Source: Leucosporidium creatinivorum (taxonomy: Eukaryota; Basidiomycota; Microbotryomycetes; Leucosporidiales; Leucosporidiaceae). Taken from it: a DNA stretch of 64,000 nt. The stretch spans positions 799,045 through 863,044 of the forward strand of contig BCKL01000009.1 in NCBI GenBank assembly GCA_001600635.1. The letters run 5' to 3'. Below the pieces are notes generated by a model that saw nothing but the letters and a program-made list of their open reading frames with translations, was not told the origin of the DNA and searched no databases. Both the position numbers and the translations under genes were made by a program. Below are positions 1-64,000 of the stretch, piece by piece (within the stretch, counting starts at the first letter, position 1; each line of letters opens with the position of its first letter).

Positions 1-570
1 CAGCTCGGCTCTCGTCGTTTCGAGCTTTGGCGGGCGCACCTTGTCGTCGACGTCGGTGATGTTCATCACAAACTGAACCTCGTAGCCAAAGTAGTCGCGT
101 AGGATGCGGCGCATGATGTCCTGGGCCATGTAGTTCCTACGTTTTAGGGAGAAATGAGCGACTGGAGAGCTCTGTAGAAGGCCAAGAAGCGCACCTAGCG
201 TGTCCCATGTGCGAAGCATCGTAGACGGTAGGTCCGCAGTTGTACCATGTCACCACGCCGGGCTTCTTGGTCACAAAATCGACCTGGGAGAGAGGATGCG
301 AAGGCGGGCTCAGCTCTCCTCGACTCTGTAGGACGTTTCAAAGCTCACCTTGGTCCTAGTGAGCGAGTTGTAGACCTTGAGCTTGGGCTCCTCTGTAGTA
401 CGAGTCGGCAAGAGCCACGAATCCTGAGTCGCCTTGGAACGGGACGCATCCTGAGTCGAAGCCATGGCGCGGCGGAGGGGAAACGAGTGAGAGCAAAGGG
501 AGCGGGCTGCAGGCTGTACGATAGGACGGAAATGCGAACGAGAAAAGGAGCGAGCGAGAGTCAAGAGCAT
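1..570 (-). CDS. CARS: Cysteinyl-tRNA synthetase, N-terminal part (runs off the left edge)
   Basis: This class I aminoacyl-tRNA synthetase charges tRNA-Cys with cysteine. Three exons are visible on the minus strand: 349-570, 195-283 and 1-136, with introns 284-348 and 137-194. The translation carries the zinc-site/nucleotide-binding stretch NCGPTVYD, the HIGH-type signature HMGHAR split by the second intron, and the CysRS-typical NITDVDDK. Two in-frame starts are possible. ATG at 465 gives a cytosolic-looking MASTQD start. ATG at 570 adds 35 residues that are Arg/Ser-rich and lack acidic residues, like a mitochondrial presequence. Fungi often make both enzymes from one gene by alternative starts, so dual targeting is my inference. 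The C-terminal part, with KMSKS and the anticodon-binding domain, is outside the window. Confidence 0.93.
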
Positions 571-648
571 GCACTAGCTACGAGCAAGGAGCGAAAGGGG
601 CGGAGCGGCTCACCCTCTTTGTCTCCCCCTCCTCACCTCGCTCGAGTC

Positions 649-1879
649 ATGTCGACCGAAACGGGCCGTTTCCCACTCGAAGTGTACCAGAACATCATAT
701 CAGCCGCTACTGCAGACCCCAACCTCACCCGCCAGCGCACTCTCAAGTCCCTCGCCCTCGTCCACTCAACCTTCCGCCCACTCTCTCAAGGTTATCTGTT
801 GGCCAAGCCCGTCGTGCTTCGCATTGCGCCTCAAGGAAGGTCCGGAAAAGCCGGCCTGTTCGACAGAATCCTCGATGAAGCCCAATACCGAGGGAGAGGG
901 CCCGAGCAGCTGATCAAGAACATCCGACGCCTCGAGTGGAACCCTTGGACCGAGCTCGGCATGGACAACTTGGAGGAGGAGGACTACGATGAAGACGAGT
1001 ATTCGGATGCCTCCGACAGCGATGGCGGTAGTGGGGGCGGCGGCAAGTGGGGAGCATCAGCGCTTAAAGACTACGCCGTCCACCTCTCGGCGCTCAAGTT
1101 CGCTCGCTTGGACGAGTTGATCGTGGTCGGAATGCAGTCTGAATTCGGAGATAGGGTCTTGGACGACTTCCTGACCGTGCTACCGTCCGTGAACAGTGAG
1201 TAGGCCGCCTTGAAGCCTACTTCGGCGCTGACGGCCTTCCCCGTTCATCTCCAACACACCGTTCTTCTTACTACCTTCGAAACGCTAAGCGCGAGCCCTT
1301 CGCTTCAAGGACTGCTCAGTACAGTTCTCAGAGTTCCCTCTCGCCGACGAGCCGTTCCAGCACGTCTCCACCCTCATCACCCTTGACAACCCATTTCTCG
1401 ACACCGAGACACTCCTAAGCCGCGATTCACCTCTCTTCCCATCTCTCGAGACCCTCATCGCCGACGTCAACCAACTTGGCTCGCTCGAGTTGATCGACTT
1501 GTATCCAGATATCGGCAAGAAGCTCAAGGCGTTAGCCCTCGGAGGAGAAGGCGACACCGAGTCGGCCGAGCAAATCCCCCGATTGCTCTCCAAGTGCGGC
1601 AAACTGGAGCACCTCTTCATCGACAGCACCAGGATCGACCTCGACATGCCCCTCCTCGAATTCGCCATGCTCTTCACCAAGCCCACGAGTCCCCTCCGGA
1701 ATCTACAGCGTCTCACCGTTCGCGCCGACAGTCCCTTCGCGGCGTTGAGAGGGGATGGAGAGGAAGCCCTGGCGGCGAAGGATTGGTGGAAGAAGATAGG
1801 ATGGGAGTCGAATCGCTTGCAGGTGGTCGTGCTACCTGTGGGAATTGAGGACTTGACGGTTTGGAGACCGTTGGCCTGA
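649..1879 (+). CDS. F-box-like/leucine-rich-repeat-like protein
   Basis: ATG at 649 opens a protein starting MSTETGRFPLEVYQNII, which resembles the LPxEVxxxII core of fungal F-box-like domains. Exon 1 is 649-1195; the intron 1196-1319 (GTGAGT...CTCAG) restores phase; exon 2 is 1320-1879. The middle has an acidic Asp/Glu/Ser stretch followed by a Gly-rich run. The C-terminal half has spaced leucines of the kind read as degenerate LRRs (LRNLQRLTV, LEHLFID). F-box proteins usually link substrates to SCF ubiquitin ligases through Skp1, but no substrate can be inferred here. A further intron-like segment starts right after the TGA (donor about 1881, acceptor about 1945), so the 3'UTR may be spliced. 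It shares a short promoter with the CysRS gene. Family assignment is moderate because the F-box is weak. Confidence 0.6.
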
Positions 1880-2294
1880 CGTGAGCTCTGCCTTCCGGCT
1901 CTATCGTCGCTCGGCGCTGACTCTGCCTCGCTTTCCGCCCGCAGAACGGCTCGAGACGATGTAGCACTATCTTAACTTATCCATCTGCTGTATTCACCCT
2001 TCGTACCCCATGCCGAGCTTTCGCCTGCTAGTCTTGTGGAACCATCTGGCTCGGATCAGTTCTCGACGATTCGGCGAAGGCCATGAGAAGCGGGAGAGGG
2101 CTGTAACAGGATACAGCGCTCCCGTGTAGGCTAGGTGTCGCGTTCAGAACACTTCCCGACAGCCCGCGAATGGCTTGCGGGCCCCGAGTTGGGCTGAGTC
2201 GAGATCGACTACAAGCTTGCGGGGGGCCCAAAGGCGTGGAGGCGAGCGCGAACTCTTTCCCTTCCACCACTTCGTCTCGCTTTCAACTCGCATC
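1880..2294. other. Intergenic region between the F-box-like gene and PGM
   Basis: No convincing gene here. It contains a probable 3'UTR intron of the preceding gene (about 1881-1945) and the 5' leader of phosphoglucomutase. Short open frames show no recognisable protein. Confidence 0.5.
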
Positions 2295-4514
<2,220 letters not shown>

Positions 4515-4935
4515 AATGCCCGTCATCTTTCGTTCATCTCGCTCGTTGGCAGTCGTTTCTCAGTCGTCTCTGCAAAAAAGTAATTCTGTGCGCAATCTCC
4601 AGCGTATCGTAGAGTTTGCGAAGAGTCGAGCTGTAGGCTCGTGAGGAGCGAGAGCTTGTTTGAACGAGCTTCGGCGACTCGGCTCAGGCGCAGGCAGCTG
4701 CAAGCTCACGCCCTCCGACCACGGATCTGAGACGGTCATCGTCGACACTGACTCGCATTCGAGGCGCACAACTCGAAGCGCAGAAGTGGAGAGAGGGTCT
4801 AAGAGAGCGAGCGAGCCTTGGAGTCCTGTTCGCCGAGCGCCTGAACGCTGCTCGCTGCGGTCGACTAGATCCTCTCGGTCCTCGCAAGTGGCTGTGCTGA
4901 GAAGACTACATCCCGTTTCATCACCAAAACACCAA
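4515..4935. other. Convergent intergenic region
   Basis: About 420 bp between the 3' ends of PGM (+) and RACK1 (-). I see no gene or RNA. It should hold both 3'UTRs and polyadenylation sites. Confidence 0.5.
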
Positions 4936-6877
4936 TTACGCAACAACCGAGTAGACACGGGTAACGTTGTCCGAGTAACTGAGGGCGAGGGCGAAGGGTC
5001 AGCTTACGCTCGGTATAGCGTCGAGGAGACGGTGCATACCCAGCGAAAAGGGTCTGGCCATCGGCGGACCAGGCGAGGGAAGTAGCGACGGGGGCACGTC
5101 CTCCGGACTCGGACTCGACCTTGAGCTCATCGACGATAGACTGTGGGGGAGACAAAAGGTCAACGCCAGTCGTCCGACGTCGCGCACAGTCCGCGCGCTC
5201 GGCAGACGCTCAGAAAGCAGCTCACCTTGGACTCGAGGTCGAAGATCTTGACGGCGGAGTCGGTGGCGGCGCAGAGCCAGTAACGGTTGGGCGAGAAGAC
5301 GAGGGCGTTGATCGTGTCTCCGGCCTCGAGCGAGTAGAGGTGCTTTCCCTCGTTGAGGTCCCAGAGCATGGTGATGCCATCCTTTCCTCCCGAAGCGCAA
5401 AGCGAGCCATCGGGCGAGACGGTGACGGTCGAGATGTATCCGGTGTGGCCGAAGTGGTTGGTGCGGAGCTTGCACTTGGAGAGCTCCCAGACCTGCACAA
5501 GAGTGATAAACGCCGAATGGGTCAGCGATCGTCTCGTGGAGTTGCTAGAGGGTTGTGCTTGAGCGCCGACCACCGAGCGCGAGCCGTCTGCTTGAAATCA
5601 GCGATCTTGGTGGATAATTAAAGTGGTCTCATAGGAATAGATAGTCCCTCTGAAGTAGCAAATATTACACAAGTTGTGAAATCATCATATGAGAAGCAGC
5701 GTGGCTCGGCCCGAGGTGGTCGCAGGTGGGCGAAAGCTGAAACGAGACGTCCAAGACGAAACGAAAGCTCGAAAACAGGACCGAAAGACTCACCTTGACG
5801 ACCTTGTCCCATCCAGCCGAGACGATGACGGGGTTCAAGGGGTTGGGCGAGAAGCGAACGCACGAGACCCACTCGGTGTGGCCCTCCTCCTGGATGTTGA
5901 ACTTGCACTCGCCGAGGGTGTTCCAGAGCTTGATGGTGCGGTCACGCGATCCCGAGACGATCTGCCTGTTGTCGGCCGAGAAAGAGACGGAGAGGACGTC
6001 CGAGGTGTGTCCAACGAAGCGGCGGGTGGTGAGTCCGGTGTTGAGGTCCCAGAGGCGGAGGGTCTTGTCCCAGGAAGCCGAAAGAGCGAACTGGCCGTCG
6101 GAGGAGACGACAACGTCCGAGACGAAGCCGTTGTGTCCGTGGAGGATGCGCTTGGGGTAGCCGTAGGCCGACTGTTGGCGCGAGGAGGGTGAAGGTCAGC
6201 TTCCGAAGAGCGTCGTGTGCGTCTTGTCTGCGGCTCGGTCGTGGAGCCTGCCGCCTTCTGGAAATCGGGCAGCAATTCCCCCGCATCGGAGCGTGGTACA
6301 GCTGCCGCCCACTCATCCAGCGCCGGCCCCGCCTCCCTGTAAAGCTTCCCGCTACCGTGCCCGCGACGCCCGGCAGCTCCCTCCGTAGCGCACTGCTTCC
6401 CAAGACCTCCATACGCTCCACAATGCAAAGTAGACCCACCTCATCGCGGGTAAGAGTCCACATGATGATGGTCTTGTCGCGCGAGGCGGTAAGGATCATG
6501 TCGGGGTTCTCCGAGGAGGTGGCAATGGCGGTGACATCGCCACTAGTAGAGTCGAATGCGTAGAGTAGGATAGTCGTAGTGAGCGGGTCGTGAGAGGTCG
6601 TGGTGAGATGTGGAAGCGGAATTCGGCGGGTCAGCAGTCTGCGATCGGGTCCTGTAGGTCGTAGAGGGGCACTACGCACCTGTGGCCGACAAGGCTGTAT
6701 ACGTTGAAGAGAGGGGACAAAGGTTAGCTAGCCCGTTTCGCCGTACATGCCTGGTTTCCCCCTCCGGAGCGGTTCTCGTCGCCCGCCGCTCCGCCGCCCC
6801 CCCGTGCACCGCTGCAAGCTCCCAAGACGTAGTAGAATAGCTCGCCTGCCCTTCAGAATCATACTCTCGCTGGACAT
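4936..6877 (-). CDS. ASC1: RACK1/Asc1/Cpc2 ribosome-associated WD40 protein
   Basis: A seven-bladed WD40 scaffold on the head of the 40S ribosomal subunit, linking translation to signalling. Seven exons: 6846-6877, 6680-6694, 6440-6542, 5794-6171, 5226-5492, 5040-5140 and 4936-4978, giving 312 residues, the usual length. Diagnostic stretches are [48 protein letters not shown] and [14 protein letters not shown]. Exon 2 is a 15-nt microexon. The first coding intron fits best with a GC donor (AG/GCGAGC). A 5'UTR intron appears to end one base before the start (TACAG/CATG). Intron 5493-5793 hosts a U24-like box C/D snoRNA, as the ASC1 intron of Saccharomyces hosts snR24. Confidence 0.96.
5590..5697 (-). 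ncRNA. SNORD24: Box C/D snoRNA U24 (snR24/SNORD24-like), copy 1, in a RACK1 intron
   Basis: AT-rich segment within the 301-nt RACK1 intron 5493-5793, same strand as the host. Read on the minus strand it has box C (TGATGA, plus positions 5682-5687), the U24 guide ATATTTGCTAC ahead of a D'-like site, a C'-like TGAGA, then the second U24 guide CCACCAAGATCG next to box D (CTGA, 5598-5601). A GCTT/AAGC terminal stem can pair outside boxes C and D. U24 guides 2'-O-methylation of the large-subunit rRNA. The 92 bp at 5597-5688 are identical to the second copy at 47635-47726. The U24 identity rests on remembered human and yeast guide sequences. Confidence 0.9.
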
Positions 6878-8246
6878 GCTGTAGGAGAGCCGTCAGCGAG
6901 CAGTCTGAGGCCGTAGCGCGAGCGGAGACTCACTTGAAGACTTTTGAGCGAAACGCAGAGAGGCGCGGAGCAGAGCGAGATGTAGGGGAAGGGGTGGGGT
7001 CAGAATCTACTGGTGGATTGTCCCGTGCTGTCCCAGCGACCTACAGGTGACGTTCGAGGTTGCGAAGTGGTTCAAAAGCGGGCAAGCCTTCGTGCCCTCT
7101 TCCAGCGGCCAAGTCGAGCTTGGAAAAGAAAGGAGTTGCGGTGTTTCGGGCGGCGAGAAGTTTAAGATTTGGCATCTCCCTGCTGCTCGAGGTAAGCATA
7201 CACTCCGGCTCGAGCTCCAGCGCTCAAGGCGGGTCGCTGAGCCCCCGTGAAGTTGCGCCGAGCGTGGCGCGAACCTCCAGCACCGAGCACCTCTCGCTCA
7301 GCTTCCCTCGCGCAGGGCGTCGAAGCGAACGAGCTTTACATCTGGGGGACTCCTGTACAATAGCACGGACGGTCAGCATCGAAGTTGAGCGCGCGAGACG
7401 AAGTCCCTCGACCGAGCCTCAAGCGCCGAGCGTCAATACGCCAGCTACCCTTCTCGGGGGCGCTCTTGGTGCGAGGCTGCATGTGCGCTGGAAGATACCA
7501 TACAGTGACCTTCTCCTCGTAGTTGGGACATTCCTGAGGGCGACCGAGCTTTTGAAGCCGAAACGAGCATCGCCGAAGCCGACTTACAGCCTTGTGCTGA
7601 TCGCCTGTTTGCCTCAGCTGATGGGTCTTCCTTCCATGAGAAGTTGTGAGCTCCTTCTTTTAGATGTTTCAGATCCACAAACCCATGTATTACGGCCAGA
7701 GTCGTCAGCGAATCGAAGGCGACGGCGAGCAGCTTCGAGCGAGACCACTGGCTGGCGGTGAACAATCTCTGCTATAGAACAGCGGGCTCTCATAGCGCTC
7801 GTACAGTGGGTGGGGAGTCAAGTGCAGATAATATTGGCTTGGCTCTCTCCTACCGAAGCAGGGTCGTCCACTTGGCGATGCACCTCAAGTTCGAGCCGAG
7901 CAGCGTTGTGCAATGGGTTGCTGTGCTCCGTCAGAAGAGTGCACCGCGTGAATCGATAGATCAGAGTTCCTGCGCAGCCCGCTGGACCGCTTGCAATGCG
8001 CTACAGCTCCCTTCGGCGCCGACTTCGGCGATGGCTCGAGCACTGCAGGAGAGCAGGGAAAGGGTCGGGGTGAGACGTTCAAACGGTATTCCTGCTATAA
8101 GTGAGTCAGCTCGCTAGACAAAGCCGACTACAGCAGCTCTACAGCAAATTGACCCCTCTCGCCCCTTGCGACGCCCTCTGACATTTTCTCTCAGGCCGCG
8201 CCCAAGTGTCAGCTTGCTCTTACTCGTCTAGATACCATCTCACGCC
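6878..8246. other. Long intergenic region with RACK1 5'UTR and RPL12 promoter
   Basis: Nearest the RACK1 start this contains a 5'UTR intron (about 6879-6952, minus strand). The remainder, about 1.2 kb, has only short Ser/Arg-rich open frames without conserved motifs, and no tRNA or snoRNA hallmarks. It probably serves as the divergent promoter region of two highly expressed translation genes, RACK1 and RPL12. Confidence 0.45.
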
Positions 8247-9547
8247 ATGGCACCTAAGTGCGTGCTAGTAAGCAGACTCTGACCGTACAGCAGCTGACCA
8301 TGTACCTCGTCCCGCTCCCCCTCGCCTGCTGTCCAAACTCGTCGACTTCTCTCCCGCTCATCTCCCGCCGCCCCTCTCGACTCTCCTACACCTCCCCTGC
8401 CTGCACCATCTTACTCTACACCCTCTCGAACCTATGATCCGCCAATAGGATCGACCCCACCGAGATCAAGGTGCGTCGAGGGAGACCAGGACCCGATGAG
8501 ACGGCGTATGCTGACCACGCTGCACCACTATAGATCATCTACCTCCGTGCCACCGGAGGAGAGGTTGGAGCTTCGTCCGCTCTTGCCCCTAAGATCGGTC
8601 CCCTCGGTCTTGTAAGTCGACACACTTCGACTTGGGACTCGACAGCTCTCGCGATGGACGCTGGAGCGCTGCAGGAGCACGGGAGCAGGCAGCGGACGAG
8701 GAGGCGACAAGAGACGAGCTGGACGGGTGCTGTACTGCTTTGGGAGGGGGAACTGCTGCCAGTTTGGAGCAGCAGGCGCGGGCGCGAGTCGAGACGCCGA
8801 CGAGGCGCAGGAATTTGCTGGAGGTGCTGGGACGCGGCTTGGGGAGGTCAGCGGCGCGCAGGGGGTGGAAATGCTGTTGGTGCAGCTTCAGACGGACCCT
8901 CGGCGATGGAGATGGCGCGTTGCGGGCAGCAGGCGATGTTGGTTCGGCGGAGGACTCGGAGCTGACCCTTGCGCTCAACAGTCCCCCAAGAAGGTCGGAG
9001 AGGATATCGCCAAGGCTACCGGCGACTGGAAGGGACTCCGTGTCACCGTCCAGCTCACCATCCAGAACCGTCAGGCTGCCGTCACCGTTGTCCCCTCCGC
9101 CTCCTCCCTTGTCATCCGCGCCCTCAAGGAGCCCCCTCGCGACCGCAAGAAGGAGAAGAACATCAAGCACTCTGGAAACATTGAGCTCGATGCCATCATC
9201 GACATTGCCCGCACCATGCGCTTCAAGTCGCTCGGAAAGACCCTTGCCGACACTGTTAAGGTCCGTCTCGGCGTTCTTCTGCTGCACTCCGAGCGGTTCG
9301 CTGACCCTCTTGCTTCTCCATTACGCTTCACTTTTCATCTCTACGCCATCTCCATCACCGAACCCCTCCGCTCCATCTCCCATCGCCATCACCGCACCTC
9401 CCTCTCTCCTCGCGCCGACCCGTTTCGAAACGACCACAGGAGATCCTCGGAACCGCCCAGTCGGTCGGCTGCACCGTTGATGGACAGAACCCCCACGACG
9501 TCATTGAGGGAATTGACGCCGGTGAGGTCGAGGTGCCCGAGGAGTAA
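8247..9547 (+). CDS. RPL12: 60S ribosomal protein L12 (uL11)
   Basis: uL11 binds the GTPase-associated centre of the large rRNA at the base of the P stalk. Five exons: 8247-8257, 8449-8470, 8534-8611, 8982-9260 and 9440-9547, giving exactly 165 residues, the eukaryotic L12 length. Recognisable stretches are [40 protein letters not shown] and the C-terminal [12 protein letters not shown]. The first exon carries only 11 coding bases and the second 22. The 370-nt intron 8612-8981 is unusually long for this window, but I found no box C/D pattern in it. Confidence 0.97.
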
Positions 9548-10033
9548 ATTACTCGTTGGGAATGTAGCGGTTGTCTCGGTCATCTTTGTCGTTGCGCACA
9601 AGCTAGACAGACGAGAGGAGAAGGGAGTCGCGAAGGGTGTGCACGATGCGGATGGTGTGGCGACTGGCGGGAGGGGAGCAGCGGCGGAGAGAGAAGTTCG
9701 GCGCCGAGATTCGATCAGCTCGCAGGCCGTGGCCCGCCGTCTTAGGACGTCTGCTGCTGGCAGGGTGTCTACTGCTCTGCTGGATCTCTTGTCCATTGAT
9801 GCCCACCTTCTGCGCCGCCTCTGTCACTCAGCGCCGAAGGAGAGCCCGCCGAGCGAGGTGTCGGCTCTATGCACCATCCCAGCAAGCTTCGCAGGGTCGA
9901 TAACCACGGATAGCTTGATCGAAGACCTCGAGACCTAGCGGTCCACCTCGAGAGATGAAGTGATCCGAAAGAGCGATCCCACTCCGGAAGCGAGAAGCGA
10001 AGGTTGCCCTCCTTCCAACTACCTCGTTTCGTC
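9548..10033. other. Intergenic region RPL12-PPE1
   Basis: About 485 bp holding the RPL12 3'UTR and PPE1 promoter. Open frames through it are continuations of RPL12 intron reading frames with no recognisable content. Confidence 0.5.
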
Positions 10034-11697
10034 ATGCAGCGCGATCTGCTCAAGTCCCGCCTCTCCAAACTACCTCAACTACCTGCACTGGACCACACTG
10101 GCGCTCAAGTCGACGATGACGAAGCAGAGGAGCTGCGAGACTCGTTCTCCAGCTCGCTCGCGCCTCCTCTGCCTCGGTGAGCTCGTCAACGCGCCAGAGA
10201 GAGCTTCAGATTGCTCACCTACCTGACTAGGAAACGCACGGTACCCGGCAAGCCCGCCAAAGACTACTCTCCCCTCTCCGCTGCTGGCTACTTCTCGTCC
10301 GCGCTCGAGGTCGACGTCCCGCTCTCACCTGCAGGAGACAGCACAGCGACGTTCCGTGTCTACTACACACCACCACAGCCTACTGAGGAGGATGAGGGCG
10401 GTCGCGGGATTGTCTTTGTCTGCGTGCACGGCGCTGGCTACTCTGGGCTGAGCTACGCGGCGTTCGGCAAGGCGCTGGCGGAGAAGGGAGAGGGCAAGGC
10501 GGGAGTGTTGGCTTACGATGCGAGGGGTCACGGTGAGTCGACTGAGTCTGTGGGGTTAGCGCGCGGAGCTGAGCTGATCTCTCTCTCGACCGACAGGCAA
10601 GACGCGCCTCAGTGAGGAGCAGGAGGATTCGCCGCTCGACATGAGCCTGGAGGGCATGTCGTCTGATCTCGTGGGATTGCTCAAGAGCATGTTCCCGAAG
10701 CGAGAGGAGGCGCCGTCGTTCTTGCTCGTCGGTCATTCGATGGTGAGTTCCTCGCCGAGCTGCAGCGTAGCGCTTCCGCCGACAGTGTCTATCGCAGGGA
10801 GGTGCTGTCGTTGCGGACGCGTGTAATCGAGTGCAGAAGGAGGTCGGCACTGTGACGGGAGTGGCCGTGATTGACGTCGTTGAAGGTGAGCTCGGCGGTG
10901 GTCCTCTCGGGCGCTGTGCTGACCCTGTCTCGTCTCAGGCTCTGCTTTGGAAGCTCTATCCGGTATGACTGGACTCGTAGCAGCTCAGCCAAAGGGCTTC
11001 CCATCCGTCGAAAACGCTATCGAGTGGCAGTGAGTCGATCTCGGCGGTCGTCTCGGCGCATCACTGGGCTTCGTGCTGAGCTGACCACTACCTTCTCCAC
11101 AGCGTCCGCACGAAGACTCTGAACAATCTCCAGTCGGCGCGGATATCTGTACCACCACTTCTTCGAGATATCTCGGCGGCCTTGCCCACGCCCGACCATC
11201 CATTCGTCTGGAGGGCGAACCTCGCGGCGACTGAGCCTTACTGGAGAGGTGCGTTGGAGCAGACGTCACTTTTTAGCTATCGCTGACCCGCTACCACGCA
11301 CAGGGTGGTTCACCGGGCTCTCCAACAAGTTCCTCTCGTGCCGAACAGCCAAGCTTCTGCTGCTCGCCGGCGCCGAGAGCCTCGACAAGGAGCTCATGAT
11401 TGGGCAGATGCAGGGTAAGTCGTTCTTCCGTATGCAGGTGACTGGAGCCCCTCGCTGATCTTTCCCCCTCGTTAGGCAAGTACCAACTCGAGGTCTTCCC
11501 GGACAGCGGCCATTGCGTGCAGGAGGTGAGCCTTTTTTTGGCGCTCGGCAGAGGCAACTGATGGTAGGAGCTGATTCCTGATCCCTCTACACTCATAGGA
11601 CGCCCCCGAGAAGACCGCCGAGACCCTCCTCGCCTTCTGGGAGCGCAACGACCGAACCGATGTACTGCGAGGGGTGAAGAAGGTGGGCGAGGTGTGA
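10034..11697 (+). CDS. PPE1: Protein phosphatase methylesterase 1 (PME-1/Ppe1)
   Basis: An alpha/beta hydrolase that removes the C-terminal methyl ester from the PP2A catalytic subunit. Nine exons with consistent phase: 10034-10176, 10231-10532, 10597-10742, 10798-10885, 10939-11029, 11103-11248, 11304-11414, 11476-11525 and 11599-11697, about 391 residues. Features are [11 protein letters not shown] near the oxyanion region, the nucleophile elbow GHSMGG (split by an intron), VIDVVEGSALEAL with the family Asp, [35 protein letters not shown] and the catalytic-His region SGHCVQEDAPEK. The order and spacing match human PME-1. Confidence 0.94.
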
Positions 11698-11859
11698 TAG
11701 TCTGCAGTCGATGTAGTCAGTAGTCGATAGCTTTTAATCGCGTAGGGACGCCTCTGCACAGCCTCTTGAGCAGCGAAAGGGCTTCCCGGCGAGAAGGGCT
11801 CTCGGAGCGAATCCAAAGATCGCTTCTTGTTCTCTTTCCGCTCACTCGCTCGCTCGGAG

Positions 11860-13158
11860 ATGCCGCCATCGCTCGCTCGTCTCGTCTCGAAGGTCCGCCG
11901 CCTCGTCGTCAAATCCTATAGAGCAGCAGTGCCGAGTCGCTCGAAGGATCAAGCAGCACGACAATCGAAGCGGGCGGTGCCAATTCTCAGCAATGAGCTT
12001 CGCCTGCTCATACTCGAGGAGCTCGCCAGCTGCCTTCCGCCCGCGGTAAAGAGGAAACAGTACAAGAAGCTCTGTCGGGTGTCCGAGCCCTTCGCCCGAC
12101 TAGTCACCGTCGCCTTCGGGAAGGAAGTCGAGCTGGAGCGGAAGCGAGCAGTCGACTCACTGCTCGGGACACCACAGCTCATCAGCCACCTCACCACCCT
12201 CGTCGTCACGTTCGATATGCTCGCCTCCGACCCCTACTACCTCAGCACCGCGCTCGAAAACATCCTCAACATCATCTCGGCCGCACCACTCCTCGGCAGT
12301 TTGGAGCTCAGGTCGGGCATCTTTGAGCCTGACAGGCTCCTCGACATCCTTCGGCGCAAGGCTCACCTTACCAGACTTGTACTGAACTGTCGCGAGATGG
12401 AGATGCTGTACGGCAGCAAGGTGTTTGGGTGCTGCTTTCGAGAGCAAACGGTGATGCACCTCGTCACTTGGGGAGTCGGCCGACTTCTCGCCTTTCTCGC
12501 CCCACTCCCTCTGCGCTCTCTCTCCCTCATCCCTCTCCAGCCCGAACCCACTTTCGTTCGTCCCCTCAACTACCGACCGCAGCTCGAACGCCTCACCCTC
12601 ATCGACTCCAACCCGAGCTCCGCCGCCGAGATCATCACTCTCATCGGCCGCGACCCTTTAGGCGACCCTTCGACACTCACTTCCCTCGAGCTCTGCCTTA
12701 AATCTCACATCCCTCTCGACGCCGCTCGACTCAATCGTAAAGCTCTCGGCGATCTTTTCATCCGCCTCGGGCCGTATCTCAAGTCCTTATCCCTCTCCCT
12801 CCCTAATGACTACTTCGCACCTTCTTCCCTACTCGAACCTCTCACTTCTCTGAGGAGCATCACCCTCGCTGGATCCCCCCTCGCCTCCTTCGACTTTCTC
12901 AACTCGCTCCCGCCTTCCTTGGAGTCCGTCACCTTCCTCGGCCGATCCATCACCGTCGCCTTCTTCCTCGACAAATATCTCCTCTACAGTAACTGCCCTC
13001 TGTTACGCTTTATTCGGACGGGGAACGGAGATGAAGCTATCTATGACTGGACGAAGGAGCGGCTCGAACGGATGCGAGGGGTGAAAGAGCACCTAAGGGA
13101 GGTGAAGGGGATTGAGTGGGCGCATCTGAAGGATGGGAAGTGGACGACGGACTTTTGA
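11860..13158 (+). CDS. F-box-like/LRR-like protein, single exon
   Basis: Intronless 432-residue frame from ATG 11860; an in-frame ATG 33 bp upstream would add 11 residues. The N-terminus is basic. Residues around 40-65 (PILSNELRLLILEELASCL) match the LPxEI/LLxxIF pattern of fungal F-box-like domains. The rest alternates hydrophobic leucine-rich stretches at roughly 25-30-residue spacing (LTRLVLNCREM, LRSLSLIPL, LERLTLIDSN, LTSLELCL, LKSLSLSLP, LRSITLAGSPL), an LRR-like solenoid. Lack of introns in an intron-dense genome is notable and shared by many lineage-specific F-box genes. It is not obviously close to the F-box genes at 25-36 kb. Confidence 0.6.
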   Translation: MPPSLARLVSKVRRLVVKSYRAAVPSRSKDQAARQSKRAVPILSNELRLLILEELASCLPPAVKRKQYKKLCRVSEPFARLVTVAFGKEVELERKRAVDSLLGTPQLISHLTTLVVTFDMLASDPYYLSTALENILNIISAAPLLGSLELRSGIFEPDRLLDILRRKAHLTRLVLNCREMEMLYGSKVFGCCFREQTVMHLVTWGVGRLLAFLAPLPLRSLSLIPLQPEPTFVRPLNYRPQLERLTLIDSNPSSAAEIITLIGRDPLGDPSTLTSLELCLKSHIPLDAARLNRKALGDLFIRLGPYLKSLSLSLPNDYFAPSSLLEPLTSLRSITLAGSPLASFDFLNSLPPSLESVTFLGRSITVAFFLDKYLLYSNCPLLRFIRTGNGDEAIYDWTKERLERMRGVKEHLREVKGIEWAHLKDGKWTTDF

Positions 13159-13727
13159 GTAGTGTGTGAGACGCCCGAGTAACAGCCGACCCTGTATTGC
13201 AGAGCAAGCGGAGGACGGAACTCGCTTCCTCGGCGTTCGGCTCGGTGCTCGTTCTCAGACTACATGCTGTTCAGCCTCGCGCCCTTCCATGCTCCAAGGA
13301 AGTGGCTCGTAGCCTACATGTGCTTCTGCTTTTGATCTGGAGCAGGAGCGCAAGACATGCATCGCAGCAGTCGTGCTCGCTTTCTCGGCGCTTGCTTTCT
13401 CGGCGCTCGCTTCAGGCCTGCGCCGCGCTTTGCCTGACCCTAACCCCCACGCTTCGAGCTATTAATAAAGTGTTTCCTGACCTGTTTGGCTTTTGAGCAG
13501 AAACGCAGAAGTGGATCGAGAGCCGAGGAATGAGGCCTGAGGCGCCGGGAGCCTTCGCCAGGTCTCACATCAAGTGTTTCCTGCACTCTGCGCTGGAGCC
13601 AAAGCCAAAGTCGCCCACGCTTTTCATCTCCTCGCTTGTACGACACTGAGCTGCTCTGAAGCCGTGTATTGCGAGTGCATGAACAACCTCTAATCCTCTG
13701 TACCATCTCCTGCAAGCCCTCCCCTCC
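13159..13727. other. Convergent intergenic region
   Basis: About 570 bp between the F-box-like gene (+) and the WDR7-like gene (-). No gene or RNA seen. Confidence 0.45.
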
Positions 13728-16700
13728 CTAAGTACCAAAGTTAAGCGCCGTCTCGCGGATTCTCAGCCGCGCCGTTCGATCTGCCGGCCAGTCGAACACG
13801 ACCCATTCGAGGGTAGCAGCGTTGGTCATGTGCGCTGTGCAGAAGAGAGATGTCAGCGAGGAGACTGAAGAAGCCGACGGTTGAGACGAACCTTCATCGC
13901 CGACATGGAATTCGAACGTCTTGAACGGCTGTGTCGCTGCTCCGCTACCCTGCCTCGGCGGCGCACCAGGCATGAACATGCTCAGAATGCCCAGTCCGAC
14001 CTTCCATACGACGGCCTTGCTCTCCTCGAGCGAGACGGAGACGAGACGATGACCATCGGGCGACCAGGAGAGGGCGGTGACCTGTCGCGTGTGGCCTTCG
14101 AGGACGTAGAGACGAGTAGCGGTCTTGAGGTCGTAGATGATGGTCGAACCTTCGTGAGTGCCGACGGCGAGGCGTTGCGACTTGTGGTGAAAGTCGATGG
14201 AGGGGTAGCTGTCGGGGGTCGCGAGGGTGAGTGTCAGCGAGAGATCGAGGAAGATGATACGGCGAGTAAGGCTTACGTTCGGACGAGCTCGTTGAGAATG
14301 ACGGTAGCTGCTTGATGGACCGTCTCGCGGAGGTCGGTGACGGTTGGATCGAGCGACTTGACGACCGCCTCGGCGATGCGCGGCAGGCTGGTGTAGAGGA
14401 CGAGAGGTTTCTGTGATGATTTCACGACGAGATAAGAAGTCAGCGAGAGCGTGAGAAGCTAGAGGGCGCGAGCAAGACTCACCTTGCGGATCATAAAGCC
14501 GAGCAGCTTCAGCGTGGCGTTGCGATGCGTCAATGACGGCGCGCCGAGGATGTCGTGCAGCAAAGTGGTGATGAACAGCGGCGTGTTGATACCGGCTACG
14601 TGCAAAACAGCAGATCTTGCGAGGCCTCGGAGCTCGTTCGGCGTTGATGGATTGCGACCGGTAGCGAGGCCGAAGAGCTGACGAACGAGGGACATGGCTT
14701 CGAGGTAGTGCTGCCAGATGTTGAAGCCTCGGGAGCAGAGCTCGGTGGCGATGGACTGGTGGTAAGGGTGCGAGTCGTCGTCGAGGTAGAGGCCGACCGA
14801 GAGGGCGATGTCCTTGAGAACGCTGTGTGGGGGGCGAGCGAGGTGAGCGAAGGATAGCTTAGCGGTACAGTCCAAGCACGTACGATGCCGACAGCAGCTT
14901 GTACCGCTCGGTGGCAACGAGACCTGTGAGCAAGAGCGCTTGATCGGCGCTGCCATAGAGGGCGCTTCCTTCGCCTTGTCGTGATGGCACTGCGGAGCAA
15001 GGAGGTGAGCACGAGCTCAGAGCGGTAGAAGCACCAACGAGCGTACGGAGGTCTTGCCACCGTTCTACTAGCGCGAGCACGCGAGCATCGGAAGAAGTGG
15101 CGAGGTAAGTGCCGAAGAGCGACCGAGCAGCTTGCTGCACCTCGTCTGCGATGGGAGAAGAGAGGATTCAGCTCTGGCTCAAGAATGCTGCTCGGAAGAA
15201 GGCTGCACTTACTAGACTTGTCGAGCCAATAGTCGGCCAGCACGTCCAGTGAGGGGAAAGCGAAGCGTTCGCCGACGGCGTCCTGTAAGAACGAGGCGTA
15301 GAAGACGATGACCTGGCTAGCGTAGCGCTCGGTTTCTGTCAACGAGAGTTCAGGTCAGCTTCGTCGACTGTCGCGACGAGCGAGTGCACGACGAACCAGG
15401 GAAGTTGAGGAAGACCCGCAAGAGGCAGACGACCTGGAGTAGCCTCTGCGCGGTAGCGACGGGCGATATGCTCCAGACCGCGCCGCTCGAGTTGTCGTTG
15501 GGAAAAGAGAGCGCCGAGGAGCTGTAACGAACGTCTCATCAGCCTTCACTCGCTTCTTGCCCTCAATCGCCGGAACTCACCTCAGAACCCCCGCAACAAG
15601 CACGTTCTCCGGTCTCTCGACCCCCAAATGCTCACTCAACAGCAGATCCGTCCCCTCATCCAATCCCCAGCTCACCAAATTGCTCAACAGCATCTTGACC
15701 AACCCGAGCTGCCCTCCCGTCGAAGCGGAAGCAGGCGAGTGAGAAGAGAAGCCATTGTTGAGGGTGTCGGGAGTGTCGGCACCGTCGTTGGCGGTCGGGG
15801 AGAGATGGGATTTGCGCGAGAGGAGGAGGTTAGACCGTTTGGACTCGGCGGACCAGGGGAGGGTGCGCAGGGCGGCTTCGAGGTCGGAGCGGAGGTCGAG
15901 GAGGAGGATGGGGTCTGTAGTAGTGGGACGTCGAGAGGTGGTTAGTGTTCATGCCTTCGTTGAGTAGAGACGGCTAAGTGGCAGCAACTCACCACCCGCG
16001 CTCCCCTGCACTCCCTCCTCCGTTCGCTCACCCTCCTCACCAAACCAAGTCCTCCACCTCTTCTCCTTCTCCTTCAGCACGCCCCTCGCCGTCCTCCTAT
16101 CCATACTCCTCCTCAGTTCCCTACTCTGCAAATGACAAGCTCTCGCCAATCCTTGTTCATAAATGACCAAGATCTCCGCCGCGGAGGGGTCGGAAGGGGA
16201 GGAGATGGAGATGGAGGAGACGGGGGATGCGGTGCCCGGGAGGACGAAGAGGAGGGTGGAGAGGAGGGTGTGTGGTGATATTGAGGTGGTGATGGAGGAT
16301 GCAGGAGGGAGGGAGAGGGAAATGAGAGCGACGGGAGAGTTGGAGGAAATGAAGGCGAGGGTGTAGCCTTGTGATGTTAAGGTCGTGGATGGTGCTTTAG
16401 GCTCGGCGCTACTATCCCACAAGCAAGCGAGATGGGACACCGGCGAAGCGAAGAGGTGCCATCGCCCGATCGTCGACCAGTCGCTGTCGAGACGTCAAAC
16501 AGCAGCGTCAGCTTCCTCCTCTCCCTCTCCACGGCGTAAGAGAAGCGCAAGTAATCTCACCTCAGCTCCCAAGCTCCCGCCGACCCGTCCACCGCACCAG
16601 CGACGACCACCTGCCTTCCTTCAATCTCCAGAATCTCGAGTACGGTGATAGCGCCCGCGAGCTGTGCGTCGGCGAGGTCGTCTTCTCCCGAGGTCGCTGA

Positions 16701-19700
16701 TGAGGAAGGAGGTTGGTTGAGGTCGATGAACCGAGTCTCACGAATGAGACCCGAGCCTGCTCGAAGCAGTTGTACGATTAGCGCCGAGATCGACAGGTGC
16801 GGCAGAGAGAGAGGCGACGCACTATACCCCAGTAGCACCCTCTCTGCATCGATCCTCACACTAGCAGTAATCCTCGGCACCGTCTCCCGTGTCTCCTGCA
16901 CCTCGAACAGCACCCTCAGCGCTCGCTCCTCCTCCTCTTGCTCCCCATCTCCAGCATCCCGTGGCGGCGGGACAGCGGCAACAGGGAATAGCTGCAACGA
17001 CCTGACCACCTCCTCTGCGCTCGCGGTCGTCTCGACATCCTCGCCATCGTCGTCCTCGGCGGCGCCACTCGAAGCGATCGAATTGCTCCGACCGCACCGA
17101 GATTGGGCGACGAGGAAGTCGAGCTGCTTTGGTCGGGAGGAGTGGGAGGGAGGAGGAAGGAGGGCGATGGACTCGAGTGTTGAGAAGGGGGGGAGGGAGT
17201 GGGTCGTGAGGAGTTGGAAGCTGTGGGCGAGGAAGGGCATTAGCTCGTTCCGTTTCGCCTTTCCGCCTCGCGCTCGAACTCAGTGGGGGAGAGAAGAACA
17301 AGCAAAGCACACCTGAACAGATCCTTTTCCGCCGCTCCCTCCTTTCCACTCTCACTCGGCACCAACCGATACCCTCTCCCTTCCCCTCCCGTCGTCCAAA
17401 CCACCAACCCCCCATACCCCTCTACACAAACCTCCTTCACTCCCTTGATCGCGAGATAGCCAAGGGGAACGACCGACTGATGGCGGATGGTGAAGAGCTG
17501 TTTCTCGGTCGGCGCCGGGGGGGAGGGGGTTAGCGAAGCGGTTCGGGAAGGAGAGGGGAGGGAGAGAAGGGAGAGAGGACGTACGAGAACCCCTTCTTCG
17601 TCCCACGCCACAAGATCATCCGCGACCTCCCTCATCCCTCTGATCTCTCCTCTTAGTCGCCCAAGTCGGCCAGCGGAATGGGCGTCGTCTACTCGGACTT
17701 GGGTTGCTGCTGCTGGGGTATGCGAGTGCGAGTGGGAGTGGGAGTGCGGGCCGTTGGAGGGTGGAGCGGGAGAGGGCGTGGAGGAGGAGGTGCTGGAGGA
17801 GGGGAGGCAGAAGAGCGGGCGGACGAACACTTCGGCTGCTGGGGGGTCGATGCTGCCCGAGGAGGAGGAGGAGGAGGACGGGGAGGAAGAAGCGAAAACG
17901 AGGAAGTGAATCCCCTGTTTGCAGATGATTGCTGGCTCGCTTGCTCGTGCTCCGGAGGAAGGGGAGAGAGGGATGGGATCTTGCGCCTGGAGGGTGTCGA
18001 GGTCGATGATGAGGAGGGTGGTGCGCGTGTAGAGGATGGCGATGGTCGTCTGTTAGTGGGGATGGGGAGTGGTCAGTTCTGCAATCGAGGGGAAGGAGAA
18101 GGGAGGGAGAAGAAGGGGGGACAGCTCACATCGCCGAGCTGAACAATCTTTAGCCCATCGAACGGCGCCAGTCCCTCGACTGCTTGACCCGCACGACAAG
18201 CGCCGAATGCCCTCCCGTCGACGAGCGAGTGGAGCGAAAGATGGCTGTTCGGTGTGAGTTCGAGTTCAAGTTCGCGAGGGTCAGCGGTCCGTTGAGCCAA
18301 GCTCGAGTTGGGAAACAAACGCTCACCCATCACCCCTCAGCACGACCAACACGCTCCCCTCCTCTTTTCCCCACCTCAGCCCTTCCACGACTTTCAATCC
18401 CACGACCGCTCCCTCCCCACCCAGCCTGACCCTCATCCTCGGTTCCAACTTCTCCAGTCTCTCCTCTAGCATTTCCTCTCCCTCCTTCTCTCCCTCCTCT
18501 CCTTTCCCGTCCAACCCCCATCCCTCTCCCTCTCTCAATTCCTCCCTCGACGCCTCCACCCCGCCCAGGGAGACCGAGCTCTCCGTCTCCCACAGCCCAA
18601 TGCCCGTAGTGATACTATCCTTTGCCTTGCCGTGGCCTGTTCCTCCCACTCTGCTCGGCGCTCGAGGCGACGGCGAGGAGAGCATGACCGAGGGAAGAAG
18701 GGGTGGGGGGCTTCTCGCCGAAGAAGAAGAAGAGGGGGCGCCGAGATCCCAAGAAGCGCGCGAGGCGATAGAGAGGGTGGGTGACATTGGCCTCGACCCC
18801 GCCGCTGTAGTGGAGGGTAGGTCGCTGACGGAGACGGAGAAAGAGGTGCTAGAGGAAGGAGGCTCCACATCGAAAGTAGGCGACGAGAGGCCGATCGTGG
18901 CGCTGGCTTTGCGGGCTCGGCTGGGGGTCGCGGTGCCCGAGCCTGGGACGCTGGGAGTAGCGTGTCCGTGTCCGAGGCCGAGAGAAGAGGGCATGGGAAC
19001 GCCCGAGATGGAGCGGCGGGTGGTGATGGAAGTTGCTGAGCCTCGGTGAGGGATGGATGGGCGGCCGGAGGGGGTGGAGGCGTGGCGTGCTCGAGTGGGA
19101 GGGTTGGAGGGAGGGGGGAGAGGTGGTGATGGGAGATGCGAGGAGGCGAGGCCGGGGGGAGGGGAGGCGGGCGCCGAAGTCGAGGCGGAAGGGGAAGGGG
19201 AGGGAGCCGAGCTGTTGCCGGGGGTTGGAGAGCGAAGGGCAAGGCGGAAGGATTCGAAGGACGAGTGTTGGGTGGAGATACCTGTCGTCCCTGCTGCTGG
19301 ATGCTCCTGCTCCTGCTCAAGCGACCTGGACGCCGCCCGCTCCTTCTCGGGCGGGGCGAACAACCACAAGGCTCCCTCCCTCGTCCCTACAGCTACCCTC
19401 AATTCAGTCCTCTGATCCCCTTCATCTCCCATCCCCGGTAACTCTGCCCCCCCATCCTGCCCCTCTGCCCCTCGTTCGACCATGCCCTGATGAAGTGCCG
19501 CCCAGGGGATTCGAGCGGGTTGGAGGGCGGTGATGGCTGAGGATGTGGTGGTGATCCATGGTGGTTGATTTGTTGTTGTAGTGGAGGGGGAGGAGATTGT
19601 TGGGAAGAGTAACGAGGTGGAGGAAGTGAGAGGGGAGCGAGGAGGAGGAGGGTGCGTGTGGTGCTCTGACGCTGGGAGTTGAGGGTGTGAAGGACGAGGA

Positions 19701-19909
19701 GCAGAGGATGGGAGGGTAGGATGAATATGAATTGAGCGATTAGAGTCGAATTGGTCAAATATATCTCCTTGTGCTCCTCTAGTCGATTCGGCGGAGGAGG
19801 AGGAGAGAGGCCAGGAGAGGGAAGCGAGGGAGAGGGGTACAGTGAGAGGGTGTGAAGTAAAGGGAGGTTGAGCTATAGGGGACGAGATGGTCCCTTTACT
19901 CGTAGCCAT
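13728..19909 (-). CDS. WDR7: WDR7/rabconnectin-3 beta-like WD40 protein
   Basis: A large multi-exon gene (at least 15 exons) read on the minus strand from about 19909 (MATSKGTI) to the TAG at 13728. In animals WDR7 partners DMXL proteins (Rav1 relatives) to promote V-ATPase assembly. The N-terminal exon (18.3-19.9 kb) has WD-like pieces (VAVGTREGALWLF) and a long Ser/Pro-rich low-complexity insert. The middle carries divergent WD blades and helical-repeat-like stretches. The C-terminus is most diagnostic: IDFHHKSQRLAVGTHEG, YDLKTATRLYVLEGH, VTALSWSPDGHRLVSVS and a WKVGLGIL...FKTFEFH tail correspond to the two last WDR7 blades. The start codon is uncertain because the frame stays open to 20053. 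The true start may include upstream ATGs that overlap the GSH2 promoter. Confidence 0.75.
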
Positions 19910-20054
19910 CCACTGCTCTCGTCCAAGTTGTATCCGATCAGCTTTCTCGAAGCCGTCCAAGGGAGAGAGCCGTCGCATGCTCGCAGCGCACGCCTTGCCT
20001 CTCTCCTTCCGCTCATATCCTCGTCTCTCGGCTCGAATCAACCTAGAGCACACA
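19910..20054. promoter_or_regulatory. Bidirectional promoter, WDR7-like (-) / GSH2 (+)
   Basis: Only 145 bp separate the two proposed start codons, so both transcripts must start within this stretch or inside each other's leader. No individual element is identified. Confidence 0.5.
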
Positions 20055-21938
20055 ATGACGTCTACTACATGGCCCCCAGCGTTGACTAGAGAGCAAGAAT
20101 CGCACCTCTTGGAATTAGCTACAGATTACTGTTTAGCCTCGGGACTCGTCTACCGCCCTCCAGCTCTCACTCTCTCCCCCGACTCTGTTCCATCCACTAC
20201 ATCAGCCATTCACGCTCCTTACTCCCTCTTCCCTACTCCCTTCCCTCGTCACCTCTTCCAACAAGCTCAACAGCTTCAACCACTGTACAACGCCCTCTAC
20301 GCTCACGTTACTACCCACCACCCTTTCCTCGACGAGGTCGTAGGAGGTGCAGTCGCAAAAGTGGATGAATTTCAAGGAAAGCTATACGAGCTATGGAAGC
20401 AGGTAGAGCAGGAGGGAGTCAAGCAGGTTAGTACGAACAGGCTGGGAGCAGCGACGCGTTCGGCGAGCTGACACATCCTCCTACTCCTTCGCTCTCTCGC
20501 ATTACTACAGCCCCTCCACCTCGGTCTCTTCCGCTCCGATTACCTCGTACATGCTCCCCCTGGTACTGCTACCGCAGATCACACCATCAAGCAAGTCGAG
20601 TTCAACACCATCTCCTCTTCGTTCGGCTCCCTCTCGTCTAGGGTCACGGATCTGCACCGGTGAGCACTAGTCGTCGCTCTCATTCACTTCTATAGACTAC
20701 TGACTATCGTATGAGATGATCTAGATACCTCCTCAAGACCAACTCGTACCCTCCCAACGTGCCCGAGCTCAAGTTGGAGAACCTCCCTCCCAACCCCGCT
20801 CTCAAAGGATTGGCAGCAGGTCTCGCGGCGGGACACAAGGCTTATAGTGTACCCAAGTGAGCTGTCTCTGCTCCTCGACCGAGAAAGCCAGCTAACACCC
20901 GCTCTCTCGGACGCTCGCAGCTCGGCGATCCTCATGGTCACGCAAGACAACGAGCGCAACGCTTTCGACCAGCGACCACTCGAGTACGAGCTTCTGGAGA
21001 CGTACGTGTGCCCTCTCCCCTTCTCTATACCTCGCTAAACCCTCTCGCTCCCTCCCAACAGCCACAACATCGCCCTGCACCGCATCCCTCTCTCACAACT
21101 CGGCCCACTCCTCACCCTCCACCCAACCACCACCTCCCTCCTCCTCACCCTCCCCCACTCTCCCACTTCCCCTCCAGTCGAGATCTCCGTAGTCTACTAC
21201 CGCACAGGCTACTCACCCCCCGACTACACGCACCCCACTGTCCCCTCCTCCCAACTCTGGGCCACGCGCCTGCTGATCGAACGCTCCCTCGCCATCAAAT
21301 GCCCGACCCTCGCCCTCCAACTCGCCGGCTGCAAAAAAGTCCAACAAGTCCTTTCCTCCCCCTCCTCTCTCTCCTCCTTCACCTCCAAGGGCTCGACACC
21401 CTCGACCCTCTCTCCCCCTCCCACCTCTGCCCTCTCCAACAGCGACATGTCCGCCCTCCTCGACTCGGCCACGAACCTCTACCCACTGGACGCCTCTCGC
21501 TCGGGTCTCGCAGCCCTCGAGTTGGCCTACGCCCATCCCGAGCGATTCGTCCTCAAGCCCCAGCGCGAGGGGGGAGGCAACAATATCTACCGGGGCGACA
21601 TTCCTCCTTTCCTCGACGCCCTGGCGGAGGAGGATAAACAGCGGAAAGAAGGAGAGCCCAAGGGAAGGGAAGGGTACATCTTGATGGACTTGATCACTCC
21701 CCCGCCGAGCGAGGCGGTGATGGTCCGCGCGGGCGAAGGGAGGGGGACGAAAGGAGGGGTGGTCTCCGAGTTGGGGGNTTATGGGGTGTGTTTGTTCCGT
21801 TCTGGAGGAGAGGGAGGGGGAGCAGAGGTTCTGGTGAATGAGACGGTCGGTCAGCTGTTGAGGACCAAGGGAGCCGAGAGTGATGAAGGGGGTGTCGCCG
21901 TGGGGTTCTCCGTGATTGATAGTGTGCTGTTGGTGTAA
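20055..21938 (+). CDS. GSH2: Glutathione synthetase
   Basis: ATP-dependent ligation of glycine to gamma-glutamylcysteine, the last step of glutathione synthesis. Five exons: 20055-20426, 20511-20659, 20725-20856, 20921-21001 and 21062-21938, giving about 536 residues (the family is usually 470-500). Family signatures are VEFNTISSSFG, VTQDNERNAFDQRPLEYELLE, VYYRTGYSP, LIERSLAIKCP, the glycine-rich ATP loop KPQREGGGNNIYRGD, and the C-terminal SELG(x)YG. An ambiguous base at 21779 falls in the conserved SELG-x-YG motif. The insert near residues 340-370, rich in Ser/Thr/Pro, explains the extra length. Confidence 0.95.
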
Positions 21939-22378
21939 ATGGAGCGAGTGGTGAGGGGAATGGATGAGGTTGATCAACGTTGAGGGCGCCCGAGATGAGA
22001 AGGGGAGAGGAACGCCGAGGTTGGCAAGGACGAGATGAGGAGGAACTGGACGCGAGTGGTGTAGCCGAGCAGCGGAAGATGCTAGTGGGCCATGTTGGGC
22101 TGTGTGCGCTTCTTCGCGGGATCGCACGACAAGCTGCTTGTCAAACTCTGAGGGAAGGAGTCCTCATCGCCGAAGTGAGCGCCGAGCGGTGCCCTCTTCG
22201 GTCCGGCCGGTCGACCGCGTGCAGTAGGCGGTGAAAGTCCTTGGAGTACAATACAGATGTGTGTAGCAGCTGCTGTGCACTACTGCTTTGCAGCGACCGG
22301 GCTGCACCTTCTTTCCTTCTCTTCCTCTTCCTGCACTCGCCTCGGCGCTCGCCCTTCTCTTTCAGTCTTCACTCCAGC
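21939..22378. other. Intergenic region upstream of orphan gene A
   Basis: No gene recognised. Contains several CGCCGA/TCGGCG motifs, including a cluster around 22165-22185. Confidence 0.4.
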
Positions 22379-23312
22379 ATGAGCTGCGCCGCCGAGAAAG
22401 CCATCGAGCGCTCCAAGTACGCCACCATACCCATCTGGGAGCTCATCCCGGATGCACCCACTCATCATAGCTTCCAAGAGATCGAGATCTTGATGGACAT
22501 AGTCGCGTGGGCACAGCACATTCGCTTAGGTCCCCCTGACGTTCCCGGCGGCGACTTCCTTTACAACTGGAAGACAAATGCCGAAACCGACCTCCAAACA
22601 TTGTACAACGATCACTGGAGTACGACTGGGCCTTCGCCGAGGTTTGCGGAGCTTTGGAAAGCGTATTGGGACGAATGGATCGTGCCGTTCTTACGTGACT
22701 CGGAAACAAGTGCGTTCACACTGGTTCTTCCTTGCTCTCCGCAAAGCGCTGACTTCCAACCCGTTTCGGTCAGAACGACTCCTCCAAGCCGACTTCAAGT
22801 TGCTCTTCAAGTACCTCAAGAGCCTCTCCTCGGTTTCCGACAAAGACAAGGCGGTGGAACGATATGCCATTGTGTGGAAGGCGTATCATAAGGGATGGCA
22901 AAACTTGACTGGGTGGCAGAAACTGACGGCGAGCTGACTTTCCTCTTGCTGAGCCCAGCGCCGAGGCTTGAGTTGCGCGCTTATACAACACGCTCTTGAC
23001 TCTCTCTCTCGCCTTGCACTTACCCAACAGGTATTCTACCATGCGTCCAAGATCTACCCGGGGGTGAGTCCCAGCTCTTTGCCTGCTCCTGTTTGTCGAG
23101 CTGAGCTGTGCCGAGCTGACGGTCTTCTCGCGCTGCTGGGCTACTCCTTGACATAACAGGGCGTGAGCTACATGCACCGCGACCAAGAACGTCAGCGCCA
23201 GCGCCAAGTATCGCACTCGCTCGTTCATGAGGTGCACTTTCCGGCGAGGAGGGCGGGAGGGGAGAGGAGCTCGGCGGTTTGGAAGGACGAGATGAGGAGG
23301 AAGTGGGCCTAG
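22379..23312 (+). CDS. Orphan family member A (unknown function)
   Basis: I do not recognise this family. Exons 22379-22709, 22774-22928, 23031-23063 and 23160-23312 give 223 residues. The second intron best fits a GC donor (ACG/GCGAGC...ACAG), since no GT exists before the in-frame TGA. It is the most diverged of four related genes in this window. The shared pieces are a helical N-terminal half, a W-x-x-L-x-x-W-x-x-I/L-like exon end (GWQNLTGWQKL), a short exon (VFYHASKIYPG) matching VVLAAK-W-S in the others, and a His/Ser C-terminus ending in DEMRRKWA. The 16-nt microexon of the paralogues appears fused to exon 1 here: its last 16 coding bases sit at the same phase. No signal peptide or membrane segment. 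Confidence 0.6.
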
Positions 23313-23415
23313 GGTAGGGAGCAGACATGTCTGAGCGAAGTTCTAAAGCTAGATGCTATGCTAGAGTGGTGCACCGGAGCTGGGGGAGCAGGCTCCACGT
23401 CTTGTGTGGAAGTAA

Positions 23416-23476
23416 GAGCGCCGAGAAGAGAAGCTCGGCGATGATTCCGCGACGGAAAATAAGCGGTTTCAGACAG
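23416..23476 (+). promoter_or_regulatory. Palindromic upstream element of orphan gene B
   Basis: CGCCGAG and CTCGGCG arms separated by 8 bases, followed by GATGAT and AGCGGTTTCAGACA. It lies about 195 bp before the ATG of gene B. Closely similar blocks sit about 176 and 181 bp upstream of genes C and D. Confidence 0.5.
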
Positions 23477-23670
23477 CCGAGACTGATCTCTTCTGTACAC
23501 CGAGCAAAAGGGGACTGTTGAGCTCCGGTGAGTCGCTCCTAAGAGCGGCAAGAGCGATCCGACTCCAGCGGAGCACTCGAGCTGAGGAGCTCCGAGCTCC
23601 GAGGCCTGCTCCGTCTTCGCCCTCCAGCTCTTCTCCTTCTTCCTTCGTTTTCGTCTCTTCCTCACAATCA

Positions 23671-24735
23671 ATGGCGGAGCGCATCAAGAACTTCTACGCC
23701 AAGGTGCTCATAACAGAGTATGTGAATAAGCTCGCCGACCCCAAGCAGGCGGCGGCCGAGGAGGACCCGAACGAAATGATCCTCAAGACCCTTGCCTTCC
23801 TCAAGCTCTACCGCCTGCCAAGCCCATACATCCGCAGTTCACAAGATCCAGCTGACCCCAGGCGTCGACAATGGGACGAATGGGCCCGCTTCGAACAGGC
23901 GCGGATCGAAGCAGGCCTTCACGAGCAGCAGCGCGGCCATACCAGAGCACCACCGCTCATTGTGAAAGAGGATGTGTACAACCAGCTGTACGGGGGAGTG
24001 CACCACAATCGTTTCCTTACAATGGTGCGATCTCGGCTCTCTAGTTTGTTTGCTCCCGAGCTCGGCGCTAATTCGCCGGCGAGTTCAGCTATTCAGCCAG
24101 ACTGGTGCGCTACAGAAGCCTTAGAGACTATACACAATGCTAATTGAGTCGTGCTACAGGCCAATGGCTGCTTCCATTGGTTGAGGGCATCTGCGACACG
24201 ATGGTCAAGCAGGACAACGAGGGCAGCTTCGACCCGCTCGTGTACGTCGGTGTCCGTGACTGGCGGAAACTCAACAGATGGGAGAGGATCAATGTGAGTG
24301 TCTCCTTATCCAACAGTCCATTGTGGGTGCGGAGGGCTCCTCGACCAGACCTGCCGAGTGTGCTAAGAGCGATCGCCGAGATCCGCTTTCCGGCGGTCTC
24401 GCACAAGTGCTGAGCCTCCACTGACTCCTCTCGAATCTTTCATGCTTTTCATAGGTTGTACTAGCCGCCAAGACGTGGTCTGATGTCCGTCTCAGTACTC
24501 TCCGCCCGCGCTCGGCGAGCTCGATGACTGATCCACCTTGTCCCAGGGTTTCGAAACAGCCTCGGACGTGTTCGAGGCTGCAAGGCGCATTGGGGAGAGT
24601 AGCGCAGCCTCCAATCCTCACCACTCGCACTCCCTCGGCAAGCATGTGCCGTCGCTCTCGCCTCGCCAGCAGCGGAGGAGTGGGTTCACCGAGGCCGAGC
24701 TGAGGGCACGGTGGGCAGATGGGGAGGAGCTGTAG
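23671..24735 (+). CDS. Orphan family member B (unknown function)
   Basis: Five exons: 23671-24024, 24089-24104 (16-nt microexon), 24160-24293, 24455-24484 (30 nt) and 24547-24735, 240 residues; phase closes only when the microexon is included. Residues 1-118 look alpha-helical and charged (DPNEMILKTLAFLKLYRLPSP, then WDEWARFEQ). The middle has DPLVYVGVRDWRKLNRWERIN, then VVLAAKTWSD. The C-terminus has HHSHSLGKHVPSLSP followed by TEAELRARWADGEEL. The same blocks recur in genes C and D, and faintly in A. No known domain, signal peptide or TM segment is visible. The final exon is nearly identical at the DNA level to that of gene C, which suggests recent duplication or conversion. Confidence 0.75.
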
Positions 24736-24819
24736 AGGAGCAGAGAGGTGGTGGGAGATGCTCGGTTAGAAGGGGCGCAGCTGTTGAATGCTCATGTTCG
24801 CCGAAGCCAGTTGTGAAAG
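24736..24819. other. Short spacer before the duplicated segment
   Basis: 3' flank of gene B. No feature seen before the inverted-duplication arm begins. Confidence 0.3.
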
Positions 24820-25171
24820 TAGAGGCCGAAAGTCATCGCCGAACCGCGGCTGCGAGAGTGTGAAGTCGAACAGCGGAGTCTGCAGAGCAGTCGAGTGCCG
24901 TTCAAGCGTATTCTACGCCTTCTAGGGCCTTGGATGAAGCTTGAAGCCCCTGGTTGAGCTGCTGCTTGCCTCGACGAAGCCCGCTCAGCTCGACTTGCTC
25001 CTTGCTCTCCCGCCATCACCTCGTCTCTGTCAGCTTTCGACTCGCAGGGAAGCACTAGAATAACAAAAGCTCCCTACTCGGCTACAACTCGACACCTTCA
25101 GCACCTCTCGCCCTCCTCGAAGTTCTACAAAGCGCATCTCACTCTCTCCTCCTCGAAGCTCGCTCCGCTCC

Positions 25172-26395
25172 TTGACTCTCGCTCAACTCGCTACAGCACG
25201 AGATGACCCACTCCTGCCCACCGAGATCCTGCACCACATCATCAAGGTCTCCCTCCCCGCCGTCTCCTTCCGCACCTACAGAAAGTGCCACGCCCTCTTG
25301 CTCGCCTACTCGCTCGTCAACTCGACCTGGAGGGCGCTGGCGAGGAGGGAGCTTTACATGGAGCTGTTTGCGAGGGATTTGGAGCAAGCTGCTGCTGCGT
25401 TGGAGGTCGAGGGAGCTCGTGAGGCGGTCGAGCGTGTGCTTCTCGGACCCTGCGAGGTGGGCGACGTCGAGACCGAGTCGCCGACTGCACGTTTAGCAGA
25501 GTGGAAGCTGTCCTCCACGGCGTCGGAGCTGAGGTTATCTTGCCTGCGCCTTACATGGGACGATCTCCAAACTCTTGAGCGTAAGTCTCTTTCGCCGAAC
25601 TTGCCCGCCCGCTCGTCCAACATGGCTTCGGCTCTCTCAGACGTCCGAACGCTCCATCTACGCTGGAGTGACTTCGGAGATCAGAGCTCGAGCACTTCTA
25701 TCTTCGCCGACCTGCCGCCGGCTTTCGCCGTCGTCCCCTTCCTGCCGACGCTCAGCACCCTCTGGCTCGTCGACCCCTACCTCTACGACAGCGCTTTCCC
25801 CGCTTGGGCGCTCTGGCTCAATCCCATAACCTTCCCGCTCCTCTCGTGCCTCTCTTTGGCCCCAACACACGCCTGCGAGTCGGTCGGCGAGGACGACAAC
25901 TTCTGCCGCGCTCGGTCCCTGCTCGCTCCACAACTTTCCCACTTCTCCCTTGCGGATGACTGCTTCACACTCACGGTCAAACCTTATCTCCCGTGGAACT
26001 CGTTCAGCTCTCTCCGTAGCCTCGGGCTTATGCCCAAGCTCGACCATCCGTCCACCCTCCTTGAAGCGGCTCTGCTTGGATTTCCCACTTCCCTCTCGGC
26101 GCTGCGCATTGGAGACCGCAGAGATACTGATAGCGAGTGGCAGATGGAGGACCCTTGGCAGCAGGACGTACTGAACGCTCTCGAGGTGGATTTCGCAAAA
26201 GGCCCTCCGAGCCTTCGAGCTCTTCAACAACTATCGATTGAAGACGTTGGGAATGGGACGAGCGAGGCTATGACCCAGCAGGTGGGGAGGCTTCATCAGG
26301 CGATGGCAGTTCGAGGAGGATCATTCGAAGACCGCTTGGGATGGGAGGGACAAGACGAGCTGCTCGAGCGGGAGCGCTTCTTCGAGCCGTGGTGA
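25172..26395 (+). CDS. F-box protein (F1)
   Basis: Open frame with one in-frame 60-nt intron (25581-25640, GTAAGT...TCAG). The N-terminus LLPTEILHHIIKVSLP is a typical fungal F-box, followed by TYRKCHALLLAYSLVNSTWRALARREL. The remainder is leucine-rich with regular LRR-like strands. The protein ends at FEPW followed by a stop that straddles or abuts another intron (26394-26456). The frame opens without an ATG at the expected place: the paralogue F2 starts MLPPLPTEIL, but here the matching ATG (25203) is one base out of frame with the F-box. Either an upstream exon supplies the start or the gene is damaged. F-box proteins normally recruit substrates to SCF ubiquitin ligase; its target is unknown. 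Confidence 0.6.
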   Translation: MTLAQLATARDDPLLPTEILHHIIKVSLPAVSFRTYRKCHALLLAYSLVNSTWRALARRELYMELFARDLEQAAAALEVEGAREAVERVLLGPCEVGDVETESPTARLAEWKLSSTASELRLSCLRLTWDDLQTLERKSLSPNLPARSSNMASALSDVRTLHLRWSDFGDQSSSTSIFADLPPAFAVVPFLPTLSTLWLVDPYLYDSAFPAWALWLNPITFPLLSCLSLAPTHACESVGEDDNFCRARSLLAPQLSHFSLADDCFTLTVKPYLPWNSFSSLRSLGLMPKLDHPSTLLEAALLGFPTSLSALRIGDRRDTDSEWQMEDPWQQDVLNALEVDFAKGPPSLRALQQLSIEDVGNGTSEAMTQQVGRLHQAMAVRGGSFEDRLGWEGQDELLERERFFEPW

Positions 26396-26459
26396 GTCGA
26401 CTCAGTTCTTGTCGAGCTCTCCTGGGCTCTGCTGAAGCCCTCTTCTCTTCCATAGGTGA

Positions 26460-27071
26460 TCAATTGACTACTTTTGGCACTCAGTAGGCTGCCTGGAACG
26501 ACTTGACGCTCGTTCTTGCCTTGCTCGACTTCGGCGATTCGCTCAGCTGCGAGAGGAGGAGGCGAGCAACGAGGGCGGGTCTCCACCGTCTGAGCGCGCA
26601 AAGTTCGATCTGGATGGTGAGGGGGGAGTGCTTGGAGAGCAGAGAGCAACAGCTCTCGAGGCTTTGAGAACGTTCGACCGGGGTGGGAGGAGACCAACGT
26701 CGGGACTCGGGCGAGGAGGAGCTGAGGCGCGGCTGATCTAGCTGCAGCCAAGATGGTCACACAAAAGTCCCCTAAATCAATCTTTCTTCAGCTAGATGCA
26801 AGATTGAGCCCTGTGACTCGCCGCCTGACTTCGCGTGAGAGCGCCGAGAACGAAGCTCGGCGATGGTGCTGCGGCTGACAATGAGCGGCTTTAGACATGG
26901 GACGACAACGATAGAAAGCTATACACCAGTCTCAAAGCGGGTGCTGTACCTCGCAAACTCGCTCCTATGAGCGCCAAGAGCGATTCGTCCCCAGCGGAGC
27001 GCTTGTGCTCCGGGGCGCGGGACAAGCTGGTCGGCCTCGCAGCGCCTTTCCTCTTCATCTAACCAGACGCC
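26460..27071. other. Spacer between F1 and orphan gene C
   Basis: Part of the inverted-duplication arm. Contains no gene; its counterpart lies at about 32.14-32.82 kb. The last 230 bp are the promoter and leader of gene C. Confidence 0.5.
26839..26896 (+). promoter_or_regulatory. Palindromic upstream element of orphan gene C
   Basis: CGCCGAG and CTCGGCG arms with a 7-base spacer, then GATGGTGCTGCGGC and ATGAGCGGCTTTAGACA, about 176 bp upstream of the ATG. Matches the elements before genes B and D in order and spacing. Confidence 0.5.
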
Positions 27072-28172
27072 ATGGCGGGAATGTTTCCTCGCCTTGCATC
27101 GTCAACTGTGGACAGCCTACTGGAGGCGCATGAACGACCCCCCCGCATGTTGGGAGAGGACGAAACTATCACCGAAGAGCAGGTCGTCGTCGTGATCTCG
27201 CGGGCTCGCGCCTTTGTCAAGCTTTACAAACACCCAAATCCCTGGCTCAGAGGCAGCTCGGAAAGCAACAGAATCGATTGGCCGGTATGGGCAGAGGAGG
27301 CCGAGGGCAGGCTCGATACTTGTGACCGGTACCTTGAGCGCGCAGGGAGGCCGGGATTGGGGACAGCGTGGCACAAGCAAAAGCGGTTTTTGTGGGAGCA
27401 GGTTCTCGGATCACACAGGAAGACCCGACCCATGACTCTTGTGAGAGTATTGTTTCGAGTCGTCTCAGCGCTCGCTCACCTGCCTTCGGCCGAATCTCCG
27501 CAGCTGATGCACGATAGCAGTGAGCTGTATGGGCACCATTCCACCTTGAAGGTGATGTAAGACTCCTCTCCGTGCAGATCCCTTCCTCCTTGAAAGGGTG
27601 AGGGTGCTTCGTGATGCAATGGTGAACGAGGCTGGGCATCGTTGGTTCGGCGAGGTCGAGCCACTCGTGTTTGTCGGCCATCGCGACTGGAACTTGCTGG
27701 ACCGTTGGCAAAAAATCATGGTGAGTGTTCACTCTCCTGCTTAATCTCTCTTTTCGTGTCTTTGCCCTTCGCGCTCCCCGCCGAGCTGTCGCCGAGATGT
27801 GAATCCTTGGCCGTTTTCTCAGAGGCTGATTCTCTTCTGCCCTCTTCTATCTCTGTCGGAAGGTTGTACTCGCCGCCAAGAGGTGGTCCAACGTTTGTCT
27901 TGCTATCTCTGCCGCTCTTCGTCAGCGCTGACTTCGGCTTCCAAGCTCAGAGGCGGTCCGAGGCGCTCAAAAATCTTGAAAGGCAACATGAAGTAGCATT
28001 GGACTTGTTTGAGACTGCAAGGATCATCGGCGAGAGGGAGGCGGCTTCCAGCCCTCACCACTCGCACTCCCTCGGCAAGCATGTGCCGTCGCTCTCGCCT
28101 CGCCAGCAGCGGAGGAGTGGGATCACCGAGGCGGAGCTGAGGGCAAGGTGGGCTGGTGGAGAGCAGCTGTAG
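27072..28172 (+). CDS. Orphan family member C (unknown function)
   Basis: Exons 27072-27440, 27504-27519 (16-nt microexon), 27578-27720, 27863-27892 (30 nt) and 27951-28172 give 259 residues in a single frame. The architecture is the same as gene B: a helical N-terminal half (TEEQVVVVISRARAFVKLYKHPNPW), then EPLVFVGHRDWNLLDRWQKIM, VVLAAKRWSN, a linker RRSEALKNLERQ and the conserved His/Ser/Pro-rich tail HHSHSLGKHVPSLSP plus TEAELRARWAGGEQL. The last exon shares long identical DNA blocks with gene B. Together with F1 it forms a unit duplicated in inverse orientation as F2 + gene D. No function can be assigned. Confidence 0.75.
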
Positions 28173-28523
28173 GGTAGCAGAGGGACTTGATAGATATGCG
28201 ATATGAGATGATGCCGTAGACTCTCCCAAGGCCTGCAGAGCGAGCGCCGAAGCGAGGAATGCCCACCTCGGCCGGCGCTCTTCGCTCCCCTTTCTCCTTC
28301 TCGCTCCGGTGCGTTGCTGAACCGAGCCTATGTATTATGTAAACGAAAGTGAGTACAACAGAGATGTCTCATCCTCTCCTCCTCCCGCCGGCTGCTCTCC
28401 TTCCCTCGCAATCATCGACCGAGCTGCCCTGCGAAACGGCGAGGGATCAGCGAGTGCTCGCCGGGGCAAAGGGCGAGAACGAACTCACCTACTCCATCGT
28501 ATAGTACAACCTAGTCGATACGC
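28173..28523. other. Intergenic region
   Basis: 3' flanks of gene C (+) and SAP30 (-). Nothing recognised. Confidence 0.4.
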
Positions 28524-29476
28524 CTAGCCGGGAGGAGTGGCACGAAGGGTGTGAGCTCTCATGCGAAGGGCGAAAATGAAGTTGGTGAGGGTTTCTCTGC
28601 GTGGGGAAGACAAGGTCAGTCGTCGGTTCGTCTCCACGCCAACCGCATTATCCTGCGCCCTTGCCTCCCGAGCGAGAGCGCAGAGGAGAAATGGGCCAGC
28701 CTTCGCCGGAACCGAACTCACCCCTCTTTGACTCCCTCCCGCTTATCCCAATGTCCCTTTGCCCTCTCCGCCAACCTCTGTACCACAGTCTGCGGATCAT
28801 CAAACGCGGTGACCCCACTAAACTCCTCCGTCTTTGGCTGCTCCCATGGCCTCTTCTTGCCTCTGCTCCCCGCACCCACGCCTCCTCCAACTGAGACGAC
28901 AGCGGGCTGCTCTCCTTGAGCGATGGCTTGCTCTGTAGCAGCTTGAGCGGAAGCGGTAGTAGCGACGGTGTTTGGTGGCGTGGGCGCTGGGATGGGTGCA
29001 GGGTGGTAGAGGGAGGAAGGACGACGAGTGTTGAGCAAGCGGCCGGTTAGGGGGGGTTGAAGGGTGAGGGGCAAAGGAGGGACGGGGAAGACGGCGTGGT
29101 GGTAGGAGAGGGAGCCGTGTGGTTCGAGTAGGCCGTCTGTAGTGCTGCAGGGTTAGCTGGGAGCTAAGGAGAGCAAAAGAGCAGAGCTGACAGCGAGAGA
29201 GGTACCGCTGGAGAGACGCGGGTGGGAGCGAGGCCAGATCGAGCTGTAGGAGTGCAGCCTGTGAGCGAGCGCAAGTGGCAGAGCACCAGGATGAAGACGT
29301 ACAAGTGGTGCAGAGGTAGCGTGCTCTTTGGGCCGAGTTTGAGCGTTGCGAGCGGCTTGTTCTTGAGCGAGACGATCGTTGCGCGCTTTGGCGGCGGTCC
29401 TCGAGGTGGAAGGGGCAACGTAGAGGGAGAAGTCGTCCACCCTCCTACGCTTGAACGCGTCTCCGTTGTAGCTCAT
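28524..29476 (-). CDS. SAP30: SAP30-like subunit of the Sin3/Rpd3L histone deacetylase complex
   Basis: Exons 29303-29476, 29192-29243, 28722-29136 and 28524-28596 give 237 residues with closed phase. The N-terminus has a basic KRRR stretch. The Sin3-binding region is recognisable as SLPPASLQRYLSRYGL, like the family L-xx-TLRRYKRHFKL, and as the C-terminal ETLTNFIFALRMR, like DTLTYFIYSVK of human SAP30. These flank a Pro/Ala-rich insert and the segment FDDPQTVVQRLAERAKGHW. SAP30 bridges Sin3 to the deacetylase module in the nucleus. It is divergently paired with TOM20, 121 bp between ATGs. The assignment rests on two short motifs in the right order. Confidence 0.72.
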
Positions 29477-29597
29477 CAGCACTAGTTGAAACGAGGCAGA
29501 AGCGAATAGAGTCGGAAGGCAAGGAGCGGATCGCCTGAGCGAGTCGACTTGGTCGCGAGGCCGGCCAAAGGCTTGGATCCGCCCATCTCGTTACAAC
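29477..29597. promoter_or_regulatory. Bidirectional promoter SAP30 (-) / TOM20 (+)
   Basis: 121 bp between start codons; the only DNA available for both promoters outside leaders. Confidence 0.5.
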
Positions 29598-30739
29598 ATG
29601 TCGTCCTCTTCGTCTTACTCGCCTGCAAAGATCGCTCTCGCTACAACCGGTGTCCTCACCACCGCATTTGTAGCATACGCCGCCTATTTCGACTACAAGC
29701 GCCGTAACGACCCCGTCTTCCGCAAGAAGCTTCGTCAGTCCTCGCTTCTCTGCCCCTGTAGCTCATTGTGGAGGTCGGTAAAGCTCATATAAAGCGTTCC
29801 GTCACCCTTCCATTACAGTCAAGGACCACAAGAAGACTGTTCAGAAGGTTCAGCAGGGAGAGCAGGTCGGCAGGGAGCAAGTCGTCGCCGCTCTCAAGCG
29901 CGCCCTCACTCTCGTCAACTCGGAGCCCAGTAAGTCGCTCCGCTTTACTGAGCTACAACCCTAGCTGACCTCCACCTACCACACAACAGTCCCTCAGGAT
30001 GTCGAGGCTCGCGAACAGTTCTTCATGGAGCAAGTCGCCATGGGAGAGCAGCTTGCCGCTCGCTGTAAGTTGTCCTCCGGCGACGATTGTGCTGCATCGC
30101 GCTCTCAAGCTGACTCGTCCACTCGCTCCCTACGCTCCTACAGCCCCCGAGTTCTACGTCGCCTCGGCCATCTCCTTCTACAAGGCTCTCAAGGTCTACC
30201 CTGCCCCTCAGGAGCTCATCATGATCTACCAGAAGACCCAGCCCGCCGCGTATGCCCTCTTGCTCTCTCTTGCTGCTCTGCTACAGTCCACTGACCCGAT
30301 CTCAATTTCTTGACTTCAGCGTCTTCGACCTCGTCATGGAGCTCATTTCCCTCGAGTGCGTGACATTACAGCGCTCTCTAGCTGTAGCGCCGCGCTAACC
30401 TTCGATCTACGTTACCACAGGATGTCCTCCTCCCCCGCCGCCTCCTCCGACCCCCGCGATCGTCCCTCAGGCGACGCCCTTCTCGAGGAGATTGACCAGT
30501 CCATCCCTTCCTCCTCCTCCGCCGCTCCCGCATCAGAGGCCGGATCTGGATCATCCCCTTCCAACGGCTCGTTCGTAGTCGTCGAGGAGGAGGCGACCGT
30601 CTCCGCCAAGGCCGAGGTTGTGCTCGAGGGAGAGCAGGCCGAGCAGGTCAAGGAGGCTGTCGAGAGGGCAGATGAGGCCCAGGAGGAGAAGAGTGAGGAG
30701 GAGAACAAGCAGGACCCTCCTGAGGAGATCCTGGTCTAA
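29598..30739 (+). CDS. TOM20: Mitochondrial import receptor subunit TOM20
   Basis: Outer-membrane receptor of the TOM complex for presequence proteins. Exons 29598-29733, 29819-29929, 29990-30064, 30144-30249, 30320-30355 and 30421-30739, 260 residues. The N-terminal transmembrane anchor is VLTTAFVAYAAYFDY, followed by the basic KRRNDPVFRKKL stop-transfer stretch. The cytosolic TPR-like receptor domain has EAREQFFMEQVAMGEQLAA, FYVASAISFYKALKVYPAPQEL and YQKTQP...VFDLVMELI. The C-terminal third is an acidic, Ser/Glu-rich tail longer than in yeast Tom20. Confidence 0.93.
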
Positions 30740-31025
30740 GCTTTGAGGCTGGACTGGAGCGGAGGACGGGAGAAGGATGGCTGCTGAGCAGTCCCGAGAG
30801 GGAGCGAGGAGGGAAGGAGAGAGCTGAATTATAGAAGGACAAAATCACAGTATCGATGTACATACCTCTTCTTTGCTCGCGTGCGCACACCCTGCAGTGA
30901 ACTAGGATACTCCTCTCCCATTTCTCTTTCTCGGCGAGGACTCGGAAACAGTGCTCATGACAGCTTTCGGTCGAGGCGAGGGGAATCTAGCATCACAAGT
31001 TATCTACGGAAACTCTCCAACAGCT
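30740..31025. other. Intergenic region
   Basis: Between TOM20 (+) and gene D (-) 3' ends. No feature seen. Confidence 0.4.
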
Positions 31026-31057
31026 CTACAGCTCCTGGCCCCCCGCCCACCGTGCCC

Positions 31058-32139
31058 TCAGCTCCGCCTCGGTGATCCCACTCCTCCGTTGCTGCCGAGG
31101 CGAGAGCGATGGTACATGCCTGCCAAGGAGTGTGAGTGGTGAGGGCTGGAGCTCCTCCTGCTGATTGCTCTCGCGGCTTGAAAGACGTCCGAGGATCCAT
31201 CATGAAGCTTCTTATACGCCTCGGACCGCCTCTGAGGTCGGAGCCGAAGTCAGCGCTGAGGAGGGGTGTAGAGAGAGCACGACGAACGTCAGACCACCTC
31301 TTGGCAGCCAGTACAACCTTCTGACAGAGATAGAAGAGGGAACGAGAGAATCAGCCTTTGCGAAAGCGGGCGAGAACTCAGAACTCGGCGATAGCTCGGT
31401 GGGGAGCGCGAACGGCAAACACACAAAAAAGAGAGGTCAAGCGGGAAAGTAAACACTCACCATGATCTTCTCCCATGTATCGAGGCGTTTCCAGTCTCGA
31501 CATCCGACATACAACAATGGCTTGACCTCACCGATCTCGTGATCCCCGGCCTCCTCCACCATGAGGCTACAAAGGCCCTGGAGGTGCGTATGGAGGAGGA
31601 TGGCTATGAATGGGAGGGTTAGTATCAGCTCTGTAGAAGAAGCTCAAGCTCGCACAGCGCACAACTTCCGTCCACGAGCTGTGATAAATCGAGTCAGCGA
31701 GCACTCAGAAGGACGGGCAGAAGAGCGGCACCTCAAACTACTTTACAAAAATAAAAGGGTGGCTCAAAATTTTTCGGCCAAACAGATGCTTGTAAAGGTC
31801 TTCCCTGCGCTGCTTGGCTGTACGCTTGCGCAGCTGGGCTGGCGCTAGCTTCGGTTCCCCTTCCTGCCGCCTCGGCGACGGGGGGCGACAATCGTCCAGC
31901 TTCGTCTCTACGTCCCTTGCCAAGTCCTCCCGTACTTCCACGAGGTACTCGGCGCCGGTCTTGATGTACCGGTCTGGTCCAATGTAGAGTTTGGCGAAGG
32001 CCTCGCAGTGCGAGATCACGTCGAGGACCTGTTCGTCAGTGAACTTTTTCCACTCCTGGACCCTGCTCGGGAGACGCTCATTGGGCTTGAGGAAGGTGTT
32101 TACGCTTGCCGATGCAAAGTGTTCAAAAGCAGCTTCCAT
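31058..32139 (-). CDS. Orphan family member D, altered C-terminus
   Basis: Exons 31747-32139, 31663-31678 (16-nt microexon), 31461-31603 (143 nt, same length as in gene C), 31288-31317 (30 nt) and 31058-31231, 251 residues. N-terminal half: KKFTDEQVLDVISHCEAFAKLYIGP. Middle: KPLLYVGCRDWKRLDTWEKIM and VVLAAKRWSD. In the last exon DNA similarity to gene C continues to the old stop near 31026. One base fewer just after the HHSHSL codons shifts the frame, so the tail becomes a different basic sequence ending in SPRRS. The gene may be decaying or may have acquired a new tail. Confidence 0.65.
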
Positions 32140-32319
32140 GGATTGGAGAAGGGACGAGGAAAAGCACAACAAAAGGGAAGCTCGGATTCGGAAGCATGAG
32201 CCCATTGGCCGCGGAGGTCAAGCGCTCCGCTGGGAACGGACCGCGCTCCCCGCTAACAGAAGCGAGCGTCAGGAGCTGATCAGCCTCCTTTCGATTAGTG
32301 TGCAAAGCTCCATCGACGT

Positions 32320-32377
32320 CGTTGGAAGCCGCTCATCGTCGGCGCAGTATCATCGCCGAGCTGTTGGTTCGGCGCTC
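32320..32377 (-). promoter_or_regulatory. Palindromic upstream element of orphan gene D
   Basis: On the minus strand: GAGCGCCGA, spacer, CTCGGCGATGAT, then ATGAGCGGCTT, about 181 bp before the ATG. Same order and distance as in genes B and C. Confidence 0.45.
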
Positions 32378-32823
32378 CCGGCGCTCGCACTTGAGGGCAG
32401 GGCGCGGGTCTCATGGCTCAATCTTGCATTCAGATGAAGGAACACTAATTCAGATAACTCTGGTGAGACCCTCTTGGCTGCAGCTAGATCAGCCGCGCCT
32501 CAGCTCTTCCTCGCCCGAGTCCCAATGTTGGTCTCCTTCCACCTCGGTCGAACAATCAGTTCACAGCCTCGAGAGCTGTTGCTCTCAGAGGGCTCGCCTC
32601 TCACGATTCAGATCCATCTTTGCGCGCTCAGGCGGTGGAGAGCCGCCTTTGCTGCTCGCCCCGTCCTCTCACAGCGGATCGCCGAAATCGAGCAAGGCAA
32701 AAGCGAGCGCCGATTCGTTCCAGGCAGCCTACTGAGCGCCAAAAGTAGTCAATTGATCACCTATGGAAGAGAAGAGAGGTTCAGGAAAGCCCAGGAGAGC
32801 TCGACAAGAACTGAGTCGACTCA

Positions 32824-34017
32824 CTACGGCTCGAAGAAGCGCTCCCATTCAAGCAGCTCGTCATGTCCCTCCCATCCCAAGCGGTACTCGAATGATCCTC
32901 CTCGATCTTCCATCACCTGACTGAGCTTCTCCATACTACAGGCGACTGCCTCGACTGTCGCCTCTTCGCTGCGCTCAATTGACAGCATCTTGAGTTTTTG
33001 AACGCTCGGCGCCGCCCGATCGAAGGCATCCGAGATAGCTTCCAGCGCATCCCGCACCCACGGCGCCACTACGCGATGGTTGGCTTTTGTACTTCTGCAA
33101 TCGCCGACGCGAAGCGCCGAGAGGGAGCTTGGGACGCCTTGGAGAGCGGCTCGGACGAGGGGAGCCGACTCCGAGAAGCGCGGATAAAGCGCCAGCTTGT
33201 ATAGCCCGGTGAACATCGCCCACGGGAAGCCGGGTTCAATTCCAAGCTTTGATTCGCCTTGAGCGAGGGAGAAGTGGGTAAGTTGAGGGGCGAGCACGCG
33301 GAGAGCTCGGTCGAAATCGTCGTCCTCGCCGAACTCTTGCCCGTCAGCGGTGAAGCCAACGGAGAGGCGGCGCAGGAGAGGAAGCTGGTTGGAGTTGAGC
33401 CAGTGAGTCCACCCGGAAAAGGTTTGAGGGAAGCGGTATGGATCGAGGAGGGAGAGCGTGGAGAGTCAAGCGAAGTGAGGGAGAGGCGGTGGACCGAGGA
33501 TGGCAATAGGTGGGAGCCCCGAATGACCGAGGTCAATCCAACGCAGATGCAGGCCTTTGAGGTCTGGAGGGAAGAGCAAAGATCAGCGAGCGCACGCCGA
33601 AAGCTGCTCGCCGAAACTCAGGCCTGATTCGACGCACGAGCAAGCAACGGCATATCTCCTTGCTTGGTTGAGACGCAGCTTGGACATCCTCAGGCTCTGC
33701 GCACATCTGGACAGCAGCAGTAGCTTGAAGTCCACGTCCTGCAAGTCGAAGCTGCCCAACCGCCCGTCCTCGCCGAGATGCACGCGCTTGACCAGCTCAC
33801 GAGCTCCCTCGACCGCCAGCGCAGCAGCAGCTTGGTCCGAGCTTCTCACAAACAGCTCCTCGTACATCTCCTTCCTCGCCAGCGCTCTCCAGGTCGAGTT
33901 GACGAGCGAGTACGCGAGCAGGAGATCGTAGCGTCGTCTGTAGGTGCCGAACGAAACGACGGGGAGGGAGGGCTTGATGATATGGTGCAGGATCTCGGTG
34001 GGGAGTGGTGGGAGCAT
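32824..34017 (-). CDS. F-box protein (F2)
   Basis: Starts MLPPLPTEILHHIIKPSLP, a clear fungal F-box, then LLLAYSLVNSTWRALARKE as in F1. The second half is leucine-rich and ends SFEYRLGWEGHDELLEWERFFEP. The intron corresponding to F1 25581-25640 lies around 33555-33660, but its donor is unclear: F1 has GTAAGT, whereas here the aligned bases read AAGCAAGG. A downstream GTGCGT breaks the frame. The gene may use a non-canonical donor or be splicing-impaired. It is the inverted partner of F1 in the segmental duplication. Confidence 0.6.
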
Positions 34018-34608
34018 CTCGTGCTGTATCGACTTGGGAAGAGGGGAGGCGAGGAGCGAGCTTCGAGGTGGAGGGTATGAGACGTGCTTGGTAGACCTTC
34101 GAGGAGGGCGAGGCGTGCTGGAGGCGGAGATATGTAGCCGAGTGGCGAGCTTCGATATCTTGGTGCTTCCCTGCGAGTCGAGAGCTGAGAGAGACGAGCT
34201 GATGGCGGAAGAGCAAGAAGCAAGTCGAGCGAGCCTCGTCGAGAGAAGTCGAAGCTCAACCAGGGGCTTCTTGCTTCGCCCAAGGCTCTAGAAGGTGTAG
34301 CTTAGGCTCGAACGGCACTCGACTGCTCCGCAGACTCTACCGTTCAACTTCTCACTCTCGCAGCCGCGTTCGGCGATGAGCTTTGCCCTCTCCGCTCTCA
34401 AGCGGTGCATATGCGTGGAGCTTGTGCAGCTAGAGAGCTCACATAACGAGCAATTTTCAGGCATGATCGGCTCTACGGTCCTCCGCCGCCTCCTCCGCCC
34501 CATCTCGCCCTCGGCTCTATCTCCGAGATGCAAGCTACGAGGCCGCTGAGAGCTCACCTATTGAGAAGGCCGAGGTCAGCGTTGCCGCGAAGAGCGAGAA
34601 ACCTCGAC

Positions 34609-35821
34609 TCACTCAAGGTACAGGTACCTCTCCCATGAGCAGTGGCTCCACCCTCCCTCCCATCCAATCTGCCGGACCACCTCGCCGCCTCTCGCCCTCA
34701 TGGCGTCCTTAACCTTCTCGATATCCTCTTCCAGCTCGGTCCACATCCCCATTCCACAGCCCTCTACCTTCAGCACCTTCAAATCACGAACGATCGGCAT
34801 ATCCTGCTCGAACGCCTCCGCCAGACCTCGCCAGACCTCGCCGTCCCAAGCCCGCGCCTCCCGTTCCTCTACCAAGTGGGTATCCGGATCGACCTCCTTC
34901 TTCTCAAAAGCTTCTTTCCGTTCAGCAAGCCCCCGCAAGTTTGCAGCCTCGACGTGGCCTATTCGGAGGTAGGCGATGCCGGCGGGCAGGGAATCGAACG
35001 GGTGCTGGAGGTCTTCGAGTGGAGTGAGGAAGGAGGGGTAGAGAGATAGACGCTGAAGGGAGGTGAAGGCGTGCCAAGGGACGATGTCTCCCCCCTCTTC
35101 TTCCGACTTCAGCGAGAAGGACTGAATTTGTGGGCCGAGCCGCTCGAGGGAAGTGGTGAGGCCGATGGGATCGTTGTCCGCTGGGACGTAGGCTTGCTCC
35201 AGGTTCAGAGAGATTTGTTGGAGGAAAGGAAAGGCGGTCGGAGTGAGCCATGTGGCCCAAGCTGTCCACAGGAAGGAGGACCTCGGTGAGGGACAGGGTG
35301 TGGAGCCGAGGGAAGTGGGGCGTGAACTCTTGGTCGCGAAGGGGAGTGTCGTAGAGCTTGCAGTGGTGAAGATGGAGCGTTTCGACGTCTTTAAAGAGAG
35401 GAGTCAGCACGCCGAGACATCCAGCGAGCGCCGAAATGGTCGAAAACGCACCTCTCAGCTTCATGAGGTCTTCTCCAGAGAGCCTCATGTGCCTCAAAGT
35501 AACCTCGTTGACACCCTCGAGCTCAGGCAGCTCGGCATCTCGATATTCCCACTGCGCGCTGGGCTCGCCAAGGTCCAGCTGCTGACCTCGACCGACCGCT
35601 CGAGCCTTATCCAGCAGCTTCCACGACCGGAGGTCCTGGGTACTCCAGACCCAGAGATCGCTGTGTAGCTCCTTCTGCGCGACAGTGTGCCACATTGAGT
35701 TGACGAGCGAGTAGGCGAGGATCCAGCGGTAACGAGCCTTGTAAGTCGCGGAGGTCGTCTTGTCGGGAACAGCGTAGAAGACGATGTGCTAGATGATCTC
35801 GGTAGGAAGCCTGGGGAGCAT
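34609..35821 (-). pseudogene. F-box gene F3, probably a pseudogene
   Basis: Third F-box copy, adjacent to F2 on the same strand. The start MLPRLPTEII is followed directly by TAG where the paralogues have a sense codon, then the frame continues through YRWILAYSLVNSMWHTVAQKEL. A second lesion lies near 35270: the coding frame shifts by one base between LHTLSLTEVLL and FLWTAWATWLTPTAFPFLQ, judged by alignment with F1 (AWALWLNPITFPLL). The remainder is open to the stop at 34609, preceded by an intron-like donor as in F1. A downstream start plus an unseen intron could rescue part of it, but two independent lesions favour a pseudogene. Confidence 0.6.
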
Positions 35822-36151
35822 GCTGGGCTGTAGGTAGCTGAGCTAGAGGAGGAAAGCTTTCCGAGATGACGTCGAGTGTTTGGGCGCGTCGAGGCGGGCG
35901 AGAGGAGGTGCTCTAGAGCGGTGTGGAAGCTGGGGACAAGCTGTACGATGATTCCGGAGCTTTCGCGCTGGTTGAGAGCGAGGCGAGGTGACGGTTGGGA
36001 GGAGAGCGGGGATTTGAGCTCGACTTTGTCGACCCTTTGCGGGGTCATCTTGAGGCGAGCAGAGCAGCATCTCGGCGCTTGAAGCACTCGCAGAAGACTC
36101 GCCTAACGTCCTGCTGAGCTCGAGATCCAAATGTAATGCCTTCTAGTTAAA
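35822..36151. other. Intergenic region F3-HIS1
   Basis: About 330 bp holding the former F3 promoter and the HIS1 3' end. No gene seen. Confidence 0.4.
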
Positions 36152-37525
36152 TTACACTCGGCAGTTGGAGAGAGCGACGACGAGAATGTCGGTAGCGCCG
36201 GCGGACTGTATAGTAGAGTAATGCAAATCAGCTCAAGATCAAGAGACTGGAGCACAAGACCAGGTCGACCGCCGAGGCGACCCTAATGAGCCCGAGAGCG
36301 ACCGCCGAAGCCATCGCCGAGAAACCAAGAGCCCGAAACCTCACCTGCAGCTTGTCCATGACATCGGCAATCTCGGCCTTGAGGACCATACTACTAACAG
36401 CGACCCACTCCTTATCGTCCAACGGGCTAACGGTTGGCGCCCTCCGTCCTGGGGTAATCTTTACGGCCTCGTCGACGGCCTTCCTCGGGATGTTGTAGTT
36501 GCATAGGACGTACTTGCCGGCGGCGATGACACCAGCGATACGAGACGATACGCGGTCGATCAACTCGACGTTTTCGGCGGAGGATTCGGGCTTGTTGGAG
36601 CGGATGAGGACGGCTTGGGAGGTGAGGAGCGTTTCGATGGGGGTGAGGCCGGCGGCGCGCATCGTCTCGCCCGACTCTGAGGTGTGGAGAAGAGGGTCAG
36701 CAGTGGTAGAGAGCACCAAGCGATAGCATCCAGCGCACCGACGAGATCAACTGCAACGAGAAGCGAGAGGTCAGCCCTGCGAAGCGAAAGAATGGGGCCG
36801 CTCCGAAGGACGCACCGATCCCATCTGCCAGTCCAAGAGCGCAAGCCGCCTCGACGGATCCGCCAACATACTCGATAACCGTCTTCTCCTTTGCTCCAAC
36901 CCGCTTGTCCAGCTCGCCAAAGTACTGTCCCGCCAGGACCTCAAACGAAGTTACGACCTTCTTGCCCGCGAGCTGATCGACCGAGGTGATGCCGCTGCGA
37001 ACGGGGACCTGCACCTGCAGCTTGCACTTGCCGAAGCCGAGGGGTACGACTTCGGTAACGAGCTCGGTCATGGCTGCTTCGGCGACCATGTCCTGTCCAG
37101 TGATTCCAAAGTGCACGTTTCCTTCGCCAACGAAGCGAGGGATGTCGGCGGCGGGAAGGAAGACCCTGCAGTCGAATCGTCAGCTCTGGAGCTTCCCGGA
37201 GAGCTCATCCAGGGACTCACAGAGCCATGTTGTGGTTGCGAACGAGGCAGACATCCAGGCGGTGGGAGCGAGTGAATTGGACGTCGGCGCCTGTAGCAAA
37301 GGCAGGAGATCAGCGAGCAGATCCAAAGAGAGGTACAGCTCCGAGACCAACCTGACAAGAGCTCCAAGCACTTCTCATACAGCCGACCTGTTACAGAGCA
37401 ATCAGTGAGTCAAGGTCCAGCTTGTCGAGCTCGAGCTCGAGAACAGAGCGGAAGAGAGATGTACCCTTCTTGGGGATGGCAAAGAGGACACGGCCTGCTA
37501 GGTTGGCGCTCAAGAAGTCCGACAT
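36152..37525 (-). CDS. HIS1: ATP phosphoribosyltransferase (histidine synthesis, first step)
   Basis: Condenses ATP with PRPP, the committed and feedback-inhibited step of histidine synthesis. Exons 37465-37525, 37352-37387, 37221-37290, 36816-37165, 36739-36750, 36345-36676 and 36152-36205 give 304 residues, a long-form HisG. Motifs: AIPKKGRLYEKCLELL, CLVRNHNMA, FGITGQDMVAE, GKCKLQVQVP, KVVTSFEVLAGQYF, the PRPP-loop-like EYVGGSVEAACALGLADGIVDLVESGETMRA region, and the C-terminal regulatory domain with CNYNIPR and TPGRRAPTVSPL. The fifth exon is a 12-nt microexon (VDLV). Divergent with GPI12, 105 bp apart. Confidence 0.95.
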
Positions 37526-37630
37526 GACGAGGTGCAGAAACGAGGTATAGCGGGGGAGGGCAACCCGTTCGAGATGCGAGCGGCCTCCTTTGACCTCCGC
37601 TCTCCTCGTCGGCTTCACTCGGTCTTCGCC
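37526..37630. promoter_or_regulatory. Bidirectional promoter HIS1 (-) / GPI12 (+)
   Basis: 105 bp between start codons. No Gcn4-type TGACTC site noticed on a quick read. Confidence 0.45.
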
Positions 37631-38759
37631 ATGGTTTTACAGGCACGGAAATCAACAAGGAATGCTCAGTACTGCTTTCGCCTGCTCCTGCTTCCTCTAC
37701 TCGTCCTGGCCGTCGCCTTGCGCTTAACAGACCGTCTCGCGCCAGCTCTCGTCGATCCGAGGCTCACAAAGGCCAAGTCGATTCTCTGGGTAACAGCACA
37801 TCGTACGTAGGAGCTTGAGCATCTGCTCTACGCGATGCTGACGCGAATCCTGCTCCGCAACAGCTGATGACGAGTCGTTCTTCTTTGGACCGACACTCTC
37901 CAGCCTTCTCGCTCCTGAACGAGGCGTTGCGGGCCACCTGCTATGCTTGTCGACAGGTCAGCATACTCTTCCATTCCCCTAGAAACCATCGCTGACCTCT
38001 CAGAATATTACAGGCGACCACGAAGGCCTCGGTTCCATTCGCCGGACAGAGCTTCGGGCTTCGTGTGAAGCGTTCGGCATTGCAGGGGATCACTGCGTCT
38101 CATTGGATCATTCGCGAGTGATACCAGATACTTTCCGAAGCGCGACGCTGACCTAATCGAACTCCCACAGAGCTCTGCCGGACGATCCTGACCTCTGGTG
38201 GCCGCCCGAGACGATTGAGCAGGTCGTGAGGGAGTATGTGGAGCGGTGGGATGTTGACTTGGTAAGGCTAGCTTTATTCCACTGCTAGACGACTTGGGCT
38301 GACCCTCCACACCGCATAGATTGTCACATTCGACGAGTACGGCGTCTCGGGGCATGCGAACCACCGAGCCGTCTCTTCGGCGCTAAGGTTCGCGCTTGCT
38401 CTCCCTGCGCCTGCTCTCCGCTCGACCACTGACCAACCTCTTCACCTCCGATCAACAGTCTCGCCGCCTCGTCATCCATCACCTTCCCACCAACCTACGC
38501 CGTCCTCTCCACCTCCCTCGCCCTCAAATTCACTTCAGCGCTCTCCCTGCCCAGCACCACCATCCTGCACTTCCTCCGTCGCCTTCTCTCCTTCTCCTCC
38601 TCGGCGTCGACCTCACTTCTCATCAACTCCCCCTCCCAATACTTGCAAGCCCGCCTCTCCTTCTCCCAGCACCAAAGTCAATGGCGCTGGTTCCGCTCGC
38701 TGTTTGTCACTTTTAGTCGGTATCTCTGGTTTGTGGAGCTCAGGGAGCTGGGTGTGTAG
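37631..38759 (+). CDS. GPI12: N-acetylglucosaminylphosphatidylinositol de-N-acetylase (PIG-L/Gpi12)
   Basis: Second step of GPI-anchor synthesis on the ER membrane. Exons 37631-37802, 37864-37956, 38014-38113, 38171-38261, 38320-38387 and 38459-38759, 274 residues. An N-terminal signal anchor (FRLLLLPLLVLAVAL) precedes the zinc motif AHPDDE, which intron 1 splits between His and Pro. It is followed by FFGPTLSSLL, STGDHEGLGSIRRTEL and the second metal motif GVSGHANHRAV. The third intron (38114-38170) keeps phase only with a GC donor (TC/GCGAGT). The C-terminus is moderately conserved. Confidence 0.9.
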
Positions 38760-38870
38760 ATGTAGATGTAGGATTGCGAAGAAGGTGGTACAACAGAGTG
38801 CGAGTGTCTGTATTCGAGGGTGAACGAAGGATAGAGAGCGAGCCGAGAGGGAGCCGAGAGGGAGAGAGAT

Positions 38871-39946
38871 CTAGGTGGAGAGCGAGAGTGTGACGGGGCA
38901 TTTGAGGTCCTGAGACTGGAGCTTGGCCAACTTGGTGCCGATGATGCCGGAGATCTTGTAGGTGAAGGACAGGGTGAGGGGGAAGGCTCGGCCCGAGTTG
39001 GTGCAGGCGCCAACGACATCCGAGTAGGTCGTGTCGCTTGTGTTGGTGACTGGTGAGGTGGTCAAGCAGGTCAGCAATGACGCTCGAGGGTAGATGACGA
39101 GCAAGCGATAATGTACAGCTCATCTGGAAGAGCAGAGGCACTGTGACGGTTGTGATCGCCTTTCCTGGAAGCCGAGTGCTGCCTTCCAGCTTGCCCGTGC
39201 CGATCTGTATGCTGGTCGTGAGGTCGAAGACGGTAGCCTCCAGCTCGGATACTTTGGTGGGGATGTATGAGCCTCGAGCGTCGACTAAAAGAGAAGGCCG
39301 AGGTCAGCGCGAGAACTGCTCGGCGGAGCGCGATTAAGCTCACAGTCAATGGCGACCTGAGCCGAGAAGTCAAAGTTGGTCGGTGTAGTCGAGTATGTTC
39401 CAGAGGTGTTGGTCGAGGTGAACGCCGTTGTACTCCTGCAGGACGAGGGGTGGTCAGCACCTCCGCTTCGCAGCATCAGCAGCGCCGAAGCTCACGTTTC
39501 ATGACCCCAATTGACCCCAGGTGCCCTCGGCAGCAAGAAGTACAGCAACAGACCAAGGCTGATCACTCCAGCGAACAGGATGAACACCCAACGCTGCTTG
39601 CCGTCGCCGCAGATGGTAGCGAACCGCTCCCTTCGCTTGAGCTTGCTCCGCTGCTTCTGCGCCTCTTTGTCCACCTTTTGCTGCTCCTTCTCTAGCCTCT
39701 TGCGTTCTCGCGCTGCTGCTTCCTCTTCCTGTAGGAGGTTGAGCGATTCATACCTGCGCGCGTAGGGGAACAGCGAGGCGGACGCGCCGGGTCAGCTCTT
39801 AAAGCAAGAGGGGGGTGAGCGGGCAGCTCACTGGTCTAATTGATCCCAGCCCGCGCTCGGCGTGGGCTTGAGGAAGTCGGAGTACGTCGAAGCCAGGGCG
39901 AAGGAGGAGAGACCCGAGAGCGAAGGGGATCGTAAGGGAGGCGAAG
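38871..39946 (-). CDS. Membrane protein with LEA-2/NDR1-like exterior domain; 5' end unresolved
   Basis: Read from the minus strand: a Ser/Leu/Pro-rich start (STYSDFLKPTPSAGWDQLDQ), a charged coiled-coil-like stretch (EEEAAARERKRLEKEQQK), one strong membrane helix (WVFILFAGVISLGLLLYFLLP) and a lumenal/exterior domain of about 150 residues (FDFSAQVAIDC, GSYIPTKVSELEATVFDL, GKAITTVTVPLLF, FPLTLSFTYKISGI) ending in SLST. The topology and beta-rich end resemble fungal LEA14/NDR1-like proteins; this is a fold-level impression. The first coding exon is not clear: upstream of 39946 the only nearby ATG (40014) is followed by TAG unless spliced. It is divergent from ETF beta. Confidence 0.55.
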
Positions 39947-40170
39947 CTACAGAGCGGTACCGGCCAGCTGTCAGCCCTGTTCCCAGTAATTTGAAACTCC
40001 TTAATGACCTACATTGCCGAGCCGATGATTTGGTCAGACGCCAACCGGGGAATCCAACGTGAGGGCCGCTCTCCCTCCTTCCGTATCCTCGTCTCAGACT
40101 CGCCTCCAGCACTTCGCTCGTTCTCTGTACCCTTTCAGCTTCCTTCCCATCTCCTACAACACCGATAGCA

Positions 40171-41342
40171 ATGCGCCCTACCGCCCCCTCTTGGTTGAAG
40201 GTGCTCGTGCCCATCAAGCGCACCGTCGACTACGCCGTAAAGATCCGCGTCGGCGCCAACGGAGTAGAGACTCAGGGTGTCAAGCACAGCCTTGTAAGTA
40301 GGACTGTACTCTCTGCTAAGCTGCTGCTGCTCAATAGCGCACCCCTCGGCGCAGAGGAGCCCAACTTGAGCGTGTGAGCTAACCGATGCTCCTCCGCTCG
40401 CTACAGAACCCTTTCTGCGAGATCGGTGAGTTCCGCTCTGCTGCAGAGTCAAATCTACACTCCATGCACATTTCTACGCGCCCCATCTCGACACTCTTGC
40501 TGCCACCAGCATAGCCGACGGCTCGCAACAGCGGCAGCCCCGCTAACCTCTCGTCGCCGTCCCTTCGCACCACAGCCGTCGAGGAAGCCGTCCGCCTCCG
40601 CGAGCGCCACAAGAAGGATATCGAGAGCATCACCGTCGTGACGATTGGCCCTCCCAAAGCCGCCGATGTGCTCCGTACCGCTCTGGCCATGGGAGCGGAT
40701 TCCGCCATTCACGTCGAGGTCAAGGATGGAGTGATTGTCGAGCCTCTGGCCGTCGCCCGCGCCCTCAAGGCTATCATTGGGGAGGAGAAGCCCGACATCG
40801 TGTTGATGGGCAAGCAGGCGATCGATGATGATGCTTCGCAGACGGGAGGGATGCTCGCGGGCATGCTTAGCTGGCCGCAGGCCAACTTTGCTAGCAAGAT
40901 CGAGCTGGATGTGGGAGCCAAGACGATCAAGGTCGCTAGGGAGATTGATGGAGGATTGGAGACGCTCAGCATGGACCTGCCGGCGGTGGTTACGACCGAC
41001 CTGCGCCTCAACGAGCCTCGCTACGCTTCGTTGCCCAACATCATGAAGGTGGGTGGTCATCCAATGTTGGAGGAGTGTACTCGAGCTAACTAGTATCTGC
41101 GCGGGATTCTCAGGCGAAGAAGAAGCCGCTCAAGAAGCTCAAGCCCGAGGATCTCAAGGTCGACTTCACGCCCCGACTCGAGACGGTCAACGTTGTGGCG
41201 CCACCAGCGCGCAAGGGAGGAGCCAAGGTGAGCTCTTCACCGCTTTCCCAGCTCCTCGCTTCCTCGCTGACCCTCCTCGCTCCCGCAGGTCGAGTCGGTC
41301 GATGAGGTCGTCGCCAAGCTCAAGGAGGCTGGTGTGCTGTAG
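40171..41342 (+). CDS. ETFB: Electron transfer flavoprotein beta subunit
   Basis: Mitochondrial matrix subunit binding AMP in the FAD-containing ETF heterodimer, which carries electrons from acyl-CoA dehydrogenases to ETF-QO. Exons 40171-40293, 40407-40425 (19 nt), 40576-41048, 41114-41227 and 41289-41342 give 260 residues, the typical length. Diagnostic: [72 protein letters not shown], the ETFB signature [26 protein letters not shown], and [12 protein letters not shown] at the end. As in other ETF beta proteins there is little cleavable presequence. Confidence 0.96.
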
Positions 41343-41805
41343 ATGGAGGAGCCGAAGGAAGAATATCAAGAAGCATTGCGTACCATTGCGGCTCGGTGGC
41401 CAGAGAGATGGAGAGCTCGAAAGGGAGCGACGGAGCTCGGCGATGACTGACTCTCGGCTGTGAAGGATCGGACGAGGCGGGAGGTGAAGCGGAGCCGTGC
41501 AAACTCGTTCGCGACGCTCGCTGTATCGTGCAGCAGCTTCTGCGTCGGTGACTGGCTTTCAGTCGACCTCCCGTCTCGCGCTTCTTCTCGGCTGCTCTTC
41601 TCTCCCGCGCCGAGCTCTGGGAATGAGGTGAAATAACGTGTCTTTACGAGACAAGATGAAGGTTATATAGCTAATTGAATGGTAGCGGGCACAAACAAGT
41701 CGTGATATCGTCGTAACTAAGCGGCCCCTCTCTCTTTCTCAGCGCTTCCCCACCGACCGAGCATCTCCCTCCACTCCCTCCCCCAAACCACTCTCACTCG
41801 CCACC
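41343..41805. other. Convergent intergenic region
   Basis: About 460 bp between ETFB (+) and the DUF4203-like gene (-). AT-richer than the surroundings; no gene or RNA hallmark seen. Confidence 0.45.
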
Positions 41806-44102
41806 TCACTTCCCGCTCTTCTCCACAACCTCCTTCCACCACTCATCATAACTCGCCTTCCTCGCCCTCCCTGCTCCATCCCTCGACCCTCCGCTAGTGA
41901 CCCTCGGCCTCGGCGACGACGGCGATGCACCAGCACCAGCACCGGCGCCGGTACTGCGAGCTTGGCGTTGAGCTTCTTGTACGCGGTGTAGCGCGTTGAT
42001 CAGCGAGGGAGTGGCGGGGACTGTGTGCTTCGGGGGCGGTGTTGGCTCGGCGGGGGGGGCTGATTGGGCGGGCGAGGCGACAGGTGACGCTGGGTGATTG
42101 GGATGGGATTGCGAGTGGGGCGAATGAGAAGGTGCGGAAGAGGGAGGAGCGCCCCGGTAGGAAGCGGGTTTGGAGGAGCGGGAGAAGAGGGAGCGGAAGG
42201 TCGACTTCTTGTCCGTTCGGCGAGGGGTGTCGAGAGGAGGAAGCGAAGAGACGAGGTGGGCGGCTTCCTCGTCCGAGGCATTAGGGTCGGCCTGGCGAGA
42301 AAGTTGACGAGCGAGCGCCTTCCCACGTTCGTCGTCGTCCGAGTCGTCCGAATCCGACTGCTCGGCTGCCCCCTTCTTTCTCTCTTTCTGCGCCATCAGA
42401 CTCCTCCCAACAGATCCTCCGACCATAGTACTCCCACTCAACACACTCTCCGGCCTCATCCCTCCGCCATACTGCGGCTGCTTCATGCCCGAGCCCATCT
42501 CCTCATCCCTCATCCCCGGGCTCCAAAGGCCCTTCTCCACTCCGCCGAACTCCTCCTCCTCATCCTCACTATCACTCTCTCCCTTCGCCTTGTACTTCGC
42601 GGGCTTCCTCACCTCCCTCTCCCTCAGCCCCACGCCTTCGAGGTCCGAGTCCCACGCATCGGACGTCTCCCTCCCATGTCCGCCCTTCTCTTCATCATCC
42701 TCATCCCACGGCGAGCGACGGCGCTTGGTAGGGAGGGAGGTGAGCGAACATTTATTGCTGGGAGAGAAGAGGCGGGAGAGGAAGGAGCGGGGAGGAGAGT
42801 AGGTGCCGAGAGGGGAGGGGTTGGTGCTGATGAAGGAGGAAAGGTAGGAGTTCCAGGTCTGCGATGCGAAGAAGTGGAAGTCAGCGGTAGTTCTCGATAG
42901 AGGAGACAGATGCATGATGAAGACGAGCCCAAACGCACCTCATCGGCCTCGCCGTTCTCCCCGCCGAGCCACCACTGCCAAGCTCCTCCCACAATAGCGC
43001 ACAACCACCAACCCGCAATCAATCCCTTCCCAGCCATCTCTCCCCATTGTACCACGACATCACTGGCCTTCCCCTCTGCGCTGATTCCATTCCGAGCGAC
43101 GAGCAATCCAATCGCATCGACGAACCCTCGGTGCACGAACAGGTCGATGGCAATGGTGAGGAGGTAGGCGCCTGTGAGGGATGAAAAGAGGGAGAGGGAG
43201 TGGGAGGTACGGGGGAGGAAGGCGAGAAAGAGGAAGGTGGGAGTGAAGATGGCGAGGAGGATTAGGCGGGGGAGGAGGGCGGAGAGGTGGAAGGAGACGG
43301 CGAGGAGGAGGGTGAGGGAAAGGCTGTTAATAAAACGGGATCAGCGAATGCAGTATACAACAGGAAGAAATTAGTACTCACCTTCCAAGTAGAGCGCAAG
43401 ATCCTCGAGCCGCCCATCTGAATCGACCGCCGAGTCCAGCGCCGAGAATGGAAGAGCAAAGCACGATAGCGAGGATTCCGTAGCCTCCGAGAGTGGGAGC
43501 ATGTTGTCGTCCCACAACAACGAGGATGAGAATCGCCGCAAGTGCGCCTATTCGACCACAGCGTCAGTTCTCTCTGCGCCGAGCTCCGAGAGCTTGCTCA
43601 AGAACTCACCGACCGCTGTCCCGCCGAACAAGATGCCACCTATCCCGCCACCTAGGTGCGCTTTGCCCTTGACAGTCCCTCTCTCTCTGCCCCACTGAGT
43701 TCCAACCAACATGGACCTCGCTCCTCCTCCGAGCGTCCCCAGCGCGAGAAGCATCGCCAGCACGCCCAGCACGGCGGTGAGCGCTGATGGCAGGTGCGCG
43801 AGACGGCCGGTGAGGAATCCAATGGTGTCGGTGCTGCCTGAGATGGTAGCTAGCTGGACGACTGGAGCGTGCGCTTCGAGGAGAGACGGCGAGTGCGAAG
43901 AGACGGACGTGCTGGCGGAGGGAGCTGTAGTCTCTCCGCGAGCTTGCGCTGCTGCGAGGAGGGCCTTGTAGATGTTGGCTCCTTGTTGGTCTCCTCCGTA
44001 GTCGACTGGAGCTGCTGTAGCGATAGCCGAAGGGTCGTTTGTGGCGCTCGCGCTTGAGCCCCGAGCTGAGATGAGAGCGGCGAAGATGGCTTCTCCTGAC
44101 AT
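41806..44102 (-). CDS. Multi-pass membrane protein, DUF4203/TMEM198-like, with a long cytoplasmic tail
   Basis: Starts MSGEAIFAALISARG at 44102. A Ser/Ala-rich N-terminal region is followed by about seven hydrophobic segments (LTAVLGVLAMLLALGTLGGGA, GGIGGILFGGTAVGALAAILILVVVG, LAIVLCSSILGAGLGGRF, LSLTLLLAVSFHLSALLP, LILLAIFTPTFLFLAFL, LTGAYLLTIAIDLFV, GLIAGWWLCAIVGG). The Gly-rich helices suggest the DUF4203/TMEM198-like fold. The C-terminal 370 residues are hydrophilic, with an acidic Ser-rich region (SDSEDEEEEF, DSDDSDDDE) and Pro-rich stretches, ending SYDEWWKEVVEKSGK. Four or five exons. Function unknown; family assignment moderate. Confidence 0.6.
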
Positions 44103-44514
44103 GGTAGAGCGCGTAGGGTCGTGAAAAGTAGTCCTATAGTCGTTACCGAGTCGTTGAAGAGGTCGTTAAAGGTGTACAGAGAGTCGTTAGAGGGTTGTCT
44201 GAGAGGGAGGGTGCGTCTTGCAGTTCGTCAAGGGTCGTTAGTCGTGAGGCGGGCGGGCTATAGGGGTACAGAGTCAGCTGTGTTCGCCTCTGATGTCTCT
44301 GAGGCCTTACTTGGCCGAGAGAGCGGATTGCGCCGAGCTGGCTGAATCCAAAACGAGTCGAGCGGATCTCGCTGAAGTGGATCGCCGAAATCAACGAGGG
44401 AGGGTTCGCTTCCTACAATTCACTCGGGTTTCGACTTCGAGCTACAGAGTAGGCTCAATCTGGCTGCTGTAGATACTCCTACACCCTTGCTAACCTAGCT
44501 ACTCGCCTGCAGAG
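44103..44514. promoter_or_regulatory. Divergent promoter DUF4203-like (-) / FAT1 (+) with a GTCGTTA cluster
   Basis: 412 bp. Four copies of GTCGTTA (44139, 44162, 44183, 44234) and one GTCGTTG (44150) lie within 102 bp next to the minus-strand gene. A FAT1 5'UTR intron seems to end just before its start codon (branch GCTAAC at about 44490, acceptor at 44512). Confidence 0.45.
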
Positions 44515-47194
44515 ATGGTCCTCCCAATGATCCCCCTCGTCGCCGGAGGCATCACAGCAGCCGCCTACCTCGACGCCAAGTACTACATCTCGCGCGATCT
44601 CGCCAAGGGTATCGCTCTCGCTGGAGCTGGACGCACGTATGTCCTAGCCACCTCGCTGCTCTATTGTTGCCGACAGCTCACCCAACTCTCTCCCTCTCCG
44701 CTCACTCTGCAGCCTCAAGAAGAATGACAAGCAGGACAAGAACTCGATCTACTACTACTTTGAGAACTCGCTCCTCACCCGCAAAGATGCAGACTGCCTC
44801 GTGTGCGAGAACGTCACCTTGAGCTGGATCCAGGTCTCGCAGCGTAAGCCTCTGCCCATCTCTCGGCCTGTACGCCAGTGCTAACCCCCTTCGGCAACCT
44901 CGCAGAGGTAAACCGACTTGCACACCTTCTCATCTCCCGCGGCGTCAAGAAGGGCGATGTCGTGGCGCTCTACATGTAAGGCCGAAGCTGGCCTGGCGCG
45001 CATCTTCACGCCCCACTCACTTCGCTTCCGCTCTTCGCAGGCCTAACAAGCCCGCCTACCCCATCATCTGGCTCGCTTGTCTTGCATTGAATGTGTACGT
45101 GCTCGCGTGACCGTCCTGTAGCCTTCGGAGCCCGTCGAGCTGACCTCTTCGCCCACCCTCTCTCGTCCTTTCTCTCCGTCTGGCGAATCTCGGCGCCAGC
45201 GTCCCCGCCTTCATCAATTTCAATCTCACCGACGAGGGTCTCCGCCACTGCATCACCGTCTCGCGCGCCTCCCTCGTCCTCTACGAAGCGGACCTCTCGC
45301 AACCCATCGCCGAAATCGCCGACACCCTCCGTCGCGAGCTGCCCGGCATTGGCTTCCTCCGCTGGATCGACTCGTTTTCCAAGTCGAGTGGAGAGAAGGA
45401 GGGCGTTCAGGGCGAGTTTACGATTGATGAGAGGGTGTTGAGTCAGTTCTCGGTGGAGAAGATTGATGATTCGCTGAGGAAGGGGATTGGATGGCAGGAT
45501 CCGGCGTGCTTGATCTACACTAGTGGAACGACGGGGTTGCCCAAGGCTGCTATCGTCACTCATGGACGAACTGCCACGGCCCTCATCGTACGGCTCTCTC
45601 GGTCGTTCTCCTCTCAGCGCTCGCTGACTTTCCTTGCTCGTCCCTTCCCCCAACTCGAACACAGATGTGGAGCCATCTCAATCACTTCTCCAAGGACTCT
45701 CGCATCTTCACTCCCATGCCCCTCTACCACTCGACCGCCGCTCTCCTCGCCATCGGAGTCGCCTGGAATGTCGGCGCCACCGTCATCATCGGCCGCAAGT
45801 TCTCCGCCTCGACCTTTTGGAAGGAGGTCAGGGATCACGATGCCAATGTCATCCAGTGCGTTCCTTTCGTCCTTCCCCTCTCACTCGAGCAGCCCGCTGA
45901 CCTAGCCGCCCGAAACCAGATACGTCGGCGAAGTCCTCCGCTACCTCCTCGCCGTTCCTCCCTCCCCTCTCGACAAGCAACACAAAGTCGTTCAAGCCTA
46001 CGGCAACGGCTGTCGCCCCGACGTCTGGAACACCTTCCGCGACCGGTTCGGCGTTCAGACCATCTCCGAATTCTTCGCTTCCTCCGAAGGCAACGGCTCG
46101 CTCTTCAACCACAATCAGAACAACCTTGGAGCGGGAGCCGTGGGACATGATGGGCCGTTAAGCAGGTTTGCGAGGAGGAATAAGCAGTGTCTTGTGAGGG
46201 TGGACCCCGAGACGGAGGCGCCGGCGAGGGATGAGAAGGGCTGGTGCATCAGGGTGAGTTCGAGCGTCGCTGTCGTGGATCGGACCGAAGCTAACTGCTA
46301 TTCGTCTCTCTTGCAGTCCGAGTTTGACGAGGACGGCGAGATGATCTGCGAGATTGTCGTCGACTCGCCCTTCCAGGTTCGTTCCCTCTCTCCTCTTCTT
46401 CCTCTCACCACTTCCCTCATTACCCAAACCTCCTCCACAGAACTTTGCCGGCTACCACGGCAACGCCTCGGGCACCGAGAAGAAGATCCTCCGCGACGTC
46501 TTTACCAAGGGCGACATGTACTTCCGCACGGGCGACCTCCTCCGCGTCTCCAAGGAAGGCTACTACTACTTCGCCGACCGCATGGGCGATACCTTCAGGT
46601 GGAAGAGTGAGAACGTGGGGACGCAGCAGATCGCCGAGGCGGTCGGCCCGTTGTTGAAGGAGGCGAGCGTTTATGGAGTGCTGGGTGAGTTAAAAGAGCT
46701 TTATTTCCGGATTGAGCGACTGCTAACTCTCTTGCGTTTGCGCTACACTAGTCCCCGGACACGACGGTCGAGCCGGCTGCGTCGCCATCCCCGAATCGGC
46801 CCGCCCCATCAACCTCGAGCAACTCGCTCTTCACGTCAACAAGGCGCTCCCCAAATACGCTGTACCTCTTTTCATTCGCTTCGTCGACAAGTGAGTAGTG
46901 TATCTCTCTCTCGTCTCGGCTAGCCGTTCGTGGCATCAAGAGCCCTTCGGCTGACCTTCCTCCTCGCCTTGCCCATCTCTTTCGCTCCTCGCTCCTCCCT
47001 CTTCCTCTGTCCGCTCGCCCGGCAGATTGGAATATACTGGGACGCAGAAGTTGCAGAAAGTTGGTCACCGTAATGAGGGAGTCGACCCCGAGACGACCAA
47101 AGGCGACGCCGTCTACTGGCTCCAAGGCGGCAAGTACGTGCCCTTCACCAAGGAGAGCTGGGCCAAGATCAAGGCTGGTCAGGTCAAGCTTTGA
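44515..47194 (+). CDS. FAT1: Very-long-chain acyl-CoA synthetase / fatty acid transport protein
   Basis: Activates long and very long fatty acids to CoA esters, at the ER, peroxisome or plasma membrane. Exons 44515-44636, 44713-44843, 44906-44975, 45041-45094, 45200-45587, 45665-45855, 45920-46253, 46317-46376, 46441-46684, 46752-46890 and 47026-47194 give 633 residues with closed phase. The N-terminus is hydrophobic (MIPLVAGGITAAAYLDA). Motifs: the AMP-binding loop YTSGTTGLPKAA, TPMPLYHSTA, YGNGCRPDVW, SEFFASSEGN, YFRTGD and DRMGDTFRWKSENVGTQQI, the last being the FATP/VLACS signature. The C-terminus has KLEYTGTQKLQKVGH. Confidence 0.95.
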
Positions 47195-47547
47195 GGAGCG
47201 TCGAATGCGCTAGTGATGGACTACATGTAGCTGTGCGAGAAAGCTGTAACAATCGGGGTTGGTTCTGTACTTAGCGACGGCGATTCGGCGAGCTGCGCTT
47301 CCTTCAGCGAACGTAAGTTGCTTTCGAACTCGCTCACTGCTGCTCGTTCGCACCGTTCGCTCGAGAGCAGTCGCCTCCACGCACTCTACTTCCGTCGCTC
47401 TCGCTCGGTCCGAGCTCTCGGCGACTCTCGATCTCTCGACGGCGACGAGGTTTCTACACGAACTGAACTGCTTTGCACGCTCCTCGCCGGGAGCGATAAT
47501 CGATGGGGGTGGTGTGAGATGGTCTACCAAGAAACGAAGGATGTAAT
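47195..47547. other. Convergent region FAT1 (+) / GPM1 (-)
   Basis: Holds the FAT1 3'UTR and the last non-coding exon of GPM1. No separate gene seen. Confidence 0.4.
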
Positions 47548-47816
47548 CTAAGACCACACAGAGGGAGAGAGACAAGTCAGCTCGAATTCGACGAAAAGCG
47601 AATGAGTTGCTCGGCGTGCGCGACTGCTAACAGGATCAGCGATCTTGGTGGATAATTAAAGTGGTCTCATAGGAATAGATAGTCCCTCTGAAGTAGCAAA
47701 TATTACACAAGTTGTGAAATCATCATGTGAGAGCAGCGGCGACCCAATGGAGGGTTCGCCTGGCGCGCGCCGAGTGGGATGGGAGAGAAGGAGAAGAGAC
47801 CGAGAATGAAGCTCAC
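47548..47816 (-). other. 3'UTR intron of GPM1
   Basis: GTGAGC donor at 47816, CTGAC branch-like sequence and pyrimidine-rich acceptor (TCTTAG) at 47548, beginning 16 nt after the GPM1 stop. That distance is short enough to escape the usual 50-nt rule for nonsense-mediated decay. It carries a U24 snoRNA. Confidence 0.75.
47624..47736 (-). ncRNA. SNORD24: Box C/D snoRNA U24 (snR24/SNORD24-like), copy 2, in the GPM1 3'UTR intron
   Basis: Identical over 92 bp (47635-47726) to the copy in the RACK1 intron, including box C, both rRNA guides and box D. The flanks differ, yet form their own terminal stem (CTGCT/AGCAG instead of GCTT/AAGC), as expected if both copies are processed. Same strand as its host. 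Confidence 0.88.
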
Positions 47817-47832
47817 CTTGTAGATGGAGAAT

Positions 47833-49002
47833 CTAGTGCTCTGCAAGAAGGGAGGCACGCGGTCAGCGACTGAGCGAAAAAGATGAACGCCGAGGAGAAC
47901 TCACTGAGGATCTCCTTGGAAACGACCTTGCCCTCAGCATCAAGCTTGTAGACGATGGGGACACCGGTAGCGAGCTCGACGTTGACGATCTCCTCGCCCG
48001 AAAGGCCCTCAAGGGACTTGATGATGGCGCGGAGCGAGTTGCCGTGGGCGGCGACGAGGACCTTCTCTCCCTTCTTGATGCGGGGGAGGATCTCCGACTC
48101 GTAGTAGGGAAGGGTGCGGTCGGCGGTGAGCTTGAGCGACTCTCCTCCGGGAGGAGGGATGTCGTAGGAACGGCGCCAGATGTGGACCTGCTCCTCTCCG
48201 AACTTCTTGCGGGCTGTCGAGAGAACGGCGTCAGCGACAAGCGAGCGATGTCCGGCACAGCGAAAACTCACCATCATCCTTGTTGAGGCCGGTAAGCTCC
48301 CCGTAATCACGCTCGTTGAGCTTCTCCGACTTGATGATCTCGAGTCCCTCCTGGCCGATCTCCTTGAGGATGATGTCGAGGGTGTCGTTGGCGCGCTTGA
48401 GGACCGACGAGTAGGCGACGTCGTACTTGGTCTCGGCGTGCTTCTTGAGAGCCTGTGCTCCGCTGAGGGCCTCACCGCGTCCCTTCTCGCTGTGGGTTCG
48501 GCGCAAGGTCAGTCGGGGAAGGTGACGGCGCGCTGCCGAGATCGACGTACGTGAGCTCGGGGTTCTTCCATCCGGTGAAGAGGTTGAGCTTGTTCCACTC
48601 GGACTATGGGATGGTGAGGGGGATGTAGATGAGGGTGAGGGGAGGGGAAAGCAAAAAGGGGAAGTCAGCTCTGGCTCGAGCGACGACCCTGCTACAGAGC
48701 AGATGTAGACGAGTAATGATGCACTCACCTCTCCGTGCCTATACACGAGCAGAACAGCAAGCGCAGACGAGATTAGCGAGAGATCTCGAGGCGGCGCACG
48801 CAACACGAGGCGGTCGACGGCGGTAGTTCGACGAACCTGACGAGAACGAGCTGTAGAAGGGCATAGAGTTAGTCTACAAGCTCTGGTAGTGCCCCTGCTC
48901 CACTGCAACGTCCGCCAGACGGCGAGGAAGCAGTGCCAGCGCGAGCGGTTGGGTCATGGAAGCGCAAGGGAAGTGCGAGCTCACCTCTGATCCGTTGGAC
49001 AT
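47833..49002 (-). CDS. GPM1: Phosphoglycerate mutase, 2,3-bisphosphoglycerate-dependent, short form
   Basis: Interconverts 3- and 2-phosphoglycerate in glycolysis. Exons 48985-49002, 48837-48850 (14 nt), 48729-48738 (10 nt), 48551-48603, 48272-48489, 47905-48213 and 47833-47840, 209 residues. This short type resembles the Schizosaccharomyces and alpha-proteobacterial enzymes rather than the 247-residue Saccharomyces one. The catalytic RHGES motif is assembled from three exons. Other motifs: [63 protein letters not shown] (second catalytic His) and [17 protein letters not shown]. The final coding exon has only eight coding bases, ending in TAG. Confidence 0.95.
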
Positions 49003-49833
49003 GATAATAGACTGGGTACAGTCGAGAAAGTGCAAGTTAGCTTCAAGCAAACTCTGCTAGATGGAAATTTTGCAGGGAAACGAACCTTGAAAGAAAGAGA
49101 GGTGTTGGTTGGAAAGCAGGAGAGCAAGGGGCAAGCTCGCTGGGCCAGCCCAAAGTGAGCTTGGACGGAAGATATCGGATCTTGCTTGGATGTCGCTTGA
49201 CCACCTACAGCGTCGGCATGGGGTCGGAGTTGCCTGTGAAGATGAACTTTGGTCGCTCAGACCGAGCACGATGTACTTAGATGGCGCTGGATCTGTCCGC
49301 CGAGCGACCTTTGACCGAGGAAGAGCAGCTGTAGCCTCATCTTGTAGCTCGCCAGGGATGTCAAGCTCGCCAGAGAAATGTATCATTCATCTGCAATCTC
49401 CTAAACTTGTGCTGCAGCTGTGTCCACGCGGAGCAGCCCCTCATCCACGAGCGCCGAGGTGGCTTCCCTCCCGCGGCCGCTCGCGATGCAGCAGACTTGC
49501 ATCCTGCTCCTTCTTGGGGCAAAAGGCGGGCTCAGACAAGTTAAAGAGTGATTTTGACTCCCAGTTCACCCACCGTTGAGCTGAGGAGGGAAAAGAGCTG
49601 ACCTTTCGCATGCGGCACGGTGCCGCCGAACGGCCCTCGCACGCTGCTCTCGCGCTTGAGTACAAAGCAGCACCCCCTGTTACATATCAATAGCACACCG
49701 TGCCATATCTGAGCTAATTTGAAGGCCTCAAGCTGGAAGGCGAGTAGAAGAGACGAGGAGAAGGAGAAGGAGACGGAGACGGAATGTGGACCGAGGGCAA
49801 AGAGGGCCAGGGGGCGAGGTGGGCGCCTACATA
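49003..49833. other. Intergenic region
   Basis: About 830 bp between the GPM1 start and the 3' end of the Cys-rich gene (both minus). Holds the GPM1 promoter/leader. No further gene or RNA recognised. Confidence 0.4.
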
Positions 49834-52358
49834 CTAAAGGTTGTCGCAGTTGCTTCCATCGCTGGTACGGATGCAAGCGCCGCCGCTGAAAGTGACATCG
49901 ACGCAGGAGTCGACTGCAAACCAAGGCCAAGGTGAAGTCAGCGTGAGTGTTCGCCGAATCGCCGAGGCACTCGAGCGAGCTTGGCGAGGAGACACAATAG
50001 GGAGAGAGAGAGCGATGAGCTGTACTTACTACCCTTGTTGAGTGACGCACAGGTCCCTCTGAGCTGGGCAACGTTGTAGTAGCCATTAAAGTTGTAGGTC
50101 GTGAGGTGCGCTGCGTTGGGGTCGGTGCAGAGGCAGTAGTTGTACGATCCAGACGGGTGATAGAGGGTAGTGGCATCACTGCTTCCGCAGAACGATTGGC
50201 ACTGGGCATGAGCATAGCGGGTGGATCCCTCTGCAGACGAAGCCGTTAGCCAGCGCCGAAGGAGCCTAACGAGGAAAGGCTCCCGTACTGTAATCGAGAG
50301 TGTCGAAAGTTTCATAGCTGTAGTCTTGTCCGTACTCATCCTGGTAGTGTACCGTACGGAGAACCCAGTAGCCGGGATAGAGCGCCCAGGCATCTCCACC
50401 GACGCAAACGCCGTTGACCACGACGTTGCCGGCAGTTGTGCAGGTCACAGCGCCGTTGGAGGTACAAGAGGCAGCATCGGGGAAGGCGGAGCAGCTTTTG
50501 CAAGTTGAGGTGGCGTCTGTGGGGCAATGGCAAGGAAGGCAAATGTCAGTCTTCGGCGATGGCGGAAGTTCGGCGATGGCCTGACGAAGACAGATGAGGA
50601 GCTTACCATCGGCATAGGTACCTGAGGGGCAGGTAGAAGTGCACTTCCCGCTGTTGAGGTAGAAGCCGGTCTTGCTGTGGGTGATGAGACCTCTGAGTCA
50701 GCTTCTTGCTCGGCGGCGAGTATTTCGGCGAACTCGGACAGTCACAGCCTGCAGAGGGACGACTGACCAGCTGAGGGAGTTGGATGAGGAGCACGAAGCG
50801 GCTTGGTCGTCAGAGCAAGCAATGCAGGTCTTGGTGGCATCTGGGAGTGACATGAACAGCGGTCAGCTTTGATGATCCGGACAGCGAGCGCGAGAAAATG
50901 ACGGACCATCAGCGTAGGCGGATCCCTGACATGATTGAGCGCAAGCGCCATTCTGGAGGTAGTACTTGTCGTTGCTGTGGGTGAGCGAAGGAGTCAGCAC
51001 AAGTAATTGGGCGCTGCTTCGGCTCGGCGTTCAGAGCCGTCGGGGGGTTGAACTGTGAGGAGACACTCACCAGGATGTAGCGGCGGTACTCGAACATGTC
51101 GCAGCATTGCTATCCTTGCAAGCGACGCAGACGTGGTTGGTAGCTGTGAGATGGAGTGGGTGATGAAAGGGTCAGTCTCGGCGACGAGAGAGATCGCTGC
51201 TGGAGAACGACTCACCATCACCGTAGTTGGCGCCGGCGCAAGTCTTGACGCACGCTCCACTTTGAAGTAGGAGCGTCTTGCTGTTCGAGATGGTGTCTGA
51301 GTCAGCCACGGCAACAATACGGGTGCAGAAGCCGCCGAAAGGGGAGGGCGAGCACATGTGGACAGCCAGAAGGGGGACTTGACTCACCATGAGGTAGCAC
51401 CAGTCGATGAGCATGTAGCAGCATCCGAATCAGCGCATGGCTTGCAGGTGTGGGACGAAGCTGTACGCGAGGAAGGGGAACGGTCAGCTCGGCGTTCGTC
51501 GATCTCGGTGAGGGTAGCCGGAGACGCTCACCATCGGCAAATGTGCCGTCGGGACAGGTCGCCGTACAGCTGCCAGCGTTCAAGTACTTGGTCTTGCTGT
51601 TGAGGAGGGAGGAGATGTCAGTGAAAAGGAACGCCGAGCAAGCGCTCAGGATCGCCGAGACTCACCAAGAAGTAGCGGCGGTCGAGGTGCAGGTTGCTGC
51701 GTCCGCATCGGTGCAGGACTTGCAAGTATGGGTTGTTTCTGTGAGAACGAGGAGGGGGACGAGGTGAGCTTAGCAACGCAGGGAACGGCGCAGAGACAGC
51801 CGGCTCGAAGCAAGGCTCACCATCGCCGAATTGGCCAGCGGGGCAGGCGGCACATTTCCCGTTCTGCAGGTAGAGCTTGGCACTGATCAAGGAAGAAGAG
51901 GTATCAGCCAACAGCTTGCATGGCTATCCGCATTCAAGGACAAGCCTCACCAAGCGGTGGCGACTCCCTTGCTGTCGCATGTAGCGGCGTTGCTATCAGT
52001 GCAAGGGATGCACTTGTTGTTCTTGGCGTCAAGGTAGGTAGCTCCCGTGCAAATGGGAACGCAGAGGCCGTTGATGAGGCGGAGATTGAGGTTGCTGATG
52101 GAGGGGAAGGTCAGCGCCGGGATCGGATTCGCCGAGTCGCTCGGATGTAGGCGGGGACTCACCATCCAAGTACGGAGACCGCGAGAGCTGCACAGTGAGA
52201 AGCGAACTCAGTGATAGCTCACGTTCCGATACGACGGGCAAAGCACCAGACTCACGTTCACGTTTGGCCATCTCGCCCGAATGGTGCTCGGGGGCGATCT
52301 GAAGCGCTGCAGCGATGGACGCCGCAGCAAAGAGGACGGGTAGATGGGTGGTCCACAT
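49834..52358 (-). CDS. Secreted cysteine-rich repeat protein, copy 1
   Basis: Signal peptide MWTTHLPVLFAAASIAAALQ, then about six repeats of roughly 45 residues with the pattern YLQNGxC-xxxCPxGxFxD-xxxxTCKxCxDxDAATCxSxxATS. The cysteine spacing is like furin/growth-factor-receptor Cys-rich modules. They are followed by a distinct C-terminal domain (ALYPGYWVLRTVHYQDEYG, CQSFCGSSDATTLY, NYCLCTDPNAA, VDSCVDVTFSGGACI). Each repeat is generally encoded by two exons, with an intron after the conserved Gly/Ala-Asp and another after the TS/TSW end. The second coding exon is a 25-nt microexon. Probably a cell-wall or secreted protein; function unknown. Its inverted paralogue lies at 61268-63795. Confidence 0.8.
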
Positions 52359-52967
52359 TTATGTGTAGAGGATGATGAAGGTGCAGAATGGATGAAGAAG
52401 GAGAAGAGAGGCGCAAGAGCAAGAAGTCAGGCAACAGGCCGCTCCTCGCTCGGGCGTTTCGAATTCTCTAACACCTTTAATTGAGGCGGTCGATCCTGGC
52501 TCTAAACCCGAGATAATTCAGGCCACGAGGCGAGAGGGACTCGGCGGGAAGCAACAGAAAGAACGAGCAGCAACAAGCAAGAGCTCGGCGTTATTCTCCC
52601 CTTGGCTTGGTCGTTCGCTGTGATGTGGAGGACAACTAGGTGCACCCTCTCTCATGCTCCATACGCCGTCAATAGAGGAGAAACCTCTTGCTCCACCACT
52701 GAGAGCGTCCGACGAAGCCGACTTCAGTGCTTCCATCCGAGAAGGGAGCGAGCCAGACTTTGAGAGCTCTTGACGGGAAGTGGCTTCGATCGAGCTGCTC
52801 CACAAGCTCGGGGAGGAGGGAGGGAGAGTGCCATCGTGGAGGCTTCTACAGTGCGCTTTCGGCCTCATCTTGGGCGACGATTGACCTCCCCCTGCAGTCG
52901 GTGACCTCTGATCTCTCGACCGAGACGAAATGAACGGGAGCTCGGCGAGGGAGAAACGAGAGGCTGG
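49834..52967 (-). repeat. Inverted duplication, left arm (Cys-rich gene plus about 600 bp promoter)
   Basis: Reverse complement of 60.66-63.80 kb. The promoter and first three exons (about 51,975-52,967) are nearly identical to the other arm. Further into the gene the introns are strongly diverged while exons remain similar. The arms enclose 7.7 kb with RIO1, MOB1 and others. Confidence 0.85.
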
Positions 52968-53178
52968 ACTGAACAAGGCAGTAGTGAGAGGCATTGCCAG
53001 GGACGCAGAATCGCAGATCATCCTACTCCTCCGTCTTCCTCCACCGCTCCCGCACAGACGTTTCGGGGCGAAGAAGCTCCACCCCTCGGTCCACCTTCGC
53101 CGAGCAGCTCGCTGGCGACCTCTCTCGGGGCAAAATGCTGTGATCGCTCCCTTCCGGCTAGCTATTATAGCATCATCC
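52359..53178. promoter_or_regulatory. Promoter of Cys-rich copy 1 and RIO1 downstream region
   Basis: About 600 bp (to 52967) are almost identical to the region upstream of copy 2. An open frame through it (52518-53021, minus; counterpart 60447-61124, plus) is conserved mainly because the DNA is conserved; I do not call it a gene. Confidence 0.5.
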
Positions 53179-55900
53179 CTACTTCTTTCCCGAACTCTTC
53201 TTGACCCTCCTGGCCTTCTCGCCCTTCTTCATCTTGGTGCTGCGCTTCTCCCGAGCGGCCTCCTTGGTGTCTTGGCGGCGTTTCTGTTGGTGGTCGAGGT
53301 TGAGGGACGCGAGAGTGGAGGGGAGAGGTTGATGAGGTAGGAGAGGATGGGGAAGGAGTGAGGGAGGCGGCGAGCAGGGGAGATGGCGAGGAAGAGGAAG
53401 AGGGTCAGCGACGGGACGGCGAGACGAGAGAGGAGGGCGAAGGGAAGGAAGAAGGAGAGAAACCGGGGCAAACGCACCTTCTTATCGTCCTTATCCTCGT
53501 GCTTCTTCCCCCTCGGCTTGCGCTCCTTATAACCCCCCTCGCCATCGCTCTCATCGCTCCCACTCTCATCCTCATCACTCCCACTCCCACTCTCACTCCC
53601 ATTCTCCCCATCCTCATCCTCCTCCTCGCCCACCTTCACATCACCCTCCTCCTCCCCCTCCGCCAACACCCTAACCTTCTTCTTCGGCTTCTCCCTCTTT
53701 CCCTTCTCCGCTCCTCCCGCACCCTCCTCTCCCTCGGCGCCGGCGGCCAAAGCAGCCTCCCCCTCCATCTTCTTGATCTTGGCGACACCAGTGATGTCAG
53801 CGTAGATCAGATCGTCCCCTTCTCCCCTCAACACCCTCGCCACATCCCTCTCGATATCATACACCTGATCGAGAGCGCGAGGGATGTAAGATTGAGCAAA
53901 GACGGCTTCGTCCGATGCGGACGGCTTGTCGCTCGCGGCCTTGGTGGAGGAGGAGGAGGACGCCTTCTTGCCGGATGGGTCCGAATGATCAATCTCGTCC
54001 TCCTCCTCAGCCACGTCCTCCTCCACACTCGTGACGATGCGTTCCGCCTCGTCGGCCATATCCTCATCGCTCTCCGCCCTCCCGTGTACCCAAGTCGGCT
54101 TGGTAACATAGTTGAATGTCCGCGTGAGGCCGAGGGTATCGATCCCCCGTCGAGCGAAGAAATCGTCGGCGTTCTTGATGTCTGAGCGGAGGAAGTCGAA
54201 CGCGGAGGGGTGGTCTTGTTCGACGGATTGCGAGACGTCGATTACGTGAAGGTGGGTGTTGTGGTAGCTTTTTTTTTTTAGTCGAGGCGAAGGCGAGGGT
54301 GAGGAGATGGTGGCGGGGTGGGAGGAGAGAGGAGCGAGGTGGGAGAGCGAAGGGGGGAAGGGGAGCGGCGAGGGAGGGCAGGGGGGAGGAGTGCAGAAGA
54401 GCGAGGGTCAGCAGCTGAGCTCGAGGTGCAGGGCGACCGAGCGAGGAAAGCGAGAGAAGAAGGAGAAGGAAAACGACCGAGCGCCAACGCACAGGATGTT
54501 GTACTCTGAGAAATCCGCGTGGACGAGCTTGCAGCGCATGAAGATGGTCCTCAGGATGACGAGAATCTCGATGTAGAGCCTCCGAACGTCTTCTTGCGGG
54601 ATATCGGCGTCCTTGAGCCGCGGTGATGCTCTGTCGTCGAGGCGAGGTCAGCTATCGCCGAACCTCGAGCCCCGCTCGAGAAAGAAAAAAACGCCAACTC
54701 ACTGCCACTCCTCGCCTTCCTCTCCCTCCTTATCCACATTCATCGCCATAAACTCCATCACCAGAACATTCTCCCTCACCTCAATAGGCTCAGGACACCT
54801 AATACCCCCCGCCCTCAACCTCCTCAAATTCCTCATCTCCTTCTCGGCCCACAGCCTGACCATCTTCCTCGGATTGCTCCTCGCATACCCGCTCTTGAAC
54901 CGAAACTCTCCCGTCACGTAGCGATCGCGGTCCTTGAAGATGAGGATGGACGTCTTGTAGATCTTGAGCGCGAAATGCCGGTTCGCGGGAGCCATGGCGT
55001 GGTAGACGTTGGCTTCTTTGCCCGTCGAGACGCACCCGTCGACGCGGGTGATGAGCTCCCGACCCAACATCTTGAAGAGGATCAACCGCGTCCGGGGGTC
55101 GAGGACCTGCTCATTCGTAGCTCGGTCGGCTTTGTCCTTGAGCAAGATCTTTTCCGACCCTCCTTTGCGAGTCGCTTGCGCCGAGGTAGGGTACAGTGGC
55201 TCGAGTTGGAGTTGGGAGCCGTAGCGAGCGCCGAGGTGGGCGAGCTGGTCCGTCACTTTGTTGAGGTGGACGGCGGAGGAGCCGGACGAGGTGGAGCCTG
55301 TGCCGTTTGGTGCGGACTGGCGAGGGGGTTGGCGGGAACGGTTGGTCGCGGGGAGGATGTTGAGTGGTCGGGCTGTAGGATTGAGAGAGGAGGAGGAGGA
55401 GGAGGTTGGTGTAGAGGTGGAAGAGGTGAGAGCTGAGCCGAGAGTGGAGCGAGGAGCGGCTTGGGCGGCGTGGGTGACTACGACGTGTTGTCGCATGCGG
55501 TTGTAGCGTTTGGTGAAGTCTAGTACAGTATAGCTATGTTAGCTAGCGTTCACCTGCAGCCCAGCCCAGAAAGTCCCCCTTGGAAAGACGCACCTCCAGA
55601 TCCCTCTGCCCAGTCTTGCGAGTTGAGAGCAGCCATTCCCTGCTCCAAATCCCATTGTCCTTCCTCCTCCGAGTAATAGTAATCATCCTCATCTTCTTCC
55701 TCCTCTTCTTCCTGCTCGTACTCTCCATCCGAGTTTAAACGACCATGAGCGTCGGGGTCGTCGACTCTGCCAATTTCTCGAGAGGGTGGAGCCAAGGTCG
55801 AAGGAGCTAAAGGAGCGGTGAGCGAGGGCGTAGTAGTGGTAGTAGTAGTGGGAGCTGTAGGTGATTGATCATCCTCTGCATCGTCGAATTGAGCCGACAT
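53179..55900 (-). CDS. RIO1: Serine/threonine protein kinase RIO1
   Basis: Atypical kinase/ATPase required for final 40S ribosomal subunit maturation. Exons 55594-55900, 54703-55519, 54493-54630, 53478-54267 and 53179-53283 give about 718 residues. RIO1-type motifs: [13 protein letters not shown] (flexible loop and ATP contact), FALKIYKTS (catalytic Lys), [34 protein letters not shown] (catalytic Asp) and [14 protein letters not shown] (metal site). The long C-terminal extension is acidic ([20 protein letters not shown]) and ends in a Lys/Arg-rich tail ([18 protein letters not shown]), as in fungal Rio1. Intron 3 ends in an A-rich acceptor preceded by CTAA. Confidence 0.95.
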
Positions 55901-56036
55901 GGTCGTAGCGAGCTAGGTTCAAGATGAAAGAGCGGGAAAGCAAGAAGTGCGGCGCGAGCTTGCGAAGGTCGAGGTTCGAGTCCGCCGAGGTGAGCGACCA
56001 GTCACAGAGTGGTTACACTACACTAGTCTTATCTAA

Positions 56037-56702
56037 CTAGGCAGTGGGGGCACTATACATGAACCCTTGCATCTTTCTCGCCTGTTCAACTCCCCCTCTC
56101 AAGCTGCCCTTGACTTCGCTCGCCAAGCCTAGGACAGCAGCAGGGATAGTCCAACCCCAGGTACGCTGTGAGATGATATCTCCGTTCAAGTAGACGACTA
56201 GTCCAGCTGCCAGGAGAGGAGCGAGGATGAGGTAGTCGAGTGAGAGCACCTCGGGCGGGATGAGGATGAGGGCGGGGCGCACGAGGGAGAGACCGGTGAG
56301 GAACAAAGAAGGAATGGTGAGGAGGCGGAGGATGATAATGGGCAGTCGCTCTGGTGCTGGTAGGACGAAGGGTACCCTACAGAACAGAGCAAGTCAGCTT
56401 GCGAAGGGTGGGAGCGAAAGCCGAGAGAGCTGTGGACCTACGAGCAAGCAGCGAGGCAGAGTGCTCCTACTAATGGTAACCAAAAATCTCTTGCCGTCTC
56501 TGCTTGTTGGATCAGACTGTGTACAATCTCCTCTTGCTCTATGCGTCGGGGTCGGGAGAGAGGCGTCAGCTCTAAGCCTGAGAGCAGGAGGGAGAGAAGG
56601 AGAGAAGGAAGCTGTAGACTGACCAGTAGTATCGAGGATGACTTCTGCTTCCTTCTCTTTACTCGCAGCTGTAGTCCTCTTTCGCAGTGTTGACGAGCTC
56701 AT
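56037..56702 (-). CDS. Small multi-pass membrane protein, unknown
   Basis: Three exons from ATG 56702 (MSSSTLRKRTTAASKEKEAE) to 56037. A short hydrophilic N-terminus is followed by hydrophobic segments: FWLPLVGALCLAACSVPFVLP, IIILRLLTIPSLFLTGLSLV, LDYLILAPLLAAGLVVYLNG and TWGWTIPAAVLGLASEV. The C-terminus is QARKMQGFMYSAPTA. I do not recognise the family. It shares a 151-bp promoter with MOB1. Confidence 0.6.
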
Positions 56703-56853
56703 TCTTGTGTCGAGAATCGGCCAGGAGTCAACCCGTCGCGCTCGTCAACGCTGCCTTCTTGTCCTCTCGCCGTTCACTGCTCCTTCTGCTCTCTCTCTCG
56801 TTCCCTTCTGCTCTTCTCTGACGACCTACAGCCTCTCTCTCAACCCAGCCACG
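56703..56853. promoter_or_regulatory. Bidirectional promoter membrane protein (-) / MOB1 (+)
   Basis: 151 bp between start codons, pyrimidine-rich on the plus strand just before MOB1. Confidence 0.45.
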
Positions 56854-58866
56854 ATGAGCTTCTTCACCGGCATGTACGTCTCACCTCGTCCTTCAACACA
56901 CGCGCCTCTCGCTCTCAGCTGACCCCCTTCTCGCTCCCTCAGCGGCAAAGCCAAAACGTTCAAACCTCGCAAGGTATCCTCATAACTTTCCCGCTGCTCC
57001 CGCTGCAACTCAAGCTCACCTGCTCCCGTTGCAACCGACGCGCACCGCAGAACGTCCCGGACAACACTCGCGCCTTTCAGCTCAAGAAGTGAGCTGCGCT
57101 GCTTCCCCTCTCGCTCTCACTCCTTCCACACCCACACTAACCTCTACCTTCTTCCTGCTACGATAAAAGATACGCCGAAGCGACGTCCGTCCCCTTCTCA
57201 ACTCCCTCGCTGCTCGTCGCCCCGTGCACGCGCTGACCTCCGCTCCCGTTGCAATCGACTACAAACAGCCTCGGATCAGGCAACCTTCGTCTCGCGGTCG
57301 TCTTGCCCGAGGGAGAGGATCTGAACGAATGGTTGGCGGTGAATAGTGAGTTTCGGTCGCTGCTTCTCGGAGCTGGCGAGAGGAGGAGGAGGAGGTGAGG
57401 GCCAGGATGGGTGGAGCTGATGGTGTGCATTTGGGTGTGGTGCAACAGCCGTCGACTTCTTCAACCAAATCAACATGCTCGTGAGTCGCTTGTTGCTTGC
57501 CCTGGAGGGGGACAGGAGAGGGCAGGAGCAGAGCTCGGCGCTGACTCTGACCTCGCCCCTCTCTTGCCCTCGCCCATGCAAATCGTCTCCTCATCCACCT
57601 CATCATTGCTGCTCGCTACGACCCTCTGCTCACCCGCTCATGGGCGCACCCACCTTCTCCGCCACCTCTCCGCAACGCGCGCACGCCCCATCCCCTCTCT
57701 CTCTCTCTTCTCACACCATCAGTACGGCACCGTCACCGAATTCTGCACCCCGCAGGAATGCCCCATCATGTGCGCCGGTCCGCGGTTCGAATACCATTGG
57801 CAGGACGGAGGGGCGTTCAAGAAGCCGACGAGGATGTCGGCGCCTGGTTCGTTGTTTTCCATCTCCATCTTCTCTATTCTCTCTCGCTGGGTGGTGGGGA
57901 TCGGAGAGGAGGGTGCGAGGAAGTGGGAGACGCTGATCGCTCGCCCGAAACCCCCCCCCCCCCCCCCCCCCCCCCNNNNNNNNNNNNNNNNNNNNNNNNN
58001 NNNNNNNNNNNNNNNNNNNNNNNNNNNNNNNNNNNNNNNNNNNNNNNNNNNNNNNNNNNNNNNNNNNNNNNNNNNNNNNNNNNNNNNNNNNNNNCCCGCC
58101 TCGCTCCGCTCACCGCTCACACGACACGAACATGACATGACCAAAAAAACAGAGTACGTCGACCACCTGATGAACTGGGTCCAAGCCATGCTCGACGATG
58201 AGGCCGTCTTCCCCTCCAAGATTGGTTCGTCCTTCCTCTCTCGTCTCTCTCGGCTTACTTACTAACCCCTCCTCCTCTTTCTCCCCTCCCCCAACAAACT
58301 CTCGATACTAACATGTGTATGATGATGGCTCAACAGGCGTCGCCTTCCCCAAGTCCTTCCCCCAAACCATCAAATCCATCGTCCGGCGCTTGTTCCGCGT
58401 GTACGCGCATTTGTACAATCACCATTTTGCGCAGCTTTGTGCGTTGAGCATCGAGGGTGAGTTTCACACTGTCCTTCCTTGCTCCCTTTGAGCGAGGAGC
58501 AGGAGGAGAGGAGGACGGGGAGAACGAGGAGTGGAGAGAGCTGATCATTGGGTGATGGATTGCACAGCGCACATCAATACGAGTTATAGGCATTTCTTGA
58601 TGTTTGTCACTGAGGTGGGTTTTTTCTTGCTTCCTTGCTCTGCCACGTGGGAGTCGCTGGGAGGGGTCGAGGAGGCCGAGCTGCGGCTCTGTCGCCTCGG
58701 TTCGAAGTTCTTACAATCGCGGTGATCAACGGGGTGGTGAGCGTTGCTGACCTCCTTTCTTTCCTCCCCCGTTCTCGTCTCGGCTCGTCTCGCGCAGTTC
58801 AACCTCGTCGAGAAGAAGGAGCTCGCCCCGCTCGCCGAGCTGAATGACAGCGTTTTGAACGCTTGA
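56854..58866 (+). CDS. MOB1: MOB kinase activator 1 (Mob1)
   Basis: Co-activator of NDR/LATS kinases, acting in mitotic exit and septation (Dbf2/Sid2 partner). Eleven exons: 56854-56873, 56943-56973, 57051-57088, 57170-57184, 57269-57345, 57449-57480, 57723-57846, 58153-58224, 58337-58456, 58568-58614 and 58798-58866, 214 residues. Exon 4 is a 15-nt microexon. Motifs: [34 protein letters not shown], the zinc cysteines in CTPQECPIMCAG, the zinc histidines in YAHLYNHH, and HINTSYRHFLMFVTEFNLV. The assembly gap falls in the intron between exons 7 and 8, so no coding sequence is lost. Confidence 0.96.
57951..58094. other. Poly-C tract and assembly gap in a MOB1 intron
   Basis: 25 consecutive C (57951-57975) run into 119 N (57976-58094). 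The long homopolymer is the likely reason the assembly broke, and the true length is unknown. Confidence 0.95.
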
Positions 58867-59231
58867 TCTTGGCCACTGTCGGCGGTGGGTCACTTCCCTG
58901 CGACTCTACGTCTGAGCACCCGACTGACTCGTAATCCACCGCAGACGCAGGAGATGGAGGGAGGAAGGAAAGGACATTCGGCGCTCGGCGCATTTCTCTC
59001 TGTACTAGGTTATCGCTCAGTTCCCTTCTGTTTTGTTATAATTCTCGTTACCGCACTTTCATCATCTGCAAGCACACAACGCCCGATTTCCAACATATCA
59101 CTTTGCGACGCGAGGTCAAGGGAGCAATGTTCGATGACCTGTCTCTTTCGCTCTCCCCACAACTCTCGACTTTTTGCTCTCGACCTCGTGACTACACAAC
59201 TGCAGCACCTGTAACACAGCACCAAGCAGCA
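58867..59231. other. Intergenic region MOB1-POLD4
   Basis: About 365 bp with the MOB1 3'UTR and POLD4 promoter. A spliced 3'UTR is possible just after the MOB1 stop (donor-like GGTGGGT at about 58884). Nothing else recognised. Confidence 0.4.
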
Positions 59232-60258
59232 ATGGCTCCCAAATCCTCCACCTCAGGCTCGACTACAGCGCCCAAGCGTCGTTCCTCCCTCTCCGCCTCT
59301 CTCACCTCGTCGAAGAGCACCACCCCCGCCGTCAAGAAGTCCAGCTCGCTCACTTCGACCTTCTCCTCCGCTAAATCCGGTGCTCCTGCGACTTCGGGAA
59401 GCAAGAAGAGCGTTGGAGCAAGTGGCAAGAGGGTCGAGCAGATCGAGCTGCAGAGCGATGGCGATGGGGGCGAGGAGAGCGACGAGTTGGAGGCCAGGGT
59501 GGATTACGCGAGGTTGTTGAAGGAGAGTAAGAAGAAGATGGGGCCGCCTAGTACGTCTTTCCCGCTGCTGTAGGGGAGTGAGTGCAAGCTGGAGTCAGTG
59601 AGAGCTGACGAGTTGCGTCCCCTCATCATCATCATCATCATCATCATCGCTCGTTCGCTATAGTTCACGCTGAGGTGAGTGCAGCGCTCTGTTTTGTGTG
59701 CTAGTAAGGCGGGAGAGCTGATGTGGTACAATTGAAACAGGACTGGGACGACCTCATGCTCATCCTCCGAGTCTTTGATGCCGATTTGGAGTACGGTCCT
59801 TGCTCCAACACTAGGTGAGTACCTGTCGGGCGCTTGAAGAGCTGTAAGGCGATCGCTGAATGGAGCCTGTCGTCTTGCTCGAACAGCCGTCTTGGTGAGC
59901 TTCCCTCGTTGCGCTTTACTCGTGCTCGGCGAGGACTGACCCGACCCGACCCTCCCTCTCGCCGAAACAGAACGCTACGAGCGCGCCGTCTCGCTCGGCC
60001 TGAACCCTCCTCCCGAGGTGAGCTTCCCCATTCCCTCCATCCCATCTCCCTCGTCTGGAGCAGAAGCTGACCTCGCCGAACCTCGCTCGACCCTAGATCG
60101 GTCAAATCCTCACCTCCAAGCGCGGTCGCGAGAGGAAGGAGTACGCTCAGTCGGCTTTCAACAGTGCGTCTACCCCTTCATCGCCTACCCTTCCCCTCCT
60201 CGCTGGTGTCTTCGAGAGCCGAGCTGACATGGACGCTCGTCTCGCTTTCGCAGTCTAA
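59232..60258 (+). CDS. POLD4: DNA polymerase delta subunit 4 (Cdm1/POLD4)
   Basis: Smallest, accessory subunit of the replicative DNA polymerase delta. Exons 59232-59550, 59664-59674 (11 nt), 59741-59814, 59887-59894 (8 nt), 59971-60017, 60097-60163 and 60254-60258 give 176 residues. A Ser/Lys-rich N-terminal half includes a possible PCNA-binding region. The conserved C-terminus has LMLILRVFDADLEYGPCSNTSRLERYERAVSLGLNPPPE in pieces; it corresponds to human ILRxFD-xxxxYGPC-xxxxRLxRWxRAxxxGLxPPPE. The 8-nt microexon codes the SRL junction. The final coding exon contributes TC plus TAA only. A CAT/ATC microsatellite lies in intron 1 (59622-59648). Confidence 0.85.
59622..59648 (+). repeat. Trinucleotide (ATC)n microsatellite in POLD4 intron 1
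   Basis: About nine uninterrupted ATC/CAT units. Confidence 0.9.
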
Positions 60259-61267
60259 TCGACCCGACCCAGACTCTCTCACCGGTTCTCCCCTCTCGCT
60301 TGACCCCCCTCGTTTCTGTCTTTGTTGATACCCTCCCCTCTCTCCGCGACATCGTTACTTCCCCCGCTTTCTGTGTGCTGTAAAATCGCTTTGCCCTCGA
60401 CCGAGGTCGCAGTTCGTGGAGAGGTCGAAACGGAGGCTCAGAGCGAGTGGAGGAGTATATGAGGTGGACCCCCCCTACACCTCAGCGCGCCGGGGCCTAC
60501 GTCTTTGGCGGTTCTCGGACGCGACCTGCTCGGCGAAGGCGGATCGAGGGGATAGAGCTTCTTCGCCATCGCCACAGAGGGTGTAACACGGGAGTGATTC
60601 ACGGGAGCGCGAGCAGTCGGCTGTCCCTCGTCTCCCTTTTTGCTTTCTACTTTAGGCCAGCCTCTCGTTTCTCCCTCGCCGAGCTCCCGTTCATTTCGTC
60701 TCGGTCGAGAGATCAGAGGTCACCGACTGCAGGGGGAGGTCACTCGTCGCCCAAGATGAGGCCGAAAGCGCACTGTAGAAGCCTCCACGATGGCACTCTC
60801 CCTCCCTCCTCCCCGAGCTTGTGGAGCAGCTCGATCGAAGCCACTTCCCGTCAAGAGCTCTCAAAGTCTGGCTCGCTCCCTTCTCGGATGGAAGCACTGA
60901 AGTCGGCTTCGTCGGACGCTCTCAGTGGTGGAGCAAGAGGTTTCTCCTCTATTGACGGCGTATGGAGCATGAGAGAGGGTGCACCTAGTTGTCCTCCTCA
61001 TCACAGCGAACGACCAAGCCAGGGGGAGAATAACGCCGAGCTCTTGCTTGTTGCTGCTCGTTCTTCCTGTTGCTTCCCGCTGAGAGTCCCTCTCGCCTCG
61101 TGGCCTGAATTATCTCGGGTTTAGAGCCAGGATCGACCGCCTCAATTAAAGGTGTTAGAGAATTCGAAACGCCCGAGCGAGGAGCGGCCTGTTGCCTGAC
61201 TTCTTGCTCTTGCGCCTCTCTTCTCCTTCTTCATCCATCCTGCACCTTCATCATCCTCTACACATAA
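60259..61267. promoter_or_regulatory. POLD4 3' flank and promoter of Cys-rich copy 2
   Basis: From about 60656 this duplicates the promoter of copy 1 with only scattered differences. The unduplicated part (60259-60655) has no recognisable gene. Confidence 0.5.
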
Positions 61268-63795
61268 ATGTGGACCACCCATCTACCCGTCCTCTTTGCT
61301 GCGGCGTCCATCGCTACAGCGCTTCAGATCGCCCCCGAGCACCATTCGGGCGAGATGGCCAAACGTGAACGTGAGTCTGGTGCTTTGCCCGTCGTATCGG
61401 AACGTGAGCTATCACTGAGTTCGCTCTCACTGTGCAGCTCTCGCGGTCTCCGTGCTTGGATGGTGAGTCCCCGCCTACATCCGAGCGACTCGGCGAGTCC
61501 GATTCCGGCGCTGACCTTCCCCGCCATCAGCAACCTCAATCTCCGCCTCATCAACGGCCTCTGCGTTCCCACTTGCACGGGAGCTACCTACCTTGACGCC
61601 AAGAACAACAAGTGCATCCCTTGCACTGACAGCAACGCCGCTACATGCGACAGCAAAGGAGTTGCTACTGCTTGGTAAGGCTTCTGCTCGAGTATGGCTG
61701 GCCATACGATGTGTCGGCTGATACACCTCTTTCTCTGCTCTAGTGCCAAGCTCTACCTGCAGAACGGGAAATGCGCCGCCTGCCCCGCTGGTCAATTCGG
61801 CGATGGTGAGTCCTTCTTTCAGCTCGCTTGTTCTGCATTAGTCTCTACGTTGCTTAGCTACTCTCGTCTTCACAGACACAACTCACACTTGCAAGCCCTG
61901 CACCGATTCCGACGCAGCGACCTGCACCTCGACCGCCGCTACTTCTTGGTGAGTCTCGGCGATTTTAAGCACTCGACCACTCTCTAGTCTCTCACTGACC
62001 TCGCCTCCCTCCTCAACAGCAAGACCAAGTACTTGAACGCTGGAAGCTGTACGGCGACCTGTCCTGACGGCACTTTTGCCGATGGTGAGCTTCTCCGCCT
62101 ACCCTCACCGAAAGCGACGAACGCCGAGCTGACCGTTCCCCTTCCTCACCTACAGCTTCGTCCCACACCTGTAAGCCATGCGCGGATTCGGACGCCGCAA
62201 CCTGCTCGTCGACTGGAGCTACCTCATGGTGAGTCAAGTCTCCCTTCTGGCTGTCCACATGTGCTCGCCGGCTGGTTCCCTTCCTCCCCTTTCGGCGGCT
62301 TCTGCACCCGTATCGTTGCCGTGGCTGACTCAAGACACCATATCGAACAGCAACACGCTCCTACTTCAAAGTGGAGCGTGCGTCAAGACTTGCGCCGGCG
62401 CCAACTACGGTGATGGTGAGTCGTTCTCTAGCAGCGACCGCTCTCCTCACCGAGACTGACCCGCTTCAGTCGTACAGCAACCAACCACGTCTGCGTCGCC
62501 TGCAAAGATAGCAATGCTGCTACTTGCTCGAGCACCGCCGCTACATCCTGGTGAGTGTCTCCTTCCACTCAACCCCCTGACGGCTCTAACGTGACGCCGA
62601 GCCGAAGCAGCGCCCAATTACTTGTTCTGACTCCTTCGCTCATCCACAGCAACGACAAGTACTACCTCCAGAATGGCGCTTGCGCTCAATCATGTCAGGG
62701 AGCCGCCTACGCAGATGGTCTGTCATCTTTTCGCGCTCGCTGTCCGGATCATCAAAGCTGACCGCTGTTCATGTCACTCCGCAGATGCCACCAAGACTTG
62801 CATTGCTTGCTCTGACAACCAAGCCGCTTCATGCTCCTCATCCAACTCCCTCAGCTGGTGAGTCGTCCCTCTGCAGGCTTTGACTCTCGAGTCTCCGAGT
62901 TCGCCGAAATGCTGCCCGCCGAGCAACAAGCTGACTCAGAGGTCTCATCATCCACAGCAAGACCGGCTTCTACCTCAACAGCGGGAAGTGCACTTCTGCC
63001 TGCCCCTCAGGTACCTATGCCGATGGTAAGCTCCTCATCTGTCTTCGTCAGGCCATCGCCGAACTTCCGGCATCGCCGAAGACTGACATTTGCCTTCCTT
63101 GCCATTGGCCTGCAGACGCCACTGCAGCCTGCAAGAGCTGCTCGGCCTTTCCGGATGCCGCTACCTGCAACTCCAACGGCGCTATCACCTGCACAACTGC
63201 CGGCAACGTCGCGGTCAACGGCGTTTGCGTCGCCTCAACCGCCTACGCGCTCTATCCCGGCTACTCGCTTCTCCGTACGGTACACTACCAGGATTATTAC
63301 GGCTCTGACTACTCCTACCAGACTTACGACAGTCTCGACTACCGTACGGAGTGTTGCCTCTCTTTGCCCTTTCGGCGCTAGTCTTACCACTCCCTCTGCA
63401 GAGTTCAACTCCTACTACCCTCATGCCCAGTGCCAATCGTTCTGCGGAAGCAGTGATGCCACAACTCTCTACGATACGTCTGGACAGAACAACTACTGCC
63501 TTTGCACCGACCCTAACACAGCGCAGCTCACGACCTACAACTATGGTAGCTACTACAATGTTGCCCAGCTCCCGGGGACCTGCGCCACTCTCAACAAGGG
63601 TAGTAAGTACCATCTCTCCGGCTTCCTGTTGTGTCTGCCCGCCAGACTTGCTCGAGTGCTCGGCGATTCAATCTCGGCGAACCAACAAGCTAACGTTTGT
63701 CTCGGCTTGCAGTCGACTCTTGTGTCGACGTTACCTTCGTTGGTGGCTCTTGTATCCGTGTCAGCGACGGAAGCAACTGCGACACTCTTCATTAG
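60656..63795 (+). repeat. Inverted duplication, right arm (promoter plus Cys-rich gene copy 2)
   Basis: Inverse counterpart of 49.83-52.97 kb. The sharp edge of similarity upstream is at about 60656/52967 (CCAGCCTCTCG). Confidence 0.85.
61268..63795 (+). CDS. Secreted cysteine-rich repeat protein, copy 2
   Basis: Same architecture as copy 1: signal peptide (MWTTHLPVLFAAASIATALQ), a 25-nt second exon ending LAVSVLGC, six Cys-rich repeats (such as KLYLQNGKCAACPAGQFGD and CTDSDAATCTSTAATS) and the C-terminal domain (ALYPGYSLLRTVHYQDYYG, CQSFCGSSDATTLY, VDSCVDVTFVGGSCIRVSDG). The end CDTLH differs from CDNL of copy 1. Intron positions are shared, but intron sequences beyond exon 3 differ greatly. 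Both copies look intact, so both may be expressed from an almost identical promoter. Confidence 0.8.
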
Positions 63796-64000
63796 GCGCG
63801 CATACGTCGCCTTTGGTCACTCCCTCGTCTCGGTCCACTTTCGGCTTCCCCTTCTTCACCTCTTCCGGCTCTCTTTTCTCTTTGGGGAGCTTCGGCTCAG
63901 ACATGCATATGGTGTACTACTGAAATGCAACAAACGGGCATGCTTGGTGTTTGAGTGTGAGGGCAGCGTGCGAGAGCCGTTCGACCGCTCGGCGAGCTGC
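63796..64000. other. 3' flank of Cys-rich copy 2
   Basis: 3'UTR and downstream DNA to the window end; nothing recognised. Confidence 0.4.

Follow-up and report, generated by a model that had tools for sequence, protein, structure and literature searches.

The predicted 3'UTR intron of a phosphoglycerate mutase (PGM) gene probably carries an intact second copy of the gene for box C/D snoRNA U24, which would be spliced out and processed, its core having since been kept identical to that of the U24 copy in an intron of the RACK1 homologue. The whole unit in the PGM intron (47624..47736, minus strand, 113 bp) extends from CTGCT at 47736-47732 to AGCAG at 47628-47624 and includes a core of 91 bp (47636..47726). 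The unit in the RACK1 intron (5588..5699, minus strand) extends from CTGCTT at 5699-5694 to AAGCAG at 5593-5588, with the core at 5688-5598.

The window, that is, the whole stretch of DNA that was analysed, is 64 kb long (C9:799045-863044) and belongs to a 27.7-Mb, 63-contig assembly; all positions are those of the window unless a contig is named. It contains a run of 119 N at 57976-58094 and a single N at 21778. Judging by the gene models and what they match best, the organism is a fungus. When positions 47500-47850 were compared with the entire window by 14-mers, we observed one long run, an exact 92-bp identity of 47635-47726 with 5597-5688, and, near 47781-47786, four isolated 14-mer matches. 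The run comprises box C through box D (91 bp) and one additional T; the base-for-base identity of the cores claimed in the initial annotation is thereby borne out. Both copies are on the minus strand, in the same orientation, with 42,038 bp between them. A third copy was not found in the 27.7-Mb assembly either by BLAST with the 113-bp unit or with two 21-base patterns allowing at most three mismatches, the repeat counts obtained in this way being possibly lower bounds.

As misjoins can arise from short identical repeats, one could ascribe the two-copy arrangement to the assembly itself. However, the copies have different flanks and are situated within two gene models with intact frames, and ordinary reads are longer than a 92-bp repeat. 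The differing flanks and the two intact host gene models led us to reject an artefact, which we regard as extremely improbable.

In the PGM-intron copy, box C (ATGATGA) occupies 47726-47720 and box D (CTGA) 47639-47636. Together with the CTGCT/AGCAG outer stem, they form the arrangement expected of a box C/D RNA, the stem being placed 5 and 7 nt off the boxes and not adjacent to them. The two boxes and the two guides have all remained intact. A point against our main reading is that the unit, folded bare, gains no stability over shuffled sequences (z 0.87; equalled or surpassed by 156 of 200 shuffles), as is common for C/D RNAs. We take the CAGA beside the D' guide to be a non-canonical D' box, followed by a hairpin and then by TATGAGA as box C'. 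The C'/D' motif of yeast U24 is likewise off consensus, according to the available part of PMC5389607.

At the default gathering threshold, Rfam yielded no matches in the window. The SNORD24 model (RF00069) scores 26.4 bits for the PGM copy and 25.2 bits for the RACK1 copy, both below the gathering cut-off of 41, which likewise counts against our main reading. At a loose threshold, SNORD24 is the sole snoRNA family matching in 46500-48500, and its alignment is good at both guides, with a 13-letter insert and smaller gaps. In a whole-genome SNORD24 run, where 59 of 2117 first-look candidates were scored, the two U24 copies were the only rows; the same search gave matches in 11 of 14 control prokaryotes, none of them above the cut-off. 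Three weak Rfam matches to sR-type C/D families were seen in the window; a weak match to sR14, presumably an archaeal C/D family, is located at 3456-3508 on the minus strand (24.8 bits, cut-off 38, E 0.016). A blind scan of both strands of the window for box C, box D and a stem returned four places, including both U24 copies, with 1, 0, 0, 0 and 0 hits in five block-wise single-base shuffles, which constitute a weak control. The other places, 22468-22362 and 1380-1316 on the minus strand, have box C, box D and a 6-bp outer stem, and as C/D RNAs both may be due to chance.

The LSU rRNA used for pairing is that of another eukaryote, namely a fragment in the IMG/VR contig L005 (Rfam LSU_rRNA_eukarya, 324.6 bits). 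It was used because two typed patterns (2 to 3 mismatches) detected no LSU rRNA of the organism itself in the assembly; the rDNA may therefore be absent from the assembly contigs. The fragment includes the target stretch, and the core pairs with this LSU at the expected site over 13 bp (AATATTTGCTACT) and over 11 bp (CCACCAAGATC), and these are the two longest complementary stretches against the 389 nt of LSU, the next ones being 10, 9 and 9 (G-U pairs allowed). U24 is distinguished by one guide upstream of D' and one upstream of D, complementary to neighbouring LSU sites; both are observed here, on another eukaryote's LSU. By the five-base-pair rule for the position of the guide target, as given in the accessible part of PMC5389607, the C of GATC is the predicted target of the D guide. 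Gapped U24 patterns had no matches in viral contigs and none in bacterial and archaeal genome contigs. A 17-base guide pattern matched 11 viral contigs; since the second guide was found nearby in none of the 11, these matches are due to chance or unrelated.

The coding part of the RACK1 homologue spans 4936..6877 on the minus strand, the ATG near 6877 being tentative and the first exons left unjoined; joining the five exons between 6542 and the stop at 4936 gave 296 aa. Its best sequence match in PDB is 4d6v (G protein beta subunit Gib2; 4.1e-163). The intron hosting U24 (5493..5793, minus strand, 301 nt) has a GTGAGT donor and a branch-like CTGAC whose A precedes the AG by 29 nt, the same distance as in the PGM intron, and 105 nt separate the core from each end of the intron. 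The intron is in phase 0, after the Lys of DKVVK. In Asc1, this Lys is residue 179, and the ASC1 intron follows codon 179; the intron place observed here matches it. According to the part of PMC4848094 available, snR24 is encoded within an intron of ASC1 and directs the methylation of 25S rRNA at 1437, 1449 and 1450. Since budding yeast snR24 resides in the ASC1/RACK1 intron, RACK1 is the likely original host of U24 and donor of the second copy.

The PGM gene (47817..49002, minus strand) has seven exons, which are separated by GT...AG introns and join into a complete protein of 209 residues, with the ATG at 49002 and the TAG at 47835-47833. The protein matches Pfam His_Phos_1 (2.1e-39), and its best PDB sequence match is 1fzt (6.5e-86), which we take to be the phosphoglycerate mutase of S. 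pombe. As the 211-residue chain of 1fzt aligns to residues 7 to 207 of 209, the stop looks genuine, and the next intron is situated behind the coding region. A protein search for a processed PGM copy returned four rows, three of them PGM itself and one a gene on another contig, C32. The latter (C32:258081-258683, L021) is a PGM-like gene, 218 codons open in one stretch and 47% identical, a distant paralogue; U24 was not found at this gene.

The predicted 3'UTR intron (47548..47816, minus strand, 269 nt) has inferred splice sites. The stop is followed by 16 nt and then by a GTGAGC donor at 47816, exactly where the initial annotation had placed the start of the intron. With a splice-site matrix built from 10 introns of the two host genes, this donor ties with 47337 for the best score among the 29 GT sites in 47840-47300. 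Against the intron model, the acceptor at 47548 (TTAG) scores only 1.94, and at least 10 other AGs in the same interval score higher, the best one (6.02) being a TTCAG within the snoRNA core. A branch-like motif 12-40 nt upstream is observed for three of the 41 AGs of the interval, at 47624, 47610 and 47548. For the first two, the motif is box D itself, and therefore their use would interfere with the snoRNA; for 47548, it is a CTGAC with its A 29 nt before the final AG. Also against the model, two of the 10 introns behind the matrix have no branch motif in the last 60 nt. The intron is thus predicted from splice-like signals, a strong donor and an acceptor with a weak score.

The low score of the acceptor at 47548 would be in line with a dead second copy, transcribed, but unspliced or unprocessed. 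The outer stem of the PGM copy, one pair shorter than that of RACK1, and the longer spacer after box D point in the same direction. However, the boxes and both guides have been preserved, no decay is seen over 91 bp, and the distances from the core to the donor (90 nt) and to the 3' end of the intron (88 nt) are not far from the 105/105 nt in RACK1. We consider a dead copy improbable.

The two copies differ immediately outside the boxes. The PGM copy reads CTGCT-CTCAC-boxC and boxD-TCCTGTT-AGCAG, and the RACK1 copy CTGCTT-CTCAT-boxC and boxD-TTTC-AAGCAG. Both flanks and terminal stems had been said to differ; this holds for the flanks, but the contrast between the stems disappears, as CTGCT...AGCAG is present in both copies, in RACK1 as part of CTGCTT...AAGCAG. 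A shared CTGCT/AGCAG at like offsets arose with a frequency of 4.5e-5 in 200,000 flank shuffles, and of 0.0015 among the 6,076 shuffles that already held a 5-bp stem. The copied unit, therefore, includes the stem and amounts to about 113 bp.

We also considered a duplication of the whole intron and rejected it, since outside the core local alignments score like shuffles (fractions 0.31 at the 5' side and 0.18 at the 3' side). In alignments anchored at the core, the 5' side exceeded shuffles at each of eight lengths (fractions 0 to 0.048), whereas for the 3' side most lengths gave no such excess (0.048 to 0.71). After removal of the stem-bearing 12-13 nt at the 5' side and 10-12 nt at the 3' side, neither side was above shuffles at seven lengths (5', 0.086 to 0.76; 3', 0.13 to 0.87). 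These alignments suggest that what was copied is the C-to-D unit together with its outer stem and not the entire intron.

The initial annotation had regarded the PGM copy as a recent transposition or duplication. A second U24 gene in the predicted intron is indeed found, but its recency is not supported, and the spacers have changed while the core has not. At the 5' side there are one substitution and one indel in approximately 12 columns, compared to 0 of 91 in the core (post hoc Fisher test, p 0.013), and the 3' spacer is largely rewritten (5 vs 7 nt). The change in the spacers points weakly away from a very recent copy, and an identity ending at boxes C and D fits an older one, held by selection or gene conversion.

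Should the copy be recent, the mature U24 or its precursor would have been reverse-transcribed and inserted into an already existing PGM 3'UTR intron. The perfect 91-bp identity, covering also the presumably less constrained loop letters, would be expected in this case, and mobility of snoRNAs between broadly expressed hosts is documented (PMC3511168, in the part available). On the other hand, the spacers between the stem and the boxes have changed, compared to none of the 91 core positions, and the PGM copy has neither the target-site duplication nor the A-rich tail by which retroposed copies are recognized: no A run longer than 2 was found in the 40 nt after its core, and no flanking direct repeat is longer than 5 bp, a length reached in about half of 300 shuffles. 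Furthermore, the copies are 42 kb apart on one contig; a random landing within this distance has a chance of about 0.003, although this value is not a fair test because the pair was noticed only through falling in one window. Overall, a recent jump seems possible but rather unlikely.

A somewhat less probable reading is an older duplication followed by concerted evolution, the identity of the cores being maintained by gene conversion between the two linked loci. The sharp edge of the identity, the 42-kb linkage and the same orientation agree with it. However, the edges of the tract coincide with boxes C and D, for which selection is the simpler explanation, and a tract of approximately 92 bp is short for ectopic conversion.

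The first copy resides in the same host gene as U24/snR24 of S. cerevisiae (ASC1/RACK1), and the second one, in the predicted PGM 3'UTR intron, distinguishes this case from budding yeast, where to our knowledge there is one U24 copy only. The two guide functions at neighbouring LSU sites are shared with snR24 as described in the available parts of PMC4848094 and PMC3511168, the site numbering in which differs. In Neurospora crassa, the U24 function is likewise found in two genes, CD50 (U24) and CD51 (U24b), but there the guide functions are divided between the genes, while each of the two identical copies seen here has both guides (PMC2780460, in the part available). The same portion of that survey places the Neurospora RNAs ACA10 and ACA16 in the 3'UTRs of two genes, one of them phosphoglycerate mutase-like; these are, however, H/ACA RNAs and are tabulated as "3'UTR" and "Exon+3'UTR", not as intronic. 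A snoRNA in a 3'UTR intron of this gene had been thought undescribed. For U24 this agrees with the literature searched, covered through the available parts of the papers, where U24 is nowhere placed in a PGM 3'UTR intron; the claim is weakened by the Neurospora H/ACA RNA that may reside in the 3'UTR of a PGM-like gene.

The PGM copy resembles the mobile snoRNAs described under "constrained drift" (PMC3511168, PMC3596301, both in part) in being a copy in a new intron of a broadly expressed gene, but differs from retroposed ones in bearing no marks of retroposition. That U24 can be intronic and that snoRNAs are copied and mobile is already known from the accessible parts of PMC3511168, PMC3596301, PMC8476143 and PMC8178906. 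Hence the second U24 appears to be a real but modest new case of known snoRNA copying.

If the second gene is functional, the PGM pre-mRNA would be spliced, and the intron lariat would be debranched and trimmed to a snoRNP. Loss of the debranching enzyme in Fusarium lowers intronic U24 and lets lariats that carry snoRNAs accumulate (PMC9606315, in the part available). The PGM-derived U24 would then join the same pool as the RACK1-derived one and direct 2'-O-methylation to the C in GATC (1437 in yeast) as well as to the neighbouring A and G (1449/1450 in yeast). The PGM mRNA would escape decay, since the splice junction is only 16 nt after the stop and the rule for junction-dependent decay is a distance of approximately 50 nt from the stop; this seems a reasonable argument. 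The two cores would be kept identical by selection, gene conversion, or both.

A broader reading is that one guide RNA is fed by a ribosomal scaffold and a glycolytic host, so that methylation at three LSU sites would follow both translation and sugar metabolism, with the copies evolving in concert; we consider this quite doubtful. Two unrelated, probably well-expressed genes whose introns contain one guide RNA in identical sequence form a clean, testable pair, the precursors being distinguishable because the spacer letters differ. A predicted 3'UTR intron situated this near the stop codon could, moreover, carry a snoRNA without harm to the mRNA.
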